IMG/VR virus record: IMGVR_UViG_3300027773_000004
Coordinates: 16,824-80,823 of that record
Source: a virus
DNA: 64,000 nt
Reading direction: 5' to 3' (one strand)
Shown in pieces: positions 1-64,000 of the stretch. The notes below the pieces were generated by a model. The model worked only from the letters and a program-made list of their open reading frames with translations, did not search any database and was not told the origin of the DNA. Position 1 is the stretch's first letter, and every line of letters begins with the position of its first letter. Both the position numbers and the translations under genes were made by a program.

Positions 1-1356
1 GACGCCGCGCTCGCCAAGATCGACGCGGCCGGCGAAGCAGACCCCGTCATCAAGCGCACCTTCACGGCACAGCAGCGGCGCGAGTACGCCCGCAGCGGCG
101 TCGCAATGAAGGACGGCTCCTACCCGATCGCCAACCGAGCGGACCTTGAGCGAGCCATTCACGCGGTCGGCCGCGGCAGGAACAATTCTCACGAAGCGAT
201 CCGGCGACACATCATCGCCCGGGCCCGCGCGTTGGGCGCGACCAGCATGCTGCCCGACGATTGGAACGTCAAAAAGCGGGCGCTGCCGGCGGTGCTGGAG
301 AAATTCTTCGCCGTCTTCGGTGTCGCCAAGGATGGTCACGACTTCGATACGGTCCAGGCCGCAGTCGAGGCCCGGGAATACGCCTGCGGCATGCTTCAGG
401 AAATCTGCGAGGCGGTCGGCTCCCTGCGCGAGTCGGTGAACTCGATCATGTGCGACGACGAGCTGACCGACAAACAGGCGGCGCTCGACGAGACGTTCGG
501 GCAATTCCAGGAACACGTCCAGGGCATCGTGCCCGAGGGCATAGAGACGGCCATGGCCGCAGCGGCGCTAGTGGCGGATGGCTACACGATCAACCCGCAA
601 GGCGCCGTGCACAAGCAGGAGGATCGCATGACCGATCTGGAGAAGAAGCTTGCGGAGACCGAGGCGGCACTCGCCAAGGCCCGCAAGGATATGGACGACG
701 AAAAGGCCGCCCGCGAGATGGCCGCCAGGGAGAAAGAGAGCATCGAGAAGGCGCTCCATGCGTCACTCGAAATGCCGGTCGCGCATCGCGACTACATGAA
801 CCATCCTGACCAGGACATGACCGTCACCGAGAAGGTGGCGTTCGTCAACAAGTCCGCGTCGGAGCGGGACGAGTTCATCAAGGCGCACCCGATCGCCGAG
901 AAGACCGAGAAGCGGATCGCCTCGCTGCCGGAGAGCGTCCGGAAGGCGCTTGAGGCCGGCAAGGCGGCAGCCGAACAGGTGCAGAAGCTCGCTGACGAGG
1001 CGGTGGCGACCGAATTCGCAAAGCGCGCGTCGGACATGGGCCTCGGTAATGACCTCGTGCCGCACATGATCGCGTTGCACAAGGCCGCGCCGGAAGCCTA
1101 TGCCGAAATCCAGAAGCAGCTTGAGGCGCTTGCCGCGCAGGTGAAGGCCGGCGAGGTGTTCAAGGAGTTCGGTGCCCGCGGATCGGTCTCGGTCGATGAC
1201 CCGGTCGGCAAGGTCGGTGCGGTCGTCGCCGAACTGCAGAAGTCCGATGGGAAGCTCAGCAAGGCGAAGGCGATCGCCAAGATCGCGACCATGCCGGAGC
1301 ACCGTGACCTCTGGTACGCCTACAAGGCGGCCACGCAGGGCAAGCGCGGCGCCTAA
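1..1356 (+). CDS. Capsid scaffold / prohead maturation protein, 5' end outside window
   Basis: The reading frame is open from base 1, so the gene begins upstream; 451 residues are visible. The first ~85 visible residues carry a basic helical domain with the motifs MKDGSYPIAN, AIRRHIIARARALG and MLPDDW, which I recognise from phage prohead protease/scaffold proteins (DUF6582-like). A charged coiled coil follows at about residues 205-260, then an Ala/Lys/Glu-rich tail, as in scaffolds. It sits directly before decoration and capsid genes, which supports a scaffold or protease-scaffold role. No catalytic protease residues are visible in this part; they may lie upstream. A second gene with the same type of domain is at 61261-62403. 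Confidence 0.75.
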   Translation, partial: DAALAKIDAAGEADPVIKRTFTAQQRREYARSGVAMKDGSYPIANRADLERAIHAVGRGRNNSHEAIRRHIIARARALGATSMLPDDWNVKKRALPAVLEKFFAVFGVAKDGHDFDTVQAAVEAREYACGMLQEICEAVGSLRESVNSIMCDDELTDKQAALDETFGQFQEHVQGIVPEGIETAMAAAALVADGYTINPQGAVHKQEDRMTDLEKKLAETEAALAKARKDMDDEKAAREMAAREKESIEKALHASLEMPVAHRDYMNHPDQDMTVTEKVAFVNKSASERDEFIKAHPIAEKTEKRIASLPESVRKALEAGKAAAEQVQKLADEAVATEFAKRASDMGLGNDLVPHMIALHKAAPEAYAEIQKQLEALAAQVKAGEVFKEFGARGSVSVDDPVGKVGAVVAELQKSDGKLSKAKAIAKIATMPEHRDLWYAYKAATQGKRGA

Positions 1357-1378
1357 GAGGCCGTCATCGCCCGCACCC

Positions 1379-1407
1379 GAAGGGAGAGCGTCAGGCGCCC
1401 TTCTTTT
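1379..1407 (+). terminator. Stem-loop with short T tract after scaffold gene
   Basis: GAAGGG (1379-1384) pairs with CCCTTC (1398-1403) and is followed by TTTT. It is a modest rho-independent terminator or mRNA end-protecting hairpin between the scaffold and decoration genes. Confidence 0.5.
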
Positions 1408-1454
1408 CGCCCGCGCCGAGAGGCGCCGGCTGTCCCACAGACGGAGTATGCCCC

Positions 1455-1832
1455 ATGGCTACAGAAGGCCCATTCCTTGCGGACGGCGCGCAGACCACTG
1501 CGGCCGCCGATCTTTCCAGCAACCAGTTCTACGCCGTCAAGCTGACCGGCGCGCGCCAAGTCAATTTGGCCAGCGCCGGCGGCGAAGACATCTATGGCGT
1601 GCTGCAGAACAAGCCAACCTCCGGCCAAGTCGCCGACGTTGCGCTCTACGGTATCTGCAAGGCTGTCGCCGGCGCCGCGTTCTCGGCGGGCGCACAGCTG
1701 ATGACCGATACGTCGGGAAGGTTGATCGCCGCCACCTCGACCAACCATCGCGTCGCGAGCGCTCTCGAAGCCGCCACCCAGGCCGGCCAGATCGTGACCG
1801 TGTTCCTGCGCCCGATCGGCACCGTGACCTGA
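1455..1832 (+). CDS. Capsid decoration protein (DUF2190-like)
   Basis: This 125-residue protein is compact and rich in beta-forming stretches, without a signal peptide. The pattern of a short N-terminal MATEGPFLADG segment, a SNQFYAVKLTG strand and a C-terminal QIVTVFLRPIG strand resembles small decoration or head-fibre base proteins encoded just before the major capsid gene. Length and position between scaffold and MCP fit. The family call rests on pattern recognition, not on a search. Confidence 0.65.
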   Translation: MATEGPFLADGAQTTAAADLSSNQFYAVKLTGARQVNLASAGGEDIYGVLQNKPTSGQVADVALYGICKAVAGAAFSAGAQLMTDTSGRLIAATSTNHRVASALEAATQAGQIVTVFLRPIGTVT

Positions 1833-1871
1833 TCGGCCGCTCACTCCATAGGCCGGTGCCCTCGGGTGCCG

Positions 1872-1901
1872 GCCTTGCCCCGTCTGGCCCTTGGGCAAGG
1901 C
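1872..1901 (+). promoter_or_regulatory. Leader hairpins upstream of capsid gene
   Basis: The 203-base gap between the decoration and capsid genes holds two stem-loops. The stronger is GCCTTGCCC (1872-1880) pairing with GGGCAAGGC (1893-1901). A second, GGCCGG pairing with CCGGCC, lies just before it. No T tract follows, so I read them as mRNA stability or processing structures in the leader of a highly expressed gene; the function is inferred. Confidence 0.4.
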
Positions 1902-2035
1902 CCACCGCCGCAGGGTCGTGAGACCGCCGCCCCTTCGTCTCCGAAGGATCGCGGGCCGCGTGCGGCTGCTGTCCACGTAAACCCTGCGGAAAAGCCCGCC
2001 GAGAGGCGCGCGATCCCATTGATGGAGATGGCACT

Positions 2036-3031
2036 ATGCCGCAACCTTCAAACTCGGACGTCCATGTCAACGCGGCCCTGACCGACATCTCGGTCGCGTA
2101 CCTCCAGGACGAGGCCCACTACGTCGCCGACAAGGTGTTCCCGACCGTGCCGGTCGTGCATCAGTCCGACAAGTATTTCGTCTTCTCGAAGGACGATTAC
2201 TTCCGTGACGAAGCGCAGTTGCGCGCCGACGCCGAGGAGTCGGCCGGCGGCGGCTTCACGCTTTCGACCAATAGCTATTCGGCCTCCGTGTGGGCGTTCC
2301 ACAAGGACATCGGCGACCAGACCCGCCGCAACGCCGATCCGGCGCTCGACATCGATGTCGCCGCCACGAAGTTTGTCATGCAGCGCCTGCTGATCCGCCG
2401 CGAGCGGTTCTTCATGGCGAAGTACATGACGACCGGCGTCTGGGGCACGGACAACACCGGCACCGCCGGCGGCACGCCGGGCACCACGACCCCGGCCTTC
2501 TGGAACGACGATGCCGGCGGCGATCCGTTCACCGATGTCGAAGTCGGCCAGAGCACGATCCTGCAGAACACCGGCCACGAGGCCAACATCCTCGTGCTGT
2601 CCTATCCGGTGTATGCGGCGCTGCGCAAGCACCCGCTCGTCGTCGACCGCATCAAGTACACGATGCAGGCGGACGCCAAGTCGATCACCCCGCAGCTGCT
2701 CGCCGCGGCGTTCGACGTGGAGGAGGTGCTGGTCTCGAAGGCGGTCTACAACACCGCATCGGAAGGCATCGCCGGGTCCTACAGCTTCACGATGGGCAAG
2801 AGCGCATTGCTCTGCCACCGCGCCGATGCGCCGGGCCTGATGGTCGCCTCGGCCGGCTACATCTTCCCGTGGGAAGGCTACACCGGCCTCAACAACATGG
2901 GCGTCCGCATCCTGGAAATCCCGATGCCGTGGCGCGGCAACAACACCGTGCGCATCGAGGGCGAAATGTCCTTCGACATGCAGGTGGTCGGGAGCGACCT
3001 CGGCTACTTCTTCAGCGGCATCGTCCAGTAG
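2036..3031 (+). CDS. Major capsid protein 1 (HK97-fold, gpE-like)
   Basis: The 331-residue product has the hallmarks of one family of phage major capsid proteins. These include the N-terminal motif SDVHVNAALTDISVAY, a KVFPTVPVVHQSDKYF strand, the AFHKDIGDQTRRNADP stretch, a central NILVLSYPVYAALRKHP segment and the C-terminal IEGEMSFDMQVVGSDLGYFF. Length fits an HK97-fold coat protein without insertions. It follows the scaffold and decoration genes, as expected. It shows no obvious sequence resemblance to the second capsid protein at 62474-63961. Host-takeover or tail functions are unlikely given this signature. Confidence 0.9.
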   Translation: MPQPSNSDVHVNAALTDISVAYLQDEAHYVADKVFPTVPVVHQSDKYFVFSKDDYFRDEAQLRADAEESAGGGFTLSTNSYSASVWAFHKDIGDQTRRNADPALDIDVAATKFVMQRLLIRRERFFMAKYMTTGVWGTDNTGTAGGTPGTTTPAFWNDDAGGDPFTDVEVGQSTILQNTGHEANILVLSYPVYAALRKHPLVVDRIKYTMQADAKSITPQLLAAAFDVEEVLVSKAVYNTASEGIAGSYSFTMGKSALLCHRADAPGLMVASAGYIFPWEGYTGLNNMGVRILEIPMPWRGNNTVRIEGEMSFDMQVVGSDLGYFFSGIVQ

Positions 3032-3055
3032 CCGCCGCGAACCCCTGAGTGACGG

Positions 3056-3075
3056 CCCCCCGCTCCGGCGGGGGG
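3056..3075 (+). terminator. GC-rich hairpin after capsid gene, no T tract
   Basis: CCCCCCGC (3056-3063) pairs with GCGGGGGG (3068-3075) around a TCCG tetraloop, 25 bases after the capsid stop codon. There is no T run, so it may act as a 3' mRNA stabiliser or partial terminator. Confidence 0.45.
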
Positions 3076-3141
3076 AGCCACCAGTGCGGCCGGGACCAAT
3101 CGGCCCCGCCCACCATCTTTCGATCAGAGGAAGTCCAAAAA

Positions 3142-3498
3142 ATGGAAGCCGCCCGCGTCCCGTTTTCGCCCCCGCGCCTGATCGGCATCGTCGATGCCGC
3201 AGAGATGGGCGGCGCGCAAGTCTTCCGGCCCTTCACGGTCGGCGCCCAAACCTTCCGCAAGGGCGACCGCCTGCCGCGCGAGACGCTGCTCGCTATTCCG
3301 GCGTCGAACCTGCGGGCGCTGGTCAACAACCGCTATATCGCGCCATTCCCGCGGGATCCCGATCCGGCAGAGAACCGAGGCCCGGCGCGGAAGTTCGTCG
3401 TGTCGCTCGGCAAGGGCGAATTCGGTGTGGTCGAAGGCTGGCGGATCACCGCCGAGCCGATGACGCGCGAAGCGGCGCAGGCGCTGGCGGCCGGCTGA
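3142..3498 (+). CDS. Hypothetical head-module protein
   Basis: The start at 3142 is chosen because an AGAGGAAG ribosome-binding site lies just upstream; an upstream in-frame extension to 3049 runs through the GC-rich hairpin and is unlikely. The 118-residue product is soluble, with FRPFTVGAQTFRKGDRLP and LRALVNNRYIAPFP segments. I do not recognise it. Its place right after the capsid gene suggests a head completion or minor capsid role, which is inference. Confidence 0.6.
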   Translation: MEAARVPFSPPRLIGIVDAAEMGGAQVFRPFTVGAQTFRKGDRLPRETLLAIPASNLRALVNNRYIAPFPRDPDPAENRGPARKFVVSLGKGEFGVVEGWRITAEPMTREAAQALAAG

Positions 3499-3554
3499 AA
3501 TTACAATGCCCGCGTCGGGATGACGCCGGCCGTCCCTGAGAAGGAACATCACCC

Positions 3555-4097
3555 ATGGCTAATGGCTTCATCCAGCGCTTCAAGGGCAAGATCCTCGTTC
3601 CTGCCGGAAGCCTGTTCCAGTTCGGCAAGTCCGGCGCGACGTTCGGCGCATCCGGCAACATCTATTCGAAGCTGTCCGCGGCCGGCCTCGGCAATGGCAA
3701 CGACACGACCGAAGACACGCTCGACAGCTTCTCGCTGCCGGCCAATTCCCTCGATGTCGTCGGCCGCATGCTCTACATCTACGCGTGGGGCATGCTCGCC
3801 AACAACGCGCACTCGAAGACCGCGAAGCTGTATTTCGGGTCGGAGGTCGTTTCGACCGGCGCGCAGACCGGCGCCAATGTCGGCTGGGCCCTCGAAATGG
3901 TCATCGCCAAAGCCGGCGCCAACTCGCAGGTCATCAGCGGCCAGCTGATCACCGGAGCCACGCATGGCGGCGTCGTCAACCAGAGCGGCACCGAAACCGA
4001 TACGTCGGCCATTACGCTCAAGGTCACCGGCCAGACCGGGACGGCGGCGGCGAACGATGTGACCCTCAACGGCTGGTACGTCGTAGCTTCGGACTAG
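3555..4097 (+). CDS. Beta-rich structural protein of the head module
   Basis: A 180-residue protein without signal peptide, dominated by predicted beta strands and small residues (FGASGNIYSKLSAAG, ITLKVTGQTGTAAANDV, NGWYVVASD at the C terminus). This composition is typical of jelly-roll virion proteins such as capsid-surface or fibre-base proteins. The neighbours are capsid genes and secreted fibre-like genes. The exact role is unknown. Confidence 0.6.
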   Translation: MANGFIQRFKGKILVPAGSLFQFGKSGATFGASGNIYSKLSAAGLGNGNDTTEDTLDSFSLPANSLDVVGRMLYIYAWGMLANNAHSKTAKLYFGSEVVSTGAQTGANVGWALEMVIAKAGANSQVISGQLITGATHGGVVNQSGTETDTSAITLKVTGQTGTAAANDVTLNGWYVVASD

Positions 4098-4115
4098 ACG
4101 GTCCTGATTGCACTG

Positions 4116-4193
4116 ATGGAGGCCCTCGCGACCGCTCTGGTCGCCGGCGGCCTTCTCATCCTGTTCGTGCTGTTCCTGCGTGGAGGGCGATGA
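4116..4193 (+). CDS. 25-residue single-pass membrane peptide
   Basis: The ORF encodes 25 residues with one hydrophobic segment (LVAGGLLILFVLFL) ending in RGGR. Its TGA overlaps the next start (4190), so translation of the next gene is probably coupled to it. It could be a small membrane protein or simply a leader. The related gene at 59711 is also preceded by an overlapping micro-ORF (59661-59714). Confidence 0.45.
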   Translation: MEALATALVAGGLLILFVLFLRGGR

Positions 4194-4600
4194 TGCGCGC
4201 CTGGCTGTCTCGCCTTCTCCTGGTCCTCGCCTCGATATTGCTGGTTGCATCTGTCGCGAATGCGGCGGCCGTGCAACCGGAATACGCGTCCGGCATCAAC
4301 GGCTCGGACTACAGCGTCAACCCGCCATCGCTTTCCGGGCTGACGTTGCTGACGACAATCCCAGCCGCTGGTGGCCACCGGCTCGGTTACCTCATCGTCG
4401 TCTCGTCGAGCGTCGCCTACTACGTGACGCTGGATGACGGAACAGACACGGGAACGAACTGTACCCCCGGAAAATGCACGATCTTGCCCTTGGGTCTGAA
4501 CGGCATCGGCTCATGGATGGATATGGCCGGGATGCCGCATACCGGGCGGATTCGCGTTTTTGGGACGGCCGGCAGCTTCGTCGGCGCGCACTCCTGGTGA
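4190..4600 (+). CDS. Secreted protein, paralogue of the product of 59711-60160
   Basis: The 136-residue product starts with a classical Sec signal peptide (MMRAWLSRLLLVLASILL...ANAA). The mature part shares NG-DYS-N-PSLSGLTLL and MAGMPHTGRIRV with the protein at 59711-60160, which reads LDMTGLPHTGRIRI there. The two are clear paralogues, each placed next to a different capsid module and each upstream of a secreted fibre-like gene. Small and beta-rich, it may be an export-linked fibre accessory or a periplasmic protein. No known family was recognised. Confidence 0.7.
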   Translation: MMRAWLSRLLLVLASILLVASVANAAAVQPEYASGINGSDYSVNPPSLSGLTLLTTIPAAGGHRLGYLIVVSSSVAYYVTLDDGTDTGTNCTPGKCTILPLGLNGIGSWMDMAGMPHTGRIRVFGTAGSFVGAHSW

Positions 4601-4605
4601 TCCCG

Positions 4606-5319
4606 ATGACGCCGCTCGGAACACGGATCGCCGCCATCGCGAGACGCGCTGCAGCAGGAGCGTTCACGCTCGGCCTATTGGCCGGAACGGCTTGGGCCGA
4701 CATTGGCGGTGGCAGCAGCGGCGGCGGTGGCGGATCGACCCCGCCGGGCGGCACCAACGGCCAGATTCAATACAACAACGCCGGAAGCTTTGGCGGTCTT
4801 GCGAACTCGCTGACGATCGCCGGCCAAGCCGTCGGCCTTGGCGGATCGTTGACCGCGGCGGTGCTCACCGCAGCCCTGAACCAGTTCTCATCTTCTCTCC
4901 AGGGCCTTGTCCCAGCCTCGGGCGGCGGCACCACGAATTACCTGCGCGCCGACGGAACCTGGGCCGCGCCGGCCGGAGGCGGCAGCGCTCCGACTCTCTC
5001 GGCCGGCTCCGGCGCTCACACCCTCTCGGGCACCGCCGCGTATTTCGTCTGCACCGGGGCCTGCACGATCACCCTGCCGACCCCGGCGGCCGCCGCCGAA
5101 TATTGCGTCTACAACGACACCGGGGTTTCAACCGCCATCACTTTGGCCGCGCTCGGCGGCAGCGATGCGTACGAAAAGACCGACCACTCCGGCTACGGAA
5201 CTGCCGGCACCGGTACGATGGTCAGCGCCGGTGCCCTGGGTGACCGGGTTTGCCTCACCGGCCGCGACGCAACGCACTACCAGATCGGCGCCCTGACCGG
5301 CTCCTGGACGGTCAACTGA
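4606..5319 (+). CDS. Secreted fibre-like protein
   Basis: From the ATG at 4606 the 237-residue product begins with a signal peptide (RIAAIARRAAAGAFTLGLLAGTAWA). A Gly/Ser linker follows, then the motif GTNGQIQYNNAGSFGG, which is common in phage tail fibres. The C-terminal domain is beta-rich with cysteines (YFVCTGACTITLP). A GTG at 4597 is an alternative start. The stop overlaps the next ATG. A signal peptide on a fibre-type protein is unusual. Confidence 0.65.
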   Translation: MTPLGTRIAAIARRAAAGAFTLGLLAGTAWADIGGGSSGGGGGSTPPGGTNGQIQYNNAGSFGGLANSLTIAGQAVGLGGSLTAAVLTAALNQFSSSLQGLVPASGGGTTNYLRADGTWAAPAGGGSAPTLSAGSGAHTLSGTAAYFVCTGACTITLPTPAAAAEYCVYNDTGVSTAITLAALGGSDAYEKTDHSGYGTAGTGTMVSAGALGDRVCLTGRDATHYQIGALTGSWTVN

Positions 5320-7787
5320 TGCGGCGCATCGTTCTCGCCGCCGCGCTCTTCGCGCTGGTGTCGAGCCCGGCCTGGGCGACGGTCTACCACGTCCAGCAGA
5401 CCGGCTCCGACAGCAACCCCGGCACCTCCGGAAGCCCGTTCCAACACATCTGGAAAGGCATCTCGGCCGCGGTCGCGGGCGATACGGTGTGCGTCGATGA
5501 CACCGCGACGTATGACGGGACGTTCGAAAACGGCCAGACCGGCGGGGCTTCGGATCAGCGCGTCGTGCATTTCGGCGGCAGCTCAGGCTCGCCAAGCGGG
5601 ACATCCGGCAACCCGATCAAGCTTTCCGTACGCGCCGCCGATGGCTGTGCCGGCGGCAACGTCGTCACGATTTCCCGCCTCAACGGCCCGAGCGCCAGCA
5701 ACAACCACGTCCTCTTCTACGGCATAGAAGTCGAGGGCGTGAATTATATCTCGATCCTCGGCAACCCGCTGCACGGCCCGACCTGCGTGTCGAGCTGCTG
5801 GAAAATCTACGGCGGCGACGATCAGGCGAATACGATCCTCGGCGGCGGCTATGCCGACAATCTCGCGGCGTGCGTCGCCAACCCCTCGGCCTTCATCTGC
5901 AACGGCAACGCCGTTGGCGCCTACGGGCACCACATCACGGTTGAAGGGGTCGAGGTCTACTTTCACGGCTCCTCGGGCATCGAGGGAGCGTCCAACGGTG
6001 GTGGCGCGCCGCAGGACTACCTGATCTACGCCTACAACGCGGCGCACGACAACGCCTACTATTCGCCGGCAGGCGGCTCCGGGATTTCATCTCTCCCCTT
6101 GGCGCTCGACAGCAGTCCCGGCATGACCTGCCCGGACGATACGTCGGGCAACCTCTATCACATCTGCGTCGTCGGCAACTGGTCGTACAACAACAACGAG
6201 CAGGTCACCGAGACGCAGACCGGCCATCGTTCGGATGGCAACGGCATCATCATCGGCGGGACCTCGACCTATACCGGGTCGGTCCTGATCATGAACAACA
6301 TCCTGACCGGAAACTCCGGCGACGGGGCGCACTGCATCAACGTGACGGCGGTATCCGGCGCGCCCGCCGCCTGCGATCTCGTCTACAATACGGTCTATGA
6401 GAACCAGCAGTCGCCGAACGGGACGGGCGCGCTGCAATCCGGCTGCGCCGCGCCGTGCTCGGCCAACGGCGAAGTGGACAGCAACAACAACTCGGCCCGC
6501 TACTTCGCGAATATCCTTTATTCGAAGAACACTACCGACAATTACACGATAGGTTCGCTCGGGACCGGCACTCTCGGCGGCAATTACAACGACCGTTTCC
6601 AGGGGGCGGGCGCAGCGGTCACGGGCGCGAACGACATTACCGGCGACCCGAAGCTGACCAGCCCCGGCTTCACCAGCGTGGCGAATTTCCATCTTCAGGC
6701 AGGATCGCCGGCGATTGGCGCAGCGGGCGGGTTCGCGGCACCGAGCGTCGATTTCTTCGGCACGACGCGCAGCAGCCCAACGGCGATGGGCGCGGTCGAG
6801 TTCGCAAGCGGCGGCACCCCGCTGTCGAGCGGCGGCATGATCTCCCTGTTCGGCGGCGGCGGTCCTTTCCTCGGCTACACGCGCCAGACGGTGTGCTTTA
6901 CCTCCTCGGCGACGTTCAACAAGAACAGCGACGGCTCGAACATCACCGTCGAGGCGATTGGCGGCGGCGGCGGCGGAGCCGGCTCGAACGGCGGCGTTTC
7001 TATCGGCGGGCCGGGCGGCGGCGGCGAGTACCGCGCCGCGTCGCTCGCGTATGCCTCAGGCACCAGCAAGGCCATCGTCATCGGCAGCGGCGGGGCTGGG
7101 GGAGCCCCGTCCGGGAACGGGACGGCTGGCGGCGCAACGACATGGGACAGCACCGTCGTTGTCGCCAATGGCGGCGGCGGCGGGACAGCGGCAGGCGCTG
7201 CGGGATCTGGCGGTTCCGGCGGCACCGGAACGACCGGCCACAATGGCGGATCGGGCGGGACCAACGATCAGGTCGGCTATGCCGCGGCCGGTGCTGGCGG
7301 TGCTGGCGGTCCGCATGGCGCGGGCGCGGCCGGCGGTGCCCAATCCGGCTCCAATCAAGGCGGCGCTGGCGGCGGCGCATCCGATGGCGGTAGCGTCGGG
7401 ACGGCCGGCAGCGGCATCAACGGTCAGGCTGGCGGCGCGGCGCAGGACAGCACTGCGGGCGGCACTGGCGGAACCGGCGGCGCTTCCCCAACCGCGGGCG
7501 GTTCTGGTTCGCACGGATCGGGCGGCGGCGGTGGCGGCGGCTCGACGGCTGCGGTGACCGGCGGCACCGGTGGCGCTGGCGGCAATGGTGTCGGCGGCAC
7601 AACGGCGATCAGCCCCGGCGGCGGCGGCGGCGGCGGCGGCGGCGTGCAGAACTCGGCGACCGGCGGCAACGGCGGTGTTGGCGGGAATTACGGCGGCGGC
7701 GGCGGAGCCGGCGGCTACAGCGCGACCGGTGGTGCCGGCGGCAATGGCGCGGCCGGCCAGCTTTGCGTCATCGGGAATTTTCAGTAG
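5319..7787 (+). CDS. Secreted right-handed beta-helix protein with glycine-rich C-terminal domain
   Basis: 822 residues. Residues 1-21 form a signal peptide (MRRIVLAAALFALVSSPAWA). They are followed by YHVQQTGSDSNPGTSGSPF, the typical opening of DUF1565/pectate-lyase-type parallel beta-helices, and Asn-rich helix rungs to about residue 500. From about 545 to the end the protein is an extended Gly-rich domain with runs such as GGGGGAG, GGGTGGTG and GGAGG. This resembles polyglycine sandwich adhesin tips of phage receptor-binding proteins. It is probably a receptor-binding or glycan-binding protein. The ATG at 5319 overlaps the upstream stop. Confidence 0.7.
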   Translation: MRRIVLAAALFALVSSPAWATVYHVQQTGSDSNPGTSGSPFQHIWKGISAAVAGDTVCVDDTATYDGTFENGQTGGASDQRVVHFGGSSGSPSGTSGNPIKLSVRAADGCAGGNVVTISRLNGPSASNNHVLFYGIEVEGVNYISILGNPLHGPTCVSSCWKIYGGDDQANTILGGGYADNLAACVANPSAFICNGNAVGAYGHHITVEGVEVYFHGSSGIEGASNGGGAPQDYLIYAYNAAHDNAYYSPAGGSGISSLPLALDSSPGMTCPDDTSGNLYHICVVGNWSYNNNEQVTETQTGHRSDGNGIIIGGTSTYTGSVLIMNNILTGNSGDGAHCINVTAVSGAPAACDLVYNTVYENQQSPNGTGALQSGCAAPCSANGEVDSNNNSARYFANILYSKNTTDNYTIGSLGTGTLGGNYNDRFQGAGAAVTGANDITGDPKLTSPGFTSVANFHLQAGSPAIGAAGGFAAPSVDFFGTTRSSPTAMGAVEFASGGTPLSSGGMISLFGGGGPFLGYTRQTVCFTSSATFNKNSDGSNITVEAIGGGGGGAGSNGGVSIGGPGGGGEYRAASLAYASGTSKAIVIGSGGAGGAPSGNGTAGGATTWDSTVVVANGGGGGTAAGAAGSGGSGGTGTTGHNGGSGGTNDQVGYAAAGAGGAGGPHGAGAAGGAQSGSNQGGAGGGASDGGSVGTAGSGINGQAGGAAQDSTAGGTGGTGGASPTAGGSGSHGSGGGGGGGSTAAVTGGTGGAGGNGVGGTTAISPGGGGGGGGGVQNSATGGNGGVGGNYGGGGGAGGYSATGGAGGNGAAGQLCVIGNFQ

Positions 7788-8249
7788 ATGACTTGGTCCT
7801 ACAATGCGGTTGGGGTCGGTTCGTCGCAGAAAGACCAAGTGCGCCTGCTGATCGGCGACACCAACTCGACAAATCCGCTGCTGCAGGATGAAGAGATCGC
7901 ATTCGATCTGACGCAGGTGCCGACGGTGTACGGCGCCGCCGCGATGGCCTGCTCCCAAGTGGCCGCAAAATTCTCCTCGCTTGCCGATCAGTCGGCGGGG
8001 CAAACGAAAATCGCCTACAGCCAGCGCGCAAAGGCCTACCGCGCCATGGCCGCCGAATACAAGAACCTCGCGGCAGCCCGCGGGGGCGGCATGCCGTACG
8101 CCGGCGGCATCAGCATTTCCGACAAGGCGCAGCAGACGCAGGACAGCGATCGCGTGCCGCCGAACTTCAACATCGGCATGACGGACGATTTTCTCCCGGT
8201 GGCACCCGTAGGACCGGAAACCCAGGCCGAGATCGACGAGGTCGAATAA
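7788..8249 (+). CDS. Head-tail connector (gp6-like adaptor)
   Basis: The 153-residue product contains QKDQVRLLIGDTNSTNPLLQDEEIAF, cited here only as the QVRLLIGDT and LLQDEEI elements typical of head-tail adaptor proteins. Helical segments follow (AAAMACSQVAAKFSSLAD). Length and position at the junction between head and tail genes fit. The next gene starts immediately after its stop. Confidence 0.75.
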   Translation: MTWSYNAVGVGSSQKDQVRLLIGDTNSTNPLLQDEEIAFDLTQVPTVYGAAAMACSQVAAKFSSLADQSAGQTKIAYSQRAKAYRAMAAEYKNLAAARGGGMPYAGGISISDKAQQTQDSDRVPPNFNIGMTDDFLPVAPVGPETQAEIDEVE

Positions 8250-8612
8250 GTGGCCGACCCGCAGGCGCTCTACGACCGCACCGTCACGATCACCCGGCCG
8301 GCGCTTGCCACGACCTCGGGCGACGCCGGCTATCTCGGCCTCGAAGAGGCCAACGAGACGGTCATCGCCAGCAACATCCCGGCGAGCATCCAGTTCGACC
8401 GGCACGGTACCCGACCCGATGCGCGCGTCCCCTCGGATGCCGAGGGCCGCACCCTGTGGAAAATCTTTCTTCCGGTCACCCCTGCGCTTCCCCTCGGGTC
8501 GCTTCGACAAACTGATGTCGTGACCGACGATCAGGGGCTGCGCTACCAGATCGAGGCGCCTTACTGGACCGCCCTCGGCTACGACATTCGGGCCGAGCTG
8601 CTGACCGCGTAA
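8250..8612 (+). CDS. Head closure / stopper-like protein
   Basis: Begins with GTG directly after the adaptor stop codon. The 120-residue product is beta-rich, with LYDRTVTITRP near the N terminus and YQIEAPYWTALGYDIRAELL at the C terminus. These patterns are typical of head-tail stopper or head-closure proteins that form a ring below the adaptor. Assignment is by pattern and gene order. Confidence 0.65.
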   Translation: MADPQALYDRTVTITRPALATTSGDAGYLGLEEANETVIASNIPASIQFDRHGTRPDARVPSDAEGRTLWKIFLPVTPALPLGSLRQTDVVTDDQGLRYQIEAPYWTALGYDIRAELLTA

Positions 8613-8627
8613 CGTGACGGAGCGCGC

Positions 8628-9533
8628 ATGGCAGACCTCGTCGATGTCTGCAACGCGCTCAAATCGATCGCGCTGACGGCATTGGGCATCCCCAGCGGCG
8701 GCGGTCTTTCGACGGTCGTGCCGAACACCCTGATTGCGATCGGCAACGGCTGGCCCACGGAAGCGACCCTCAACGGCATCGCCGCCAGCTACAGCGCCGC
8801 CAACCCACAGGCGCTGATCTCGATCTACCCAGTCCCGAACGGGTTCCGGAACCTCACCCGCAACCCAGCCAAGTGGCAGGAACTGTCGCGCCCAACCGCG
8901 ACGCTGACGATCACCGTCGCGGGCGATACGCTGACCATCGGCGGCGCGGCGCCGGGAGCGAACGGCGCTGTTCAGAACGTCGCCGCCATCGTCGGGTTCG
9001 GCACCGCCTATCAGGGCTTCGTCTACCAGACGACCCCATCCGATACGCTGAACACCATCGCCGCTTCCCTCGCGGCTCTCATCAACGCCGCCACTCCCGC
9101 GTCCGCAGTGGGAGAGGTCATCACGATCCCGGCCGCGTTTTCGATCATCGGCCGCATCGGCGTGACCGGCACCGCGATCCGCGAAATCTCGCGCCAGGCG
9201 CAGATGGTCGACCTGCACGTGTGGACCCCGACCCCCGCCTTGCGCGACCAGATCGGCATCCCGCTCCGGCAGGCACTGAGTGCGCAATTCACCGCCGGCT
9301 GCATCGAGTGGGTGACCCTCGCCGACGGCTCCGGCATGCGCATCACGATGGGCGCCGACCACTGGCTCGACGATCCGGAAAAGGCGAACCTTTATCGCCG
9401 CATCATCGGGGTCGAGTGCGACTACGCCACGACGCAAACGATAGCGGCGGCGGAGATCATCGTCATGGAAAGCCAGACCGAGATGGGCAACAGCACCCTC
9501 GGTACGGCACCCTCGATCACCTTCACCAATTGA
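8628..9533 (+). CDS. Tail terminator / neck protein with inserted beta domain
   Basis: 301 residues. The outer parts (MADLVDVCNALKSIALTALG, and QMVDLHVWTPTPALRDQIG) look like a tail-terminator or tail-completion protein. Residues about 88-155 form an inserted beta domain with TLTITVAGDTLTIGG and NTIAASLAALINAATP. The same type of insert occurs in the tail sheath (14799-16703). Gene order between the head closure and small structural genes supports a neck role. Confidence 0.6.
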   Translation: MADLVDVCNALKSIALTALGIPSGGGLSTVVPNTLIAIGNGWPTEATLNGIAASYSAANPQALISIYPVPNGFRNLTRNPAKWQELSRPTATLTITVAGDTLTIGGAAPGANGAVQNVAAIVGFGTAYQGFVYQTTPSDTLNTIAASLAALINAATPASAVGEVITIPAAFSIIGRIGVTGTAIREISRQAQMVDLHVWTPTPALRDQIGIPLRQALSAQFTAGCIEWVTLADGSGMRITMGADHWLDDPEKANLYRRIIGVECDYATTQTIAAAEIIVMESQTEMGNSTLGTAPSITFTN

Positions 9534-9542
9534 GGCCAGACC

Positions 9543-10112
9543 ATGCAAGTCGGCGTCCTGACCACGGATTACGGCCCGCACCCGCCCGAAAAATGGGCGC
9601 GGATGACGGCTTGGATGATCGCCAACCACCTGATCGAGGTCGACGAGAAGAGCGCGTTGGCCAAGGCGATCGAGATCCGCGAGGCCCGGGACGACCTGGA
9701 GCGCAATCTCTACAAGGTGCTGAAGAGCCATCACCAAACCGTGCAGGACAAAGAGCGCGCCGCAGTGGCAGAGCACGGTCATGCCCGGCTCGACGGTGCG
9801 CCGCACGCGGCGGTGCACGACCACATCGACGTCGATGCGTGCGTTGAGGCTGTCGTGGATGAGGCCAAGCTTCATCCTGATCTGTTCGCGCACTTCGACA
9901 AGGAAGAGGTGCGGGCGATGCTGCGCGATCGATTGCTGATGGACTTTTCCTCCGTCGTCGATATCGAGCGCGACTGGCACGCCAACGGGCACAACATCGC
10001 TGCCGACGGTAGGGCCGTTCCGAACCCGGACCACGATCCACGGCACCCAAGCGTCCTCGCCTTCAAGGCGGCGCGCCATCCGGGCGCCCATCCCTCTGCG
10101 GCGGAGGCGTAA
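9543..10112 (+). CDS. Hypothetical structural-module protein
   Basis: 189 residues, soluble, mostly helical and charged. The N terminus (VGVLTTDYGPHPPEKWARMTAWMIANHLIEV) is followed by long helices, and the C terminus is His-rich (DWHANGHNIAADGR, DHDPRHP). I do not recognise a family. It lies in a tightly packed structural operon, so a minor virion or assembly role is likely. Confidence 0.55.
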   Translation: MQVGVLTTDYGPHPPEKWARMTAWMIANHLIEVDEKSALAKAIEIREARDDLERNLYKVLKSHHQTVQDKERAAVAEHGHARLDGAPHAAVHDHIDVDACVEAVVDEAKLHPDLFAHFDKEEVRAMLRDRLLMDFSSVVDIERDWHANGHNIAADGRAVPNPDHDPRHPSVLAFKAARHPGAHPSAAEA

Positions 10113-10778
10113 ATGGCCGGAACGACCACCGCTTTCCCGACCAGCTTCAAGCAGGAACTTGCCCAAGGCATGCACTGCTTTACCGGGTCGCAAACCCCGA
10201 CGGGCAACACGACGAACACGAGCACCGGGGTAACGTCGCTGTCGTCGCCGGCCAATCTCTGCCGCGGCATGGCGATTTCCGGCACGGGCATCCCGGCGAA
10301 CACGTTCATCGCCGACCTCCCGACCTCGACGACCCTCACCCTGTCGCAGGCCGCGACCGCGACCAACAGCGGCACGACGCTGACCTGCGCCGGCGACACG
10401 TTCAATGTCGCGCTGATCAAGAACGGCTGTGCCGGCACGTACGGCGCCGCCTCCACGAACTATTCGAACATCACCGGCAATTCTGACGAGGCAACCGGTG
10501 CCGGATACACGGCCGGCGGCCAGACGCTGACCGCCAACACCACCCCGGCGACTTCGGGAACCACGGCGTTCTGGTCGTGGAGCACGAACCCGTCCTGGGC
10601 CTCGGCGACCCTCGATGTCCAGGGCTGCATGTTCTACAACAATTCGACGCGAGCGGGCGCTGCGGGCCGCGCGGTGTATGTCGGCGACTTCGGCGGCGAG
10701 CAGAAGGTCACCGCCGGCACCCTGACCCTGGTGCTGCCGACCAACAATTCGTCAAGCGCGATCTTGCGGATCAACTAA
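10113..10778 (+). CDS. Beta-rich virion protein with GAGYTAGGQTL module
   Basis: The 221-residue product contains the arrangement FNVALIKNGC ... NYSNIT ... GAGYTAGGQTLT ... QGCMFYNNSTRAG. This recurs in small phage surface or decoration proteins. Between residues about 35 and 90 an extra beta module is inserted (GMAISGTGIPANTFIADL, TLTLSQAATAT). It is probably a capsid- or tail-surface protein. The stop codon overlaps the next ATG. Confidence 0.6.
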   Translation: MAGTTTAFPTSFKQELAQGMHCFTGSQTPTGNTTNTSTGVTSLSSPANLCRGMAISGTGIPANTFIADLPTSTTLTLSQAATATNSGTTLTCAGDTFNVALIKNGCAGTYGAASTNYSNITGNSDEATGAGYTAGGQTLTANTTPATSGTTAFWSWSTNPSWASATLDVQGCMFYNNSTRAGAAGRAVYVGDFGGEQKVTAGTLTLVLPTNNSSSAILRIN

Positions 10779-11302
10779 TGCCGCGCGATTACACGGCCCT
10801 CAAGACTGCGTGGAACTCATCGACGCAGCCACCTTCCGGGGTCACCGGTACAGCGCTCATTGGTTCGATGACGAACCAGCAGAAGGCCGATGCCATTAAC
10901 GGATGGGTCGTGGCCGGATCGAAGGTCGATGTGCCGATCGGATCGGTCATCGCCTATCTCGCCCTCCAGGGCAAACTGACGGGGTTGCAGACCTATGTCG
11001 CCGGGACCGGGCAGCAGCCGCAGTCGCTGGTCGCGGCAAAAGAGCTTCTGACGCTGCTCTCGACCCCGAGCATAACCTCGTTTCAGATGTCGAACCCGGC
11101 CACTGGTACCGCGGTCGAGAACTTTCTGAACGCGCTCGCCGCGGATAGCGCCAGCGGGATTGTTGCGGCCGACGTCACGGCATTGCTCGCGATGGCGGAC
11201 ACGACAGTGCTGTGGCGCGTCGCTAACGGCTACGCGGACCCGATCACGATCATGGACCTGGAAGCGGCTGGACTCATCCCTCTGGGAACTTACGGGGCCT
11301 AA
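10778..11302 (+). CDS. Hypothetical helical protein
   Basis: The start at 10778 overlaps the previous stop (TAATG), so translation is probably coupled. The 174-residue product is helical (LKTAWNSSTQPPSG, IGSVIAYLALQGKLTG, FLNALAADSASGIVAADV). I do not recognise it; neighbours are all structural genes. Confidence 0.6.
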   Translation: MPRDYTALKTAWNSSTQPPSGVTGTALIGSMTNQQKADAINGWVVAGSKVDVPIGSVIAYLALQGKLTGLQTYVAGTGQQPQSLVAAKELLTLLSTPSITSFQMSNPATGTAVENFLNALAADSASGIVAADVTALLAMADTTVLWRVANGYADPITIMDLEAAGLIPLGTYGA

Positions 11303-11305
11303 GTC

Positions 11306-11803
11306 ATGGCGAATCGAACCGCATGGACAGCAGGGAACGGCGCTGGCCTGACCTGGACCAGCGGTTTCGGCGCCGCCGATCTGACCAGCCTGCCTTCGGG
11401 CGACGTGGTGCTGTCTTCTGGAGCGGCCATCGCGAACGGCGCGAACCTTGATATGTTCGCCGACGCGTCGGTCGAAATCACGATCGCATCGTCCACGCCA
11501 TCGGCCGGTGCCTATATCGCGCTATGGATTGCCCCGCTCCAGGAAGACGGCACGACCTACGGCGACGGCCAGCTGACCGCCGGCGTCCAGGCTGCTTACA
11601 CGCCGCCCTGGGCTCCGGCCGCGATCATCCCGATCGAGAGCGGCACCGCCTTGACGAAGATGATGGGATCCGTCTCGGCGATCCTGCTGCCGCCGCGGAA
11701 CTTCCTGTGGATCTTGGGCAACTTCACCGGGCTCACGTTCTCCGGTACTGCGGGTAACAACGTGATGAAGTTCATCACCGAGAACGTCAACCTGAACAAC
11801 TAG
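11306..11803 (+). CDS. Hypothetical beta-rich virion protein
   Basis: 165 residues, beta-rich, no signal peptide. Segments such as NLDMFADASVEITIAS, YIALWIAPLQEDG and NFLWILGNFTGLTF resemble small phage decoration or fibre-base proteins. It is packed between two structural genes with gaps of under 10 bases. Function is not assigned. Confidence 0.55.
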   Translation: MANRTAWTAGNGAGLTWTSGFGAADLTSLPSGDVVLSSGAAIANGANLDMFADASVEITIASSTPSAGAYIALWIAPLQEDGTTYGDGQLTAGVQAAYTPPWAPAAIIPIESGTALTKMMGSVSAILLPPRNFLWILGNFTGLTFSGTAGNNVMKFITENVNLNN

Positions 11804-11810
11804 GCCAGCG

Positions 11811-13640
11811 ATGTTCGCGCCGCTGGCCCTCAAATCGCGCCGCGCCGGAGGGATGCGGCCTGGGGTCCCGAAGATCGACTGGAGCAACCCGCTTACGAAG
11901 GGGCTGGTTGCGTGCTTCTTCCCGGTCGGGAACAAGATTATCGATCTTGTGTCCGGCGTCTACCTGACGCCAACAGGAACCGTATCCCGGAGCCTCGGGC
12001 CGGAGGGCGTCGAAGCCAACAGCGCCGGAACGGGTTACTGGTCTCTGGCCGCCCTGCCGACGTGGCAGGTCACGACGCAGGGAACACTGCTGTACTCTGG
12101 CCGCATCCTGGCCCGGAGCTTCAGCAATTTTCGCATCTTCGGCCTCGACCCGAACCCGACCAACGCGTCTCCCTTTACCGCGTTGACCATCTACGATGGC
12201 ACCCCGGATATTCAGCTGGGATACAACAACGGTTCGGCATTCGAAGCCTTTACTTCCGGACCGAATCCGTCGAACGGCGATGTGGTCTCGATGGTCGTCA
12301 CCCTGACGATGGGCGGCGCGGTCAACTGGTACAACAAGGGCGCGCCCGTATCGAGCGGCACAGCGGTCGCGGGAACGATCGCCTATACCGCCGGCACGAT
12401 GTACATCGGCGGCTCGTCGGCTGGCGACGGCGATTACGCCATGGCGCTTGCCGCTCTCTACAATGTTGCTATCCCGGCCTCGGCCGCGCAAGAACTCTCG
12501 CGGGACCCGACCCGGTTTCTGATATTCCCGGACGACGTTGTTTCGTCGATCTTAGGTGCTGCGGCACCCTCGCTTATCAGCTTTCCGCTGACCGGGGTAG
12601 CGGCGGCAGGTGCGGTAGGCGGCCTCGTCCCGTCGGTCTTGATCAATCTTGGTACCGTGTCGGCGTCGGCCGCGGCGCAACCTCTTAGCCTCTCCGAGAT
12701 CGCCAGCTTCGCGGGCGCGAGCGGGTCCAGTGCCGCCGGGTCGGTCGTAACGGCCGGGTCCGTAGCACTCAATAGCGCCGCGGGTTCCGGGGCATTTGGG
12801 GCCATCGCCGACGCCGACCAGCACAGCCTCTCAGCCGTTGCCGGGTCGGGCGCGGCAGGTACGCTGAGCGAATCTGCCGCCAATGCTCTGGCCGGACAAT
12901 CCGGGGCGGGTGCGGTGGGTTCGCTCTCCGATGCGGCAAGCAATAGCTTATCGGGCGCAACCGGATTGGGCGCGAGCGGAATATTCGGTCCTGCCGAGTC
13001 TGTCACGCTCCCGGCGGCCACGGCTTCGGCCGCCGTTGGCGTTCTGAATGTGGATGCCGGCGGCTCGGCGTCAGTAGATCTGACCGGCGCGAGCGTCTCG
13101 ACGGCAGCGGGAACCCTCGGCTTCGCGAACGCCTTCACCCTGCCGGCAGCGACCGCTGCGACGGGAGCCGGATCGGTAGAAGGCTCGCCAGAGGCCGTAG
13201 GAGGCTCTGTAAGCGCGTCTGGCGCTGCCGGGGGAGTGGCAAGGGCAGAACAGATTCCTATCGCTGGAACCGCGGCTATGGGCACCGCGGGGGCAGCCTC
13301 GGCCTCGTGGAATGGGTCACTCGGCTCGGCGAGTGCTACGGCGTCGGTTTCGTCGATCATCGACAGCGTCGTCGCCTCGCTGGTACGCGAAGCGGCTTTC
13401 GGCGCGGCTGGCACGATCACCGTGCAGGTGCCGACCAATGCTGTGCCGCTGACCGGCGTCGCGGCGATGGGCATCGCCGGCATTCTCGGCGTCCTCGCCT
13501 CGGCGGTTCAGGCGAATGCCAACCGGACCCTGAAGGCGATCGGAGCAGGCCGAACGGTGGCCGTGCCAGCAAGCGGCCGGCGCGTCGTCGCGCCCGGCCC
13601 AACACGGGCGGTCCGATGCGCAAGTTCATCGACGGCGTGA
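11811..13640 (+). CDS. LamG-like lectin protein with long low-complexity repeat tail
   Basis: 609 residues. The N-terminal ~240 residues form a concanavalin/LamG-type domain (DWSNPLTKGLVACF, and LAALYNVAIPASAAQELSRDPTRFL near its end), as seen in phage surface proteins that bind glycans. From about residue 255 the protein consists of degenerate repeats of roughly 24-30 residues built on a G-GA-G-L pattern, rich in Ala, Gly, Ser and Val. The last ~40 residues are Arg-rich. The small membrane gene at 13616 overlaps its end. It is probably a virion surface protein. Confidence 0.6.
   Translation: MFAPLALKSRRAGGMRPGVPKIDWSNPLTKGLVACFFPVGNKIIDLVSGVYLTPTGTVSRSLGPEGVEANSAGTGYWSLAALPTWQVTTQGTLLYSGRILARSFSNFRIFGLDPNPTNASPFTALTIYDGTPDIQLGYNNGSAFEAFTSGPNPSNGDVVSMVVTLTMGGAVNWYNKGAPVSSGTAVAGTIAYTAGTMYIGGSSAGDGDYAMALAALYNVAIPASAAQELSRDPTRFLIFPDDVVSSILGAAAPSLISFPLTGVAAAGAVGGLVPSVLINLGTVSASAAAQPLSLSEIASFAGASGSSAAGSVVTAGSVALNSAAGSGAFGAIADADQHSLSAVAGSGAAGTLSESAANALAGQSGAGAVGSLSDAASNSLSGATGLGASGIFGPAESVTLPAATASAAVGVLNVDAGGSASVDLTGASVSTAAGTLGFANAFTLPAATAATGAGSVEGSPEAVGGSVSASGAAGGVARAEQIPIAGTAAMGTAGAASASWNGSLGSASATASVSSIIDSVVASLVREAAFGAAGTITVQVPTNAVPLTGVAAMGIAGILGVLASAVQANANRTLKAIGAGRTVAVPASGRRVVAPGPTRAVRCASSSTA
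12574..13300 (+). repeat. Degenerate in-frame tandem repeats (Ala/Gly/Ser-rich)
   Basis: Within the gene at 11811-13640 the DNA repeats at roughly 72-90 bases, coding units such as SGAGAVGSLSDAASNSLS and ATGLGASGIFGPAESV. Units are diverged, so the array is old or under relaxed selection. Such arrays can change length by slippage. Confidence 0.5.
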
Positions 13641-13720
13641 TGGCCGGCTTTGCCGCGGGCGTCTTCAGCGCCGTCGTCGAAGGGCTGATCCTGTTCTGGC
13701 TGCTGGGTGCGCCGCGGTAG
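13616..13720 (+). CDS. Small single-pass membrane protein
   Basis: 34 residues with one hydrophobic helix (GFAAGVFSAVVEGLILFWLLGAP). It starts inside the end of the upstream gene, overlapping by 25 bases in another frame. A hydrophobic peptide of this size could be a minor lysis or membrane protein; no family was recognised. Confidence 0.45.
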   Translation: MRKFIDGVMAGFAAGVFSAVVEGLILFWLLGAPR

Positions 13721-13731
13721 CGGGAGGCAAC

Positions 13732-13968
13732 TTGCAACACGCTCTTGCTCTCGCGGGCTTCCTCGCCCTCGCCGGCTGCACCTACACCGTCAAAGACCCG
13801 GTTACCGGAGAGGTCATGGCGAAGTGCCACGACGGCGGCCTGTCGTTCTGCCAGGTGGCGCAGCCGCAAGGGACGACCGTGATCAGCGGTTCCGGGCTGT
13901 TCAGCGGCAACATCGTGACCGGCGGCCTCGCCGTCGGCGGCGCTATCGGCGGACTGCTCGCGCAGTAG
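13732..13968 (+). CDS. Small lipoprotein
   Basis: A TTG start at 13732 has GGGAGG 4 bases upstream. The 78-residue product begins with a lipoprotein signal peptide ending in the lipobox LAGC, so it is probably lipidated. The mature part (YTVKDPVTGEVMAKCHDGG, then a Gly/Val-rich hydrophobic C terminus, TGGLAVGGAIGGLLA) resembles small phage or host outer-membrane lipoproteins. A superinfection-exclusion or o-spanin-like role is possible but unproven. Confidence 0.6.
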   Translation: MQHALALAGFLALAGCTYTVKDPVTGEVMAKCHDGGLSFCQVAQPQGTTVISGSGLFSGNIVTGGLAVGGAIGGLLAQ

Positions 13969-13982
13969 AGGAGGGGCCGCGC

Positions 13983-14318
13983 ATGTTTGTCGGCAACGAC
14001 TTCTCTCCGATCGAGCCGGGCGACGTCGATACCTTCACCTTCGACGTAACCGCAATGCTCGGCGTCTCGACGATCGCCTCGGTCGATGTCGAGCTTCTGG
14101 CCACGCCGTTCGGCACCGCGACCGACAACGCGCCGGCCTCGCGTCTGATCGGCAGCGCGAACCACGCCACAGCCAACGGCATCACGACGGTCAGCCAGGA
14201 TGTCGGCAACTGCCTTGACGGGGTGATCTACCTGTTCCGGGTGACGGTCACGACCACCGACACACCGCCCCGCGTCCTGTCGGCCTACTCGCACATCCCT
14301 TGCCGGGTGGCGGCGTAA
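13983..14318 (+). CDS. Hypothetical small structural protein
   Basis: The 111-residue product from the ATG at 13983 is beta-rich: FVGNDFSPIEPGDVDTFTFDV, then IASVDVELLATPFG and VIYLFRVTVTTTDTP. It resembles short single-domain phage proteins found near tail genes. GGAGGGG upstream provides a ribosome-binding site. Function unknown. Confidence 0.55.
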   Translation: MFVGNDFSPIEPGDVDTFTFDVTAMLGVSTIASVDVELLATPFGTATDNAPASRLIGSANHATANGITTVSQDVGNCLDGVIYLFRVTVTTTDTPPRVLSAYSHIPCRVAA

Positions 14319-14335
14319 CTGAGGAGAAGCTCTCC

Positions 14336-14674
14336 ATGACGAATTCGTTCATCGTGCGCGTGCCGTTCTCGCGCAAGTGCCCCATCACCGGGGAGCTTGT
14401 CGAGTACAAGAAGGGCGACATCGTCGCGCACCCGGAGCGGCTCGCCGACATCCGCGACAGCGAGCACGCGGCGCACGGCCACAACATGCAGTTGCCCGAC
14501 GACCACGATGCGGTACTGCCGCATCTGTCAGACGGCCATCCCGCGCTCGCGGCGCTGCCGGAGGGCCACCCTGTGCGGCTCGCGCGCGCCATCGCTGCTG
14601 CGCCCCATGCGACGCCGGCGGCACCATCTCGCCGCCGCGATAGCGCTCCTGAGGGAGCCGCCGAACCGGCGTAG
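14336..14674 (+). CDS. Hypothetical protein preceding tail sheath
   Basis: 112 residues from the ATG at 14336, preceded by GAGGAG. The N terminus (FIVRVPFSRKCPITGELVEYKKGDIV) looks like a small beta-barrel, and the C terminus is Ala/Pro-rich and His-containing. It lies just before the terminator that separates head and tail modules. No family recognised. Confidence 0.5.
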   Translation: MTNSFIVRVPFSRKCPITGELVEYKKGDIVAHPERLADIRDSEHAAHGHNMQLPDDHDAVLPHLSDGHPALAALPEGHPVRLARAIAAAPHATPAAPSRRRDSAPEGAAEPA

Positions 14675-14701
14675 AACCGCACCCTCCACCACGTGAACCG
14701 C

Positions 14702-14722
14702 GCCCCCGCGAGGGGGCTTTTT
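14702..14722 (+). terminator. Rho-independent terminator before tail sheath
   Basis: GCCCCC (14702-14707), a GCGA loop and GGGGGC (14712-14717) are followed by TTTTT. This is a textbook terminator separating the head/connector operon from the sheath gene. Confidence 0.85.
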
Positions 14723-14798
14723 GTTGCCCGGAAAGCGCCTTGGGCAAGCGCCGCGCGCCGCTGGATAGCGCCGCCGTCCCTTTGAAGGAACTCGCCCG

Positions 14799-16703
14799 AT
14801 GACGCAGATCGTGCAAGCCGGCACCACCAACGTCCTCGCGCTCGGCGCACCGAAGGCGGTGGTTCAGATTCAAACCCCGACGCCGCCGGTCACCGGGGTT
14901 CCGGTCAACATCCTCGGCTACATCGGCGCCGCCTCATGGGGTCCGGTCAACATCCCGATGGTGGTGGGCGGCAACGACGAGCAGGTCGCCACGTTCGGAC
15001 CGGTCACCAACCGCAAGTTCGACCTCTCCAGCGCGGTCGCGGTCGCGGTCGAGAACTACGTGTCGAGCTTCAAGAACGTGCGCGTCAGCGACGGCACCGA
15101 CACGGCGGCGACCGGCACGTACTCGACGAGCGAGACCTTCGCGACCGAGACGATCGCCGGCACCGTCAAGGCCGGCGACATCCCGACCCTGACCTTCACT
15201 CCGACCGCCGGTTCGCCGATCGTCGTCAGCTACACCGTCCCCGCGGGTCCGCCTACGGCCTCGGCGGTGGCCGCCTCGCTGGCGGCGCTGCTCAGCGCCA
15301 ATACGCAGCTGCAAGCCGCGGGTTTCGCCTTCTCGGTCGCCGGCGCGGTCATCTCGGTCTACTGCCCCGGCGGCACCGCTCCGGGCACGGGATGGACCTC
15401 GATCACGCCCTCGGTCGGCGGCTCCAGCCCGACGACGACCTTCACCGCCGGCACCTCGACCGCGGCGACCGTGAAGCTCACCCTGACGGCGCTCTACACC
15501 GGCACCGTCGGCAACGGCCTGCTCGCCTCATTGCAGCCGGGCACCCTCGCCGGCTCGACCGCGCTGGTCCTGGCGCGGCCCGGCTTCGTCGCCGAGAAGT
15601 TCGACAACCTCACCGGCACCGGCAACCTTCTGTGGGCGAACATCGCCAATGCCGTCAACAACGGCAACTCGGCGCTGCGCGGCCCGTCGCAATTGTGCGT
15701 CGCCTCCGCCGGAACGGGCGCCGCCGCCGCCCCGAACGCCGCCACGACCGTCCCGATGACGGGCGGCACCGACGGCTGGTCCGGCATCACCGACGCGACG
15801 CTCCTCGGCGTCGATGTGGTGCCGCGCAAGGGGCTCTACGCGCTGCGCGCGCAGGGCGTCGGCATCGCCTGCCCGGTGGACGCCTCGGTCTCGACCTACT
15901 GGACCAATTTCGCCGCGTTCGGCCAGTCCGAGGGCATCCTCGTCGAGACTTCGACCCCGAGCGCCGATACCTTGACCAACGCCGCCACCGAACTGGCGAC
16001 GGCCGGCGTCGACAACTATGCGCTGCGCGTCACTTTCGGCGACTGGCTCTACTGGTACGACACGACGAACCAGACGGAGCGGGTCCTGGCCCCGGCTACG
16101 TTCATGGCCGCGATGCGGGCTCAGCAGGCGCCACAGAACTCGACCCTGAACAAGATCATCAACGGCATCATCGGGTCGCAGAAGACGCTGACCGGCGGCG
16201 TCTGGTCGGACGCCGACAAGGACGCGCTCTACTCCTACCGGCTCGACCTCATCTGCAACAACCCGCCGGGCGGCCAGTACTGGGCCGCCAACAACGGCAT
16301 CAACACGTCGTCGAACGCCGCGATCAACGGCGACAACTACGCGATGATGACGGACTTCATCGCCCGCTCGATCGGGCTGTGGGCGGGCAAGAACATCGGC
16401 CTGCTGCAGACGCCGGACCAGCGCAAGGCGGCGAAGGCCGTCATGGACGACTTCTTCAACGACATGTGGCAGGAGGGCATGATCGGCAACGCCGACAGCG
16501 CCAACGGCATCGGCGTGCCGCCCTGGTCGGTGGAGATCGACGACACCACGACGCCGCCGAACATGGCCGCGCTCGGCTACGAAATCGCCGCGGTGCGGGT
16601 CCAGTATCTCGCGGTCATCCGCTGGTTCGTCGTCAACCTGATGGGCGGCCAGACCGTCCAGGTCAACGTCTCGCAGACGCCGCCGGCCTTCGCCCGGAGC
16701 TAG
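14799..16703 (+). CDS. Contractile tail sheath protein
   Basis: 634 residues. The N-terminal NILGYIGAASWGPVNIP, the central WSGITDATLLGVDVVP and VDNYALRVTFGDWLYWYD, and the C-terminal MGGQTVQVNVSQ are characteristic of myovirus sheath proteins. Residues about 110-240 carry an inserted beta domain (TLTFTPTAGSPIVVSYTV, SAVAASLAALLSANTQL) like that in the protein at 8628. The tail tube gene follows after a terminator. This gene establishes that the particle has a contractile tail. Confidence 0.9.
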   Translation: MTQIVQAGTTNVLALGAPKAVVQIQTPTPPVTGVPVNILGYIGAASWGPVNIPMVVGGNDEQVATFGPVTNRKFDLSSAVAVAVENYVSSFKNVRVSDGTDTAATGTYSTSETFATETIAGTVKAGDIPTLTFTPTAGSPIVVSYTVPAGPPTASAVAASLAALLSANTQLQAAGFAFSVAGAVISVYCPGGTAPGTGWTSITPSVGGSSPTTTFTAGTSTAATVKLTLTALYTGTVGNGLLASLQPGTLAGSTALVLARPGFVAEKFDNLTGTGNLLWANIANAVNNGNSALRGPSQLCVASAGTGAAAAPNAATTVPMTGGTDGWSGITDATLLGVDVVPRKGLYALRAQGVGIACPVDASVSTYWTNFAAFGQSEGILVETSTPSADTLTNAATELATAGVDNYALRVTFGDWLYWYDTTNQTERVLAPATFMAAMRAQQAPQNSTLNKIINGIIGSQKTLTGGVWSDADKDALYSYRLDLICNNPPGGQYWAANNGINTSSNAAINGDNYAMMTDFIARSIGLWAGKNIGLLQTPDQRKAAKAVMDDFFNDMWQEGMIGNADSANGIGVPPWSVEIDDTTTPPNMAALGYEIAAVRVQYLAVIRWFVVNLMGGQTVQVNVSQTPPAFARS

Positions 16704-16732
16704 CCCGCTCCCCTTTTCCCTCTTCACACGTG

Positions 16733-16764
16733 GCGGCGCCTCAACCGGCGCCGCTTTTCTTTTG
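16733..16764 (+). terminator. Terminator between sheath and tube genes
   Basis: GCGGCGCC (16733-16740) and GGCGCCGC (16747-16754) flank TCAACC and are followed by TTTTCTTTT. It probably sets sheath and tube expression ratios. Confidence 0.8.
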
Positions 16765-16780
16765 ACGGGAGCACACCGCC

Positions 16781-17227
16781 ATGGCGCAGCTTGGTGGCAT
16801 CAACCAGGTCAATACCGGCCGCGACGTATCGTTCAACATCGTCACCGACGCCGGGCTCCTCAGCCTCGACATCACGCAGTCGTTCCGGCGCCGCGGCCTC
16901 TACGACCATCGCGTGTCGCGGCCGATCAACGGGCCGCCGAAGTTCGTGCCGATCATCGCCGGCTGGGAACTCGACTTCGAACTCGACCGCCAGAACGCCG
17001 GCGTCGATACGTTCTTCGCCAACCTGGAATCGACCTACTACCAGGGCGGCGCGATCAACGCCGGCACGATCACCGAGACGATCATCGACGCCGACACTGG
17101 CGCGGTGCACGTTTTCCTGTTCAGCGGCCTCATGTTGACCTGCGAAGACATCGGCGACGTGAAGGCCGACGACATGATCAAGATGCGGGTCCAGGGCCGA
17201 GCATCGACCCGGACGCAGCTGTCGTAG
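16781..17227 (+). CDS. Tail tube protein
   Basis: 148 residues, the usual size for tube subunits. It follows the sheath gene and precedes the chaperone gene. Beta-rich segments (DVSFNIVTDAGLLSLDI, FVPIIAGWELDFELDRQN, AVHVFLFSGLMLTCEDIG, MIKMRVQGRAS) match tube proteins of contractile phages. Within the virion it would form the inner tube around the tape measure. Confidence 0.85.
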   Translation: MAQLGGINQVNTGRDVSFNIVTDAGLLSLDITQSFRRRGLYDHRVSRPINGPPKFVPIIAGWELDFELDRQNAGVDTFFANLESTYYQGGAINAGTITETIIDADTGAVHVFLFSGLMLTCEDIGDVKADDMIKMRVQGRASTRTQLS

Positions 17228-17310
17228 GCGATCATCGTTCGGTGGATCAGGCGATGCTTATTGTCGATGCCCGACAGGTGAGCGTGATCGGCTTGGACGG
17301 AAGCCTGCGC

Positions 17311-17586
17311 TCAGTCCCGTTGCCGCGCTCGCTGGATTGCGAGGCGCATGTGCTCTTCGAGGTTCTGGATCGCCTGCCCGATGATTGCGGCCTCGTCCTC
17401 GATCGTCAGACCAACCGGATACGCGTCTTTCAAATCGCGGATGCAGCTCGCCTGGATCGCGGCCAGCGCGGCCTCGTCAAGCGGCTCGTCGTTCAGCGCA
17501 GCCCGCAGCAGCTTGGCCGCGAAATCTTGCATGCCGATCACGGTGAAGCCGAGCGCGAATAACCCGCGCTGCGGTGTCTCTGCCAT
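17311..17586 (-). CDS. Hypothetical helical protein inserted in tail module
   Basis: Minus strand; start at 17586 chosen because GGGGAGG lies 6 bases upstream. The 91-residue product is helical (MQDFAAKLLRAALNDEPLDE, DEAAIIGQAIQNLEEHMRLAIQ). It sits against the direction of the tail operon between the tube and chaperone genes, which is the usual position of a moron cassette. No family recognised. Confidence 0.6.
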   Translation of the reverse strand: MAETPQRGLFALGFTVIGMQDFAAKLLRAALNDEPLDEAALAAIQASCIRDLKDAYPVGLTIEDEAAIIGQAIQNLEEHMRLAIQRARQRD

Positions 17587-17669
17587 CGCCGCCTCCCCCA
17601 GCTTTCGAGCAGTCTGCGCCGAGCGCAGGACCGCGCACAACGCCCCTCCACAACAGAAGAGAACCCACC

Positions 17670-18131
17670 ATGTCCGACGCCATCGGGCCGACCATCGCCT
17701 ATGCCGGCCCCGCCGCAGAGGCGCCCGCCGTCGTGCAGCAGCCGATCGGCGGAACGCCGGAACCGGAGCCGATTGCGGTTGCGCCGGTAGCGCCCGAAGC
17801 GCCGACGCCGCGGCCTAAGATCACGCCGGACGGGCTGCTGATTGACGAGAAGGGGCGACGGCTGAGGCTGCGGGAGCTGTCTTATCTCGACGAATTGGAC
17901 CTGCTGGAACTTGCGGGTGCCCGTACTGAGAATGGATCCTGGATGGTCCAGCTCGTCCTGGCCGCGCGAGTGGCCGAGATCGACGGCGCCAAAGTGCCCT
18001 TTCCGAGAAACGGGGTCCAACTCCGCAGCATGTTCCAGATGGTGGATCGCTCTGGAGTCCGCGCCGTGCGGGAGCACCTTGAGAGCCAGATCGACAATGC
18101 CGACAGCGACGAGGCGATCGCAAAAAACTGA
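17670..18131 (+). CDS. Tail assembly chaperone, short form (G-like)
   Basis: 153 residues from the ATG at 17670. An N-terminal Pro/Ala-rich region is followed by the compact domain LLIDEKGRRLRLRELSYLDELDL ending in hel­ices (REHLESQIDNADSDEAIAKN). It lies between tube and tape measure genes, the standard place for the chaperone pair. The last codons are GCA AAA AAC TGA, which form a slippery site; see the long form. Confidence 0.8.
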   Translation: MSDAIGPTIAYAGPAAEAPAVVQQPIGGTPEPEPIAVAPVAPEAPTPRPKITPDGLLIDEKGRRLRLRELSYLDELDLLELAGARTENGSWMVQLVLAARVAEIDGAKVPFPRNGVQLRSMFQMVDRSGVRAVREHLESQIDNADSDEAIAKN

Positions 18132-18280
18132 CCCGGCAGGCAGCCCTCTATGAGGTTGCCTGCCTGATAAAGAACGGGATCGCGTACGACGTTGCGATGA
18201 CGATGTCGCGGGCGCGGCGCCTCGCCTTCATTCACGCCTTCAAGAAGCTGGCCGGCGAGAAAGGGTTATTCGATAGCTGA
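17670..18280 (+). CDS. Tail assembly chaperone, -1 frameshifted long form (GT-like)
   Basis: Slippage back one base at A-AAA-AAC (18122-18128) bypasses the TGA at 18129 and continues for 50 codons in the -1 frame to the TGA at 18278. It adds LTRQAALYEVACLIKNG and AYDVAMTMSRARRLAFIHAF. The total is about 203 residues. The extension has no start of its own and reads as coherent protein. In many tailed phages the G/GT chaperone pair made this way loads the tail tube protein on the tape measure. Here the tape measure lies 5.4 kb downstream, beyond an accessory island. Confidence 0.85.
18122..18164 (+). promoter_or_regulatory. Programmed -1 frameshift signal
   Basis: The heptamer A-AAA-AAC (18122-18128) is in the correct zero-frame register. 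Six bases downstream GGCAGGCA (18135-18142) pairs perfectly with TGCCTGCC (18157-18164); inside the loop CCTC also pairs with GAGG. Spacing and structure match canonical -1 frameshift stimulators. Confidence 0.85.
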
Positions 18281-18299
18281 AGACCAGATTCCCGTGCCG

Positions 18300-18779
18300 T
18301 CAGGCTGCCTCTCGCTGCCAGCCGCGCTCGGTTTCGCGCAGCCTGATGTCGCTCATCACATGCAACGAATGCTCCAAATCGTCCAGCTCGGCCAGGATTT
18401 CGCAAATCTGCTGGGCAAGACCGTGCTTCTCGAGCTTCAACGCGTAGAACAAGCGCAGGGCCGAGTCGGCGGCGCCCGGTATGGGATGGTTCGGCCGCGC
18501 TTCCCAACGCGCCACCGAAACACGCCTCGTGCGCAGAATGCGAGCCAGTCCATCCTGCGAAAGCTTGAGCAGCGAGCGCAGAAAGCGCACTTCCTGGCCG
18601 CGCAAACGCTGCGGTCGCGTAATCACGACGCGCGCGATGGCCTCGTGCAGCGCTGCGGCGTCGTGGATCGCGATCCCGCGGCCATGGCGCGTCTCTCGCA
18701 CCACAAAGCCGTTGCGCAGGTAGACATAGTCCAGGCCGCAGTTCGTGTAATGGTGCAGTTCGGTCATCTGGTCGGTCAT
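18300..18779 (-). CDS. Antitoxin-like HTH regulator (MqsA/HigA type)
   Basis: 159 residues from the ATG at 18779, which overlaps the toxin stop (ATGA). An N-terminal region with YTNCGLDYVYLRNGFVV is followed by an XRE-type helix-turn-helix (LLKLSQDGLARILRTRRVSVARWE). This layout matches antitoxins of the MqsA/YgiT family, although the zinc-binding cysteines are mostly absent. It would neutralise the product of 18776-19123 and repress the operon through its HTH. Confidence 0.75.
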   Translation of the reverse strand: MTDQMTELHHYTNCGLDYVYLRNGFVVRETRHGRGIAIHDAAALHEAIARVVITRPQRLRGQEVRFLRSLLKLSQDGLARILRTRRVSVARWEARPNHPIPGAADSALRLFYALKLEKHGLAQQICEILAELDDLEHSLHVMSDIRLRETERGWQREAA

Positions 18780-19123
18780 CTGAGCCAATCCATCCATTCC
18801 ACGGTTTTTACGAAGACCTCATCGTTGCTTGAGACAATGATTGTGACGACACCCGCCTCGCGGCATCCGGGCATGCGGCGAACCATGATGACCTTCCACT
18901 CGCCTTCGCCCACATACTCCGGCTGCCCCTCGACAAACCCAGTCTGCAAAATCCAGTAGGCGTCTTCGGCGAGGATCGAGCGGTCGTCGATACGGTCGAA
19001 CGCATGATCGCCGAAGATGACGTTGACCTCGGTCTTGGCGCGCTCGCGGACGATCGCTTCGGCTTGGTCGGCGCGAAGCCTGGCCCAGTTGACGGGCCGT
19101 TTGAACGGTATGGGATCGGCCAT
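18776..19123 (-). CDS. DUF4258-family toxin-like protein
   Basis: 115 residues. The core FGDHAFDRIDDRSI, DAYWILQTGFVEG, EWKVIMVRRMPG and VTIIVSSNDEVFVKTV follows the DUF4258 pattern, a RelE-like fold in toxin-antitoxin pairs. Two-gene organisation with 4-base overlap to an HTH gene and a palindrome upstream support a toxin-antitoxin module. It might target mRNA, but activity is not shown by the sequence. Confidence 0.7.
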   Translation of the reverse strand: MADPIPFKRPVNWARLRADQAEAIVRERAKTEVNVIFGDHAFDRIDDRSILAEDAYWILQTGFVEGQPEYVGEGEWKVIMVRRMPGCREAGVVTIIVSSNDEVFVKTVEWMDWLR

Positions 19124-19151
19124 TCATCCGCGCCAACAGCCCTAGCTGGCT

Positions 19152-19166
19152 GTATCAATATGATAC
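19152..19166 (-). promoter_or_regulatory. Palindromic operator upstream of toxin-antitoxin pair
   Basis: GTATCA-ATA-TGATAC is a perfect 6-bp inverted repeat about 30 bases upstream of the toxin start, in an AT-rich patch likely to hold the promoter. It is the probable autoregulatory site of the HTH antitoxin. Confidence 0.6.
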
Positions 19167-19225
19167 GCCAACGGAGGCTGTCAACTACGGTTCCATAGAA
19201 TGCTACAGAACGCGGAGAGGCGGCC

Positions 19226-19470
19226 CGAAAGCCGCCCCCTTGGCCCTGCCATGGTTTGCCCTGCCTCGCCAAGCCAGTTCCGTTGCCTCGCCTGCGGTGC
19301 CGAGCCGTGACCCGCGATGCCTCGCCTGGCCTAGCCACACGTCGCCATGCCTGCCGTGTGTTGCGTTGCCCAACCCAGCCTCGCCATGCCCCGCCATCCC
19401 TCGCTGTGCCTTGCCACGCCTGCGGTGCCGGGCCTGGCCTTGCCCAGCTGCGCCTAGCCCATCCGTGCCC
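19226..19470. repeat. Degenerate pentanucleotide array (GGCNN on the minus strand)
   Basis: For about 245 bases GCC/GGC recurs with a five-base period and variable dinucleotides (minus strand: GGCAT, GGCGA, GGCTG, GGCAA and similar). The period keeps all frames of the minus strand nearly stop-free, so the ORFs across it are probably artefacts. It fills the gap between the toxin-antitoxin pair and the four-gene minus operon. I see no convincing gene here. Confidence 0.7.
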
Positions 19471-19493
19471 GAACTCATGATACTGTCCTGAAC

Positions 19494-19961
19494 CTAAGCA
19501 GCGTCCTCGTTGCGGTACTGCTCTTTGACCCGGTCCAGTTCGCGCCACACACCGGCGAGAGCCTGAACCGTCTCGTACTTCAGCCGCACCCTCTGAAGTT
19601 CTGCCAGCGCGTCCTTGAGCATGACGGCGGTCAGTTCCACATCCATCAGCACGTCTTTGACGCGCCGATAGCCGCCGCCAGAGACGCGGTCAACGCTGAG
19701 TGATACGACCTTGCGCGCTCCCGCTTCGTCCACAATGTGGACCGCAATGAGCCGCCGGGCCTGATGCAACAAATATTCTTCGGCGGCCTTGACAAGATCC
19801 CACTTCCCGTCGGTGCCAAGCGGACACAGGGCAGCGTAGAGCGCCGATTTCGGGTGCGAGCGCGCCCAATCGACTACCTGTTGCGCCTGCAATTTGTCGC
19901 CGGTGTTGATCTGCGACGCGAGCGCCAGAAGTTCCCCGGCGACTGTCGATTTGGTTCTCAT
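19494..19961 (-). CDS. Hypothetical protein, last gene of minus-strand operon
   Basis: The start at 19961 overlaps the upstream stop by four bases. The 155-residue product is helical and charged: STVAGELLALASQINTGDK at the N terminus and LAELQRVRLKYETVQALAGV near the C terminus, probably a coiled coil. It forms an operon with the genes at 19958-20605, 20605-21147 and 21149-21481. No family recognised. Confidence 0.6.
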   Translation of the reverse strand: MRTKSTVAGELLALASQINTGDKLQAQQVVDWARSHPKSALYAALCPLGTDGKWDLVKAAEEYLLHQARRLIAVHIVDEAGARKVVSLSVDRVSGGGYRRVKDVLMDVELTAVMLKDALAELQRVRLKYETVQALAGVWRELDRVKEQYRNEDAA

Positions 19962-20605
19962 CCTGCCACCTCCCAAAGGCCCCAACCGAGGCCGTTGCTG
20001 TTTCTGCTGTCCGGCCGACCTTCGCCAACGCCGACCTGCATGCCGGCGCGCGCCAGCAGGTTCATGATGTCTGTCGCGGAGAACTGATCCGCGTCCCAGC
20101 GTACCCGCACATTGGCGGACCAGTCATCCCAGATCGGCCGCACCCGAACGTCCGCTACACCCGTCTCGTTACGGGCAGTCATATGAAAGGGCCTTGGAGC
20201 ACCCTCGATCTTGACCAGGGGAGTACCGTCGTCACGGTCGAACCCATCGGCCTCAATGAAGACGCTCAGCTTTGCGAGCGTCATGCGAAATCCAACGACC
20301 CGGCACGCGGAGATCATCGCGTTGCGGAAGGCGGGCGCCGGAATGCCGTACCAACCCTCGCGGCTGACGTGCAGCGCCCCTTCGTAGACCGCGTCGAAGT
20401 CCTTGGGCTCGCGTTTGCGGCCCTTTGTCGCCTGCGATCCGGCGCGCTGTTTCGCCTCCATCTGCTCGCGCGCCTTCTGGCTGAATTTATTCTGCACGTA
20501 GGGCGACGTGCCCACGATCCGGATCACGGCCCGCTGGAACTTCGGCGGTTCGATCACGACGATCGCGCTTGGTGCCTCATCCTTCGCTTTTGTGCTCTTT
20601 GCCAT
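19958..20605 (-). CDS. Conserved phage protein, possibly RAMP/Cas7-like fold
   Basis: 215 residues. Notable segments are AVIRIVGTSPYVQNKFS, GWYGIPAPAFRNAMISACR, IEADGFDRDDGTPLVKIEG and a C-terminal glycine-rich VGVGEGRPDSRNSNGLGWG. I recognise the pattern from hypothetical phage proteins. The opening strand, the IPAxxFRNAM helix and the glycine-rich loop recall RAMP (Cas7/Csm3-type) proteins; that is a weak structural analogy. Translation is coupled to both neighbours. Confidence 0.6.
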   Translation of the reverse strand: MAKSTKAKDEAPSAIVVIEPPKFQRAVIRIVGTSPYVQNKFSQKAREQMEAKQRAGSQATKGRKREPKDFDAVYEGALHVSREGWYGIPAPAFRNAMISACRVVGFRMTLAKLSVFIEADGFDRDDGTPLVKIEGAPRPFHMTARNETGVADVRVRPIWDDWSANVRVRWDADQFSATDIMNLLARAGMQVGVGEGRPDSRNSNGLGWGLWEVAG

Positions 20606-21147
20606 TAGCGTGCTCCTGTCGGTGCGACGAGCGGCGGCTCGGGGCTGGCGAGATCGACCCGCAACGCGCGGACGACAGTGAAAACCTTCTGGCCGTTCAC
20701 GGGGTCGTAGCTGACTTCGACGAGACCGCCGTCGAGGATGGGCGGCCGCGGTCTTGGAGAAGGCAGCACGTCTTCGTCGGTCCGTTCGCCGCCCTCGTCG
20801 TCGAGACCATCGCTTTCGAGATCATCGGCTCCGACCGATGGCTCGTCGTCCACATCCGGCTCGCGATCGCTATCCGGCTCGTCGTCGCCGTTCTCTTCGC
20901 GGTCTTCGGTGGCGCCCGCGGCGACGATCAGGGTTTCCAGTACGTCGGCATCGATCCACGCAACGAGATAGCGGCTGCGGCCGACTGCGAAGATATCCGC
21001 CTCTTCCATCAGCAGATGCAGTGCGGCTTCCGCGGTGATCGTCGGGGGATGAACGCGCCGCCGCCGGCGGCGCAGATCGATCCGCCGGTAGAGGCGTGCG
21101 CGCGGCTTGCGCCGGCGAACGCCGGCAGCGGGATTGGTCGCGGCCAT
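20605..21147 (-). CDS. Hypothetical acidic protein
   Basis: 180 residues with a strongly basic N terminus (VRRRKPRARLYRRIDLRRRR), a short ordered segment (ADIFAVGRSRYLVAWID), a long Asp/Glu-rich disordered stretch and a C-terminal VEVSYDPVNGQKVFTVVRAL. The charge asymmetry suggests binding to nucleic acid or DNA mimicry. Its stop overlaps the next start in the operon. Function unknown. Confidence 0.5.
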   Translation of the reverse strand: MAATNPAAGVRRRKPRARLYRRIDLRRRRRRVHPPTITAEAALHLLMEEADIFAVGRSRYLVAWIDADVLETLIVAAGATEDREENGDDEPDSDREPDVDDEPSVGADDLESDGLDDEGGERTDEDVLPSPRPRPPILDGGLVEVSYDPVNGQKVFTVVRALRVDLASPEPPLVAPTGAR

Positions 21148-21148
21148 C

Positions 21149-21481
21149 TCACGCCGCCGCCTTGAAGGAGCCGGTGCGGGCGCAGACCTTGACCGTCGTC
21201 ACGCTGGCAGTGCGGCAGTGTTGGTTCCACCAATCGTGGCCCATCCGCTCCTTGACCAAGGAACTGTCGAGCGTCCAACGGATCGCCTCGGAGACGGTGG
21301 CGCGGAACAGCGCACCCTCGGCCTCACCGACGCCGCGGGCGACCAGCTCGTCGCGCAGCCGCTTCTCGCGGGCTTCGAGGTCCGCGATACTGGCTTTCAG
21401 TGCGCCGAGTTCATCGACGATGTCGCCAACGGGCAGATTGTGCAGAGAGGATGTGGTAAGTGTGGCAGTAGCCGTAGCCAT
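21149..21481 (-). CDS. Hypothetical protein, first gene of minus-strand operon
   Basis: 110 residues. A coiled coil (DELGALKASIADLEAREKRL) is followed by RATVSEAIRWTLDSS and VKERMGHDWWNQHCRTASV. I have seen this pattern in rhizobial phages as an uncharacterised protein beside the gene at 19958-20605. It shares an intergenic promoter region with the divergent toxin-antitoxin operon starting at 21617. Confidence 0.6.
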   Translation of the reverse strand: MATATATLTTSSLHNLPVGDIVDELGALKASIADLEAREKRLRDELVARGVGEAEGALFRATVSEAIRWTLDSSLVKERMGHDWWNQHCRTASVTTVKVCARTGSFKAAA

Positions 21482-21544
21482 GGGCCATCTCCTTGGCTGG
21501 GGTTAGGCCCGGTCGGGAGGTTCCAGCTCTCGGTCGGGCCGCTA

Positions 21545-21596
21545 TTGAACGCATTGAACATATAGCCTATAGGCGCTCTTGTCAATAGCGTCAATA
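21545..21596. promoter_or_regulatory. Divergent promoter/operator region
   Basis: This AT-rich patch between divergent operons contains direct repeats of TTGAAC, the palindrome GCCTATAGGC (21565-21574) and two GTCAATA direct repeats (21581-21587 and 21590-21596). These are probable binding sites for the RHH protein or HTH antitoxin encoded just downstream. Confidence 0.5.
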
Positions 21597-21616
21597 TCGA
21601 CTATTTTTGCCAGGCG

Positions 21617-21820
21617 ATGGCGCGCTACTCAGCAGTGATTTACCCCGTCAAGAAGCTCGTCGCACTGACGACGGAGCAGGCGAAGGCGATAGAGGATTTC
21701 CGGTTCGCGCACCGCATACCCACAGAGGCGGAAGCGATCCGCCAACTTATCGAGCGCGGGCTGTCGCGGGACGAGATACCGGTGCACCGGCCGAAGCCGC
21801 GAGGGAAAGCGAGCGAGTGA
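21617..21820 (+). CDS. Ribbon-helix-helix-like DNA-binding protein
   Basis: 67 residues. VALTTEQAKAIEDFRFAH gives a strand and first helix, and PTEAEAIRQLIERGL the second helix, matching the ribbon-helix-helix fold of small repressors. Its stop overlaps a GTG start of the toxin gene. It may autoregulate the downstream toxin-antitoxin genes. Confidence 0.7.
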   Translation: MARYSAVIYPVKKLVALTTEQAKAIEDFRFAHRIPTEAEAIRQLIERGLSRDEIPVHRPKPRGKASE

Positions 21821-22254
21821 GGACGAAGAGCTCGCCGGTAACGGAACCTTTATCTGGGCGGAGCGATTTAATCCCTGGCACTGGCGCACCAAATTTGGTA
21901 CAGCCTGGGTCAGGGAAAAAGCTCCCGGTCTCGTTCTACAGGACCGCGGCGGGAGCGGAGCCGGTAAGGGATTGGCTCAAGGGTTTGCCTGAGAATGAGC
22001 GGATTGCGATCGGGAGAGACATCAAGGCGGCAGAGTACGGGTGGCCAGTCGGGTTGCCGCTGTGCCGGCCTCTGGGCAATGGGCTATGGGAGGTGCGGAC
22101 CGAGTTGCCGACGCGCATCGCGCGGGTGATCTTCAGCGTCTACGAGGGTCGCATGCTGCTGTTGCATGGCTTCATCAAGAAGCAGCAGAAAACCCCTCAA
22201 TCGGACATCAACCTGGCGCGTGCGCGCAAACGCCGAATGGAAAAAGCAAAATGA
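21817..22254 (+). CDS. HigB/RelE-type toxin (phage Gp49-like family)
   Basis: From a GTG at 21817 (GTGA overlap) the product is 145 residues. The toxin domain starts near LPVSFYRTAAGAEPVRDWLKG and continues through LGNGLWEVRT, RIARVIFSVYEGRMLLLHGF and KKQQKTP, the signature of the Gp49/HigB family of ribosome-dependent mRNA interferases. The first ~45 residues look unstructured, so an internal TTG may be the true start. It overlaps its antitoxin by four bases. Confidence 0.8.
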   Translation: MRTKSSPVTEPLSGRSDLIPGTGAPNLVQPGSGKKLPVSFYRTAAGAEPVRDWLKGLPENERIAIGRDIKAAEYGWPVGLPLCRPLGNGLWEVRTELPTRIARVIFSVYEGRMLLLHGFIKKQQKTPQSDINLARARKRRMEKAK

Positions 22255-22595
22255 CCGCAAACACTGGAAAGACAAATCCTCATATCGGCAGCGATTTCGA
22301 CGATTTCCTCGTCGAAGAGGGGATTGATGCAGTCGTGGTCGATCAGGCGTGGCGCAAGGTGATCGCCTACATGGTGGCAGACTGGATCCGGCTATCGGGC
22401 ATCACGAAGGCCGAGATGGCCCGCCGCATGCACACCAGCCGCACCGCCGTAGACAGGCTTCTCGACCCCAACGGTGCCGGCATAACAATCGATACGCTCG
22501 ACCGTGCGGCCCTCGCAGTCGGCAAGCGGCTGGTAATCGAATTCGAGGACCGGGAGGCGGAGCCGGAGACCGACCGCCAACTGGCGATGGCCTGA
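22251..22595 (+). CDS. HigA-type XRE antitoxin
   Basis: 114 residues from the ATG at 22251 (ATGA overlap with the toxin). The helix-turn-helix GITKAEMARRMHTSRTAVDRLLDP is followed by ITIDTLDRAALAVGKRLVIEF, typical of HigA antitoxins encoded after the toxin. It would neutralise the preceding toxin and repress the promoter at 21.55 kb. Confidence 0.85.
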   Translation: MTANTGKTNPHIGSDFDDFLVEEGIDAVVVDQAWRKVIAYMVADWIRLSGITKAEMARRMHTSRTAVDRLLDPNGAGITIDTLDRAALAVGKRLVIEFEDREAEPETDRQLAMA

Positions 22596-22597
22596 TC

Positions 22598-22816
22598 CTA
22601 CCGCCTCCGCCGCGTCAGCGGGTGCGTCCACGACCCGCTCGGGTGCTTCGACCAGCACGATGAGCTTTTGCACGGGCTGGAGCGGAAGCCGTAGATGCCG
22701 CCGCGATGACCGCGAGCGGCGCTGTCTGCCATGGGGCTGAGCGTGAGCAATATGGATAGAAGCGCCAGGATAACTGGGCGCCTGAAGTGGCCGCGCCGCT
22801 GCTTCATGGTTTGCAT
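22598..22816 (-). CDS. Small secreted protein, host-like
   Basis: 72 residues with a signal peptide (ILALLSILLTLSPMADSAA) and a short mature part containing SSPCKSSSCWSKHPSG. Similar small exported peptides occur in rhizobial genomes, as far as I recall. The gene is minus strand and ends against the HigA gene. It is probably an accessory gene of host origin. Confidence 0.5.
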   Translation of the reverse strand: MQTMKQRRGHFRRPVILALLSILLTLSPMADSAARGHRGGIYGFRSSPCKSSSCWSKHPSGSWTHPLTRRRR

Positions 22817-22818
22817 GG

Positions 22819-23193
22819 TTAGTCGCCCAATCCTATGATCCGGAAGCGCACAAACTGCTGATCGCCCTTGAGCGTGAAGCTGTAAGTCGCGGGATGCGAC
22901 GTGTCGTTGTTGAGCACAACTGTCGCCTTGCATTCCACCAAAGAGGCTGATTGGGAAACTGTCTCAACTGCGTCGTATTCAATAACCGATATCCCGTAGA
23001 TCTTCCCTAGGGGAGCGCGGGAGATCGTGTCGTCAACTTCTTCGCGCGCCCGAGGACTGTCACACTCGGGCAACCCCGACTGTCCAAGATCCCTTGCTTG
23101 GTGCATCAGCCCCGCGATTACCGCGAGCGTGGCTTCGCGCGAGGTCGGGAAAATGAAGATCAGAATGATCACGATGAGAACGAGGTAGCGCAC
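22819..23193 (-). CDS. Hypothetical exported protein
   Basis: A GTG at 23193 follows GGGGAGGG. The 124-residue product starts with a strongly hydrophobic segment (YLVLIVIILIFIF), then a soluble domain with LGKIYGISVIEYDAVETV, TVVLNNDTSHPATYSF and FVRFRIIGLG. It looks like a membrane-anchored or exported periplasmic protein. Codon use is more AT-rich than the tail genes, consistent with recent transfer. Confidence 0.55.
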   Translation of the reverse strand: MRYLVLIVIILIFIFPTSREATLAVIAGLMHQARDLGQSGLPECDSPRAREEVDDTISRAPLGKIYGISVIEYDAVETVSQSASLVECKATVVLNNDTSHPATYSFTLKGDQQFVRFRIIGLGD

Positions 23194-23236
23194 CACTCCC
23201 TCCCCATCTACGCCGCAAACCAAAAAGTAGACACCG

Positions 23237-23683
23237 ATGACCCGCACCTTCAAGAGCCTCGCCGAGTTCGGCGAGTTTCTCCAGCGCTGCGCCGGCCATA
23301 TGCCGGAGGCCAAGCGGCGGATGCTCAAAGAGGGCGCCGAGATCGTCAAAAAGCGGGCGCAAAGCTTGTACGGCAATGGCGCTGGCGCGGGTTGGCCTGG
23401 GCTGGCGGCTTCGACCTTGGAAGACAAGGCGCGGCACGGCTGGCCTTCGCCCAGTCCTTTGCTGCGCAGCGGCGCGATCCGCGACAGCGTCGAGTCTGTG
23501 GTCGCTGGCGAGCGCGAATTTTCAGTTGGCAGCAATGATCTGATTGACCTGTTTCAGGAACTAGGCACGTCGCGCGGAATACCGCCGCGGCCGGTAATGG
23601 AGCCGGCGATGAAGCTCAGTCAAAAGCCGGTCGAGCAAGAAATGGCAAGAAAATTCGAGCACGTCTTTACGGGGGCCAAGTAA
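23237..23683 (+). CDS. Tail completion / virion morphogenesis protein
   Basis: 148 residues. LLRSGAIRDSVESVV, FSVGSNDLIDLFQELGTSRGIPPRPVMEPAM is cited here as the SVGSND and GIPPRPVMEPA motifs, which characterise phage virion morphogenesis or HK97 gp10-like proteins. These join or cap the tail. It abuts the tape measure gene, restarting the tail operon after the accessory island. Confidence 0.8.
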   Translation: MTRTFKSLAEFGEFLQRCAGHMPEAKRRMLKEGAEIVKKRAQSLYGNGAGAGWPGLAASTLEDKARHGWPSPSPLLRSGAIRDSVESVVAGEREFSVGSNDLIDLFQELGTSRGIPPRPVMEPAMKLSQKPVEQEMARKFEHVFTGAK

Positions 23684-26308
23684 ATGGGTGCTCGCTTTTT
23701 GGTTGAAGCCGATCTTGTTTTGAATGACCGCGCCACGCGGCGGCTCCGCGAAATCGGAGCAATGTTTGAGAAGATCGGCCGGCTTGAGAAGGAGTTCGGT
23801 AAGTCCTTTAGTACCCTCGGCGTCGGCCGAGCGGCCAAGGATATGGAACTGTTGTCGCGCACTGCCGCGATAGCAGCAAAATCGTCAAGGGAGCTTGGGG
23901 AGACGCTTCGGACAGTCCGGCTGAATTCCGGCGCAGCCAGCGGTGTCCAGACATTGGCTGGCGATTTGAAGGCGGCCAGGAGTGAAGCGTCGGCTTTGTC
24001 GAAATTGCTTTCGACGCTCCGCGCGCCGCCGCGTGGCACTGGGGGCAGCGTTCCGCCGAGCGGCAGGCCGCCCGCTATCGGTTCAGGGGGGCATGCTCCG
24101 CGCGGTGGACATGCCAGCATGTGGGAACTTGCCCGCCGCGGCTTCTACGCCGTGAATGACATCGAGATGATGGCCAGCATGGCCGGCACCGTCCTCGAAC
24201 CGAGTGTTGAATACGGCCATCAACGATTTCTTGCGCGGCAGATGCTCGGCACGAGTCCGGGCGCCGCAGCCAACTTGGGCCTGATGAACCAAGCCGCCTA
24301 TCGGGTGGCCCGGCAGGTCCCGAACATGTCGGCAGCCTCGGTCATGGCGCTGGAGCGCGAGCTCTATCCGATCATGATGAGCATGTCTCACGGCGGCGAT
24401 CCGATGCCGGAGCTGATGCACTGGCTTCCGGAAGCGGCCAAGTGGAACGCTGTTCTGGCAAACAGCATGGGAGAGAACGCCGGCACGACCGGAGAGCGAG
24501 CCAGCCAGTTCTACAGCGCAATACGCGCCGGCGAGCAGCTCGGTTTTAATACGAGCCCGGAACGCCTCAACAGCTTCATCACGGGCGCAATGCGTGCCGT
24601 AATCGCGTCCGGCGGCAAGATGGGCGCGAATGCGTTCACACAGTTCGCGTCAACAGCCGGGTCCGCCGCTTACATGATGGACCCGGATTTTATCACCCAC
24701 TATCTGCCCGAACTGTTTATGGCGATGGGCAGCGGCTCAAAAGTCGGCACTATGGCACAGACTTTCCAGCGCTCGACATTCGGCCGCGGGACAGTCGCAT
24801 CCATGGAGTTTGCAACGAAGCTTGGCCTGCTTGACCCGCACAAATGGCGCTCAGAGCACGGCCACGTGAAAATTGAGGCTGGTGCTTGGAAAGACGAACT
24901 GCTCAAGATGAACGAGCCGCTGAAATGGGTCGTCAAAGATCTCCTGCCGGCCCTTTCTAACCTCGGCATAGATTGGGGGAAGGCCAAAGCCGGAGACATC
25001 AACGAGCGCGCGAAGGCGATGCGCGCGTTGAACATGGCTTTCAGCGATCGCAAGGCCGTACAGTTCGTCGAAGAACTCCTGGCGCAATATCCGAACATGG
25101 TTCGGACATCAGAAATGGTTAACCAGGTCGGCACCGACTATGACCGCTCCGATCCGAAACAGGCGCTTCAGGCATTCCGGCAACAACTCGACTCGCTCGC
25201 CTCAACGATTGGCTTAGTCACCGACAATCTGGGTGTTGTCAATCTGGCGACGGATGCGCTGAGCTGGATTGCAGAGAAGCGCGCTGCACATCCGAGCATT
25301 GCCCGCGCCACAGAGATCGGCGGGATCGGGGGCATAGGCTTGGCCGGCGGATGGGCAGCTTATCGCCTACTGACGGCAGGCCCTGCTCTTACTGGTGCCG
25401 CCGGAAGGCTCTCCTTGGCGGCGGGCCAGCTCTCGGCGGCCGCGGGCCGGTTAACGGGGAGCACTATAACCGGCGGCCCCGCCAAGGCCGCAGCCGGCGC
25501 CGGTGCTGGGGCAGCAGTCTCGAAAGCAAGTCGCGTCCTACGGCGTTTTGGAGCGTTCGGTGCCGCACTTGGCACAGCGGGCGCTGGATTCCTTGCATAC
25601 GACTACTTGAATAGCATCGACTGGGAGAAGTTTAACAAGATAGAGCCACAATTGCGGAAAAAGGGCTGGTCTTCGCAGAAGATCGGCCAGGCCGAGATGT
25701 GGCAGACGATTTCAGACTACGTTCGGGCGCTTGTTGGCCTTGATCCTGAGCTAACTCCGGAACTGGCCGAAGCGCTTCCTGGATACAAAGCACCGCTAAA
25801 TTTGGATGCTCACAACCGGACCATGCCGCCGTTCATCCGGCGCGCTGGCACGATGGCTGGAGAAATCCCCGGGTTTGTCCCCACACCTGCGGAGCGCAAG
25901 GCGCTGGGCCTCGATTTACACACGATGCCCGTGGCTCGGACGGCTGCTCACGAAGCCGAAGGCGCTTCGTACGCGCTCGGCACCGTCGGCGGGGTCCACG
26001 GCGGCATGGCCGGGGGCGAGGGACACAACCCCGCAGGCGCCGGTGCCGTGGCGGGCGCTCTAGCGGGAGCGGTGGCGGCCCTTCAGGCCGCGGCCGCAGC
26101 CATCCAGGCGACCGCGAGCCGGGCCGTGCAGCTGCAAGGCACCGCGACCCTGACCGGCAACGTCAACATCAACATGGGCCAACTTGGCTCGCAGATCGCG
26201 GCCTTGGCCGCCAAGGGTGTCGCACAAGCCTTGTCCGGCGGCGGCAAGGCTGCTGGCGGTGCCCGGCCTGACTACTCAGGCGGTTCGGTCAAACCCAGTC
26301 CGAACTAA
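23684..26308 (+). CDS. Tape measure protein
   Basis: 874 residues, the longest tail gene. The N terminus is a coiled coil (RRLREIGAMFEKIGRLEKEF). The middle is helical, with two hydrophobic Gly/Ala stretches near residues 545-565 and 620-640 that could insert in the host membrane. The C terminus is Ala/Gly-rich. Tail length should scale with this protein. Its last 15 codons are duplicated, in diverged form, at 26607-26654, showing that an insertion replaced the original 3' end. Confidence 0.9.
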   Translation: MGARFLVEADLVLNDRATRRLREIGAMFEKIGRLEKEFGKSFSTLGVGRAAKDMELLSRTAAIAAKSSRELGETLRTVRLNSGAASGVQTLAGDLKAARSEASALSKLLSTLRAPPRGTGGSVPPSGRPPAIGSGGHAPRGGHASMWELARRGFYAVNDIEMMASMAGTVLEPSVEYGHQRFLARQMLGTSPGAAANLGLMNQAAYRVARQVPNMSAASVMALERELYPIMMSMSHGGDPMPELMHWLPEAAKWNAVLANSMGENAGTTGERASQFYSAIRAGEQLGFNTSPERLNSFITGAMRAVIASGGKMGANAFTQFASTAGSAAYMMDPDFITHYLPELFMAMGSGSKVGTMAQTFQRSTFGRGTVASMEFATKLGLLDPHKWRSEHGHVKIEAGAWKDELLKMNEPLKWVVKDLLPALSNLGIDWGKAKAGDINERAKAMRALNMAFSDRKAVQFVEELLAQYPNMVRTSEMVNQVGTDYDRSDPKQALQAFRQQLDSLASTIGLVTDNLGVVNLATDALSWIAEKRAAHPSIARATEIGGIGGIGLAGGWAAYRLLTAGPALTGAAGRLSLAAGQLSAAAGRLTGSTITGGPAKAAAGAGAGAAVSKASRVLRRFGAFGAALGTAGAGFLAYDYLNSIDWEKFNKIEPQLRKKGWSSQKIGQAEMWQTISDYVRALVGLDPELTPELAEALPGYKAPLNLDAHNRTMPPFIRRAGTMAGEIPGFVPTPAERKALGLDLHTMPVARTAAHEAEGASYALGTVGGVHGGMAGGEGHNPAGAGAVAGALAGAVAALQAAAAAIQATASRAVQLQGTATLTGNVNINMGQLGSQIAALAAKGVAQALSGGGKAAGGARPDYSGGSVKPSPN

Positions 26309-26533
26309 AAAAGCTTTGAGCTTTTCCACGGCGGTGACTGCGGGTGGATAAGTCGATGTGCCAAGCTTTTCGATCCATCCCGCGATGTCTGCCTCCGATA
26401 AAATATTTTTGTCCAATAGTGACTTCATCAAAAACTCGACCACAAGCATCACGTGATCTGGCAATTTCTCAAGCGCACCTGCCATTATAGTCAACTGCTC
26501 TTTAGTAAAGGGAGTGCCCTCTTCCGGCGTCAC
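26276..26533 (-). CDS. Hypothetical protein inserted at the tape measure 3' end
   Basis: Minus strand, 85 residues from a GTG at 26533 with GGAG nine bases upstream; a TTG at 26548 is an alternative. The product is helical and acidic (FTKEQLTIMAGALEKLPDHV, LVVEFLMKSLLDKNIL). It overlaps the tape measure end by 33 bases. The DNA is clearly more AT-rich than its surroundings, as expected of an acquired cassette. Confidence 0.6.
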   Translation of the reverse strand: MTPEEGTPFTKEQLTIMAGALEKLPDHVMLVVEFLMKSLLDKNILSEADIAGWIEKLGTSTYPPAVTAVEKLKAFLVRTGFDRTA

Positions 26534-26606
26534 GGGCTGTTGCTCCAAACTTTACGCGATAGGAGTAAGCGTAGTGGCCGCAATGGTGCCTGACAAGCTG
26601 GATTTC

Positions 26607-26654
26607 GCGCGGCCCGACACGTCCGGCGGTTCGGCGCGGCCGTCGCCGAACTGA
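26607..26654 (+). pseudogene. Remnant of the original tape measure C terminus
   Basis: In frame this stretch codes ARPDTSGGSARPSPN and a stop, nearly identical to the tape measure ending ARPDYSGGSVKPSPN at 26261-26308. The two copies flank the minus-strand cassette, so the insertion carried a replacement 3' end and left the old one behind. Confidence 0.7.
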
Positions 26655-26676
26655 TTTCCCAAGAGGGTCCCCGATC

Positions 26677-26856
26677 ATGAATACGATGGCGTGGGCGCTC
26701 GTCGCGGTGTGGCTGAGTTCGGGTCACGTCGAGGCCGATCTGATCCGCTACTACGCGCAGCAGCAGGACTGCGAGTACGCCGCAAAGACGCTGTCGATCG
26801 AGGTCCAGCCGATGCTTTGCTTGGGCACGACGATCGTCGATCGCGCGCGGCGGTAA
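26677..26856 (+). CDS. Small hypothetical protein
   Basis: 59 residues: a short hydrophobic N terminus (MAWALVAVWLSSG) and a soluble part with two cysteines (QQQDCEYAAKTL, MLCLGTT). An AAGAGGG site precedes the ATG. It may be exported. No family recognised. Confidence 0.5.
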   Translation: MNTMAWALVAVWLSSGHVEADLIRYYAQQQDCEYAAKTLSIEVQPMLCLGTTIVDRARR

Positions 26857-26865
26857 TTCTCCGCC

Positions 26866-27414
26866 ATGGAGCTTTTTCCCGTCCAGATCGGGCAGTTCAC
26901 GGCCCGCGGCGGCTCAGTCCCCGACAAGAACATCAACTTCGGCGGCGCGCAGCGGCTCGGCGTCCACCAATTGCCGGGCGGCGTGCGTATCGTCGACGTG
27001 ATGGGGCCGAGCGACGACGACATCCACTGGAAGGGCACGCTCTATTCCGACGATGTCGGCGACGCCGTCGCGGCGGCGTTGGAAATCGACCAGATGCGGC
27101 AGACCGGCACCCCGGTCACGCTGTCGTGGGATGTGCTTTCCTATACGGTCGTCATCGCGCACTTCAAACCGGAGTTCGAATTCGTCTCGCGGGTGCCGTT
27201 CGAGATGGTCATCAAGGTCATCGACGATCCGCAGTCGCCTGCCGATCAGAACGGCACGGGCGACCTCGATACCCTGGTCGCCGGCGACATGACCAACACG
27301 CTGAACTCGGCGACACAGCTCAACATGACCGTGCCGAGCGCGATGCCGTCGCCGTTCTCCGCCTCCTTCGGCTCGGCGCAGCCGGCCAATCAGGCGATCA
27401 CGTGGAACGGATAG
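26866..27414 (+). CDS. Tail/baseplate protein downstream of tape measure
   Basis: 182 residues. The sequence opens with MELFPVQIGQFTARGGSVPDK and has beta-rich segments (VRIVDVMGPSDDDIHWKG, VTLSWDVLSYTVVIAHF, VPFEMVIKVIDDP). Proteins with this pattern, encoded between the tape measure and LysM protein, are baseplate hub or DNA-circularisation-like tail proteins. Its role is assigned from gene order and pattern. Confidence 0.65.
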   Translation: MELFPVQIGQFTARGGSVPDKNINFGGAQRLGVHQLPGGVRIVDVMGPSDDDIHWKGTLYSDDVGDAVAAALEIDQMRQTGTPVTLSWDVLSYTVVIAHFKPEFEFVSRVPFEMVIKVIDDPQSPADQNGTGDLDTLVAGDMTNTLNSATQLNMTVPSAMPSPFSASFGSAQPANQAITWNG

Positions 27415-27437
27415 GCCCAAAAAAAGGAGCCGCCAAA

Positions 27438-27509
27438 ATGCAGAAGCTGGTGCTGATCGCGCTGGTCAGTGTCGCGGTCGATCACTACGAGCAGCATCGG
27501 GACCGCTGA
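27438..27509 (+). CDS. 23-residue peptide
   Basis: A strong AAAAAGGAG site precedes the ATG at 27438. The product is a short hydrophobic segment (LVLIALVSVAV) with a polar tail. It could be a membrane peptide or a leader ORF; support is the ribosome-binding site alone. Confidence 0.35.
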   Translation: MQKLVLIALVSVAVDHYEQHRDR

Positions 27510-27534
27510 GCGCATCGCGGAACGGCAGCAAGCC

Positions 27535-27870
27535 ATGACGATCGATCTGACGCAGCTCGCCACCGATCTGACGACGCTGCGCCAGACGGTTCAGGCCAAC
27601 GGCCCGTTCGTCGGCGAGAGCCAGGCCGGCATGGCGCCTGTCATCGCCGCGCTCGACAGCTGCATCGGCGATGTCGAGAGCGCGCTGGCGCAGGCCGAGA
27701 CGCAGATGATCGGTGATACCGTCGCGGGGGTCGTCTCCGGCGTGGACGGTGCGGTCAACGCCGCCGCCTTCCTTGCCTATCAGTCCACCGCCGATCAGGC
27801 GCCCGACCTCATCGACATGCAGTCCTACCTCAACCGCATGGCGATCAACCTTGAGGCCGGGGCCGTGTGA
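27535..27870 (+). CDS. Hypothetical helical tail-module protein
   Basis: 111 residues, mostly helical (LTQLATDLTTLRQTVQANG, IAALDSCIGDVESALAQAETQ). It ends with a stop overlapping the start of the LysM gene. It is probably a small tail assembly or baseplate protein, but no family was recognised. Confidence 0.55.
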   Translation: MTIDLTQLATDLTTLRQTVQANGPFVGESQAGMAPVIAALDSCIGDVESALAQAETQMIGDTVAGVVSGVDGAVNAAAFLAYQSTADQAPDLIDMQSYLNRMAINLEAGAV

Positions 27871-28097
27871 TGGCCGGGGTCGCCCTCGTCAACGGCGGCG
27901 TGCTCGCGCCGGCGCCGCAGAAGACGCTCCGCGTCATCGGCGGCAACCTGTTCCGCATCGCGCTCGACGAACTCGGCGACGCGACGCAATGGGATCGGAT
28001 CGCGGTGCTGAACGGCCTGACCGACCCGTGGATTCAGGGGTCCGTGACTTTGCTGATCCCGTCGAAGCTCGACACGGGAGGCCAGCCTGTCGTCTAA
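27870..28097 (+). CDS. LysM-like tail protein (gpX type)
   Basis: 75 residues from the ATG at 27870 (TGATG coupling). LRVIGGNLFRIALDELGDATQWDRIAVLNG is quoted only in parts: GGNLFRIA, DATQWDRIAVLNGL and VTLLIPS. These match the LysM fold of gpX-type tail proteins, which bind the hub or peptidoglycan during baseplate assembly. It precedes the hub gene, as in Mu- and P2-like phages. Confidence 0.75.
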   Translation: MAGVALVNGGVLAPAPQKTLRVIGGNLFRIALDELGDATQWDRIAVLNGLTDPWIQGSVTLLIPSKLDTGGQPVV

Positions 28098-29274
28098 CGT
28101 CCAGTCGCAGGTCCGCCGACCGCTGGGGCGGGTCACCGCGAACGGCACGCCGCTGCGCTTCGAGTCGTTCCACGTTACCAAGACCTCGAACCACAAGAGC
28201 GACCATTTCACCGTCGAGTTGCCGCTGTTCGACGCCAAGGCGCCATTCGACTGGAAATGGTGGTCGGAACAGGCCGAGATAGAGATCGAAATCTCCATTT
28301 CGTTGGCCCAGAACGCCAGCAATGACGGCGGCGGCCAGTGGACCTCGCTGATCACCGGGCCGGTCGAGAAGCAAACCCTGACGCCGCTCGCCGGCGAGGG
28401 CGGGGGCGAGCACGAAGGCGGCCACGCCGGCCACGAGGCAAAGCTCGTCATCACCGGCCGCGACTATGCCGGGCAGCTGATCGACTCGCGGATGGACGAG
28501 GGTTTCGAGGGCAACCCCGTCTCGAACCAGCAGATCATCGGCAAAATCCAGCAGAACCATCCCGAGCTGAACATCTCGATCCAGGGGGCGGGCGACGATG
28601 GCGGCGACGCCGTGGGGGACCCGTACAACCAGGACCAGCATCGGCTGTTTCTGAACCGCTCGGAATGGGATGTGCTGACCGGGATCGCCGACCACGAGGC
28701 GCTCGACATCACGGTGCAGGGCAAAAACATCACCCTGGCCCCACCCGATGCCGCAGACGCCGGCAGCGACTTCAAGGTCTACTACTCGCCGCCGCGGATC
28801 AGCCAAGGCACTTCGGGTTCGTTCAGCCCGGCCTCGGCCAATGTTGAGTCGCTGACCCTGACGCGCGACCTGCAGGTCTCGAAAGGGATCGACAGCAAGG
28901 TTCAGAGCTTCCACGCCAAGACCGGCAAGTCGCACACCTCGCTGAGCAAATACCGCGGCCGGCACTCGAACAAGCCGCTGGCCTACCACCACAACATCCC
29001 CGGCATGACCAAGTCGCAGTCGGGGAAGCACGCGCGCAACAAGGCCGACCAGCTGTCGAAATTCGAGAAGGAAATTTCCTTCCACCTGCCGGGCGACCCG
29101 AGCCTGACGCCAAAGTTCACCGTCACCCTGTCCGGCACCGGGACGGCGTTCGACCAGCCCTACCACGTCAACGAGATCACCCATTCGTTCGACGTGCGGT
29201 CGGGCTACACGATGCACGTCACGGCACGCGACAAGGACAGCCAAGGCTCGGTCGGGTCGGCGGAGAGCAGCTAG
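28087..29274 (+). CDS. Baseplate hub protein (gpD/gp27-like), probable CTG start
   Basis: 395 residues if started at CTG 28087, which has GGGAGG five bases upstream. The frame has no ATG, GTG or TTG after its last upstream stop until a TTG at 28219, yet the region before it codes plausible hub sequence (VRRPLGRVTANGTPLRFESF, HFTVELPLFDA). The rest has hub features: LITGPVEKQTLTPL, NQDQHRLFLNRSEWDVL, GTAFDQPYHVNEITHSFD. It would form the trimeric hub above the spike. Confidence 0.75.
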   Translation: MSSNVQSQVRRPLGRVTANGTPLRFESFHVTKTSNHKSDHFTVELPLFDAKAPFDWKWWSEQAEIEIEISISLAQNASNDGGGQWTSLITGPVEKQTLTPLAGEGGGEHEGGHAGHEAKLVITGRDYAGQLIDSRMDEGFEGNPVSNQQIIGKIQQNHPELNISIQGAGDDGGDAVGDPYNQDQHRLFLNRSEWDVLTGIADHEALDITVQGKNITLAPPDAADAGSDFKVYYSPPRISQGTSGSFSPASANVESLTLTRDLQVSKGIDSKVQSFHAKTGKSHTSLSKYRGRHSNKPLAYHHNIPGMTKSQSGKHARNKADQLSKFEKEISFHLPGDPSLTPKFTVTLSGTGTAFDQPYHVNEITHSFDVRSGYTMHVTARDKDSQGSVGSAESS

Positions 29275-29874
29275 ATGTCGGCCTTCGATCATTTCTTCGA
29301 GGCGATCGTGCGCCGCGTCCAGGACCTCGTGCGCGACGAGGTCGAGCGGGTGATCCGCTTGCAGCCGACAGCCCGGCACTCGCTCGTCAACGCGTTCGAC
29401 CCGAAGACCTGGTCGGCCAAGTACGCGATCCAGCCGGAGGGCGTCGTCACCGGGTGGTCGCCGATGCACGCGCCGTGGGTGGGCGACGGTTACGGCTTCT
29501 TTGCCCCGCCCGCCGTGGGGCCGGATCAGGGCGACCAGATTTTCCACGCCTTCCCGCAGTTCGGGGCCAACGAGGGCTTCGGCGTCACCCGCGCCTGGGA
29601 TGCGCGCAAGAAAATCCCCGACGCCGTGAAGCAGCTACAGGCTGGAGAACTGATGCTGATCGATAAGCAGGGGTCGATGTATTCGATGACGAAGGACGGC
29701 TCGCTGACCCTGCAAGGGAAGGTCAAGATCGTCACGTCGGCGCCCGATTACACGCACACGGCTCAGAATACGTGGACGACGAACACGCCCAACGCGACCT
29801 TCAAGAACGGCGGCTCGACGCAGCCGGTCAAGCTCGCTGACGGGTCCAATTCCACCGTACTGTTTGCACAGTAA
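29275..29874 (+). CDS. Baseplate spike protein (gpV/Mu gp45-like)
   Basis: 199 residues. An N-terminal helix (FFEAIVRRVQDLVRDEVERVI) is followed by an OB-type domain (ALVNAFDPKTWSAKYAIQPE region, then PDQGDQIFHAFPQFGANEGF) and a C-terminal repetitive beta part (MYSMTKDGSLTLQGKVKIV). This matches trimeric spike proteins of contractile tails that puncture the outer membrane. It follows the hub gene directly. Confidence 0.75.
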   Translation: MSAFDHFFEAIVRRVQDLVRDEVERVIRLQPTARHSLVNAFDPKTWSAKYAIQPEGVVTGWSPMHAPWVGDGYGFFAPPAVGPDQGDQIFHAFPQFGANEGFGVTRAWDARKKIPDAVKQLQAGELMLIDKQGSMYSMTKDGSLTLQGKVKIVTSAPDYTHTAQNTWTTNTPNATFKNGGSTQPVKLADGSNSTVLFAQ

Positions 29875-29886
29875 ATCGGAGCTACC

Positions 29887-30162
29887 ATGATGAGGTTGAG
29901 CATCAAGGCGAAGGCGCAAGATAGCATTCTGATCGGGCGAGATACTGAGATCAGGGATGAGAACGGTGATTTGATTCCCGGCCTTATTACCGGGTATCGC
30001 ATTTCTTGCCCAACGGCCGACGATGTAATCACGGCAGAGATATACTATAGCCTAGCGGGTAGGCTCGATTTTGAGGACGTGCCCGCGATCTTCTGGCCGG
30101 CGGACGAAGCGGCTCTGAACGCGGCGGCTGAGCGACTTGGATTCAGGGTCATCCCGGAATAA
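29887..30162 (+). CDS. Hypothetical small protein, likely moron
   Basis: 91 residues. The DNA is markedly more AT-rich than its neighbours (codons such as ATA, CTA, TAT). The product (DSILIGRDTEIRDENGDLIPG, then VITAEIYYSLAGRLDFEDVP) is a small soluble protein without a known family. It sits between spike and gpW genes, with its stop overlapping the next start, suggesting a recent insertion. Confidence 0.55.
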   Translation: MMRLSIKAKAQDSILIGRDTEIRDENGDLIPGLITGYRISCPTADDVITAEIYYSLAGRLDFEDVPAIFWPADEAALNAAAERLGFRVIPE

Positions 30163-30563
30163 TGGCCGACATCTCGATCGGCCAGTACGGCTGGGCCGCC
30201 GATCTGGTGCAGACGCCCTCGGGCGATCTTCAGACGGTTGACGGCTCCGCGCTCGGCACGCAGCGGGTGATCCGCCGTCTCTTGACCCCGAAGCGTGCCT
30301 TGCTGGCGCATCCCGAGTACGGCGCGGGGCTGCCGGAGAAGATCGGTTCGACCCGGAACGTGCGCACGATCACCGGCATCGTCCGGGCGCAGATGTACCA
30401 GGAGGCGGCGGTGGCGCACTCGCCGCAGCCGGCGGTCGAAATCCAGGAAATCCCCGCCGGGTCGGGCGAGCAGATCGTCAACATCAAGTACCAGGACGCC
30501 GAGTCGGGCGCCCCGATGCTGCTCACGTTCAATCCGGCGGTCGGCAACAGCAACGGCGGGTAG
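30162..30563 (+). CDS. Baseplate wedge protein (gpW/gp25-like)
   Basis: 133 residues. TPSGDLQTVDGSALGTQRVIRRLLTPK, cut here to GDLQTVDGS and VIRRLLTPKRALLAHPEYG, followed by GLPEKIG matches the gp25/gpW family, a lysozyme-like wedge component. It is followed by gpJ, the universal order in contractile tails. Confidence 0.85.
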   Translation: MADISIGQYGWAADLVQTPSGDLQTVDGSALGTQRVIRRLLTPKRALLAHPEYGAGLPEKIGSTRNVRTITGIVRAQMYQEAAVAHSPQPAVEIQEIPAGSGEQIVNIKYQDAESGAPMLLTFNPAVGNSNGG

Positions 30564-30566
30564 ATC

Positions 30567-31799
30567 ATGGCGATTGCCCTGCCGACGATCGTTACCCGCT
30601 CGTTCCAGCAGTTCGTCCAATCGTTCGCCGCCGCCGCGCAAGCGGCTTCAAAGACGGCGCTCGACTTCTCGGTCGGCTCTGTGGGCTTGGCGATCGGCGA
30701 GGCCTCGTCCTTCATGGCGCTGTGGTTTCAGCGCATGGGGCTGCGGCTCTTGGCATTGACGCGGGCCCAGACCTCCACCGGCGCCGACCTCGACAGCTGG
30801 ATGGCGCAGTGGCCGTTGCCGATCGGCCAGAGCGCCTTCACCCGCCTGCCGGCGACCTACGCCACCGGGACCGTCACCTTCACGCGGGGCGACACATCGT
30901 TGCAAGGTGTCGTCACGATCGGCCCGGCGGGCACGGCGCAATTGCAAAGCGCCGACGGCACGCAGGGCTTCACCGTCACCCTCGACACGGCGAACGCCTA
31001 CTACAACCCGGCGACCGGCAGCTATGTCTGCCCGGCCGGCACCGCGAGCATCATCGTCCCGGCGGTCGCGGTCAATGCGGGCACGGTCGGCAACGTCGCC
31101 GCCAACACGATCACCTCCATCGTCGACGGCACGATCAGCAATTTCGACTCGGTCACGAATGTCGCCGCCTTTACCGGCGGCATGGCGGCCGAGAACGACG
31201 ACGCCTTCCGCCAGCGCTTCCAGCTCGCGATCGCGGCATTGCCCTCCGCCGACGAAACCGCAATCGAAAGCGCCATCGCCAACGTCCAGCAGGGGCTGTT
31301 CTACCTGCTCGTCGAGAACAAGGACTACCCCGGCCTCGGCACCGACTACGGCTCGTTCTTCGTCGTCATCGACGACGGCTCACACAACCCGCCGTCGAGC
31401 CTCCTGACCGCCGTCTACAACGCCATCTACGCTGTTCGGGCGTTCACGGTGCGGCCGCAGGGCGTCTACGGCCCCACGACCGTGACGGTGAGCCTATCCG
31501 GGACGATCACTTCGGCGCCTGGCCTCAACCACGGCACGGTGGTGCAGGCGGTCGACGCTGCCTGGGCAAACTGGCTCAACACGATGTGGCAGAGCTGGGT
31601 CGCCTACCTCCAGACCCTGCCGGCCGGCACCGCGCCGACGCCGATCACGGTGTCCGTCGCCGCGGCGGTCGATGTCGCGCTGTCGGTTCCGGGCGTCATC
31701 AACGTCAGCGTCCCCTCGGTGCTGATCAACGGCTCCAATGCCGATCTGGCGCTGACCCTGATCCAGGTGCCCGTGCCGGGCACGGTCGCCGCCGCCTGA
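30567..31799 (+). CDS. Baseplate J-like protein
   Basis: 410 residues. DFSVGSVGLAIGEASSFMALW, STGADLDSWMAQWPL, TGTVTFTRGDTS, VGNVAANTITSI and AENDDAFRQRFQLAI are typical of gpJ/gp6-type wedge proteins. The C-terminal half has alternating beta segments (VTVSLSGTI, VINVSVPSVL). It would form the periphery of the baseplate. Confidence 0.9.
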   Translation: MAIALPTIVTRSFQQFVQSFAAAAQAASKTALDFSVGSVGLAIGEASSFMALWFQRMGLRLLALTRAQTSTGADLDSWMAQWPLPIGQSAFTRLPATYATGTVTFTRGDTSLQGVVTIGPAGTAQLQSADGTQGFTVTLDTANAYYNPATGSYVCPAGTASIIVPAVAVNAGTVGNVAANTITSIVDGTISNFDSVTNVAAFTGGMAAENDDAFRQRFQLAIAALPSADETAIESAIANVQQGLFYLLVENKDYPGLGTDYGSFFVVIDDGSHNPPSSLLTAVYNAIYAVRAFTVRPQGVYGPTTVTVSLSGTITSAPGLNHGTVVQAVDAAWANWLNTMWQSWVAYLQTLPAGTAPTPITVSVAAAVDVALSVPGVINVSVPSVLINGSNADLALTLIQVPVPGTVAAA

Positions 31800-31818
31800 G
31801 GCTCGGGAGAAAGAGGCC

Positions 31819-32175
31819 ATGGATGTGCGCCACGATGCGCTCCTCGCCGAGCTGGAGGCGCGCGGCTGGCTCGCCGGAGCCTTCCACCAGACGCATTATC
31901 CGAACGGCGCCATCGTGCTGTCGTTCGGCGGCGGTGAGGACGGCGGCGAGACGGCGACGATCGCGGTCTTCGCGATCCCCGACCGCCACGCCTTCAGCAA
32001 CATCCGCGGCCGGATCACGCGCAATGCGGTGAAAGGCGAGGGCTATGGCCTCGCGTTTGCCGCCGGTGGCCGGCGGCTCGACCGCAAGGCCGCGACCGCA
32101 TCCGAAGCGGTCGATGTGATGGAGGAATGGCGCGCCAACCTGAGCGAGGCGCAGCGCGAGACCTTCGGAGCCTGA
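31819..32175 (+). CDS. Hypothetical baseplate-module protein
   Basis: 118 residues, alpha/beta (HDALLAELEARGWLAGAFH, ETATIAVFAIPDRHAFSNI, VDVMEEWRANLSEAQRETFG). It lies between gpJ and the gpI-like gene. No family recognised. Confidence 0.55.
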   Translation: MDVRHDALLAELEARGWLAGAFHQTHYPNGAIVLSFGGGEDGGETATIAVFAIPDRHAFSNIRGRITRNAVKGEGYGLAFAAGGRRLDRKAATASEAVDVMEEWRANLSEAQRETFGA

Positions 32176-32179
32176 ATCC

Positions 32180-33010
32180 ATGACCGCTCCGGTCACCCCG
32201 TTGCCGCCGGCGACGGTCACGCCATCGATGCTGCGGCGGGTGCGGGATCTGCTGCCGCGCGGCTGGTTCCCGGAGCCGGGCGACGAACTCGGCGCGACGG
32301 ACACGCCCGAGCCGGTCCTGGAGGCCTATCTCGCCGGCTGGGCCAACGGCATCGCCGGCTGGATCTGGTGGTTTCTGCAATACGTCACGGCGCAGCTCTA
32401 CATCACCACCGCGACCGGCGGCTGGCTCGACATCGCCTCGACGGATTACCTCGGGCCGAGCCTGCCCCGCCTTCCCGGTGAACTCGACGATCCGTTCCGG
32501 CTGCGCATCCAGCAGAACCTGTTTCCGCCAGCCAATACGAGGAGCGCCATCCAGGCCGCGGTCGCTACCCTGACGGGCGCGCCGGTGCGCATGATCGAGC
32601 CGTGGGACCCGCGCGATAACGCCTGCTACGGCTATGCCTTCTACGGCGTCGATGCGACGGCGCGGCCGGGCAATTACTCGAACGGCAACGCCCGCTACCA
32701 GGGCTTCGTCGAGTGCTCGCTGCCGGCCGTCAAGAGCCTCGGGGCGCAGCCGCAGTGGTCGTTTTACGACGGTGGTTTCTACGGCAACAACTCGGGCTTT
32801 GCCGGCTGGTATTGGGACGGCCCCACCGCCGGCGGCTCTGGGGCGCAGCTCGTCTACGGCCTCGTGAACCGGCTCAAGTCCGAAGGCACGACGGTCTGGG
32901 TCAGGTTCCTCAACCCGGTCAACGTCACCGAGCAGCTTGCCTACGATTTCCTGATCGACGGCAGCCTCCGACCGCTCGACGACAGCGGCGGCCGGCCGCT
33001 GACGCCGTAA
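32180..33010 (+). CDS. Baseplate protein (gpI-like)
   Basis: 276 residues, directly downstream of gpJ and upstream of the first tail fibre, the standard position of gpI. SMLRRVRDLLPRGWFPEPGD opens the protein, followed by GGWLDIASTDYLG and LRIQQNLFPPANTRSAIQAAV. The C-terminal half is aromatic-rich (GFYGNNSGFAGWYWDG). It probably links wedge to fibre. Confidence 0.7.
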   Translation: MTAPVTPLPPATVTPSMLRRVRDLLPRGWFPEPGDELGATDTPEPVLEAYLAGWANGIAGWIWWFLQYVTAQLYITTATGGWLDIASTDYLGPSLPRLPGELDDPFRLRIQQNLFPPANTRSAIQAAVATLTGAPVRMIEPWDPRDNACYGYAFYGVDATARPGNYSNGNARYQGFVECSLPAVKSLGAQPQWSFYDGGFYGNNSGFAGWYWDGPTAGGSGAQLVYGLVNRLKSEGTTVWVRFLNPVNVTEQLAYDFLIDGSLRPLDDSGGRPLTP

Positions 33011-33105
33011 CCCGTCTCTTTGTGCCCGGCTAGCTCCGGGCCTTCCGCACATCGTCTGAACCAAACCGCACGCCAAACGGCGCGCGGCAAGGCAGGAGCA
33101 CGCGC

Positions 33106-34779
33106 GTGGGCATCTACGGGCGACCGATCATCTACGACCAGTCGATGGTCAGGGACTACGACCATCTCTGGGCCTGGCGCGGCAACGAGTACGCCCGCTC
33201 TCAGAGCCTCGCGGACCTCCTGGGCAGCACCGGCACCGTCGTCACCGGCCTCGGCGCGACGCCGACCGCTCCCGCCAGCCTGACGATCAATCTTGCGGCC
33301 GGCGACATCTACCAGCTGGCGCAGCTCGATACGACCGCTTACGGCTCGCTGAACCCGGATACGACGCAGACGATGATGCAGGGCTTCGCGGTCGCGCAGA
33401 CCGTGCTGCTCTCGACCTCCGGCCTCGGTGCCGGCCAGTCTCGCTATGCCCTGATCACCGCCTCGTTCAGCCAGGCAGATTCAATCCCGTCCGACGATCC
33501 GACCGGTGGCCTCCTCTATTACCTCAACACCGTCAACCCGACCGGCGCGCCGTACAGCGGTCCGAACAACAACAACACCTTGCAGAACACCCGCCGGCAG
33601 GGTGTGTGCACGATCGGCGTCACCTACGGCACGGTCGCGACCACGGGTTCGGAAGTGCCACCGAACGCGCCGGGCGGTGCGGTCGGGCTTTACCTGATCG
33701 ACCTGACCTTCGGCCAGACGCAGGTCAACGCCAACCAGATACTCGTCGCCGGTCCGTCGCAGGGCAGCAACACCCCGAGCAATTACCCGCAGGCGCCCTT
33801 CCTCGCCGGCCTGACGCAGAAGCCGACGGTCGGGACCTACGCCGGCAATCCGAACGGCAACCTCGCCGGCACCGTCGTCGGCACGGTCGGGCCGAGCTAC
33901 GCCCCGAACTTCTGCTGGGACACGACAGATGGCCTGATGTGGGTGTGCAGCCAGACCGGCAATGCACTGACCGCGAAATGGGTCGGCGGCGGCAACCGCA
34001 CCCGCCTCACCGCCAATACGACGATTTACGTCAACGCCTCGACCGGCAACGACTCGACTGCAGACGGTACCTCGGCAAAGCCGTTCCGCACGCTTCAGGC
34101 CGCGCGCAACTACGCGTTCTCGCATTTCGATGGCGGCGGCGTCTACAGCCTCACTTTCCAGTGCACCGGCGCTTTCACTGCCGGCCTCCTGGCGTCGGGC
34201 ACGATTTCCGGCCTGCCTTCGGTCGGCGAAATCTGGAACTTCACGTCGAGTTCCTCAATTGCCCTGAGCGCCGTCTCCACCTACTGCATCAGCGCTGTCA
34301 ACGCGGCGATCCAGATCACGGGGACGGTGCAGCTCAGCTCGACCGGCGGCGGTTCGGCATCCTGCGTCCAGATCGGGGCCGGCGGCTTCATCCTGCTCAA
34401 TTCGACCGGCATCGCCTTTGGGGCCGCGGTCAACCAGATCTATCTGACGCAGGGCGGCACCGTCGAACTGGCCACCGGTTACACGATCAACGGCAATGCA
34501 GGACAGCACGTCAACGGCGGCAACGGCAGCTTCTACGCGCCGGAGGCCACCGTGTGCACGATCACGCTGACCGGCACGCCCGCCTTCACAACCTTCATAT
34601 CGCTGAACTACCAGTCCTTCGTGCAGCTGAGCGCCGCGTACGTGACCTTCTCCGGCGGCGCGACCGGGCAGCGCTACAACGCGGCGGTGCAGTCGTACAT
34701 CAAGACCGACGGCGGCGGCGCGAGCTTCCTGCCGGGCTCGACGGCGGGCGCGGTCGACGCCACCAGCGTCTACAACTAG
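33106..34779 (+). CDS. Tail fibre / tailspike
   Basis: 557 residues from a GTG at 33106 with AGGAG upstream. The N-terminal ~260 residues (YGRPIIYDQSMVRDYDHLW, then proline/glycine-rich loops) would attach to the baseplate. From about residue 300, TTIYVNASTGNDSTADGTSA and AKPFRTLQAARNYAF mark a right-handed beta-helix like those in depolymerising tailspikes. Unlike the fibres further downstream it has no signal peptide. Confidence 0.75.
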   Translation: MGIYGRPIIYDQSMVRDYDHLWAWRGNEYARSQSLADLLGSTGTVVTGLGATPTAPASLTINLAAGDIYQLAQLDTTAYGSLNPDTTQTMMQGFAVAQTVLLSTSGLGAGQSRYALITASFSQADSIPSDDPTGGLLYYLNTVNPTGAPYSGPNNNNTLQNTRRQGVCTIGVTYGTVATTGSEVPPNAPGGAVGLYLIDLTFGQTQVNANQILVAGPSQGSNTPSNYPQAPFLAGLTQKPTVGTYAGNPNGNLAGTVVGTVGPSYAPNFCWDTTDGLMWVCSQTGNALTAKWVGGGNRTRLTANTTIYVNASTGNDSTADGTSAKPFRTLQAARNYAFSHFDGGGVYSLTFQCTGAFTAGLLASGTISGLPSVGEIWNFTSSSSIALSAVSTYCISAVNAAIQITGTVQLSSTGGGSASCVQIGAGGFILLNSTGIAFGAAVNQIYLTQGGTVELATGYTINGNAGQHVNGGNGSFYAPEATVCTITLTGTPAFTTFISLNYQSFVQLSAAYVTFSGGATGQRYNAAVQSYIKTDGGGASFLPGSTAGAVDATSVYN

Positions 34780-34792
34780 AGGAGAGCGAGAG

Positions 34793-35368
34793 ATGGCCTA
34801 TACACCGCTCTCCTGGTACTGGCTGGTCGGCAACAAGAGCGACCTCGTCTTTTCCAGCGCCGGCCCCGGTTATGTCGCACTCACCGATGCGGGGTATGAG
34901 GCCTGGCTCGCCGCGGGAAACCTCCCGAGCCGCATCGCCACCGACGGCGAACTCGCGGACGTGCTGGCGAAGGCTGGCGCGACCGCCGCAGCGATCCAGG
35001 CAGCGGGCTGGACGGGTTGGGGCGAGGTCTCGATCGCCGACCAATACGCCGTTCTGAAGGCGGCCGGGTGCCGCATCTCCTCGACCGCGACGCCAAGCCT
35101 TGATGCTGCCTACGCGATCGATGACGCCAGCATCGGCAAGATCACCGCGATCGCGGCGGGTATCGGCAACGGCAAGGGCCTGCCCGGCGGCGGCTCGACC
35201 TTCAACCTTTACGACGCCTCCGGAGCCGCGCACGCGATCGGCAACGCCGACTTCCTTAATCTGGCGGCGGCGCTCGAAACCTACGTCTACGACCTGATCC
35301 AGGCGCAAGCCTCGATGCTTGGCGGCCACGGCGGGACCTGGCCGACGCAGCCCGTCACGATCCCCTAA
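34793..35368 (+). CDS. Tail fibre-associated protein (DUF4376-like)
   Basis: 191 residues. The C-terminal half (ALDAAYAIDDASIGKITA is written here as LDAAYAIDDASIGKI, then GGGSTFNLYDASG and DFLNLAAALETYVYDL) fits the DUF4376 domain found in tail-fibre assembly or accessory proteins. The N-terminal half is a separate small domain. Position right after the fibre gene supports the call. Confidence 0.7.
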   Translation: MAYTPLSWYWLVGNKSDLVFSSAGPGYVALTDAGYEAWLAAGNLPSRIATDGELADVLAKAGATAAAIQAAGWTGWGEVSIADQYAVLKAAGCRISSTATPSLDAAYAIDDASIGKITAIAAGIGNGKGLPGGGSTFNLYDASGAAHAIGNADFLNLAAALETYVYDLIQAQASMLGGHGGTWPTQPVTIP

Positions 35369-35386
35369 AGCCGGAGAACAGACCAG

Positions 35387-37039
35387 ATGCTCACGCCGCA
35401 CTTCGCGGCGCCGAGAGGGCTGCGCCGGCTTCTCGCGCCCATCCTCTCGGCGCTACTCGCCTCCCTGCCGGTCGCGGCGCAGACCCCGGTGCCGTTCCAG
35501 ACCTCCTACGACGGGCTGGTGCCGATCCTCGCGACGGCGCAACTGCAATCGGGAACCGCAGGATCGGTTTCGCTTGGGCAGATACTTTACGTCGTCGCCT
35601 CGGGTTCTCCCGGCGCCACGGCGATTTCCGCCCCCGCGTGCAATTCGACCAATGACGGGCACTATTTCGCGGTTGCCGATGAGGCGCTGAACGCCGGGGC
35701 GTACAACGACACGGTCACCCCCTCCGGCGGGACCATCGACGGGGGCGCGAGCGAAGCCCTCAATTTCAACGGGCAGGCCATCGTCTGGCGCTGCCATGGG
35801 GCGACGGCGAACTGGGTGGCATTCACCCGCGCTTTTGTGCAGGGCAGCAGCCTCGCGACCTATACCGGCTCGTTCACGATCGGCCATCTGCCGACCGCCT
35901 CGTCCACATCTGGGCAGTTCCAGGACAGCGGCCTCGCGCCGCTCACCTCACTGCCGGGGTTTTCGCTCTACGGCAACCCCAATTCCTCCTCCGCCGCTCC
36001 GACCAGCGTGCCGCTGGCGGCCACGGGATTCACCGCGAACGCCGGGACGCTCTATCCGGCGACGCCGATCCGGGGCTTCGTCAACAAGCTACGCAATTCG
36101 AGCCTGTCACAGTGGTACGGCGGCACCACTCCAACGGTCACGACTTCGGGCGGCTGGGGGCCCGAGGGCGTCTACATCGTCCCGACCGGCGGATCGGTCA
36201 GCGCGCAGCAGGGGACCGCCACCACTTACTTCTCGCCGCCGCAGGCTTATTGGGCGATGGCCCTGGTGCCGGCGTCGAGCGTCACCGACATCGTGTTGCG
36301 CTTCCCGATCTACAGCCAGACGGCGGCGCAACTGGCGGGCCAGAACGTCACCTGCCAGTTCTTGCTCTACAACTCGCTTTCGACGGCGGTTACGCCGAAG
36401 TTGACGGTCAAGCGGGCGACCGCCGGACAGGACAGCTTCGGCAGCAACGCAACAGATGTCAGCGCCGTCAGCCTGCAAACCGTCCCGGCTACGCAGGTGG
36501 CGACCGTCGCCTATACCTTCGCCGCCAACAACGCCAGCGGCCTTGGCCTGTCGATCGATCTCGACCTCAACACCGCGATCACGAGCCCGAATTTCATCGC
36601 GCTTGGCGGCATGGACTGTCGTGCAACCCCCAACGTGGCGACCGGGCTCAACGCCAATCCGCCACCGATGGAAGTCGCTCCGCCGGCCTTTGATGCGGCG
36701 TGGAACCAGGCTTTCTTTGAGACGAGCTACGACAACGGCGTCGCGCCGGCGACGGTGACCACAAACGGCGTCGCCGAATTATATTCGTCTGCTTCGGCGG
36801 GAATGGGAGTGCCGATCTACTTCAAATCCCGCAAGGTGTGCGACCCGACGTTGACGATCTGGAGTCCTACGACCGGCGCGTCCGGCAAAGTGCGCGACTT
36901 CCAGAACAATACCGATGTCAATTTCAACACCGGCTTGATCGGACAGACGGCGGCGCACATCAACTCCACCGCGTCGGCCGGGACGGTCTCATTCTTCGGC
37001 TACCACTGGGCCGCCGACTGCCGCAACAGCGGCGCCTAA
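35387..37039 (+). CDS. Secreted fibre-like protein
   Basis: 550 residues with an N-terminal signal peptide (RRLLAPILSALLASLPVAAQ). The body is beta-rich and cysteine-containing, with SFTIGHLPTASSTSGQFQDS and SLYGNPNSSSAAPTSVPL. These are modules common in phage fibres. The C-terminal ~300 residues look like a carbohydrate-binding or jelly-roll domain (RNSSLSQWYGGTTPTVT, AYWAMALVPASSVTDIVLRF). Export of such a protein is unusual. Confidence 0.65.
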   Translation: MLTPHFAAPRGLRRLLAPILSALLASLPVAAQTPVPFQTSYDGLVPILATAQLQSGTAGSVSLGQILYVVASGSPGATAISAPACNSTNDGHYFAVADEALNAGAYNDTVTPSGGTIDGGASEALNFNGQAIVWRCHGATANWVAFTRAFVQGSSLATYTGSFTIGHLPTASSTSGQFQDSGLAPLTSLPGFSLYGNPNSSSAAPTSVPLAATGFTANAGTLYPATPIRGFVNKLRNSSLSQWYGGTTPTVTTSGGWGPEGVYIVPTGGSVSAQQGTATTYFSPPQAYWAMALVPASSVTDIVLRFPIYSQTAAQLAGQNVTCQFLLYNSLSTAVTPKLTVKRATAGQDSFGSNATDVSAVSLQTVPATQVATVAYTFAANNASGLGLSIDLDLNTAITSPNFIALGGMDCRATPNVATGLNANPPPMEVAPPAFDAAWNQAFFETSYDNGVAPATVTTNGVAELYSSASAGMGVPIYFKSRKVCDPTLTIWSPTTGASGKVRDFQNNTDVNFNTGLIGQTAAHINSTASAGTVSFFGYHWAADCRNSGA

Positions 37040-37062
37040 ACCGAACCGGGAGAAACCCTGGC

Positions 37063-37656
37063 ATGAACAGACCGCTTCGGGCGGCGCTGCAATGCGTTGT
37101 GCTGGCGTTCGGCCTTTTGTGGCTCGCTGCCCCGCTCGGCCATGCGCAGTCGATCGCACCGTGCCCGCAGACCGGCACGGTCAATCCCGGCGACGTGCTC
37201 GTCGCCGGGCCGCAGACCACCCTCGCGGACAGCTGCGTCGCGCCGGCTCCGAACATCTGCCAGACCATCTTCGGTCATTCCGACCCGATGCAGCCTCCGC
37301 TCGGCCCCGACACCAGCCCGGCCTATTTCGGCCTCGCCGGCTACAGCGGCGGCTCGGGCGCCGTCGCGGTGACGTTGCCCGAGGGGATCGGCTGGCTCTA
37401 CGACCTCACGGTGTGGGTCGCCACGGCGCCTCCGGCCGGGTCGAGCGATACGGTCTACCTTAACTACGAGACGCAGAATACCGCCGTCGGCGGCGTGGTG
37501 ACGCCGGGTCAGAACCTGCTCGTCGATGCCGATCCGAGCCACGCCGTCGAGGTCAACGGCGGCAGCTTCTGGGTGCTCTACAAGGCCGTCGGCGGGGCGG
37601 CGGGGTCGCGCTACGGCATCTCCTGGTCGGTCAAATACTGCGCGGGGCATCCGTGA
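37063..37656 (+). CDS. Secreted beta-rich protein
   Basis: 197 residues from the ATG at 37063. A signal peptide (ALQCVVLAFGLLWLAAPLGHAQ) precedes a small beta-sandwich-like domain with several cysteines (CPQTGTVNPGDVLVAG, DSCVAPAPNICQT) and SDTVYLNYETQNT. It belongs to the run of exported proteins between 35 and 40 kb. Unknown function. Confidence 0.6.
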   Translation: MNRPLRAALQCVVLAFGLLWLAAPLGHAQSIAPCPQTGTVNPGDVLVAGPQTTLADSCVAPAPNICQTIFGHSDPMQPPLGPDTSPAYFGLAGYSGGSGAVAVTLPEGIGWLYDLTVWVATAPPAGSSDTVYLNYETQNTAVGGVVTPGQNLLVDADPSHAVEVNGGSFWVLYKAVGGAAGSRYGISWSVKYCAGHP

Positions 37657-37886
37657 TGCGCCGGGTCATCGTCATGACGCTCGCCGCGGCGGCGTTGGCC
37701 GCCGTCGCCGAACGCGCCATCGCTGCGGAGCCGACGCCGCCCCGCGTCGAAATCTGGGTTCACTGCGGCGGGCAAGCCCCGACCCGGCTCGGCCCCGGCC
37801 AGACCGTCCCGGCCGGCTGCCAGATCATCCGCCATCACCTCGGCAAGGAGCGCAGCGATGCAGAGAACGCGCCCTCTGGGCCGTAA
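37656..37886 (+). CDS. Small secreted protein
   Basis: 76 residues, ATG at 37656 overlapping the previous stop. A signal peptide (VIVMTLAAAALAAVAERAIAA) is followed by a short domain with two cysteines (IWVHCGGQAPTRLGPG, PAGCQII). It overlaps the start of the next gene by 29 bases. Function unknown. Confidence 0.55.
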   Translation: MRRVIVMTLAAAALAAVAERAIAAEPTPPRVEIWVHCGGQAPTRLGPGQTVPAGCQIIRHHLGKERSDAENAPSGP

Positions 37887-39183
37887 GGCTTGGCGGCGGA
37901 TCGCCGCCGCGCTCGGATTTCTCGCCTGCCTCGTCGGACCGATCGAGGTCGCGGGCGCCTGCACGCTCCCGGCGGATACGACGAACCGGCTCGGGCGCAT
38001 GCAGGTCTTCGATTACGCGATGAGCGATGCCTCGGCCCTGATCAACCGCGACATGACATGGGCGTCGGATAACGGCCTTGGGCCGCCGAGTCCAACCCTG
38101 CCGCAAGGAGTGTGGTCCTCGGCCTATACGACGTTCGCGGTCGATTACCACCCCGGCAATTCGCTGTCGTGGTGGCAGGCCAACCATCCCGGCTGCATCG
38201 TCTACCAGAGCGACCACAAGACGATCGCCTACATGTTCGGCGGCCCGCCCGACGCGCCGTCGGTGCCGTTCGCGTTCTGGAAATCGGAGTGCCAGCAGGT
38301 CGAGCTCGCCTATATCCTGAGCGAGGTCCGCTACGGCTACAACTCGATCTCGCTCGATAATCTCGATGCGGTCAATACCTGGGGCTACTATGGCACCTGC
38401 TCGGTGGCGCTCTCTGCCGGCACGACCTGCGAGGGCGGCGGTGGCACCTTCACGCAGCGATTCACCGGCGGGGCCGGCGATCCGCAGTACGTCGCCGATG
38501 TCGCTTCTTGGGTGCAGACGGTGCGGGTGGCCATCGAAGGGGTCAATCCCAATACCTGCCTGATGGGCAATTTGGGCTTTTCGGCGCAGCACGCCAGCGA
38601 TGTCGTGACCATCGCGAAGCAGCTCGATGTCTGGTTCAACGAAGACGGCTGGTGGTTCGCCTGCGGCCCCTGGGATACGCAGGACAATTACTGGCAGATC
38701 CTGTTCGCGGTGCTCGCGACCCTCAGCATTCCCGGCTATGTCGATAACAACTACATGACCGACATCGCCGGCGGCGGCGGCGGCAACTGCCACTCGGCGC
38801 CGTCGCAACCGGGCGCGGAAGCGCTGGAATTCGTCATCGCCAGCGACATGCTGATCAAGGGCAACCATACCTATCTCGCGCTGTCGGCCTACCACGTCGC
38901 GCAGTACGAGGACTATGGCCTCTCGCCGTGGTGGTATCTGAACCACGGCCCGGCGCAGGGACCCTATTCCGTCAGCGGCGGCATCTACAGCCGCCAGTTC
39001 GCCAACGCCCTGGTCCTGGTCAACCCTCCGGGCGGCGCGGTTGCCACCTACAATCTCGGCTCGACCGTCTACTGGCGGATGAACGGGTTGCGAATGACCG
39101 GCACGATCACGATGCAGCCGGGGACTGGGCTGGTGCTGATGACCTCGCCGCCGGCCGCCAACGGCTCGGTCGCGGTGCACTGA
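37858..39183 (+). CDS. Secreted putative glycoside hydrolase (GHL15-like)
   Basis: 441 residues with an N-terminal export signal (RRIAAALGFLACLVGPIEVAGA). The body looks like a TIM barrel: FDYAMSDASALINRDM, LAYILSEVRYGYNSISLDN, DVWFNEDGWWFACG, and the closing YSRQFANALVLVNPPGG, which I recognise from hypothetical glycosyl hydrolases of the GHL15 type. Acidic residues in LDNLD and NEDGWW are candidate catalytic sites. An exported polysaccharide-cleaving enzyme would help phage penetration or release. Confidence 0.6.
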   Translation: MQRTRPLGRKAWRRIAAALGFLACLVGPIEVAGACTLPADTTNRLGRMQVFDYAMSDASALINRDMTWASDNGLGPPSPTLPQGVWSSAYTTFAVDYHPGNSLSWWQANHPGCIVYQSDHKTIAYMFGGPPDAPSVPFAFWKSECQQVELAYILSEVRYGYNSISLDNLDAVNTWGYYGTCSVALSAGTTCEGGGGTFTQRFTGGAGDPQYVADVASWVQTVRVAIEGVNPNTCLMGNLGFSAQHASDVVTIAKQLDVWFNEDGWWFACGPWDTQDNYWQILFAVLATLSIPGYVDNNYMTDIAGGGGGNCHSAPSQPGAEALEFVIASDMLIKGNHTYLALSAYHVAQYEDYGLSPWWYLNHGPAQGPYSVSGGIYSRQFANALVLVNPPGGAVATYNLGSTVYWRMNGLRMTGTITMQPGTGLVLMTSPPAANGSVAVH

Positions 39184-39200
39184 GACGGGAGCGCGCGACG

Positions 39201-39710
39201 ATGAAACGGCTTGCCCCGCTCGTGGCGCTCGTGCTGCTGGGGTCTCCCGCGGCTGCGCAGGCTCCCGCAACACCGCAGGCGCCGCTGCCGCCGGGGCCGT
39301 GCGAAGCCCATCCGGGGGCCGGCGCATACCAGGCGACCGCGCAAGGCGCCGTCGTGTTTCTCGCGACCGGAGCAGTCATCCCGAACGCACCCGACAACCC
39401 GATGTGGCGCTGCTACCAGGAGTGGCTTGCGGCGGGCAACCAACCCGTGCCCGCACCGGCCGCGCCGGTGACGAAGATCGTCTCGCGCTCGGTCTTTCTG
39501 TCGCTGTTCACGACAGCGGAGCTGGTGGCGATCTCAGGTGCCGCCCGAACCAACGATGCCGTCAATGTTTGGCTGATCACCGCCGAGGCGGCCGACAGCA
39601 TCGACCTTGCTGCGGCGAAGACTAAGGCCGGACTCGACGCGCTCGTCGCGGCCGCGCTGCTGACCGGCGCGCGCGAAGCCGCGATCCTGGCGGGGCAGCC
39701 GCCCGCGTAG
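39201..39710 (+). CDS. Secreted hypothetical protein
   Basis: 169 residues from the ATG at 39201. A signal peptide (RLAPLVALVLLGSPAAAQA) is followed by a Pro/Ala-rich region and a helical C-terminal domain (FLSLFTTAELVAISGAA, VNVWLITAEAADSIDLA, LDALVAAALLTGAREAAIL). The C-terminal part is a recurring phage module, usually seen without a signal peptide. Confidence 0.6.
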   Translation: MKRLAPLVALVLLGSPAAAQAPATPQAPLPPGPCEAHPGAGAYQATAQGAVVFLATGAVIPNAPDNPMWRCYQEWLAAGNQPVPAPAAPVTKIVSRSVFLSLFTTAELVAISGAARTNDAVNVWLITAEAADSIDLAAAKTKAGLDALVAAALLTGAREAAILAGQPPA

Positions 39711-39753
39711 CAAACGCCGTCGCCCGCCGACGATTTCCCAAGGAGACGCCTCG

Positions 39754-40257
39754 ATGACCAAGCTGCTGAAGGTGGCGCCGCTGGCGCTCGCCCTGATGGC
39801 CGCCGCCTGCACACTCTCGCAGACCGGGAAGAACGACGTTCTGTCGTACGAGCAGATCGCCCAGCAATTGGCGCAATCCCCATCCGGCCAGGGCGTCCTG
39901 GCCTGGCTGAACGGCCTCGCCCCGAAGGCCCAGGCGGCGATCCAGAAGGTAAACGCCAAGCTCGGGATCGGGGTCGACGACGTGAAGGCGATGTGCGGCT
40001 TCGACAACACCGTGCACAGCCTCGTGCAGCTTGCCTTGGTGCTGGCGCCGCAACTGCCGAGCGCGGTCATGACGGCGGACAACATCGGCTATGTCGCGAT
40101 CCAGGATACCTGCGCCCTCGCGACCGCGGGGACGCTGCCGAGCGCGACGCAGATACAGACGCTCGTCACCTACGCCAACGACCTCTCCGGGCTGACCAAG
40201 CCGGCGCAGGCCGTCGCGGCGCAGCAGGCGGCGGCACGGAAGGCGGCCGGGCAATGA
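39754..40257 (+). CDS. Probable lipoprotein
   Basis: 167 residues. The N terminus (LLKVAPLALALMAAACTL) has a hydrophobic signal ending in AAAC, a plausible though not ideal lipobox. The mature part is helical (YEQIAQQLAQSPSGQGVLAW, AAIQKVNAKLGIGVDDV). It overlaps the next gene by four bases (ATGA). It may sit in the inner leaflet of the outer membrane. Confidence 0.6.
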   Translation: MTKLLKVAPLALALMAAACTLSQTGKNDVLSYEQIAQQLAQSPSGQGVLAWLNGLAPKAQAAIQKVNAKLGIGVDDVKAMCGFDNTVHSLVQLALVLAPQLPSAVMTADNIGYVAIQDTCALATAGTLPSATQIQTLVTYANDLSGLTKPAQAVAAQQAAARKAAGQ

Positions 40258-40973
40258 CCGATATCGCGATCGTCAACCGCAGCACGGTAGCGACCGACGC
40301 GCTGCTGTCGGCGATGCTGCCGGCACTGCAAATCCAGGTGACGCGCGACCTCGCCCCGTGGTGGGGCGTCACCGCGACGCTGCATTTCGTCGGCGCCGGC
40401 GCGCAGCCCGAACCGACGCACTGGCCGATCTGGGTCATGGATCGCTCCGATCAGGCGGGCGATCTCGGCTATCACGATACCGCCGGCGGACCGCTGCCCG
40501 AAGCCAGGGTCTTCGCGGCCGATGACGCCAAGTACGGCGCCATGCTCAGCGTCACCCTCAGCCACGAGCTGTGCGAGATGCTGGTGGACCCGACGACCGA
40601 GCGCATGGTTCAGCTCGGCCCGGTCGGTTACGCGGTCGAGATCGCCGATCCGGTCGAGGCAGACAGCGACGGCTACGCGATCGGCGGCGTGCAGGTCAGC
40701 AACTTCGTGACGCCACGCTACTTCGGCCTGCCCAACCCCAGCGGCGACGCGCGCTTCGACCATCGCGGGCTGCTGACGGCGGGATGCCCCAGCCTGCGCC
40801 CCGGCGGCTACAGCCTGTTCTTCGAGAACGGCGTGTGGAAGTCGACGATGGCCCGGCTCGCGGATGGCTCGCTGAGCGGGCGCGCGATCCGCTCCATCGG
40901 CCGCAGCTACCGCCGCGCCGGCCGGATCACCGGGTCGCCAGCTTTGGTGGCGTCATGCGCTGTCGTGTCCTGA
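40254..40973 (+). CDS. Zinc-metalloprotease-like protein
   Basis: 239 residues. SVTLSHELCEMLVDP carries a metalloprotease-like HELxE motif at residues 104-108, followed by VEIADPVEAD. Related proteins with SHEL-EML-DP are annotated as hypothetical in phages and bacteria. The motif lacks the second His of HExxH, so activity is uncertain. It could cleave a virion or cell-envelope protein. Confidence 0.5.
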   Translation: MTDIAIVNRSTVATDALLSAMLPALQIQVTRDLAPWWGVTATLHFVGAGAQPEPTHWPIWVMDRSDQAGDLGYHDTAGGPLPEARVFAADDAKYGAMLSVTLSHELCEMLVDPTTERMVQLGPVGYAVEIADPVEADSDGYAIGGVQVSNFVTPRYFGLPNPSGDARFDHRGLLTAGCPSLRPGGYSLFFENGVWKSTMARLADGSLSGRAIRSIGRSYRRAGRITGSPALVASCAVVS

Positions 40974-41001
40974 CGCGCCGGACCTTCCTGCGAGCGGCAA
41001 A

Positions 41002-41682
41002 ATGACCCGCACCCCGGCCGCGGCGACGGTGGCAGATGTGCCGCCGCCGAGTCTGCACGGCTTCAGCTTGGACCACCTGGCGCCGTTCTGCGCCGAGAAA
41101 TCGTTTCCGCGCGACGCCAATCCCGAGTTCCGCACCTTCTACGTCGGCTGCGACGACGTGCACGGCATCCTCGCGCACCTGCTGTCGCGGGCCCGCCAGT
41201 CGCTGGTCATGAACATGTTCGGCTACGCGGACGAGGCTCTCAACGACCTCGTCATGCGGCTCGTCATGGACCCGTCCGTGCTGGTCATGGTGACGCTGGA
41301 CAAAAGCCAGGCGGGCGGGGTCCACGAACGGCAGCTCCTCGAAGCCGACCGCAAGCAGGCGCTCGCCGAGTTCGACACGCATTTTGCGATCGGCCAGAGC
41401 GCGACGCACCAGATCAGCCACACCAAGGGCGGCGTTATCGACGGCGTCGTCGGATGGGAAGGCTCGACGAACTGGTCGGCCTCCGGCGAGGGCACTTTCG
41501 TGCTCGACGGCCGCCCCGGCGGCCCTCGGTACCGGGCGCAGAACAACACCCTGACGGTTTACACCAACCCCTATGAATTGCGCCGCGCGACGATCCGGCT
41601 GACGCGCGAGCATCTCGTTGCCAAGGGGCAGCACCAGAAACCTGCGCCGCGGCGGCGGCAGAGCGCGCCCTTGGCAAGATAG
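41002..41682 (+). CDS. Phospholipase D-family nuclease/hydrolase-like protein
   Basis: 226 residues. The sequence HTKGGVIDGVVGWEGSTNWS contains the PLD core: His140, Lys142, Asp147 and GSTN at 154-157. Only one HKD motif is present, as in dimeric PLD endonucleases. FRTFYVGCDDVHGILAHLL and RQSLVMNMFGYADEAL fit the fold. No signal peptide is visible. It could act on DNA or on membrane lipid; PLD-type enzymes appear in some phage tail-tip and anti-host contexts. Confidence 0.75.
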   Translation: MTRTPAAATVADVPPPSLHGFSLDHLAPFCAEKSFPRDANPEFRTFYVGCDDVHGILAHLLSRARQSLVMNMFGYADEALNDLVMRLVMDPSVLVMVTLDKSQAGGVHERQLLEADRKQALAEFDTHFAIGQSATHQISHTKGGVIDGVVGWEGSTNWSASGEGTFVLDGRPGGPRYRAQNNTLTVYTNPYELRRATIRLTREHLVAKGQHQKPAPRRRQSAPLAR

Positions 41683-41700
41683 CCTTGAGGTAAGAACACG

Positions 41701-42114
41701 ATGACGAACGCGACCCAGTCGCGGGGATCGCCCGCGGTGCATCAGCAGATCGGCGCCCTGCGCGGCCACGTCGAGGGCATCGTCGCATCGCTTTCACGCC
41801 TGCGAGAAGATTTCCGTGAGGACCTGAAGGCGAGCGAGCAACGCCTCCTCGAGCGCATGACCGAACGCAACGAGGTCCAGAAGGAGACGCTGAGCCATGC
41901 CCAGGCCGGCGTCGACGGCCGTTTGTCGCGCCTCGAAACCAAGGTCGAGGGCGTCGATACCAAAATCGGCGAGATGAAGGATGAGCTGGCGGCAATGCGC
42001 GGCCGCGACAGCGGCGTCGAGAAGGCCGCGATGCGCTGGGAGCGCTGGGTGCATTGGACGGTGTCGCTGCTCACTGGCGGTGGGGTCCTGGCGCAGATGT
42101 TCCACAACCGCTAG
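41701..42114 (+). CDS. Coiled-coil membrane protein (DUF1515-like)
   Basis: 137 residues. A long coiled coil (VHQQIGALRGHVEGIVASL, RLLERMTERNEVQKE, LSRLETKVEGVDTKIGEM) ends in a C-terminal hydrophobic segment (WTVSLLTGGGVLAQMF). It matches small phage proteins of the DUF1515 kind next to endolysin genes. It may take part in lysis, for example as a holin-associated or spanin-like protein. Confidence 0.6.
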   Translation: MTNATQSRGSPAVHQQIGALRGHVEGIVASLSRLREDFREDLKASEQRLLERMTERNEVQKETLSHAQAGVDGRLSRLETKVEGVDTKIGEMKDELAAMRGRDSGVEKAAMRWERWVHWTVSLLTGGGVLAQMFHNR

Positions 42115-42122
42115 GTGGCGCC

Positions 42123-42680
42123 ATGGCCGATATGAAGGCGGCGCTGATCGCGGCGATGACCAAGGCCGGCATCACCGATCCCGATGAGCGCGCGATGATC
42201 GCGGCGATTGCCGGCGGCGAGAGCGGGTTCGCGCCGCAGACCGAGATGAGCTACGCGCACACGCCGAACGTCCGCATCCGGCAGATTTTCGGCACCCGGG
42301 TGCCGGCCGACGACGCGGCGCTCAATGCGCTGAAAGCCGACGACCGCGAGTTCTTCGATGCCGTCTATGGGGGCCGCTACGGCAACCGACCGGGCACCGA
42401 TGACGGCTACACCTACCGCGGCCGGGGGCCGTTCCAACTGACCTTCCGCGGCAATTACGACGCGATCGGCAAGGCCATCGGCCAGGACCTCGTCGGCAAT
42501 CCCGATCTCGTCAACGATCCTGTCATCGGCGCCGAGACGGCCGTCGCCTACATCAAGGCGCGCTACCACGGCGGCGGGTTCAACATGATGCTCGCCTGCG
42601 TCGGCTGGAACACGCCGGACATGCGGCGGCGCAAGACGCAGCTTTATCAGCAGTTCAAAGCCTCGGGCGAGTTCGCCTGA
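42123..42680 (+). CDS. Endolysin, GH19 chitinase/lysozyme family
   Basis: 185 residues from the ATG at 42123. GGESGF (Glu33) and YRGRGPFQLTFRGNYDAIG (from residue 98) are the GH19 signature, with VGNPDLVNDP following. The enzyme would cut peptidoglycan glycan strands at the end of infection. There is no signal peptide, so release depends on a holin. It is followed by further lysis-type genes. Confidence 0.9.
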   Translation: MADMKAALIAAMTKAGITDPDERAMIAAIAGGESGFAPQTEMSYAHTPNVRIRQIFGTRVPADDAALNALKADDREFFDAVYGGRYGNRPGTDDGYTYRGRGPFQLTFRGNYDAIGKAIGQDLVGNPDLVNDPVIGAETAVAYIKARYHGGGFNMMLACVGWNTPDMRRRKTQLYQQFKASGEFA

Positions 42681-42682
42681 AA

Positions 42683-42830
42683 ATGACCCGCCATCTCGCC
42701 GCTGCGCTCGCGATGGTGGTGGCGGCGGCAGAGCCGGCCTGCCCAGATGCAGATCATCGGCGGCGACTGCCCCTGCGTCGTCGATGCCGGCAGACTGACC
42801 GCCACCGCGACCGCGGCGGGGGTGGCTTAG
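42683..42830 (+). pseudogene. Small exported peptide gene, apparently frameshifted
   Basis: The ATG at 42683 starts a signal-peptide-like sequence (RHLAAALAMVVAAAEPAC). Its frame then becomes an Arg-rich unlikely protein. The overlapping frame from 42747 codes QIIGGDCPCVVDAG and stops at 42830. One indel near 42740 would join the two into a plausible cysteine-containing exported peptide. This could be a real mutation, a sequencing error or recoding. Confidence 0.35.
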
Positions 42831-42833
42831 CTG

Positions 42834-43043
42834 TCAGAGTGCATGTGGTAAACCAGTGGCCTGAGCCGGGGCGGCCTCTTTGGGTTCCCGCCGCGATTTG
42901 GCGATCATTGCGCAAAATACCTTCTTTGCTATGAAGTCATCGGCGTAGTCGAAAAACTCATCGAGCACGCGGACGCCGGCCTCAATCATCTCCGGCGTAA
43001 CCTCTATCTCGGTGGTTGAAGTTGTCTCGCTCTCTCGTTCCAT
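42834..43043 (-). CDS. Small hypothetical protein
   Basis: 69 residues from the ATG at 43043, with AAAGG upstream; an ATG at 43052 is possible. EVTPEMIEAGVRVLDEFFDY and AKKVFCAMIAKS follow a pattern seen in many small alphaproteobacterial and phage proteins starting with VTPEMIEAG. It is the only minus-strand gene in the lysis region. Function unknown. Confidence 0.6.
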   Translation of the reverse strand: MERESETTSTTEIEVTPEMIEAGVRVLDEFFDYADDFIAKKVFCAMIAKSRREPKEAAPAQATGLPHAL

Positions 43044-43203
43044 ACTCGCCATCCTTTCGGCTCGATCCGCTCGACATGTTCGCGCGGGACAAGACAAAGC
43101 GCAAATAGGTGCGGCAGGCGTCACCCGACATCGGCGCCGACGCCAAACTAACCTGAACACCGCTCCGGGGCGGCCTTGGCACTCCCGCGACTGGAGGCTC
43201 GAC

Positions 43204-43686
43204 ATGATCCGCCTCCAGTTCTCGACGCAGCGCGGCCTCAGTTCGGCGCTGATCCGCTGGTTTGGCCACCTCGGGCCCTTCACCCATGTCGATGCGATAA
43301 TGCGCGACACCGGCCCGCGGCAAGGCTGGCTCCTTGGGGCACGCTGGCGAGGCCCCTACGGTCGGGGAGTGCAGATACGGCCGCCCGACTATGCCGTGTT
43401 CAGCCGTCGTCTCGTCGTCGATATCCCGGTGCCGTGGCCGCGGGAACAGTGGTTCTACCGCTATCTGCGCGATCAGCTCGGCAAGCCTTACGATATCTCC
43501 GCCATCCTGGGCTTTGCCTCCGGCCGCGACTGGCGCGCCGACGACAGTTGGTTCTGCTCGGAGTTGATCGCTGCCGCACTCGAGGCCGCAGGCGTCTTCG
43601 CGCGGCCCCTCTGCTGCCAGGTCAACAAGATCGACCCTGACGATCTGCTGCTCGCGCTGAGCATGCTGGTGCCGATCGCCGCCTGA
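43204..43686 (+). CDS. Permuted papain-like amidase (YiiX/NlpC-P60 type)
   Basis: 160 residues from the ATG at 43204. THVDAIM contains the candidate catalytic His28, and SWFCSELIAAAL the catalytic Cys118; QLGKPYDISAILGF precedes it. This His-before-Cys order is typical of permuted papain-like hydrolases. Such proteins in phages are thought to act on peptidoglycan or lipid-linked amides. It lies in the lysis region. Confidence 0.75.
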   Translation: MIRLQFSTQRGLSSALIRWFGHLGPFTHVDAIMRDTGPRQGWLLGARWRGPYGRGVQIRPPDYAVFSRRLVVDIPVPWPREQWFYRYLRDQLGKPYDISAILGFASGRDWRADDSWFCSELIAAALEAAGVFARPLCCQVNKIDPDDLLLALSMLVPIAA

Positions 43687-43719
43687 ACTCCTCCCTCCCT
43701 AACCCGAAAGGACGCCGCC

Positions 43720-44223
43720 ATGGACGCCGCTTCCGCGTGGCTCGCCGCGCATTGGTATCTGCCGTTTGCCCTCCTGCTGGTGCGGTGCGCCGCCGAGGCC
43801 TACGTCAACCTGACCGGCACGCCCGATCCGGCCACGACATGGGGCAAGGTCTATGCCTGGATCGAAAAAGCCGGCGGCATCTGGTCGGCGCTCGCCAAGG
43901 ATAAGGGCATCCCGTCGCCGCTGTCCGAAGACAGGATCAAGGCGGCGCACGCGATCGCCGACAATCTGGTCACGGTGGCGAAGGACATTGCCGCCGAGGC
44001 CAAGGCCGTCATGCAGGCACCGAAAGTGCTGCAGCCGGTCAAGATCGCCGAGGCCGGGGTTTCGCTGATCCCCGATGCGCAGCGCGTTGCGATGATCATC
44101 GAGACGCTCAAGGCGATGGGAATGATCGTGCCGCGTGATGCGACCGCTGCCGCACCTGCAGTACCTGCGGTGCCGCCCGCGCCCGCCGCAGAACCGGCAC
44201 CTGCGGTAGGGACCGTCGCCTAG
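43720..44223 (+). CDS. Membrane-anchored protein, possible holin
   Basis: 167 residues. One N-terminal hydrophobic segment (HWYLPFALLLVRCAAEAYV) precedes helices (AHAIADNLVTVAKDIAAEAK) and a Pro/Ala-rich C terminus (APAVPAVPPAPAAEPAPA). Similar proteins near endolysin genes are sometimes annotated as holins, but with a single membrane segment this is only a suggestion. Confidence 0.5.
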   Translation: MDAASAWLAAHWYLPFALLLVRCAAEAYVNLTGTPDPATTWGKVYAWIEKAGGIWSALAKDKGIPSPLSEDRIKAAHAIADNLVTVAKDIAAEAKAVMQAPKVLQPVKIAEAGVSLIPDAQRVAMIIETLKAMGMIVPRDATAAAPAVPAVPPAPAAEPAPAVGTVA

Positions 44224-44239
44224 CGCCGGCATTACTCAA

Positions 44240-44482
44240 ATGCGCGCGGCGCGGACCAGATGCCCGAACCCGGCGTGCCGGGATGGGCTGGTGCCGCGCG
44301 CGGCCGATCCGCAACGCCCGGCCTTCGACCGCTTTCCGCAACTCTGCCCGGATTGCGGCGGCGCGGGAACGGTCGAATATTCTGCGGCTGACCGGAAGAA
44401 GGATGCCGACGCCGCGGTTGCGCGATGCCCTTGCGGCCTCGTGCCTGAGCGGTGCGACGGTTCGTGCTGCTGCTATGACTGA
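44240..44482 (+). CDS. Small zinc-finger-like protein
   Basis: 80 residues with cysteine pairs: CPNPAC, CPDCGGAGT, CPCG and CDGSCC. The CxxCGGAGT element resembles the DnaJ-type zinc finger. It lies just before a strong terminator. It may bind nucleic acid or protein; function unknown. Confidence 0.55.
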   Translation: MRAARTRCPNPACRDGLVPRAADPQRPAFDRFPQLCPDCGGAGTVEYSAADRKKDADAAVARCPCGLVPERCDGSCCCYD

Positions 44483-44540
44483 GCGGGGGTTCGGCGCCGC
44501 ATAGCTGACGCGCCTGCGCGCGTCAGAGTACGACACTATG

Positions 44541-44583
44541 AAGACCCGGCGGCTCCCCTCGTGGGCGCCGCCGGGTCTTTTTT
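44541..44583 (+). terminator. Strong rho-independent terminator
   Basis: AAGACCCGGCGGC (44541-44553) pairs perfectly over 13 bp with GCCGCCGGGTCTT (44567-44579), followed by six Ts. It ends the long structural/lysis operon and separates it from the convergent regulator gene. Confidence 0.9.
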
Positions 44584-44601
44584 GCGTTTCCGGCCAGGTC
44601 T

Positions 44602-45204
44602 TCAGCCGGCTTGCGCCGCGAGCGGCTGCGCCTCCGTGACGGCACCGGTGCTGCCGCCCGTGCCGGTGGCGCGCTGCCTGCCGGTCTGCGCGGCCCGACC
44701 CCGGCGGCGCTGCGCCCGGTCGATGTCCGCCACCTTGGCCTCCGGCACGAACAACTTGCCGTCGCGCTCGACGATCTTGCCGCTCTTGACGGCGCGCGAG
44801 ATGACGCTCGCCACCAGGTTCGGCCGGTCGGTGAAGCGGCTCGTCAGCGTTGCCGGCGTGATGCCGTTGGACGGGATCGCGGCGAGGATGCGGCTGCCCA
44901 GCGGTTGCTGCGCGGTCGACGACGACGATGCGCCGGCGCTCGTGCGCCGGTTGCGCCCGGTCGCGATGGTCTTGCGCGGGCGCCCGCGGCCGGTACGCGC
45001 CGCCGGCGGTGTCGCCGCCGCGGGCTGTTGCCGGGTGCCGAGCGAATAGCCCCAACCGGCAGCGGAGTACGCGGTCAACGCATGCTGCATTCCGGCGCGC
45101 GCCTCGGCTGCGGCGGCATTGGGCGTCGGCAACGCGTAGATCATGCGCCCGAGTTCGGCGATCTGCTGCGGCAGGCCACGGTCGATGGTCGATGCAGTGT
45201 CCAT
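44602..45204 (-). CDS. AT-hook / winged-helix DNA-binding regulator
   Basis: 200 residues from the ATG at 45204, with GAGGGAGAGGG upstream. A helical N terminus is followed by the AT-hook-like GRGRPRK, then a winged-helix-like region (GSRILAAIPSNGITPATLTS, ASVISRAVKSGKIVERDGKL) and a basic disordered tail. It is divergent from the gene at 45292 and a palindrome lies between them, so it may regulate both. Confidence 0.65.
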   Translation of the reverse strand: MDTASTIDRGLPQQIAELGRMIYALPTPNAAAAEARAGMQHALTAYSAAGWGYSLGTRQQPAAATPPAARTGRGRPRKTIATGRNRRTSAGASSSSTAQQPLGSRILAAIPSNGITPATLTSRFTDRPNLVASVISRAVKSGKIVERDGKLFVPEAKVADIDRAQRRRGRAAQTGRQRATGTGGSTGAVTEAQPLAAQAG

Positions 45205-45253
45205 GATTTCCCTCTCCCTCACGTGCAGCGGCAGTGCACTGCGACGGCAATAG

Positions 45254-45264
45254 CGCAAATTGCG
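45254..45264. promoter_or_regulatory. Palindrome in divergent intergenic region
   Basis: CGCAA-A-TTGCG is a perfect inverted repeat in an AT-rich patch between two divergent genes. It is a candidate operator for the regulator at 44602-45204. Confidence 0.4.
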
Positions 45265-45291
45265 ATATTTTGATACACCGTCTTTACGAAT

Positions 45292-45909
45292 ATGGTGATC
45301 GCAACACTGCTGCAACCGGCTCCCGACCAGCTCATGAACGCACTCCGCCCCGACAGGCGCAGATCTTCGCCACCTTGCCTTACCAAAGAACGGCAGCCGA
45401 GACTGGTGCTAAGCCGTCCCGTTGCCGCAATGATTGCGGCATACGCACTTGCGGCAAATGCCACCGCCGATCCGCCGACAGCGATGCTGACCCCCGATCC
45501 GGTTCTGACCCCCGGCGTCGTCGCCTCGACAGACGCCGATGCGATCTGCGGCCACGCTGGCGGCGGGTCCTACTCGCGTGCTCATCGCTTCACCACGCCG
45601 GAGATGAAGGCACAGGTCTTTGCCGAGTACGGCATGGCCGTCCCGGTTGGGCCCGAGCGGCGCCGGTGGGAAATTGACCATCGTGTGCCTCTGGCGTTGG
45701 GCGGCGCCGACGATCTCCGCAACCTATGGCCGCAATACCGGGGCGGCCTATGGGGCTATCCGGCGAAAGATCGGTTTGAAGCCTACGCGGCGCGCGAGGT
45801 GTGCGACGGCCGCGTGCCGCTGGCGACGGCGCAGGGATGGTTCCTCGCACCGGACTGGCGCGTCGGATACTGCGCCGTCTTTCGCGATGAGAATTGTCCG
45901 GCGCGGTAA
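45292..45909 (+). CDS. Exported HNH-type nuclease-like protein
   Basis: Up to 205 residues. An internal hydrophobic segment (VAAMIAAYALAANATADP) suggests a signal peptide if translation starts near 45334 or 45430; no clear ribosome-binding site decides this. The domain SRAHRFTTPEMKAQVFAEYG, WEIDHRVPLALGGADDLRNLWPQ contains a His-rich HNH-like core (EIDHRVPLALGG). Exported proteins with this core are widespread in Proteobacteria. It might degrade extracellular or periplasmic DNA. Confidence 0.65.
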   Translation: MVIATLLQPAPDQLMNALRPDRRRSSPPCLTKERQPRLVLSRPVAAMIAAYALAANATADPPTAMLTPDPVLTPGVVASTDADAICGHAGGGSYSRAHRFTTPEMKAQVFAEYGMAVPVGPERRRWEIDHRVPLALGGADDLRNLWPQYRGGLWGYPAKDRFEAYAAREVCDGRVPLATAQGWFLAPDWRVGYCAVFRDENCPAR

Positions 45910-45969
45910 AAGCCATCCGGGCCGAAGTAGACCGATCCTAAGCAACCGCAGTGCTAGGGGAGCGGGGTT

Positions 45970-46497
45970 ATGACGACGCAACCCTTCTCCGACGCCGACC
46001 TCCTGGCGTGCCTTCCCAAGCTGCGGCGCTATGCCTACAGCCTCACCCGCAATCCGGCCGACGCCGAGGATCTGGTGCAGCAGACGATCATGCGCGCCCT
46101 CACGAAGCGGCATCTGTTCGAGCCGGGCACCAACCTGACGGGTTGGCTCATGACGCTCGCGCACAACCAGCGCATCAATTCGGTGAGGAAAGCGGTTCGC
46201 GAGAGCACGATCGAACTCGAACCGGAGCAGGTCGAGCAGGTCCGCGCCGTTGTCGACCCCGAAGCGCGGCGGCTGCTGAGCGAGGTCGAGGCGGCGATGC
46301 GCCGGTTGCCGCGGGGGCAGCGGCGGCTCCTCATGCAGGCCGCGCTCAGCGCCGACAACTACGAGGAGATGGCGGCGTACGAGGCGATCCCGGTCGGGAC
46401 CGTGCGATCGCGGCTGTCCCGCGCCCGCCAGGCGTTGCGCGCGCTGGTGCACGGCGCCGAGCTCGGCCGCGACGAGCGCGAGCATCTCGGCCTGTGA
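45970..46497 (+). CDS. ECF-type RNA polymerase sigma factor
   Basis: 175 residues. Region 2 is visible as LRRYAYSLTRNPADAEDLVQ and TGWLMTLAHNQRINSVRK, and region 4 as RRLPRGQRRLLMQAALSA and AIPVGTVRSRLSRARQALRA. This is a complete two-region ECF sigma factor of the alphaproteobacterial RpoE/EcfG-like kind. No anti-sigma gene is adjacent. Its stop overlaps the start of the ParB-like gene. A phage-encoded ECF factor would redirect host polymerase to particular promoters. Confidence 0.9.
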   Translation: MTTQPFSDADLLACLPKLRRYAYSLTRNPADAEDLVQQTIMRALTKRHLFEPGTNLTGWLMTLAHNQRINSVRKAVRESTIELEPEQVEQVRAVVDPEARRLLSEVEAAMRRLPRGQRRLLMQAALSADNYEEMAAYEAIPVGTVRSRLSRARQALRALVHGAELGRDEREHLGL

Positions 46498-47345
46498 GCG
46501 GCTTGCGCCCGATCGCATCGCTGGCGCCGGCCTCCCTGCATGGGGTCCGCTTCAACGAAGATGTCGGCGATCCGCCGGAGCTGCGCTGGGTCGATCCCGC
46601 GACGTTGTGGGTAGACGACACCTACCAGCGCCGGATCGGCAAGGAAGGCACCGCCCTGATCCGGCGGATCCTCGGCCGGTTCGACTGGTCGAAGTTCCAG
46701 GCGCCGAACGTCATCGAGACGCCGCACGGCCTCGTCATCACCAACGGCCAGCACTCGGCGACGATCGCCGCGACGCACCCCGCCGTCGAGCTGATCCCGG
46801 TGCTGGTCAGCCGGCCGCGTTCGGTCGCGCGGCAGGCCGAGTCGTTCATCGCGATCAACACCGACCGCACCGCGGTTACGAAACCGCAGCTGTTCCATTC
46901 CGCCCTCGTCGCCGGCGACCCCGAAATCATCGCGATCCAGAAGGTCATGGACGAGACGGGTGTCCGCGTGCCGCGCTCGCCGCCGCCGCGCAAGGACCTC
47001 TACAAGCCGGGCGACACGGTTGCGGTCGGGACCGTCATCGACTTCTACCGCTCGCATGGCCCTGGTGCCTTGCGCACCGCGCTGTCGCTGCTGAAGACGC
47101 GGCGGCCGATCCAGATGATCGAAGTGCGGGCGCTCGAACTCCTGATGTTCGACCCCGACTACCGCGGCAACTGGGATCCCGCCGCGGTCGGCCCGATCGT
47201 TGCGGCGTCGTCCGGCTATGAGCGGCGCGAGGCCGAGGCGATGGCGCTGACGCACGAACGGCCGCTCTACGCAGCGCTTGCGCTCGTCTGGTACCGACGC
47301 GTGCCAAAGAAGATTGCGTCGCCAGAGCTGCGTCGGGCGCGCTGA
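46494..47345 (+). CDS. ParB/Sulfiredoxin-like domain protein
   Basis: 283 residues from a GTG at 46494 (GTGA overlap). WVDPATLWVDDTYQRRIGKE, FDWSKFQAPNVIET and TNGQHSATIAATHPAVELIP follow the ParB N-terminal fold; the usual DGQHR motif is NGQHS here. SFIAINTDRTAV continues the pattern of the DUF6551-like subgroup. Such proteins may bind CTP/ATP or DNA and are common beside phage regulators. Co-translation with the sigma factor suggests a joint regulatory role. Confidence 0.75.
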   Translation: MSGLRPIASLAPASLHGVRFNEDVGDPPELRWVDPATLWVDDTYQRRIGKEGTALIRRILGRFDWSKFQAPNVIETPHGLVITNGQHSATIAATHPAVELIPVLVSRPRSVARQAESFIAINTDRTAVTKPQLFHSALVAGDPEIIAIQKVMDETGVRVPRSPPPRKDLYKPGDTVAVGTVIDFYRSHGPGALRTALSLLKTRRPIQMIEVRALELLMFDPDYRGNWDPAAVGPIVAASSGYERREAEAMALTHERPLYAALALVWYRRVPKKIASPELRRAR

Positions 47346-47628
47346 TTTTCCGGGCGGGGATTGCGAGGGTCTGCGTCGCATATCATCTTCGATATTGACA
47401 TTAACCCGAGGCTCTGTCACAAGCCGCGCCCCATGTTGTGGTTATCGACCATAGCGAAAGCACCAGCCGCCACGCGGAGCGGCTTGCCGCGGCTGTCGCA
47501 AGGCCAGCGGAAGCCGTTTAGCGGGATCGCGCTCGGGTCCTTGATGCCCGAAAATTCGTGCGATCGGCGCGGTACGGAAGGAGGCTCGCTCGGGTAGTAT
47601 ACCCGCAACATGATCGGAACCGATCGAG
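47346..47628 (+). promoter_or_regulatory. Leader region upstream of tRNA array
   Basis: No convincing gene fills these 283 bases. A TTGACA hexamer (47395-47400) is a possible -35 box, but the -10 region is poor. A GATCGG-AA-CCGATC inverted repeat at 47612-47625 is a possible operator. A 64-codon minus-strand ORF (47417-47611) exists but lacks support. Confidence 0.35.
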
Positions 47629-47659
47629 CCTCTCCGGATCACTCCGCGAGAGGTTTTTT
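47629..47659 (+). terminator. Terminator or attenuator before tRNA array
   Basis: CCTCTC (47629-47634) pairs with GAGAGG (47648-47653), with CGGA/TCCG pairing inside, followed by six Ts. Lying 120 bases before the first tRNA, it either ends upstream transcription or attenuates the array. Confidence 0.8.
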
Positions 47660-47778
47660 ATTTTCCGCATTCAGTACGGCGCGGCAAAAAGCCAGCGCCA
47701 CGACACAGCAGTCGCGGTGGAAGCTCCGGGGCAAAGAGCCGTCAAGCCGGCCGCAGCGATCTTCGTTTTGAAATTTCG

Positions 47779-47852
47779 GGGATGTCGTTCAACGGGAGGA
47801 CTTCTGCCCTGCAAGCAGAAAATGTCGGTTCGATTCCGACCATCTCCACCAT
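47779..47852 (+). tRNA. tRNA-Ala(TGC), C33
   Basis: Acceptor GGGGATG/CATCTCC contains the G3:U70 alanine identity pair. The anticodon loop is CCTGCAA, so position 33 is C, not U. T-loop TTCGATT, D-loop with GG, encoded CCA. First gene of the array. Confidence 0.9.
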
Positions 47853-47859
47853 CCTTTTG

Positions 47860-47935
47860 CGGCCATAGCTCAACGGCTGAGAGCGCGGCGTTGCCAATGC
47901 CGAGATGAGGTTTCGACCACCTCTGGCCGCTCCAA
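47860..47935 (+). tRNA. tRNA-Gly(GCC)
   Basis: Acceptor GCGGCCA/TGGCCGC, anticodon loop TTGCCAA, T-loop TTCGACC, discriminator T, encoded CCA. Canonical elbow. Confidence 0.93.
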
Positions 47936-47941
47936 TTCATC

Positions 47942-48037
47942 GGGCGTCGGCGCCAGCAGCGCGGGGCCGTTTTATAAACGGCCGAGACCTGCCAGATCAG
48001 CGGGGACGGCTCGGGGCGGCACCGAGGACGCCTACCA
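47942..48037 (+). tRNA. tRNA-like element with TAT anticodon and long variable region
   Basis: Acceptor GGGCGTC/GACGCCT plus ACCA and anticodon stem GCCGT/ACGGC around TTTATAA are intact. The T-stem CTCGG/CCGAG closes a GGCGGCA loop, the D-arm loop is only CAGCA, and there is an extra ~30-base variable region. The anticodon would read AUA (Ile), yet the form is class II. It may be an atypical tRNA or a mimic. Confidence 0.6.
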
Positions 48038-48045
48038 TTTCTTGA

Positions 48046-48117
48046 TGCGGTGAGGAACAGTTCCCGCGCGGTCTCATAAGCCGCGTCGCGCCGGTGCAAC
48101 TCCGGCCGCCGCAACCA
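48046..48117 (+). tRNA. tRNA-Met(CAT), shortened D-arm
   Basis: Acceptor TGCGGTG/CGCCGCA, anticodon loop CTCATAA, T-loop TGCAACT, encoded CCA. The D-arm is reduced to GGAA-CAG-TTCC. Initiator, elongator or AUA-reading Ile2 use cannot be told from sequence. Confidence 0.75.
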
Positions 48118-48119
48118 TC

Positions 48120-48195
48120 GCCGAGCTGGCAGTGCTAGTGCATGCGCCGGTCCGAAAAACCGGATATCGAGGTGCGATCCCTCGGCTCGGCACCA
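48120..48195 (+). tRNA. tRNA-Phe(GAA), C33, altered elbow
   Basis: Acceptor GCCGAGC/GCTCGGC, anticodon stem CCGGT/ACCGG with loop CCGAAAA (C33). T-loop TGCGATC with G55-C56; D-loop GTGCTAG lacks GG. Encoded CCA. Confidence 0.85.
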
Positions 48196-48204
48196 TCATT
48201 CAAC

Positions 48205-48280
48205 GCGGGTATCGTCCAAAGGCTAGGGCCTCACCCTTCCAAGGTGATGATGACCGGTTCGAGTCCGGCTACCCGCTCCA
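48205..48280 (+). tRNA. tRNA-Gly(TCC)
   Basis: Acceptor GCGGGTA/TACCCGC, anticodon loop CTTCCAA, T-loop TTCGAGT, discriminator T, encoded CCA. Canonical elbow. Confidence 0.92.
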
Positions 48281-48286
48281 GTTCAT

Positions 48287-48362
48287 TCCCATCGACCGAG
48301 CAAGCGAACGGCGCCGCCTGTTAAGCGGATGCAGCCAGGGGCGGTACCTGGGATGGGAGCCA
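48287..48362 (+). tRNA. tRNA-Asn(GTT), altered elbow
   Basis: Acceptor TCCCATC/GATGGGA, discriminator G, encoded CCA, anticodon loop CTGTTAA. T-loop GGCGGTA between CCAGG and CCTGG; D-loop AGCAAGCGAA has no GG. Confidence 0.85.
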
Positions 48363-48368
48363 TTTCAT

Positions 48369-48441
48369 ACGGGCGTGTTCTGGTGAACAACGCGGACTCC
48401 AAACCCGCGAAGGAGAGTTCGATTCTGCTCCGCCGGTGCCA
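48369..48441 (+). tRNA. tRNA-Trp(CCA)
   Basis: Anticodon loop CTCCAAA, T-loop TTCGATT, discriminator G, encoded CCA. Acceptor ACGGGCG/CGCCGGT has one G-G mismatch, and the T-stem has a bulge, so the fold is weaker than its neighbours. Confidence 0.75.
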
Positions 48442-48445
48442 ATTT

Positions 48446-48521
48446 GTTGCCGTGGCCGAACAGCGAGGCGCTCGCCTGCAAAGCGGGTCTTATGTCGGTG
48501 CAACTCCGACCGGCAACTCCA
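48446..48521 (+). tRNA. tRNA-Cys(GCA), altered elbow
   Basis: Acceptor GTTGCCG/CGGCAAC, anticodon loop CTGCAAA, T-loop TGCAACT, D-loop GAACAGCGA without GG, discriminator T, encoded CCA. Confidence 0.9.
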
Positions 48522-48531
48522 TTCGCATCGT

Positions 48532-48607
48532 GGCGGCGCTGGTGGACCAGCGGACACGTCCCCCTGTGGAGGGGAAGAAGCGGGGCCAGCACCCGCGCGC
48601 CGCCCCA
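48532..48607 (+). tRNA. tRNA-His(GTG) with G-1
   Basis: Acceptor GCGGCGC/GCGCCGC with C73 and an encoded G at position -1, the histidine identity features. Anticodon loop CTGTGGA. T-loop is the unusual GCCAGCA. Encoded CCA. Confidence 0.88.
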
Positions 48608-48608
48608 A

Positions 48609-48684
48609 GCCGCGCGTAGCTCAGCAGCAGAGCAATCGCCTTGTAAGCGATTGGCCCTCGGTGCAAGTCCGAGCCGCGGCACCA
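48609..48684 (+). tRNA. tRNA-Thr(TGT), altered elbow
   Basis: Anticodon stem ATCGC/GCGAT with loop CTTGTAA. D-stem GCTC/GAGC encloses AGCAGCA (no GG); T-loop TGCAAGT. Acceptor GCCGCGC/CCGCGGC has a mismatch at pair 7. Encoded CCA. Confidence 0.87.
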
Positions 48685-48685
48685 C

Positions 48686-48760
48686 GGCGAACTCGTTCAA
48701 CGGCAGGACGGCGCGCTCTGAACGCGCAAATCGTGGGTTCGACTCCCCGGTTCGCTTCCA
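48686..48760 (+). tRNA. tRNA-Gln(CTG)
   Basis: Acceptor GGCGAAC/GTTCGCT, anticodon loop CTCTGAA, T-loop TTCGACT, encoded CCA. It follows the previous tRNA after one base. Confidence 0.9.
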
Positions 48761-48769
48761 TTCACTCAT

Positions 48770-48841
48770 GGCCCGTGGCCCAGGAGGGTATCGCGGCCTT
48801 TGAAGCCGTGCGGCTCGGTTCGACCCCGAGGCGGGCTTCCA
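48770..48841 (+). tRNA. tRNA-Gln(TTG)
   Basis: Acceptor GGCCCGT/GCGGGCT, anticodon loop CTTTGAA, T-loop TTCGACC, encoded CCA. Confidence 0.9.
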
Positions 48842-48848
48842 AATCCAG

Positions 48849-48923
48849 CGCCCCGTCGTCTAGCGGTCTGGATACCCGGCCCTCATCCGGGAGGTAGGGG
48901 ATCAACACCCCTCGGGGCGACCA
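48849..48923 (+). tRNA. tRNA-Glu(CTC), C33
   Basis: Acceptor CGCCCCG/CGGGGCG, anticodon stem CCCGG/CCGGG with loop CCCTCAT, giving C33. T-loop ATCAACA. Encoded CCA. Confidence 0.87.
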
Positions 48924-48930
48924 CTTTCTC

Positions 48931-49013
48931 GCGGGCGTGGTGGAACAGCAGACACAGCGGGCTTAAACCCCGCCGCCGCAAGCGTGCAGGTGCAACTCCT
49001 GTCGCCCGCACCA
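48931..49013 (+). tRNA. tRNA-Leu(TAA), class II, altered elbow
   Basis: Acceptor GCGGGCG/CGCCCGC, anticodon loop CTTAAAC, long variable arm. D-loop GAACAGCAGA lacks GG; T-loop TGCAACT. Encoded CCA. Confidence 0.9.
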
Positions 49014-49020
49014 AGATCAA

Positions 49021-49098
49021 GCGCGCGTAGCCCAATCGGTAGGAGGCACGAGCCCGAGGCGCTCGGCAGTGCCGGTTCGAATCCGGCCGCGCGTACCA
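49021..49098 (+). tRNA. tRNA with GAG anticodon (Leu by code), class I, C33
   Basis: Acceptor GCGCGCG/CGCGCGT, anticodon stem CGAGC/GCTCG with loop CCGAGGC (C33, G37). The variable loop is short, unlike normal leucine tRNAs. T-loop TTCGAAT, encoded CCA. Confidence 0.75.
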
Positions 49099-49100
49099 GC

Positions 49101-49179
49101 GCCCCACTAGCCCAACTCCGGCAGAGGCGCCGCCCTCAGAAGGCGGAGGTTCGCGGTTCGAATCCGCGGTGGGGTACCA
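49101..49179 (+). tRNA. tRNA-Leu(CAG), class I form
   Basis: Acceptor GCCCCAC/GTGGGGT, anticodon loop CTCAGAA, T-loop TTCGAAT, encoded CCA. The variable loop is about 5 bases, and the D-arm (TAGCCCAA...GGC) matches the neighbours with GAG and CAA anticodons. Confidence 0.85.
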
Positions 49180-49185
49180 GTTTTG

Positions 49186-49272
49186 GGATGGTGAACCGGA
49201 GCGGCCTCCGGCGCCGCTTGGAAAGCGGTTGGCACCGCAAGGTGTTCGCGTCGGCAGCGACGCCATCCTCCA
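49186..49272 (+). tRNA. tRNA-Ser(GGA), class II
   Basis: Acceptor GGATGGT/GCCATCC, anticodon loop TTGGAAA, long variable arm, T-loop best read as GTCGGCA. Encoded CCA. D-loop AGCGGCCT keeps GG. Confidence 0.82.
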
Positions 49273-49274
49273 CT

Positions 49275-49362
49275 GGAGCGTGCTGGGGTTGGCTCCCCGC
49301 ACCGTTTTGAAAACGGCAGCGCCGCAACTGCGGCGATCGTTCGATGCGATCACGCTCCGCCA
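49275..49362 (+). tRNA. tRNA-Ser(TGA), class II
   Basis: Acceptor GGAGCGT/ACGCTCC, anticodon loop TTTGAAA, long variable arm, T-loop TTCGATG, discriminator G, encoded CCA. Confidence 0.92.
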
Positions 49363-49367
49363 ATCTT

Positions 49368-49455
49368 GGAGAGTGAAGTGGGCAGGCGCACCACCGCCCG
49401 TTCGAAGCGGGATGGGTCCTCACGGACTGGGTTTCGAGTACCTCGCTCTCCGCCA
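49368..49455 (+). tRNA. tRNA-Ser(CGA), class II
   Basis: Acceptor GGAGAGT/GCTCTCC, anticodon loop TTCGAAG, long variable arm, T-loop TTCGAGT, discriminator G, encoded CCA. Confidence 0.9.
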
Positions 49456-49525
49456 GCTCGTGCGTTGCGCCGGCTCGGCCACAAGGTCGTGTCGTGCGGC
49501 AAGCGATACACCAGGAAGGGACGAC
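49456..49525 (+). other. Unassigned 70-base spacer between tRNAs, possible tRNA relic
   Basis: This spacer is much longer than the usual 1-10 bases. It ends with ATACACCA and has short stems (GTCGT/GCGAT around GCGGCAA, resembling an altered T-arm) but no complete acceptor or anticodon arm. Confidence 0.3.
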
Positions 49526-49613
49526 GGAAGGTGCTGGGGTAGGCTCCCCCGAATGGTTTGCTAAACCATAGTGTCGCTCTGCGACAGAGGTTCGATGCCT
49601 CCACCTTCCTCCA
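49526..49613 (+). tRNA. tRNA-Ser(GCT), class II
   Basis: Acceptor GGAAGGT/ACCTTCC, anticodon stem ATGGT/ACCAT with loop TTGCTAA, long variable arm, T-loop TTCGATG, encoded CCA. Confidence 0.92.
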
Positions 49614-49616
49614 TCT

Positions 49617-49691
49617 GCTGACGTAGCACAGCGGCGGTGCATCCCCTTGGTAAGGGGAAGGTCAGTGGTTCAAGTCCACTCGTCAGCACCA
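49617..49691 (+). tRNA. tRNA-Thr(GGT)
   Basis: Acceptor GCTGACG/CGTCAGC, anticodon loop TTGGTAA, T-loop TTCAAGT, encoded CCA. Canonical elbow. Confidence 0.93.
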
Positions 49692-49697
49692 ATCATT

Positions 49698-49781
49698 GCG
49701 GAGGGAAAGCCGGCAGCTTCCGGCAGCGGGTCTGTAAAACCCGTCCTTCGGGGAGTGGGGCAGCACCACACCTCCGCACCA
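49698..49781 (+). tRNA. tRNA-Tyr(GTA), class II, altered elbow
   Basis: Acceptor GCGGAGG/CCTCCGC, anticodon stem CGGGT/ACCCG with loop CTGTAAA, long variable arm. T-loop GGCAGCA; the D-arm GCCGG-CAGCTT-CCGGC has no GG in its loop. Encoded CCA. Confidence 0.88.
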
Positions 49782-49788
49782 CCAAAAT

Positions 49789-49864
49789 GCTCCTGTAGTT
49801 CAACAGCCGAGAACGCGCGCCCGATAAGCGCGAGATGCCTGGGCAGCACAGGCCAGGAGTACCA
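49789..49864 (+). tRNA. tRNA-Ile(GAT), C33, altered elbow
   Basis: Acceptor GCTCCTG/CAGGAGT, anticodon stem CGCGC/GCGCG with loop CCGATAA (C33). D-stem GTTC/GAAC encloses AACAGCCGA; T-stem GCCTG/CAGGC encloses GGCAGCA. Encoded CCA. Confidence 0.88.
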
Positions 49865-49868
49865 GCTT

Positions 49869-49942
49869 GGGGTCGTAGCTCATCGGTCGAGCAGCCGGCT
49901 CTTAACCGGCAGGATGCGGTTCAACTCCGCACGGCCCTACCA
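49869..49942 (+). tRNA. tRNA-Lys(CTT)
   Basis: Acceptor GGGGTCG/CGGCCCT, anticodon loop CTCTTAA, T-loop TTCAACT, encoded CCA. Confidence 0.92.
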
Positions 49943-49946
49943 GAAC

Positions 49947-50008
49947 CGCCCGGTGACGATCGGGCGCGCCGCGCCGGCGCCATAGGTCCAAGAGCAGGCG
50001 CCCGCGGC
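49947..50008 (+). ncRNA. Structured non-tRNA RNA in the array upstream of rtcB
   Basis: Two strong hairpins fill the 76-base gap between tRNA-Lys and tRNA-Asp. CGCCCG (49947-49952) pairs with CGGGCG (49961-49966). GCCGCG-CC-GGCGCC (49968-49981) pairs with GGCGCC-CGCGGC (49997-50008) around a 15-base loop, ATAGGTCCAAGAGCA. No tRNA fold can be drawn. It may be a processing signal or a small RNA; function unknown. Confidence 0.45.
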
Positions 50009-50018
50009 ACCCTCAAGA

Positions 50019-50092
50019 GCTCGCATCGTTCAATGGCAGGACACGGCACTGTCGATGCCGGAACGGCGGTTCGATCCCGCCTGCGAGCGCCA
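50019..50092 (+). tRNA. tRNA-Asp(GTC)
   Basis: Acceptor GCTCGCA/TGCGAGC, discriminator G, anticodon loop CTGTCGA, T-loop TTCGATC, encoded CCA. Last tRNA before rtcB. Confidence 0.93.
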
Positions 50093-50118
50093 TATCAACT
50101 TCCCGAGGAGATAGGCCT

Positions 50119-51357
50119 GTGTCTTACGAGGTAATCGCGGACGCCGGGAAGCCGATCAAAATGTGGACGAAAGATGTCCCGGTCGAGCGCATGGCCATTG
50201 ATCAACTCCGCAACGTCGCGGGGCTGCCGTTCATTTACAAGCATGTCGCCGCGATGCCGGATGTGCATTGGGGGATGGGCGCGACGGTCGGCTCGGTTAT
50301 CGCGACGAAGGGCGCGATTATCCCGGCTGCGGTCGGGGTCGATATCGGTTGCGGCATGGTGGCGGCGCGGCTGTCGCTGACCGCCTCGGACTTGCCCGAC
50401 AACCTCGCGCCGATGCGTGCCGCGATCGAGGCGTCGGTGCCGCACGGCCGCACCGATAACGGCGGCATCAACGACCGCGGCGCGTGGGGCGAATTGCCGG
50501 CGAACGTGCTCTACATGATCGGCAAGCACGGCAACCAGTCGCTCGCCGCAAGGCTGGCTGCGATCGTCGAGAAGCATCCAAAACTTACGCGAGCCTCGGC
50601 GCGTGCTCCGCACCATCTCGGCACGCTCGGCACCGGCAACCACTTCATCGAGGTCTGCCTAGATGAGGAACAGCGCGTCTGGATCATGCTGCACTCGGGT
50701 TCGCGCGGCATCGGCAATGCCATCGGCAGCTTTTTCATCGACCGCGCCAAGGCCGACATGAAGCGCTGGTTCATTAACCTGCCGGACCAAGATTTGGCCT
50801 ATCTGCCGGAAGGCAGCGAAGCATTTGACGACTACATGCAAGCGGTGAGTTGGGCGCAGGATTTTGCGGTCGAGAACCGCCGCGTCATGCTCGATGCGAC
50901 TCTGCGCGCGGTTGTCGGCGCGCTCGGCAAGCCCGGAATCACGTGGAACGAAGAAGCGGTCAATTGCCATCACAACTACGTCGCCCGCGAAAACCATTTC
51001 GGCCAGAATGTGCTGCTCACACGCAAGGGCGCCGTGAGGGCGCGCGAGGGCGACCTCGGCATCATTCCCGGTTCGATGGGTGCGCGCTCTTACATCGTGC
51101 GCGGCAAGGGCAATCCCGACAGCTTCATGTCATGCTCGCACGGCGCTGGCCGGAAGATGAGCCGTTCTGAGGCCAAGAAGCTGTTCACGCTCGATGATCA
51201 CGTTCGTGCAACCGCCGGCGTCGAGTGTCGCAAGGATGAGGGCGTCATTGATGAGACGCCAATGGCGTACAAGGATATCGATACGGTGATGGCGGCACAG
51301 GCCGATCTGGTCGATATCGTGCACCAGCTTCGTCAAGTGTTGTGCGTAAAAGGATAA
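50119..51357 (+). CDS. rtcB: RNA-splicing ligase RtcB
   Basis: 412 residues, full length for RtcB. Key motifs are present: MPDVHWGMG (46-54), VGVDIGCGM with metal ligand Cys78, LGTGNHFIE with His175, LHSGSRG (191-197), NCHHNY (282-287) and SCSHGAGR with the GMP-accepting His341. RtcB joins 2',3'-cyclic phosphate ends to 5'-OH ends using GTP and Mn2+. The gene lies inside the tRNA array, 26 bases after tRNA-Asp and one base before tRNA-Pro, with GAGGAGA upstream. It is probably made from the same transcript and could repair cleaved tRNAs. No archease gene is visible here. Confidence 0.95.
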   Translation: MSYEVIADAGKPIKMWTKDVPVERMAIDQLRNVAGLPFIYKHVAAMPDVHWGMGATVGSVIATKGAIIPAAVGVDIGCGMVAARLSLTASDLPDNLAPMRAAIEASVPHGRTDNGGINDRGAWGELPANVLYMIGKHGNQSLAARLAAIVEKHPKLTRASARAPHHLGTLGTGNHFIEVCLDEEQRVWIMLHSGSRGIGNAIGSFFIDRAKADMKRWFINLPDQDLAYLPEGSEAFDDYMQAVSWAQDFAVENRRVMLDATLRAVVGALGKPGITWNEEAVNCHHNYVARENHFGQNVLLTRKGAVRAREGDLGIIPGSMGARSYIVRGKGNPDSFMSCSHGAGRKMSRSEAKKLFTLDDHVRATAGVECRKDEGVIDETPMAYKDIDTVMAAQADLVDIVHQLRQVLCVKG

Positions 51358-51358
51358 G

Positions 51359-51434
51359 CCGGGAGTAGGTCAGCGGCTAGACCGCCTCGTTTGGAGCGAG
51401 GATATCGGGGGTTCGAGTCCCTCCTTCCGGACCA
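51359..51434 (+). tRNA. tRNA-Pro(TGG)
   Basis: Acceptor CCGGGAG/CTTCCGG, anticodon loop TTTGGAG, T-loop TTCGAGT, encoded CCA. It begins one base after the rtcB stop codon. Confidence 0.92.
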
Positions 51435-51440
51435 TTTCCG

Positions 51441-51512
51441 GCCGACAGCGACGGATCGCGCCCGCCTCTCCTAAAGGCAGGAGCCTCGGTTCGATTCCGA
51501 GTGTCGGCGCCA
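51441..51512 (+). tRNA. tRNA-Arg(CCT)
   Basis: Acceptor GCCGACA/TGTCGGC, discriminator G, anticodon loop CTCCTAA, T-loop TTCGATT, encoded CCA. D-arm is short (GCGA-CGGA-TCGC). Confidence 0.87.
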
Positions 51513-51590
51513 CGGGGCGTAGCTTAGCCTGGCCAAAGTGCCTGCTTCGGAAGCAGGAGACCGGCGGTTCAAATCCGCCCGCCCCGACCA
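51513..51590 (+). tRNA. tRNA-Pro(CGG)
   Basis: Acceptor CGGGGCG/CGCCCCG, anticodon loop TTCGGAA, T-loop TTCAAAT, encoded CCA. It directly abuts the CCA of the preceding tRNA with no spacer. Confidence 0.92.
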
Positions 51591-51595
51591 TCATC

Positions 51596-51668
51596 GCCCG
51601 GTTAGCTCAGCAGCAGAGCGGCGGTCCTACACACCGCGTCAGCAGGGGTGCGAATCCTCTACCGGGTA
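51596..51668 (+). tRNA. tRNA-Val(TAC), C33, altered elbow
   Basis: Acceptor GCCCGGT/ACCGGGT, anticodon stem GCGGT/ACCGC with loop CCTACAC (C33). D-loop AGCAGCA lacks GG; T-loop TGCGAAT. The discriminator A is followed by CA, not CCA, because the next gene starts at 51670. Confidence 0.87.
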
Positions 51669-51669
51669 C

Positions 51670-51744
51670 AGGCCCGTCGCATAGAAGGTTGTGCGCCGCC
51701 TCGACACGGCGGAGGTGCCGGAGCGTTACCGGCCGGGCCTACCA
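51670..51744 (+). tRNA. tRNA-Val(GAC), C33
   Basis: Acceptor AGGCCCG/CGGGCCT, anticodon stem CCGCC/GGCGG with loop TCGACAC (C33). T-loop AGCGTTA; D-loop AGAAGGTT keeps GG. Encoded CCA. Confidence 0.85.
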
Positions 51745-51745
51745 T

Positions 51746-51819
51746 CGCGCGGTCGTCTAAGGCAGGACACCTGTCCTTCAAACAGGGAAACGCGGGTTCA
51801 AATCCCGTCTGCGCGGCCA
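51746..51819 (+). tRNA. tRNA-Glu(TTC), C33
   Basis: Acceptor CGCGCGG/CTGCGCG, discriminator G, anticodon stem CCTGT/ACAGG with loop CCTTCAA (C33). T-loop TTCAAAT, encoded CCA. Confidence 0.9.
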
Positions 51820-51828
51820 ATTCCTTTC

Positions 51829-51900
51829 GCCTCGCCCAGCGGATCTGGGGCCTGGGCTACGAACCCGGGACGCGGGGTTCGACTCCTCGGCGGGGCGCCA
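51829..51900 (+). tRNA. tRNA-Arg(ACG)
   Basis: Acceptor GCCTCGC/GCGGGGC, discriminator G, anticodon loop CTACGAA, T-loop TTCGACT, encoded CCA. A34 would need deamination to inosine by host TadA. Confidence 0.88.
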
Positions 51901-51907
51901 ACCTCAC

Positions 51908-51979
51908 GGGCCTGTAGCACAATGGACAGTGCAGCCGGCTTCTACCCGGCGGATCGGGGTTCGATTCCTCGCAGGCTCG
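51908..51979 (+). tRNA. tRNA-Arg(TCT)
   Basis: Acceptor GGGCCTG/CAGGCTC, discriminator G, anticodon loop CTTCTAC, T-loop TTCGATT. The following bases are TCA rather than CCA, so the tail must be added after processing. Confidence 0.9.
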
Positions 51980-51986
51980 TCATCAC

Positions 51987-52062
51987 GCGCTCGCAGCACG
52001 ATGGACCGTGCACCCGGCTCCGAACCGGGAGATTGTGAGTTCGATCCTCACCGGGCGCCCCA
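51987..52062 (+). tRNA. tRNA-Arg(CCG)
   Basis: Acceptor GCGCTCG/CGGGCGC, anticodon loop CTCCGAA, T-loop TTCGATC, encoded CCA. Discriminator is C. Confidence 0.9.
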
Positions 52063-52066
52063 TCCC

Positions 52067-52143
52067 GCGCGACTAGCCCAACTGGCAGAGGCACCGGCTT
52101 CAAATTCCGGATGTTCCGAGTTCGAGTTTCGGGTCGCGCACCA
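52067..52143 (+). tRNA. tRNA-Leu(CAA), class I form
   Basis: Acceptor GCGCGAC/GTCGCGC, anticodon loop TTCAAAT with a C-T mismatch closing the stem, T-loop TTCGAGT, encoded CCA. The variable loop is short; the D-arm resembles the tRNAs at 49021 and 49101. Confidence 0.82.
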
Positions 52144-52147
52144 CTCC

Positions 52148-52221
52148 GCGGGTATAGCTGGAAGGACAAGCTACGGCCTTTTAAGCCGTTGACGAGGGTT
52201 CGATTCCCTCTGCCCGCACCA
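52148..52221 (+). tRNA. tRNA-Lys(TTT)
   Basis: Acceptor GCGGGTA/TGCCCGC, anticodon stem ACGGC/GCCGT with loop CTTTTAA, T-loop TTCGATT, encoded CCA. Confidence 0.93.
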
Positions 52222-52226
52222 GATAT

Positions 52227-52300
52227 GCTGGCGTAGCACAAGGGCAGTGCAGCGCACTCGTAATGCGCCGATGTCGGTTCGATCCCGACCGTCAGCTCCA
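52227..52300 (+). tRNA. tRNA-Thr(CGT)
   Basis: Acceptor GCTGGCG/CGTCAGC, anticodon loop CTCGTAA, T-loop TTCGATC, discriminator T, encoded CCA. Last gene of the array. Confidence 0.92.
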
Positions 52301-52322
52301 TACCGTCACAAGGGAGGCCGAC

Positions 52323-52952
52323 ATGACCGCCGCCGCTCGGCTTTCCGAGCACCACCAGCGAAGATCGCTGCGCCCGGCCGAGCATCGTTGTCTCGTGCTC
52401 AACGCCGACGGCAATCCGCTCAGCACGTTCCCGCTGAGCATCATCCCAGCACAAGACGCCGTATCGGCGATCTGGCGCGATCGGGCTTCGATCGTCGACA
52501 CTTGGGAGGACGCGTTCTTCCGGTCGCCCTCGACGACGATCGCGATCCCGAAGGTGATCATGCTGCGCGAGTACGCGCCGATCTCGGGTGAGGTCAAGTT
52601 CTGCCGCCGCAACATCCTGCTGCGGGATCGGATGGCCTGCTGCTACTGCGGCAAGCGCTTCCCGTCGCCGGAATTGACGTACGACCACGTGACCCCCCGC
52701 TCCCGCGGCGGCAAAACCGTGTGGGAGAACATCGTCACGGCCTGCCTGCGGTGCAACGCGCTGAAGGCCAACAGCCTGCCGAACTACTCCGGCCGCAAAG
52801 GCAAGCCGTCGGCGGGGCAGATGCGCCCACTGAGGCCGCCGCGGCGGCCGAGCCGAGCGGAATTGCTCCGGGCCGGGCTCGAGTTCCTGCCGGCCGACAT
52901 CAAGGACGATTTCGGCGGCTGGCTCTACTGGTCTGCCGAACTGCAGGCGTGA
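52323..52952 (+). CDS. HNH endonuclease
   Basis: 209 residues from the ATG at 52323, 22 bases after the last tRNA. CCYCGKRF and CLRCNALK provide two zinc-binding CxxC pairs, and LTYDHVTPRSRGGKTVWENI is the HNH core. The N-terminal part (HRCLVLNADGNPLSTFPLSI) is typical of this widespread family. In many phages such a protein near the terminase assists DNA packaging; it may also help tRNA-array mobility. Confidence 0.9.
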   Translation: MTAAARLSEHHQRRSLRPAEHRCLVLNADGNPLSTFPLSIIPAQDAVSAIWRDRASIVDTWEDAFFRSPSTTIAIPKVIMLREYAPISGEVKFCRRNILLRDRMACCYCGKRFPSPELTYDHVTPRSRGGKTVWENIVTACLRCNALKANSLPNYSGRKGKPSAGQMRPLRPPRRPSRAELLRAGLEFLPADIKDDFGGWLYWSAELQA

Positions 52953-52967
52953 TCCTGAGGCAAGCCG

Positions 52968-53171
52968 TCATTTTCGGGCGCCGCTGACGACAAAATCTGC
53001 TGATCGGCTGCCGCAGGTTGTGCAGACGAGACGCGCGGCCCAATCCTGAACCGGCAACGCCTCGCCATGTGTGGACGCCGCGGCGGCGACGTCGGGTTCG
53101 GCTTGGCGGCCGCATGCCTTGCACCACACGATGAGCCGGACCTGCGCCCGCACCGCATGGCCCAGGGTCAT
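52968..53171 (-). CDS. Small zinc-ribbon-like protein
   Basis: 67 residues from the ATG at 53171, with AGGA four bases upstream; an upstream ATG at 53201 is possible. Two CxxC pairs (WCKACGRQ and CTTCGSRS) flank a segment with DWAARLV, a pattern I know from small rhizobial proteins. It is divergent from the next gene. It probably binds zinc; function unknown. Confidence 0.65.
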   Translation of the reverse strand: MTLGHAVRAQVRLIVWCKACGRQAEPDVAAAASTHGEALPVQDWAARLVCTTCGSRSADFVVSGARK

Positions 53172-53218
53172 CGGTCCTGCCGACTCGCTATCTCGCCGCA
53201 TCTGACCATATCGCCGAT

Positions 53219-53440
53219 ATGGCAAGCCCGAACCTCACCGAGCAAGAGTGCGCGGTGCTGGCGGAGACGCTCCGCCGCATCATCGACGCCGATCGTTACC
53301 CGCTGTCTCCGCGCGTCGCGCAGCTCCGGGCGATCATGCGCAAGCTGTGTCCGCCCGAGGCGGAGGTCGAGCCGCTGCCGGCGCCGAAGCCCCCTGCCGA
53401 GAAAAGCATCGCGCTGCGCAGGGCCAAGCGCCGTCGTTAG
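53219..53440 (+). CDS. Small hypothetical protein
   Basis: 73 residues: a helical N-terminal half (ECAVLAETLRRIIDADRYPL, VAQLRAIMRKL) and a Pro/Arg/Lys-rich basic tail. Proteins with this pattern are common in rhizobial genomes. It may bind nucleic acid. Function unknown. Confidence 0.6.
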   Translation: MASPNLTEQECAVLAETLRRIIDADRYPLSPRVAQLRAIMRKLCPPEAEVEPLPAPKPPAEKSIALRRAKRRR

Positions 53441-53516
53441 AGGCTCAGGCCGCCTCACGTTGGCACGCCCCAAGAACAAACGACGGAAAAGATGACGGAA
53501 AGCGCATCGTAAGCCA

Positions 53517-53870
53517 TTGCGGTTGCGGGGCTGTTGCATATTGCAGGAATACGCCCGCATCGCCTTCGCCGATCTGCGCCGCGTGGCCGACTGGGGGCCC
53601 GATGGGTTCGTGCTGAAACGGCCCGAGGACCTGAGCGACGCCGAGGCGGCGGCGATCTCCGAGATTGTGCCGGGCAGCGGCGCCTCCGGGCCGCGGGTCA
53701 AGCTGCACGACAAGAAGGCGGCGCTCGACGCGCTGACCCGCCACCTCGGCCTCTTGAACCCGCCGGCGCGCCGGCCCAACGAACCCGACCGGCCCGACCC
53801 TGCGGAGGACGCGCGTGAGGTCCTTGCACGCCGCCTGGCTCGCCTCGCTGCCGGAGGCGCTGCGGAGTAA
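53517..53870 (+). CDS. Terminase small subunit, apparently N-terminally truncated
   Basis: From a TTG at 53517 the product is 117 residues. EYARIAFADLRRVADWGPDG and LHDKKAALDALTRHLGL match the C-terminal half of small terminases of the Terminase_2 type. The usual N-terminal DNA-binding region (about 70-80 residues) is absent, and the upstream frame is not coding. It overlaps the large subunit gene by 56 bases. It may be a remnant or use a separately encoded N-terminal part. Confidence 0.7.
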   Translation: MRLRGCCILQEYARIAFADLRRVADWGPDGFVLKRPEDLSDAEAAAISEIVPGSGASGPRVKLHDKKAALDALTRHLGLLNPPARRPNEPDRPDPAEDAREVLARRLARLAAGGAAE

Positions 53871-55152
53871 CCTGCTGGCGGGCCTCACGCAGGAGCAATG
53901 CAAGCACCTCAACCATAACTGGCGCTTCTGGGCGCGCGCGAGCCAGCTGGCTCCCGAGGGGGACTGGCGCATCTGGCTGCTGCTGGCCGGCCGCGGCTTC
54001 GGCAAGACCCGCACCGGCGCCGAGTTCGTCCGCGCCGAAGTCGGGGCGGGCCGTGCGGTGCGGGTCGCGCTTGTGGCGCCGACCGCCGCCGATGCGCGCG
54101 ACGTCATCGTCGAGGGCGAAAGCGGCATCCTCGCCATTGCGCCGCCGTGGGATCGGCCGCTTTACGAGCCGTCGAAACGGCGGATCACGTGGCAGAGCGG
54201 CGCGATCGCGACGACCTACAGCGCCGACGAGCCGGAACGGCTGCGCGGCCCGCAGCACGACCTCGCCTGGTGCGATGAGCTGGCGGCGTGGCGCTACCCT
54301 GAAGCGTGGGACATGCTGATGATGGGGCTGCGCCTCGGGCAGGACCCGCGCGCCGTCGTAACGACGACGCCGCGGCCGACGAAGCTGATTCGCGCGCTCG
54401 TCGCCGATCCGACCGTAGTCGTAATCCGCGGCTCGACGGATGAAAACCGCGCCAATCTCGCGCCCGCTTTCCTGTCGCAGATCGTCCGCCGCTACGCCGG
54501 CACGCGCCTCGGCCGCCAGGAGCTCGAGGCGGAAATCCTCGAGGACGTGCCGGGGGCGTTGTGGAGCCACGGCGTCATCGACGCGGCGCGCGTCGCGGCG
54601 GCGCCGGAGCTGACGAGGGTCGTCGTCGCGATCGACCCGGCGGTCAGCAGCGGCGAGGACGCCGACGAGACCGGCATCGTGGTCGCCGGCAAGGACGGCT
54701 CGGGCGCGGCCTACGTCCTCGCCGACGCCTCGGGGCGGTATTCGCCGCCGGAATGGGCGAAGACGGCGATTGCCGCCTATCGCGCCCACGGCGCCGACCG
54801 CATCGTCGGCGAGGTCAACAACGGCGGCGAGATGGTCGAGGCAACCTTGCGGATGATCGACCCGAACGTCGCCTTCGCCGCGGTTCGCGCCTCGCGCGGC
54901 AAGGTCGCACGCGCCGAGCCGGTGGCGGCGCTCTACGAACAAGGCCGCGTTCACCATGTCGGCGCGATGCCTGCCCTCGAAGACCAGATGTGCGCCTTTT
55001 CCAGCGATTTCGACCCGGCCGAGGCGGGGTTTTCGCCCGATCGGGTCGATGCGCTGGTCTGGGCCCTGACCGAACTGCTGGTCGAGCCGAAAGGCGGCGA
55101 GGGGATTTTCGAGGTCTACCGCCAGCTCGCCGGGAAAGGAGAGGGCCGATGA
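53815..55152 (+). CDS. Terminase large subunit
   Basis: 445 residues from a GTG at 53815. The Walker A motif is GRGFGKTR (residues 59-66), and Walker B with catalytic Glu is LAWCDELAAW (150-159). The nuclease domain has VVAIDPAVSSG with Asp274 and a C-terminal SPDRVDALVWAL. The sequence type is close to those of alphaproteobacterial phages and gene transfer agents. It is the packaging motor for the capsid module that follows. No second terminase is visible for the left module. Confidence 0.92.
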   Translation: MRSLHAAWLASLPEALRSNLLAGLTQEQCKHLNHNWRFWARASQLAPEGDWRIWLLLAGRGFGKTRTGAEFVRAEVGAGRAVRVALVAPTAADARDVIVEGESGILAIAPPWDRPLYEPSKRRITWQSGAIATTYSADEPERLRGPQHDLAWCDELAAWRYPEAWDMLMMGLRLGQDPRAVVTTTPRPTKLIRALVADPTVVVIRGSTDENRANLAPAFLSQIVRRYAGTRLGRQELEAEILEDVPGALWSHGVIDAARVAAAPELTRVVVAIDPAVSSGEDADETGIVVAGKDGSGAAYVLADASGRYSPPEWAKTAIAAYRAHGADRIVGEVNNGGEMVEATLRMIDPNVAFAAVRASRGKVARAEPVAALYEQGRVHHVGAMPALEDQMCAFSSDFDPAEAGFSPDRVDALVWALTELLVEPKGGEGIFEVYRQLAGKGEGR

Positions 55153-55589
55153 GTCTTCTGGTGAAGGATGCCAACACGACGGTGCAGGCGCTCGCCACCG
55201 TCGCCGATGCCAACGGCAACCTCGTGCCGCTGCACGCCGCCGGCTCCGTGACGGCGGGCGTCGCGGCGCCGGTCGGGCCGCAGAACCCGCTGCCGGTGGT
55301 GCCGACCACGGTCGCGCCAGCGGCGGATGGCAGCGGCACGGTCGCGGCCGGCGGCGCGGCGCAGACGCTGTTCGGCGGCGCGGTGCCGCCGACAGGCTTC
55401 CTGGTGCAGAACAATTCCTCGGCGGCGCTGTGGATCTCCGATGTCGGCGCTGCGTCGGCCGGCGGCGCGAGCCTGCAGATCGCGGCCAACGGCGGCATGT
55501 TTGTCACCGCCCCCGGCTACAAGCCGGCCGGCCCTGTCAGCCTCTACGGCGCGACGACGGGCCAGGCCTTCGCCGCGCGGCGGTGGTGA
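55149..55589 (+). CDS. Beta-rich virion protein
   Basis: 146 residues; ATG at 55149 overlaps the terminase stop. FLVQNNSSAALWISDVGAAS and PVSLYGATTGQAFAARRW at the C terminus form a recurring phage beta-sandwich module, usually attributed to fibre or capsid-surface proteins. It is placed unusually between terminase and portal genes. Confidence 0.65.
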   Translation: MSLLVKDANTTVQALATVADANGNLVPLHAAGSVTAGVAAPVGPQNPLPVVPTTVAPAADGSGTVAAGGAAQTLFGGAVPPTGFLVQNNSSAALWISDVGAASAGGASLQIAANGGMFVTAPGYKPAGPVSLYGATTGQAFAARRW

Positions 55590-55591
55590 CG

Positions 55592-58162
55592 ATGCGCTGG
55601 CTCGACCGCATCCTGGAACTGGCGGCGCTGCTCGCGGGCTGCCTTGTGGCCTTCGCGGCGACGGCGCAGTCGCCCGGCAATTTCACGACCTTGCAGGCTT
55701 CGGGCACCGCGACCCTGAACGGCGACGCCTTGATCTGCTCCGGCCATCCCTGGATCGATGTGAAATGCAACGGTGCGGTCGGCGACGACAGCCACGACGA
55801 CACCGCCGCTTTCTCGACGACGATCGCCGCCGCGGTCGCTGGCAACTACCCGCTCCACATCCCGGCGGGGAAATACAAGCTGATGGCACCGCTCACGATC
55901 GACTACGCCGGCCAGTCCGGCAGCGGCTTCCGCCTCCTCTCGGAAGGGGCGGTCCTGGACGGGCGCGCGATCGCCGGCGGGCCGGTGCTGCAGGTCAAAT
56001 GCTCCGGCGGCACCCCGACCGCGCCTGCGAACTGCTTCTACTTCAAGGAGGAGGGCACGCTGTTCGTGAATGCCGACACGCCCGGCTACGCCGTCGTCAT
56101 CGGCATGAGCGACTTCTCCGACGCGCACAACTCGCTGAAGCTCGACCACCTCGTCGTGAACAACGCCAGCACCGCCGCTCGCGCTGGCGCTTGCCAGCTG
56201 AACTATGTGCTCGACAGCGAGATCTACGCCGTTTGCGACTCGGCCGGCGGCGCCGCCGGCCTGGCTCTGGAGCAGACGCAATTCAGCCGCATCGCCGGCG
56301 CCGGCTCGGCCTCCGGCACCGGCGGCGCCTCGCTCCTCCTCGAAAACGGCTACAACTTTTCCAACACGGTGTTCGCGTTCGATTTCGAGGCCTCGCCGAC
56401 CTGCCTCGCAATCACCTTCGCCCATAACGGCCTCAACACGTTCGTCTCGCCCTACTTCAACTGCCCCACCGCGGTGAACGCGACGGCGAGCAGCGGCAAC
56501 GTGCTGATCAACCCGAATTACGGCGGGGCCGTCGTCAATCGGGGGCCGCAGTCGGTCGGGATGTCGGTCATCGGCGGATCGGCGGCCCAATGGGTCTTCC
56601 CGGCGGCCGCGAGTTACACCGCCGTCGGTCTCGATACCGGCACGGCGGTGTCGAGCTACAACGCGCCCGGCGCCTCGCTGGCGGTGACACTCCCCGACCC
56701 GGCGGCGGTCGGCGCCGGCTGGTGGATGGGTTTCGCGACCGACAACGGCAAGGGCATAACCGTCACCGCGCCGAGCGGCTCGATCCTTTCGGGCGGCAGG
56801 GCCTTGTCTTCCGTCAGCCTGGGCGCCGGCAACTACGAGTATCTGCAGCTGCAATCGGATGGAACCAACTTCCGCGTCGTCGCCGCCACTCCGAGTACCT
56901 TGGCCGCCAACGGCCTTGTCAGCCGGGCCTGGCCGGGAAACTGGCTCTACCCCGCGAGTTCCGGCTACGCCGCGACCCTCGCCGACAACGGCAACGTGCT
57001 GTCGAGCTACAATACAGCCGCCGGCCTGACCGTCACCTTGCCGTCCACGACCGGTTTGCCTTCGGGCTGGTCGATCGGCCTCGCCGCCGACAACGGCAAG
57101 AGCCTGTCGGTGCAGGTCAACGGCACGAGCGGCGGCCACATCGTCTATCCCGCCGCCGCCGGGGGCGCCGCTACCTCGCTCGCCCTCGCCGGCAATTTCT
57201 ACGAGCTCGCCGTCCTCCAGTACGACGGCAACGGCAATTTCCGGCTGGAGCAGGCGACGCCGGGCACGGCGCAGCAGCTGGGCCTGGCCGGCATTGGCGG
57301 CATCGGCCGCTGGAGTTTCCCGGCGGCGAGCGCCTACACGGCCACCATCGCCGACAACGGCAACATGGTGTCGAGCTTCAACTCGCCGCTCTCCTACCTG
57401 GCGGTCACCTTGCCGCCGACGACGGCGATCGGCGCCGGCTGGACCATCGGCATCACCGGCGACAACGCGAAGACCATCGCGGTGCAGGTCAACGCCACCT
57501 CGGGCGGCAAGATCCTCTATCCCGGCGCTGGCTCCGGCCAGACCTCGCTGGCGCTGGCGCCGTACAATTTCGAGACGGCGGTCCTGCAATACGATGGCAG
57601 CGGCAATTTCCATGTCATCGAGATAACCCCGGCGAGCGCGGCGGCGCTGGCGCTGCCCGGCAGTGTCTCCGGCGTCACGCGCTGGTCGTTCCCGTCGGCA
57701 AGCAGCTACACCGCGGCCATCACCGACAACGGCAACACCGTATCGTCCTTCAACAGCCCGACCGGCGGCATGACGTTGCACCTGCCGGCGATCGCGTCGA
57801 TCCCGGCGGGGTGGACCATCGCGGCGGCGACCGACAACGGCAAGACGATGACGATCCAGGTCAACGGCGGGACCGGCGAGAAAATCTTGGTGCCCGGAAC
57901 TCTCGGCGCCGTCGCTTCTCTGCCGCTGGCCAGCGCGTTCAGCGGCTACGAACTGGTCGTGCTGCAATTCGATGGCAGCAACTTCCGTATCGTCTCGGCG
58001 ACCCCGGCGACCGCGAACGTGAACGGCATGGCGATGCCGCTCGGTACGCCGGCGTCGAGCTCGGCGCCGTGCCAGACCGGGGCGCTGCAATTCGACTCCA
58101 ACTACCTCTACGCCTGCACCGCGCCCAACACCTGGAAACGCGCCGCCTGGTCTTCCTTCTGA
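55592..58162 (+). CDS. Secreted tailspike-like protein with four tandem beta domains
   Basis: 856 residues. A signal peptide (ILELAALLAGCLVAFAATAQ) is followed by DVKCNGAVGDDSHDDTAAF and YPLHIPAGKYKL, the opening of pectate-lyase-type beta-helices found in tailspikes. From about residue 330 four repeats of 105-120 residues follow, each with a WSFPAAS-YTA, NGN-VSSFN, IGAGWTIG-DN-KT and VLQYDGSGNF pattern. The C terminus (LYACTAPNTWKRAAW) is a fibre-tip type. It is probably a glycan-binding or cleaving spike. Confidence 0.7.
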   Translation: MRWLDRILELAALLAGCLVAFAATAQSPGNFTTLQASGTATLNGDALICSGHPWIDVKCNGAVGDDSHDDTAAFSTTIAAAVAGNYPLHIPAGKYKLMAPLTIDYAGQSGSGFRLLSEGAVLDGRAIAGGPVLQVKCSGGTPTAPANCFYFKEEGTLFVNADTPGYAVVIGMSDFSDAHNSLKLDHLVVNNASTAARAGACQLNYVLDSEIYAVCDSAGGAAGLALEQTQFSRIAGAGSASGTGGASLLLENGYNFSNTVFAFDFEASPTCLAITFAHNGLNTFVSPYFNCPTAVNATASSGNVLINPNYGGAVVNRGPQSVGMSVIGGSAAQWVFPAAASYTAVGLDTGTAVSSYNAPGASLAVTLPDPAAVGAGWWMGFATDNGKGITVTAPSGSILSGGRALSSVSLGAGNYEYLQLQSDGTNFRVVAATPSTLAANGLVSRAWPGNWLYPASSGYAATLADNGNVLSSYNTAAGLTVTLPSTTGLPSGWSIGLAADNGKSLSVQVNGTSGGHIVYPAAAGGAATSLALAGNFYELAVLQYDGNGNFRLEQATPGTAQQLGLAGIGGIGRWSFPAASAYTATIADNGNMVSSFNSPLSYLAVTLPPTTAIGAGWTIGITGDNAKTIAVQVNATSGGKILYPGAGSGQTSLALAPYNFETAVLQYDGSGNFHVIEITPASAAALALPGSVSGVTRWSFPSASSYTAAITDNGNTVSSFNSPTGGMTLHLPAIASIPAGWTIAAATDNGKTMTIQVNGGTGEKILVPGTLGAVASLPLASAFSGYELVVLQFDGSNFRIVSATPATANVNGMAMPLGTPASSSAPCQTGALQFDSNYLYACTAPNTWKRAAWSSF

Positions 58163-58173
58163 CGGAGACGCCG

Positions 58174-59622
58174 ATGCCTCAGAACGGTCCCGGCGACGGC
58201 CGCCGCACCCCGCTCGTTGGCGCCGCCTCCCGCGGCCTCGTCTCCTACAGCTGGGGGCAGCAGGGCCTCACTCCGTTCGCCGCCGTCTTTCAGCCCGACC
58301 AGGGCGTGTTCTCGCCCGGATACCCGCTGGCGCCGCCGGAACCGGAACGGGTGCGGCTGTGGGATTTTCCGGTCGGCGTCAACACGGTCTACACGCCGCG
58401 CTCCTATGAGGCGGTGTCGTTCGACGAGCTGCGGGCGCTGGCCGAGGCGCACGACATCACCCGGCTCGCGATCGAGACCCGCAAGGACCAGATCGAAAAG
58501 CTGGACTGGTCGATCCGTGCCAGGGACGGAAAGCGATCGCCGGACCTGCGCGAGCGCATCGCGGCCGTCACCGGGTTCTGGCGCAAGCCGGACGGGGAGC
58601 GGCCGTTCGCGACTTGGCTGCGCGCCGCGCTCGAAGACCTGCTGGTGCTCGACGCGCCGGCCTTCGAGGTCAGGCGCAACCGCGGCGGCGCCGTCATCGG
58701 CCTCGACGTCATCGACGGTTCGACGATCAAGCTGCTGATCGACGATGCGGGACGGCGCCCGCGCCCGCCGGCGCCGGCGTACGAGCAGGTGATCCACGGC
58801 CGCCCGTGGCGCCTCCTGACGACCGACGAGCTGCTCTACGCCCCGCGCAACCCGCGGCCGCACAAGGCCTACGGATTCGGCCCGGTCGAGCAGATCGTGA
58901 TGACGGTGAACATCGGCCTGCGGCGGCAGCTGATGCAATTGCAGCATTTTACTGAAGGCAACGTGCCGCCGGGACTGCTGAACGCGCCGGACGGCTGGAA
59001 TGCCGATCAGATCCGGCAGTTCCAGGAGTGGTTCGACAGCGTGCTGGCCGGCAATACCGCATCGCGCGCCCGCCTCGTCTGGGGGCCGAGCGGCGCGAGA
59101 TACCAGGCGTTCAAGGAGGCGCCGTACAAGGACGATTTCGACGAATGGCTGGCGCGCATCGTCTGCTACGCCTTTTCGCTGCCGCCGACCGCCTTCACGC
59201 GCCAGGTCAACCGCGCCACCGCCGAGACCGCGCAGGAGGCGGCGCTCGACGAAGGCATGGCGCCGCTGATGGGCTGGGTCAAGCGGCTCGCCGACCATGT
59301 CATCCAGGACCGCCTCGGCCACCCCGACCTCGAATTCGTGTGGGCGGACCTCGCGCCGGCCGATCCCGCGGAACAGGCCAAGGTGCTGGATACCTATGTG
59401 CGCAGCGGCATCTACACCATAAACGAGGCCCGCGACGTGCTGGGCCTTGGCCCGGTCGCCGACGGCGACACGCCGATGGTCTATGCCGCCGCTGGCGCAA
59501 CGCCGCTGCCCGGCAGTGCCGCGAAGGCCGTCAGTGCCGCTTCGCTGCGCAAATACAACTCGAACATCGGGCCGGAGGTCATCCTCGGGCCGGCCTTCGG
59601 GCGGACCCGCGGGCCGGCCTGA
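58174..59622 (+). CDS. Portal protein (HK97-like)
   Basis: 482 residues from the ATG at 58174. The body contains EAVSFDELRALAEAHDITRL, IEKLDWSIRAR, IGLDVIDGSTIKLLID, ELLYAPRNPRPHKAYGFGP, QFTE-like LQHFTEGNVPPG and IVCYAFSLPPTAFTRQVN. All of these are portal signatures. It would form the dodecameric DNA entry ring. A spike gene separates it from the terminase, an unusual order. Confidence 0.92.
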   Translation: MPQNGPGDGRRTPLVGAASRGLVSYSWGQQGLTPFAAVFQPDQGVFSPGYPLAPPEPERVRLWDFPVGVNTVYTPRSYEAVSFDELRALAEAHDITRLAIETRKDQIEKLDWSIRARDGKRSPDLRERIAAVTGFWRKPDGERPFATWLRAALEDLLVLDAPAFEVRRNRGGAVIGLDVIDGSTIKLLIDDAGRRPRPPAPAYEQVIHGRPWRLLTTDELLYAPRNPRPHKAYGFGPVEQIVMTVNIGLRRQLMQLQHFTEGNVPPGLLNAPDGWNADQIRQFQEWFDSVLAGNTASRARLVWGPSGARYQAFKEAPYKDDFDEWLARIVCYAFSLPPTAFTRQVNRATAETAQEAALDEGMAPLMGWVKRLADHVIQDRLGHPDLEFVWADLAPADPAEQAKVLDTYVRSGIYTINEARDVLGLGPVADGDTPMVYAAAGATPLPGSAAKAVSAASLRKYNSNIGPEVILGPAFGRTRGPA

Positions 59623-59660
59623 TGCGCTTGCGCGCCGAATGTCATCGACAGGAGCAATCC

Positions 59661-59714
59661 ATGGTGAAAGCAGCGGCCGCACCGGACAGCGGTGCGGGGA
59701 GGGCTTCCCAATGA
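59661..59714 (+). CDS. 17-residue leader-like micro-ORF
   Basis: An AGGAG site precedes the ATG at 59661. The 17-codon ORF ends in TGA overlapping the next ATG (59711). Its likely role is translational coupling to the secreted paralogue gene, as at 4116-4193. Confidence 0.35.
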   Translation: MVKAAAAPDSGAGRASQ

Positions 59715-60160
59715 CCAGATGGTTTCGGACATGCGCTGCGATCGCGCTGTTGCTGACCGCCGTGGCGAAGCCGCTGATGGCTCAGACCGTGGCGCGTTCC
59801 GTGGAGGTGCCGCAGAACCGGCCGCTCGGCGCGGTCGAGACGATGGCGGCGACGGGCGTCAACGGCGTCGATTACAGCGCCAATGCGCCGTCGCTTTCCG
59901 GCCTGACTTTGCTTGCGACCATTCCGCCGTCGAGCGTGCCGCGGCAGGGTTATGTGATCCAGGCGCAATGCACCGCCGGCCTCACCGTCGCGCTCGACGA
60001 CGCCGCCGGCAGTCTTGCTCCCACCATCCTCGTGCTGGCGGGCGCGAGCGCGAATGGCGGCCAGGGCGGCACGCTCGACATGACGGGCCTGCCGCATACC
60101 GGCCGCATCCGCATCTACAGCAGCGCATCGAACTGCCAGATGGCCGCGAGGGTCTGGTGA
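59711..60160 (+). CDS. Secreted protein, paralogue of the product of 4190-4600
   Basis: 149 residues. A signal peptide (FRTCAAIALLLTAVAKPLMAQ) precedes a domain with NGVDYSANAPSLSGLTLL and LDMTGLPHTGRIRIYSS, shared with the product of 4190-4600. Its stop overlaps the next start. The pair links the two capsid modules as parts of one genome or lineage. Function unknown. Confidence 0.7.
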   Translation: MTRWFRTCAAIALLLTAVAKPLMAQTVARSVEVPQNRPLGAVETMAATGVNGVDYSANAPSLSGLTLLATIPPSSVPRQGYVIQAQCTAGLTVALDDAAGSLAPTILVLAGASANGGQGGTLDMTGLPHTGRIRIYSSASNCQMAARVW

Positions 60161-61113
60161 TGCCGCCGCGTCCGCTCCTCGCCGCGCTGCCGCTGGCGGC
60201 GCTGGCGCTCGGCTTTGAGGCTTACGCCGCGTGGGCCGGCGTAATCAACCCGCCCGCCGGCACGTCGAGCTTCAACCCGGCCAGCCCTGGCCCGATCGGC
60301 GGCACGACCCCCAGCACCGTCGCCGCCACGGCGTTGACCGTCGGAGGCGGCACCGGCCAGTTCCTGCTCGGCATGAAGAATGCCACGCCCGGAACGGATC
60401 CGTTCCCGGTGCCGAGCTTCCGGCCCACCACGGCCAACTCGACCCTGGCGATGGACCTGATGCCGAACGGCACGCCCTCGGACGGCGGCTATGGCTATGC
60501 CTGGAACGACATCTGCGACACCGACATCCTCAACGCCGGCGGCGGGCAGGTCACCCACTGTCTTCACCTCTACGCCGGCAGCGGGGCGGTCGGCGTGGTC
60601 GGCGCCGGCTACGGCGAAAGCGCCAACCCGCTGGTTCTCGGGTCGGGCCAGGCGCCCGGCTTCACCAACGTCGAGTGGATCAGCGGCGGCCGCGCCGGCT
60701 TCGGCGGTCAGCCCTACGGCAATGGCGGCGTCATCGACGTCACCAAGAACAGCACCTACACAACGGAGGCGGCGGGCCTGACCATCGGCACCGGCAACAA
60801 CGCCCAGCCTGAGTTTCTGGCGGGCGTCGATAACGCCAACAATTTCGCCTATGTCCAATCGGCCAGCCGCAGCACGAGCTTTACGGCGGTGCCGCTCGCG
60901 ATCAACCCGAACGGCGGCAACGTCCGCTTCGGCACCGGCAGCGCGCTCGCGACGAGCGCCACCACCGGTTTTCCGCTGATCCCGACGATGGCCGGCGCCC
61001 CGACCGGCTCGGTCGGCGCCGCCGGCCAGGCCGCGATCGTCATCGACACCGCCGACAACAAGCTCTGCTGGAGCACTGGCGGCGGCACCTGGAAGTGCGC
61101 CTCCGGCACCTGA
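60160..61113 (+). CDS. Secreted fibre-like protein
   Basis: 317 residues from the ATG at 60160. An N-terminal signal (LAALPLAALALGFEAYAAWA) is followed by Gly/Ser/Asn-rich beta segments (GGTGQFLLGMKNATPG, NNFAYVQSASRSTSF) and the fibre-tip type ending AAIVIDTADNKLCWSTGG. It lies between portal and protease genes. It is likely a surface fibre or exported binding protein. Confidence 0.6.
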   Translation: MPPRPLLAALPLAALALGFEAYAAWAGVINPPAGTSSFNPASPGPIGGTTPSTVAATALTVGGGTGQFLLGMKNATPGTDPFPVPSFRPTTANSTLAMDLMPNGTPSDGGYGYAWNDICDTDILNAGGGQVTHCLHLYAGSGAVGVVGAGYGESANPLVLGSGQAPGFTNVEWISGGRAGFGGQPYGNGGVIDVTKNSTYTTEAAGLTIGTGNNAQPEFLAGVDNANNFAYVQSASRSTSFTAVPLAINPNGGNVRFGTGSALATSATTGFPLIPTMAGAPTGSVGAAGQAAIVIDTADNKLCWSTGGGTWKCASGT

Positions 61114-61118
61114 CCCGA

Positions 61119-61216
61119 AGCCCCCACCCTGTCCCTCCCCCGCCAGCGTGGGAGGGAACGCTGCTGCGCGGAATGTCTCCCTCCCCCGCGAGCGGGGGAG
61201 GGCCGGGGTGGGGGCT
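61119..61216. repeat. Host-like palindromic intergenic repeat
   Basis: AGCCCCCACCC (61119-61129) pairs with GGGTGGGGGCT (61206-61216). Nested CCCTCCCCCG and CGGGGGAGGG blocks lie inside. Such elements are scattered between genes of GC-rich Alphaproteobacteria as REP-like repeats, as I recall. It fills the gap before the protease gene. Confidence 0.7.
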
Positions 61217-61260
61217 GCCGCCGCGCGCGCCGCTCTTCGCAACCTGAGGGACAAATCCTG

Positions 61261-62403
61261 ATGCGTTTCTACTTCCCGATCGCCAAGGTCGATGCGGAGC
61301 AGCGCACCGTCTGGGGCTATGCCTCGACCGAGGCGCTCGACGATCAGGGCGAGATCGTGACGCGCGAGGCGCTGGCCGCGGCGCTCGACGACTACATGCG
61401 GTTCGCCAACATCCGCGAGATGCACCAGCCCTCGGCGGTCGGCGTCGCCACCGAAGCGGCGGTGGACGAAAAGGGCCTCTACGTCGCCGCCCGCATCGTC
61501 GACGACGCCGCCTGGGTGAAGGTGCAGGAGGGCGTCTACAAGGGCTTCTCGATCGGCGGGCGGGTGAAGCGGCGCGACCCGGCCGACCGCAAGATCATCA
61601 CAGGTCTGGCGCTGACCGAGATTTCGGTCGTGGACCGGCCGGCCAACCCGGAAGCGGTGTTCGACTGCTGGAAGGCCAACGCGGCCGCCGGGGACGAGGC
61701 CGCGGACAGCGTAGCCGAATTCGCCGATCCCGGCTATCGCGACGACGGCGAGAAGCGCTATCCGCTCGACACCGAGGAGCACATCCGCGCCGCCTGGGCC
61801 TACATCCACGTGCCCCGCAACGCGGCGAAATACACGCCGGAACAAGCCGGGCGCATCAAGGCGCGCATCGTTGCGGCATGGAAGGAGCGCATCGATCCGC
61901 AGGGGCCGCCGGAGGCCGAGCGCAAGGCGAGCCAAGGCGGCGCCCTGCGCAAGAGCCTCGGCGAACTCGCTCCGCTAATCGAGAAATTGTGCGGGCTGCT
62001 CAAGTTCGTCGCGGCGGAGGAGGGGACGAGGTTGGGTGCCGGCATCGCCGCAATCGCGAAGGCGGGCGCCGCTGCCGAAGGGCCGGAGGACCTCGCCAAA
62101 CTGCGCGCCGACAATGCGGCGCTCTCGAAGGCCGTCGCCGAGTTCGGGCCGCGGCTCGACCGGCTCGCGCAGCGGGTCGAGGAAATCGCCCAGATGCCGT
62201 TGCCGCCGCTGACGCTGGCACACGGCGCAACGGCACTGTCAAAGAGCGCCGACGGCCGCATGTCCGATGCCGATATCGTCGCGGCCCTCGCCGGCATGAG
62301 CGGTGAGGAGCGCACGCTGGCGCTGATCAAGGCGGCTCACACGACCCCGATCCGCGCGCCCGCCTTCGGGCCGGCCGCCGTTCCCCGCGACAACGGCGGA
62401 TGA
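61261..62403 (+). CDS. Prohead protease fused to scaffold (XkdF-like + DUF6582-like)
   Basis: 380 residues. The N-terminal domain (FYFPIAKVDAEQRTVWGYAS, VGVATEAAVDEKGLYVAARI, GVYKGFSIGGRVKRR, LTEISVVDRPANPEA) matches XkdF-type prohead proteases. Residues about 155-215 carry the DUF6582-like domain (YPLDTEEHIRAAWAYIHV, RIKARIVAAWKERI), also present at 1-1356. A helical scaffold region follows. It would cleave capsid protein and itself during maturation. Confidence 0.85.
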   Translation: MRFYFPIAKVDAEQRTVWGYASTEALDDQGEIVTREALAAALDDYMRFANIREMHQPSAVGVATEAAVDEKGLYVAARIVDDAAWVKVQEGVYKGFSIGGRVKRRDPADRKIITGLALTEISVVDRPANPEAVFDCWKANAAAGDEAADSVAEFADPGYRDDGEKRYPLDTEEHIRAAWAYIHVPRNAAKYTPEQAGRIKARIVAAWKERIDPQGPPEAERKASQGGALRKSLGELAPLIEKLCGLLKFVAAEEGTRLGAGIAAIAKAGAAAEGPEDLAKLRADNAALSKAVAEFGPRLDRLAQRVEEIAQMPLPPLTLAHGATALSKSADGRMSDADIVAALAGMSGEERTLALIKAAHTTPIRAPAFGPAAVPRDNGG

Positions 62404-62427
62404 TTGACCCCGTGATCCAACAACAAC

Positions 62428-62449
62428 ACCCGGCGCCGCCGGGTTTTTT
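62428..62449 (+). terminator. Terminator between protease and capsid genes
   Basis: ACCCGGC (62428-62434) and GCCGGGT (62438-62444) around a GCC loop are followed by a run of Ts. It may lower protease-capsid read-through, leaving capsid to its own promoter. Confidence 0.8.
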
Positions 62450-62473
62450 CATGCCCGGCCAATGGAGTGACAG

Positions 62474-63961
62474 ATGAACCCCACCAGCGAAACGCTCGAC
62501 TTGTTCAAGACGGCCCTTGCCAGCCCCAGCGACGCGATCGGCAAGGCGATCTCGACCGCGACCGGCCTCGTCGCCTTCGATCTGCAGGCGCCGGCCAAGA
62601 ATCTGTACCCAGTCATGACGCCGATCCGCAACGCGCTGCCGCGGGTCGGCGGCGGCACCGGCACCGCCACCAACTGGCGGCAGGTCAGCCAGATCATCGG
62701 TTCCGGCTTCGATGCGATGGGCTGGGTGCCGGAGGGCCAGCGTTCCGGCCAGATGTCGTACACGACCGCCAACAAGACGGCGACGTTCGTGACGATCGGC
62801 GAGGAGGACGCCGCGACCTACGAGGCGATCTCGGCGGGGCGGCACTTCGAGGACATCCAGGCGCGGATGAGCTACCGCCTCTTGCAGAAGATGATGCTGA
62901 AGGAGGAGATGGCTATCCTCGCGGGGAATGCCTCGTTGCAGCTCGGCACGCCGGCGACGCCGACCCTGTCGGCCTCCGGCAGCGGCGCAACCCTGCCAGC
63001 CGCGACCTATTCCGTCATCGTCGTCGCGCTGACCCTCGAAGGTTACCAGAATTCGAGCGTCGCCGGCGGCGTCGCCACGACGAAGACGATTACCGGCGCG
63101 GACGGCAAGACGTTCACGTTGAGCGGCGGCTCGTCGAACAAGAGCGCCAACGCGACGCAGGCGGTGACGCTCGGCCAGACGCTGTACGCGAGCGTCACGC
63201 CAATCCAGGGCGCGGTCGCCTACGCGTGGTATGTCGGCGCCGCCGGTTCGGAGACGCTGCAGGCGATCGGCACGATCAACAGCATCGCCTTCTCCGCGCC
63301 GCTGTCCTCGGGCAACCAGCCCGCGACCGCGGTCACCGCCGACAATTCGGCCAACCCCAATTATGCCTATGACGGGCTGCTGACGACAGCCCTGAAGTCC
63401 GGGTCGAACGCCTACGTCAACATCATGCCGACCGGCACTGCCGGAACCGGCACGGCGCTCACCTCCTCCGGGCGCGGTTCGATCGTCGAGATCGATGCGA
63501 TGTTCCAGCAGATGTGGAACCAGTTCGAGCTGTCGCCGACGGTTCTCTATGTCAACAGCCAGGAGCTGAAGAACATCACCAACAAGGTGCTGTCGAACGC
63601 CTCCGGCCCCCTCCTGCGCTACGACGTCAAGGCGGAGGGCGAGCCCTACGACTTCACCGCCGCCGGCGTCGTCTCGTACTACTACAATCCGTTCTCCCTG
63701 AACGGCGGCCTCCGCATACCGATCCGCATTCATCCGCGCGTGCCTCCCGGCACGATCATCGGCTGGGCGGAAAACCTGCCGGTGCAGTACCAGTCGAACG
63801 AGGTGCCGAATGTCGCCGAGGTCAAGACGCGGCAGGACTATTACCAGATCGACTGGCCGGTGGTGACGCGGCAGCGCCAGGTCGGCGTCTATGCCGAGGA
63901 GGTGCTGGCGGTATACGCGCCCTTCGCAATGGGCGTCATCACCAACATCGCGAACGGCTAG
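62474..63961 (+). CDS. Major capsid protein 2 (HK97-fold, with inserted domain)
   Basis: 495 residues. The N-terminal NLYPVMTPIRNALPRVGGG, the central QMSYTTANKTATFVTIGEED and DIQARMSYRLLQKMMLKEE, and the C-terminal RIPIRIHPRVPPGTIIGWAEN and VYAPFAMGVITNI are those of a large HK97-fold capsid family. Residues about 160-290 form an inserted FN3/Ig-like beta domain (PAATYSVIVVALTLEGYQ, GAVAYAWYVGAAG), probably exposed on the capsid. It shares no evident similarity with the capsid protein at 2036-3031. Confidence 0.9.
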   Translation: MNPTSETLDLFKTALASPSDAIGKAISTATGLVAFDLQAPAKNLYPVMTPIRNALPRVGGGTGTATNWRQVSQIIGSGFDAMGWVPEGQRSGQMSYTTANKTATFVTIGEEDAATYEAISAGRHFEDIQARMSYRLLQKMMLKEEMAILAGNASLQLGTPATPTLSASGSGATLPAATYSVIVVALTLEGYQNSSVAGGVATTKTITGADGKTFTLSGGSSNKSANATQAVTLGQTLYASVTPIQGAVAYAWYVGAAGSETLQAIGTINSIAFSAPLSSGNQPATAVTADNSANPNYAYDGLLTTALKSGSNAYVNIMPTGTAGTGTALTSSGRGSIVEIDAMFQQMWNQFELSPTVLYVNSQELKNITNKVLSNASGPLLRYDVKAEGEPYDFTAAGVVSYYYNPFSLNGGLRIPIRIHPRVPPGTIIGWAENLPVQYQSNEVPNVAEVKTRQDYYQIDWPVVTRQRQVGVYAEEVLAVYAPFAMGVITNIANG

Positions 63962-63974
63962 GCGGGGCATCCGA

Positions 63975-64000
63975 ATGGCAAAGAGCAGCACTGCCGCCGA
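63975..64000 (+). CDS. Start of a gene cut by the window edge
   Basis: An ATG at 63975 opens a frame coding MAKSSTAA to the window end, 14 bases after the capsid gene. It is probably the next head-module gene. Nothing more can be said. Confidence 0.4.

Follow-up and report, generated by a model that had tools for sequence, protein, structure and literature searches.

The data presented here are, taken as a whole, best explained by a second tRNA elbow, in which A18-G55 replaces G18-U55 and which does not need pseudouridine at position 55 (psi55); we regard this explanation as very probable. Positions 18 and 55 covary across isotypes and viral contigs, the genes concerned look intact, and the cellular tRNA-Phe of many SAR11 genomes has this variant too.

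The tRNA array of the window

The DNA analysed (the window) is a viral stretch of 64,000 nt, in whose array, a full tRNA set, 38 tRNA-like elements were recognized by a cloverleaf scan and by hand segmentation (6 of the 38). The scan was blind to positions 14-21 and 54-60 and used a cut-off score of at least 48, with no fewer than two CCA letters. At this cut-off, neither the first 47 kb of the window nor the reverse strand gave any match; at scores of 44 and 40, the first 47 kb gave 0 and 1 matches and the reverse strand 1 and 4, respectively.

U55 is present in 26 of the 38 elements, and all 26 have GG in the D-loop, as originally predicted for tRNAs with a normal T-loop (for Trp, Gln(CTG) and Arg(CCT), the TTC T-loop and the GG of the D-arm were read by eye from the sequence). 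The remaining 12 (11 with G55, one with C55) lack the G18/U55 combination and have a D-loop readable as A18-G19, Val(GAC) being ambiguous at position 18; G19 can be read opposite C56 in all 12. With the 12/26 split assigned by hand, the association with D-loop type gave a Fisher value, uncorrected for kinship, of 3.7e-10, or 1e-8 if Val(GAC) is taken as an exception. Thr(GGT) and Thr(TGT) form a minimal pair in this respect (Table 1).

Table 1. Variant elements and other features of the array discussed in the text
Feature	Position	Strand	Remarks
tRNA-like element, anticodon TAT	47942..48037	+	long variable region; T-loop GGCGGCA, D-loop CAGCA/CAGCAGC
tRNA-Met(CAT)	48046..48117	+	3-base D-loop CAG, T-loop TGCAACT
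tRNA-Phe(GAA)	48120..48195	+	D-loop GTGCTAGTGCA, T-loop TGCGATC
tRNA-Asn(GTT)	48287..48362	+	D-loop AGCAAGCGAA, T-loop GGCGGTA
tRNA-Cys(GCA)	48446..48521	+	D-loop GAACAGCGA, T-loop TGCAACT
tRNA-His(GTG)	48533..48607	+	D-loop GACCAGCGGA, T-loop GCCAGCA (C55)
tRNA-Thr(TGT)	48609..48684	+	D-loop AGCAGCA, T-loop TGCAAGT
tRNA-Leu(TAA)	48931..49013	+	D-loop GAACAGCAGA, T-loop TGCAACT
tRNA-Ser(GGA)	49186..49272	+	T-loop GTCGGCA (G54, G58, A60), U55, GG in D-loop
tRNA-Thr(GGT), canonical	49617..49691	+	D-loop AGCGGCG, T-loop TTCAAGT
tRNA-Tyr(GTA)	49698..49781	+	D-arm GCCGG-CAGCTT-CCGGC, T-loop GGCAGCA
tRNA-Ile(GAT)	49789..49864	+	D-loop AACAGCCGA, T-loop GGCAGCA
RtcB RNA ligase gene within array	50119..51357	+	PF01139, E 1.1e-131; phrog_1075
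tRNA-Val(TAC)	51596..51668	+	D-loop AGCAGCA, T-loop TGCGAAT; next tRNA starts before full CCA
tRNA-Val(GAC)	51670..51744	+	D-loop AGAAGGTT (ambiguous), T-loop AGCGTTA

The nine elements for which the original prediction gave G55-C56 without a clear G18-G19 (TAT, Phe, Asn, Cys, Thr(TGT), Leu(TAA), Tyr, Ile(GAT) and Val(TAC)) are all present, with cloverleaf scores of 54-64. The set was nevertheless too small: His(GTG), with C55 and the same CAGC D-loop, had been overlooked, and Met, listed as an exception, fits the rule. Val(GAC) had been considered an exception that keeps GG, but its D-loop is readable either as A18-G19-G20 or as G18-G19. As for the proposed rewiring of the elbow, the change is confined to 18/55, from G/U to A/G, while G19-C56 is retained and G18 alone is lost from GG. 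In tRNA-Ser(GGA), positions 54/58 are altered and 18/55 are not.

The variant elements fold into cloverleafs with intact stems, an anticodon loop and CCA or a place for it, and their genes appear intact. The 3' end of Val(TAC) is CAG and not CCA; this element was listed under a looser CCA setting, and ARAGORN and Rfam find it too. Rfam RF00005 lists Cys, Thr(TGT), Leu(TAA) and Val(TAC); under loose filters, scores above 29 bits are reached by Phe and Val(GAC) too, and TAT, Asn, His, Tyr, Ile and Met are not listed. Variant-elbow tRNA genes can escape tRNA finders, ARAGORN missing 6 of the 12 variants versus 3 of the 26 other elements. Besides RtcB, no tRNA-modifying enzyme was named among 20 ORFs (PHROGs) and 10 ORFs (Pfam) of the window.

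Covariation of positions 18 and 55 in viral tRNAs

Relatives of the window were reached through its proteins. The 80 loci with RtcB relatives were rejected as a route to homologous arrays: 79 of them (all besides L009) yielded 77 tRNAs in 26 loci, with zero G55C56. Terminase and ParB-like relatives (80 + 2 loci, minus the two loci of an identical contig) gave seven scan matches, three of them not U55; these three (in L117, L118 and L128) resemble chance GC-rich cloverleafs. RF00005 had matches in 8 of 38 whole virus records, with arrays only in the identical contig (G001) and in G035. The latter array (L320, found via protein similarity) showed zero G55C56 among 28 scanned tRNAs; its Val(TAC) combines A18-U19 with G55-A56, and its Lys(CTT) G18-C19 with U55-G56. 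Cultured phages were picked by similarity and scanned in the stretches around the matches. U55C56 was found in 81 of 81 tRNAs from Caulobacter phage BL57, Agrobacterium phage Atu_ph07 and Phaeobacter phages MD18 and DSS3_MAL1, and in 24 of 26 from Erythrobacter phage vB_EliS-L02, the other two being Val(GAC) with A18/G55 and Cys with A18-U19 and G55-A56.

A wider pool was obtained by pattern scans of viral DNA, every pattern demanding a GCTC/GAGC D-stem. The scans returned at least 119, 120, 119 and 119 stretches, and the counts derived from them are samples. From the second scan, only loci new to the pool were used (L326-L441, 116 of the 120 listed stretches), and from the third only L442-L503 (62 of 119). 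L009, L089 and L169 were excluded because they are one contig, L009 being identical to the window over 11 kb. The neutral sample comprises about 576-577 unique tRNAs, depending on the uniqueness key; its value of 29/577 is slightly low, the variant-holding L201-L203 having fallen out. Strict counts were limited to 7-base D-loops, i.e. 610 of the 1969 unique viral tRNAs among the matches listed.

Among these 610 listed matches, the 18/55 combination is G/U in 395 and A/G in 191, while A/U occurs in none versus 126 expected; G/C accounts for 12 and all further kinds for another 12. Of the 49 combinations of a D-loop with a T-loop position, 18/55 shows the strongest covariation among the matches listed (MI 0.856 bits vs 0.225 for the next pair), and 1000 within-isotype shuffles gave it at most 0.058 bits. 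When the listed matches were clustered at 70% core identity, A/G was present in 120 clusters, G/U in 245, both in 43 and A/U in none. With all D-loop lengths admitted, AG is found in 408 of the 415 listed G55C56 tRNAs (no AG in 7) and GG in 1443 of the 1463 listed U55C56 tRNAs (AG without GG in 13). A sample unselected at either site contained, among the matches listed, AG/GC in 9 and GG/TC in 105 of 126. The two positions are exchanged as a unit in listed viral tRNAs of 30 anticodons, and 117 of the 158 listed loci holding G55C56 tRNAs hold U55C56 tRNAs as well. The association of D-loop and T-loop combinations is thus found in the array and in the viral pool alike, and the co-ordinated change across unrelated isotypes, as originally predicted, is seen in many unrelated viral arrays.

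That the variants are decayed or non-functional copies, a reading the prediction had itself considered, is very unlikely. The arms of Met and TAT are odd, and stem mismatches per 17 pairs are slightly higher in the variants (0.383 vs 0.305 in canonical tRNAs, among the matches listed); however, A/U at 18/55 is absent, CCA is commoner in the variants (96.6% vs 91.1%, matches listed), and the variant is in cellular use in SAR11. Highly improbable is the GC-GC pairing that had been proposed, of D-loop G19-C20 with T-loop C56-G55. AGC does occur in most variants of the GC-rich window, but a C20-G55 pair would predict a conserved C20, and base 20 of the 188 seven-base AG/GC tRNAs among the matches listed is T in 106, C in 46, A in 30 and G in 6 (T 234, C 89, A 27 and G 21 in 371 canonical ones).

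The pair 19-56 is G-C in 577 of the 610 listed tRNAs and A-U, U-A or C-G in 12, 6 and 2. Because this exposed pair is kept or compensated, evasion of a factor reading the elbow surface, as suggested earlier, is not favoured. More generally, we consider it unlikely that the variants serve to evade a nuclease of the host defence or some other elbow-reading factor: the same elbow occurs in cellular tRNA-Phe, and the 77 tRNAs of the 79 other RtcB loci include no G55C56, even though the array contains an RtcB ligase gene and phage tRNAs have been reported with anticodon-loop changes expected to escape tRNA nucleases (available text of PMC10264068).

Bacterial tRNA-Phe and TruB

Psi55 is formed by the synthase TruB. 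In 55 SAR11 genomes, each with one tRNA-Phe match, tRNA-Phe combines AG with TGC in 14 and GG with TTC in 41, with no mixed cases; judging from these genes, the variant elbow serves in the cellular, chromosomal tRNA-Phe of SAR11. TruB was found with the variant in 0 of 14 genomes versus 29 of 41 with the canonical form, in a larger SAR11 set (162 of 215 matching genomes entered) in 0 of 83 versus 42 of 79, and in Patescibacteria in 0 of 7 versus 125 of 185, all three comparisons being uncorrected for kinship and genome incompleteness. One genome (G459), with G18 and G55 and with TruB present, was counted as non-variant. These figures show a strong enrichment of A18-G55 where TruB is not found, in SAR11 and Patescibacteria; they indirectly support a link to TruB in these bacteria, and their co-occurrence pattern suggests that the A18-G55 elbow would not depend on TruB.

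The elbow is not restricted to TruB-less genomes, owing to TruB-positive exceptions: G045 and G049 (both with variant Phe), G051 (variant His), and Verrucomicrobiota in four cases of four. Nor does loss of TruB force the switch, since 37 of the 79 canonical-Phe SAR11 genomes showed no TruB, and His in SAR11-type loci has U55 in 40 cases and G55 in 13.

These data also bear on neutral compensatory drift, by which the elbow pair of dispensable phage tRNAs would wander among similarly stable solutions with no role for TruB. Several solutions do exist among the matches listed, at 18/55 (G/C) as well as at 19-56, and most loci with G55C56 tRNAs hold U55C56 ones too; yet a single alternative, A/G, dominates, and the association with TruB recurs in two bacterial groups. 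We consider drift possible, though rather improbable.

A proposed second elbow and its relation to known systems

In the second elbow that we favour, about one-third of the array tRNAs would close the elbow by an alternative, interchangeable arrangement. Both bases of the inner pair would change jointly, from G18-U55 (with U55 normally present as psi55) to A18-G55, the outer pair G19-C56 staying as it is. G55-C56-R57, closed by 54/58 (U-A, G-G, A-U or C-A), would form a lone-pair triloop, into which A18 would insert, so that a composite turn of the GNRA kind arises and G55 contacts A18 instead of the G18-psi55 contact. Since the variants have neither U55 nor G18, psi55 and Gm18 are impossible, as is m5U54 where position 54 is not U. 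Phages may carry this elbow because TruB and TrmH need not act on their tRNAs to the extent required of others, and folding free of host modification would be at least neutral and may help them; we think this quite possible, if just short of probable. This phage-motive step is the weakest of the explanation. More tentatively, and with some doubt on our part, G18-psi55 and A18-G55 could be two exchangeable codes: cells losing TruB could switch essential tRNAs, and phages could carry sets partly or almost wholly in the second code, whose tRNAs would fold, mature and function with no help from the elbow-modifying enzymes of the host, in TruB-less hosts or independently of TruB in others. Natural 18/55 variants make the old question of the purpose of psi55 and TruB testable, and suggest a rule by which tRNAs that can do without elbow modification might be designed.

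Searches of the open-access literature found no prior description of an A18-G55 elbow. Staphylococcal cell-wall tRNA-Gly shares with the variants a T-loop containing U-G-C and the lack of GG, but it has UU at 18-19 and a role outside protein synthesis. With the canonical elbow (G18-psi55, G19-C56, 54-58 pair), as described in the available texts of PMC4810234 and PMC7912444, the variants share the cloverleaf, G19-C56, purine 57 and the placing of 18 opposite 55; they differ in having A/G at 18/55, which excludes both psi55, termed universally conserved in the former text, a tRNA-elbow review, and Gm18. The GG and T-psi-C motifs are also lost in tRNA-Pyl and metazoan mitochondrial tRNAs (available text of PMC7609411), but these lack elbow pairs or alter the fold, whereas the variants have a standard fold and a compensated change. 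The phage tRNAs of PMC10264068 are likewise array tRNAs differing from those of the host; their changes are in the anticodon loop, and the available text mentions neither T-loop, D-loop nor elbow. Finally, in the UGNRA lone-pair triloop known from riboswitches and some other RNAs, an outside A joins G to give a composite GNRA loop (available text of PMC2258182), and U54-G55-N56-R57-A58 with A18 of the variants matches U-G-N-R-A plus the outside A. Among the matches listed, G at loop position 2 together with the outside A is found as A18/G55 in 191 of 610, and the purine at position 4 as purine 57 in 188 of 188 seven-base AG/GC tRNAs. The fit is not to the letter in about half of the variants, because U54 is present in only 88 and A58 in only 93 of these 188 listed tRNAs, the other 54/58 pairs being G-G, A-U and C-A. 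The variant loop differs from the UGNRA triloop in its place within a tRNA elbow and in the pairing of its N56 with G19.

Elbow bases in the tRNA array

The IMG/VR virus record, of which the window is a part, is 80,823 bases long, and phage structural genes are present (major head protein, tail sheath, baseplate wedge, terminase and portal). ARAGORN counted 29 tRNAs in the window. Among the array elements, Ser(CGA) was added with a score of just 45.5, and Trp was identified by eye. A cloverleaf scan at a score of at least 48 gave no match in the window's first 47 kb or on the reverse strand; at a score of 40, one and four matches were obtained, respectively. Arrays inside RtcB loci of other viruses are rare.

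Features of the window (window coordinates)
Feature	Position	Remarks
Class I chitinase-like ORF	42054-42680	match to glycoside hydrolase 19; possibly a lysin
tRNA array	47778-52300	
TAT element	47942-48037	would decode ATA; 27-base variable region, unusual for tRNA-Ile
Met	48046-48117	4-pair D-arm, 3-base loop, lengthened anticodon stem
Trp	~48363-48440	D-loop apparently of 4 bases (by eye)
RtcB RNA ligase gene	50119-51357	within the tRNA array; PF01139, E 1.1e-131

The original prediction, that nine array tRNAs carry G55-C56 in the T-loop while those with a normal T-loop keep GG in the D-loop, is confirmed on both points: all nine have G55-C56, and all 26 U55 elements have GG. Two tRNAs had been set apart as exceptions. 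Met fits the rule and carries G55-C56 too; Val(GAC) does have G55, and its base 18, supposedly part of a retained GG, can be read either way. His has C55 and a D-loop of the same kind as the G55 variants. The association between positions 18 and 55 in the window is strong (Fisher 3.7e-10, or 1e-8 if Val(GAC) is counted as an exception).

Comparison of D-loops of equal length, i.e. Thr(GGT) AGCGGCG with Thr(TGT) AGCAGCA and Gly(GCC) AACGGCTGA with Ile AACAGCCGA, shows that G18 becomes A18 with G19 unchanged, and U55 becomes G55 with C56 unchanged. Just one tertiary pair differs, A18-G55 taking the place of G18-U55, and the suggested replacement of both elbow pairs by a GC-GC pairing is not supported.

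Eight array tRNAs, namely Ala(TGC), Phe, Glu(CTC), Glu(TTC), Leu(GAG), Ile(GAT), Val(TAC) and Val(GAC), have C33 for the usual U33; in the viral pool described below, T33 is found in 92.3% of G55C56 and 95.6% of U55C56 tRNAs among the matches listed.

Covariation in viral tRNAs

All viral counts refer to the matches listed, and combinations are written as bases 18-19/55-56. A first pattern (GCTC/GAGC D-stem and TGCRA T-loop, D-loop free) matched at least 119 viral contig stretches. The loci thus selected by T-loop, together with an array reached by protein similarity (L320), contained 223 unique tRNAs with 7-base D-loops: GG/TC 113, AG/GC 88, GG/CC 7, GA/TT 5, GT/TA 2 and eight other singletons, with no AG/TC and no GG/GC. 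New loci selected by D-loop AG yielded 259 tRNAs (GG/TC 152, AG/GC 90, AG/CC 2, AG/GT 1), again without AG/TC. In a sample selected at neither site, 9 of 126 tRNAs were AG/GC and 105 GG/TC; over all loop lengths, G55C56 occurred in 29/577 unique tRNAs of this sample, and 12/115 loci had at least one.

The pool, window included, comprised 1969 unique tRNAs from 274 loci, 610 of which (186 loci) have 7-base D-loops. At 18/55 these 610 showed G/U 395, A/G 191, G/C 12, G/G 4, U/U 3, C/G 2, A/C 2 and U/A 1, and A/U was never observed, against 126 expected. The mutual information between 18 and 55 was 0.856 bits, while the next of 49 pairs reached 0.225 and the largest value in 1000 within-isotype shuffles was 0.058. 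When tRNAs were grouped at 70% identity outside the loops, A/G appeared in 120 of 334 clusters, G/U in 245, both in 43 and A/U in none. Over all loop lengths, AG was present in 408/415 G55C56 tRNAs, and GG in 1443/1463 U55C56 tRNAs, AG without GG being found in 13. Counting 18-19 against 55-56 in viral tRNAs thus bears out the association: A18 and G55 go together.

Compensation is seen at positions 19 and 56 too (G-C 577, A-U 12, U-A 6, C-G 2, other combinations 13, in the 610 tRNAs); compensated pairs occur in loci L220, L271, L299, L320, L325, L485 and others, some with A18/G55. T-loop positions 54 and 58 covary as well, separately from 18/55, since the window's Ser(GGA) combines G54/G58 with U55 and GG. 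In T-loops such as GGCRGYA, AGCGTTA and CGCAATA, 54, 58 and 60 covary, G-G and A-U at 54/58 being mostly accompanied by A60, and U-A by a pyrimidine.

Cellular occurrence and TruB

In the viral pool, variants had 0.383 stem mismatches per 17 pairs versus 0.305, and CCA in 96.6% versus 91.1% (matches listed). Occurrence in cells is stronger evidence for function, as opposed to decay, than these counts. Among the matches listed in a scan of bacterial and archaeal genomes, Pelagibacteraceae predominate, and their tRNA-Phe reads AGTAGTA or AGGAGTA in the D-loop and TGCGATT or TGCGAAT in the T-loop. Further contigs come from Patescibacteria, Omnitrophota, Chloroflexi and Verrucomicrobiota and in part carry arrays; a small number of tRNAs were mismatched, with GG opposite TGC. 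Four contigs binned as Verrucomicrobiota (L516, L528, L567, L575) hold variant-rich tRNA arrays and are perhaps phage contigs within these bins.

A Phe pattern leaving positions 16-20 and 54-55 open matched exactly once in 55/58 Pelagibacterales genomes, with 14 AG/TGC, 41 GG/TTC and no mixed AG/TTC or GG/TGC combination among these 55. In other bacteria this pattern seldom finds the variant: 3/240 genomes of the class (all three also in the Pelagibacterales draw), 8/192 of the phylum of a Nomurabacteria genome and 4/194 of the phylum of a Verrucomicrobiaceae genome.

TruB, the psi55 synthase, was detected by TIGR00431 in 31/58 Pelagibacterales genomes, it being noted that some genomes searched are incomplete: in 0/14 with A18-G55 Phe versus 29/41 with G18-U55 Phe (p 2e-6, kinship ignored). 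In a 257-genome draw the figures were 0/83 versus 42/79 for Phe among the matches listed, no TruB being found in the other 37 of these 79 canonical-Phe SAR11 genomes, and in 192 Patescibacteria 0/7 versus 125/185 others (p 5e-4, kinship ignored). Likewise, TruB was not found in variant genomes G043 and G050. It does occur together with variant Phe in an Omnitrophota (G045) and a Chloroflexi genome (G049), with variant His in a SAR11 genome (G051), and in 4/4 variant-bearing Verrucomicrobiota genomes, the tRNA surroundings having been examined for one of the four. In 80 SAR11-type loci, tRNA-His has U55 in 40 and G55 in 13. It is fair to say that A18-G55 can do without TruB and is overrepresented in genomes where no TruB was detected; loss of TruB may permit the switch or drive it.

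Possible fold, role and relation to known tRNAs

As described in the available text of PMC4810234 and PMC7912444, base 18 of a normal elbow lies between 57 and 58 and contacts psi55, with 19 and 56 paired. In UGNRA loops, an A from outside commonly joins the G to form a composite GNRA loop (PMC2258182, available text). By analogy, U54-G55-C56-R57-A58 with A18 as the outside A would adopt this arrangement, and the variant elbow may have the geometry of a composite GNRA loop. Base 57 is a purine in 188/188 AG/GC tRNAs listed; the 54/58 pair differs from U-A in about half of the variants. The C20-G55 pair of the original prediction fails because base 20 is C in just 46 of the same 188.

The variant share of arrays ranges widely (30/33 in L248, 24/26 in L281, 18/19 in L218, 10/33 as scanned in the window), and canonical tRNAs stand alongside variants in 117/158 variant-holding loci (matches listed). 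Phage tRNAs would be less strongly required to serve host TruB and TrmH as substrates, and a phage could possibly benefit from a tRNA that folds without modification. Escape from a defence that reads the elbow is a less probable explanation, given that the variants retain the outer pair. The cultured Erythrobacter phage vB_EliS-L02 has two variant tRNAs, so that a laboratory test is feasible.

No account of natural A18-G55 tRNAs, and no paper combining A18, G55, tRNA, T-loop and D-loop, was found in the open-access literature searched. Priority is unproven, since the search covered open-access papers, and selected suppressor tRNAs and staphylococcal tRNA-Gly have been studied in subscription papers. 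The terms T-loop, D-loop and elbow had no match in the available text of PMC12482277, PMC13015707, PMC11555353 and PMC12851939. For eukaryotic tRNA-Ala, the available text of PMC7566577 describes unusual tertiary pairs of another kind, A54/A58 and R15/A48.
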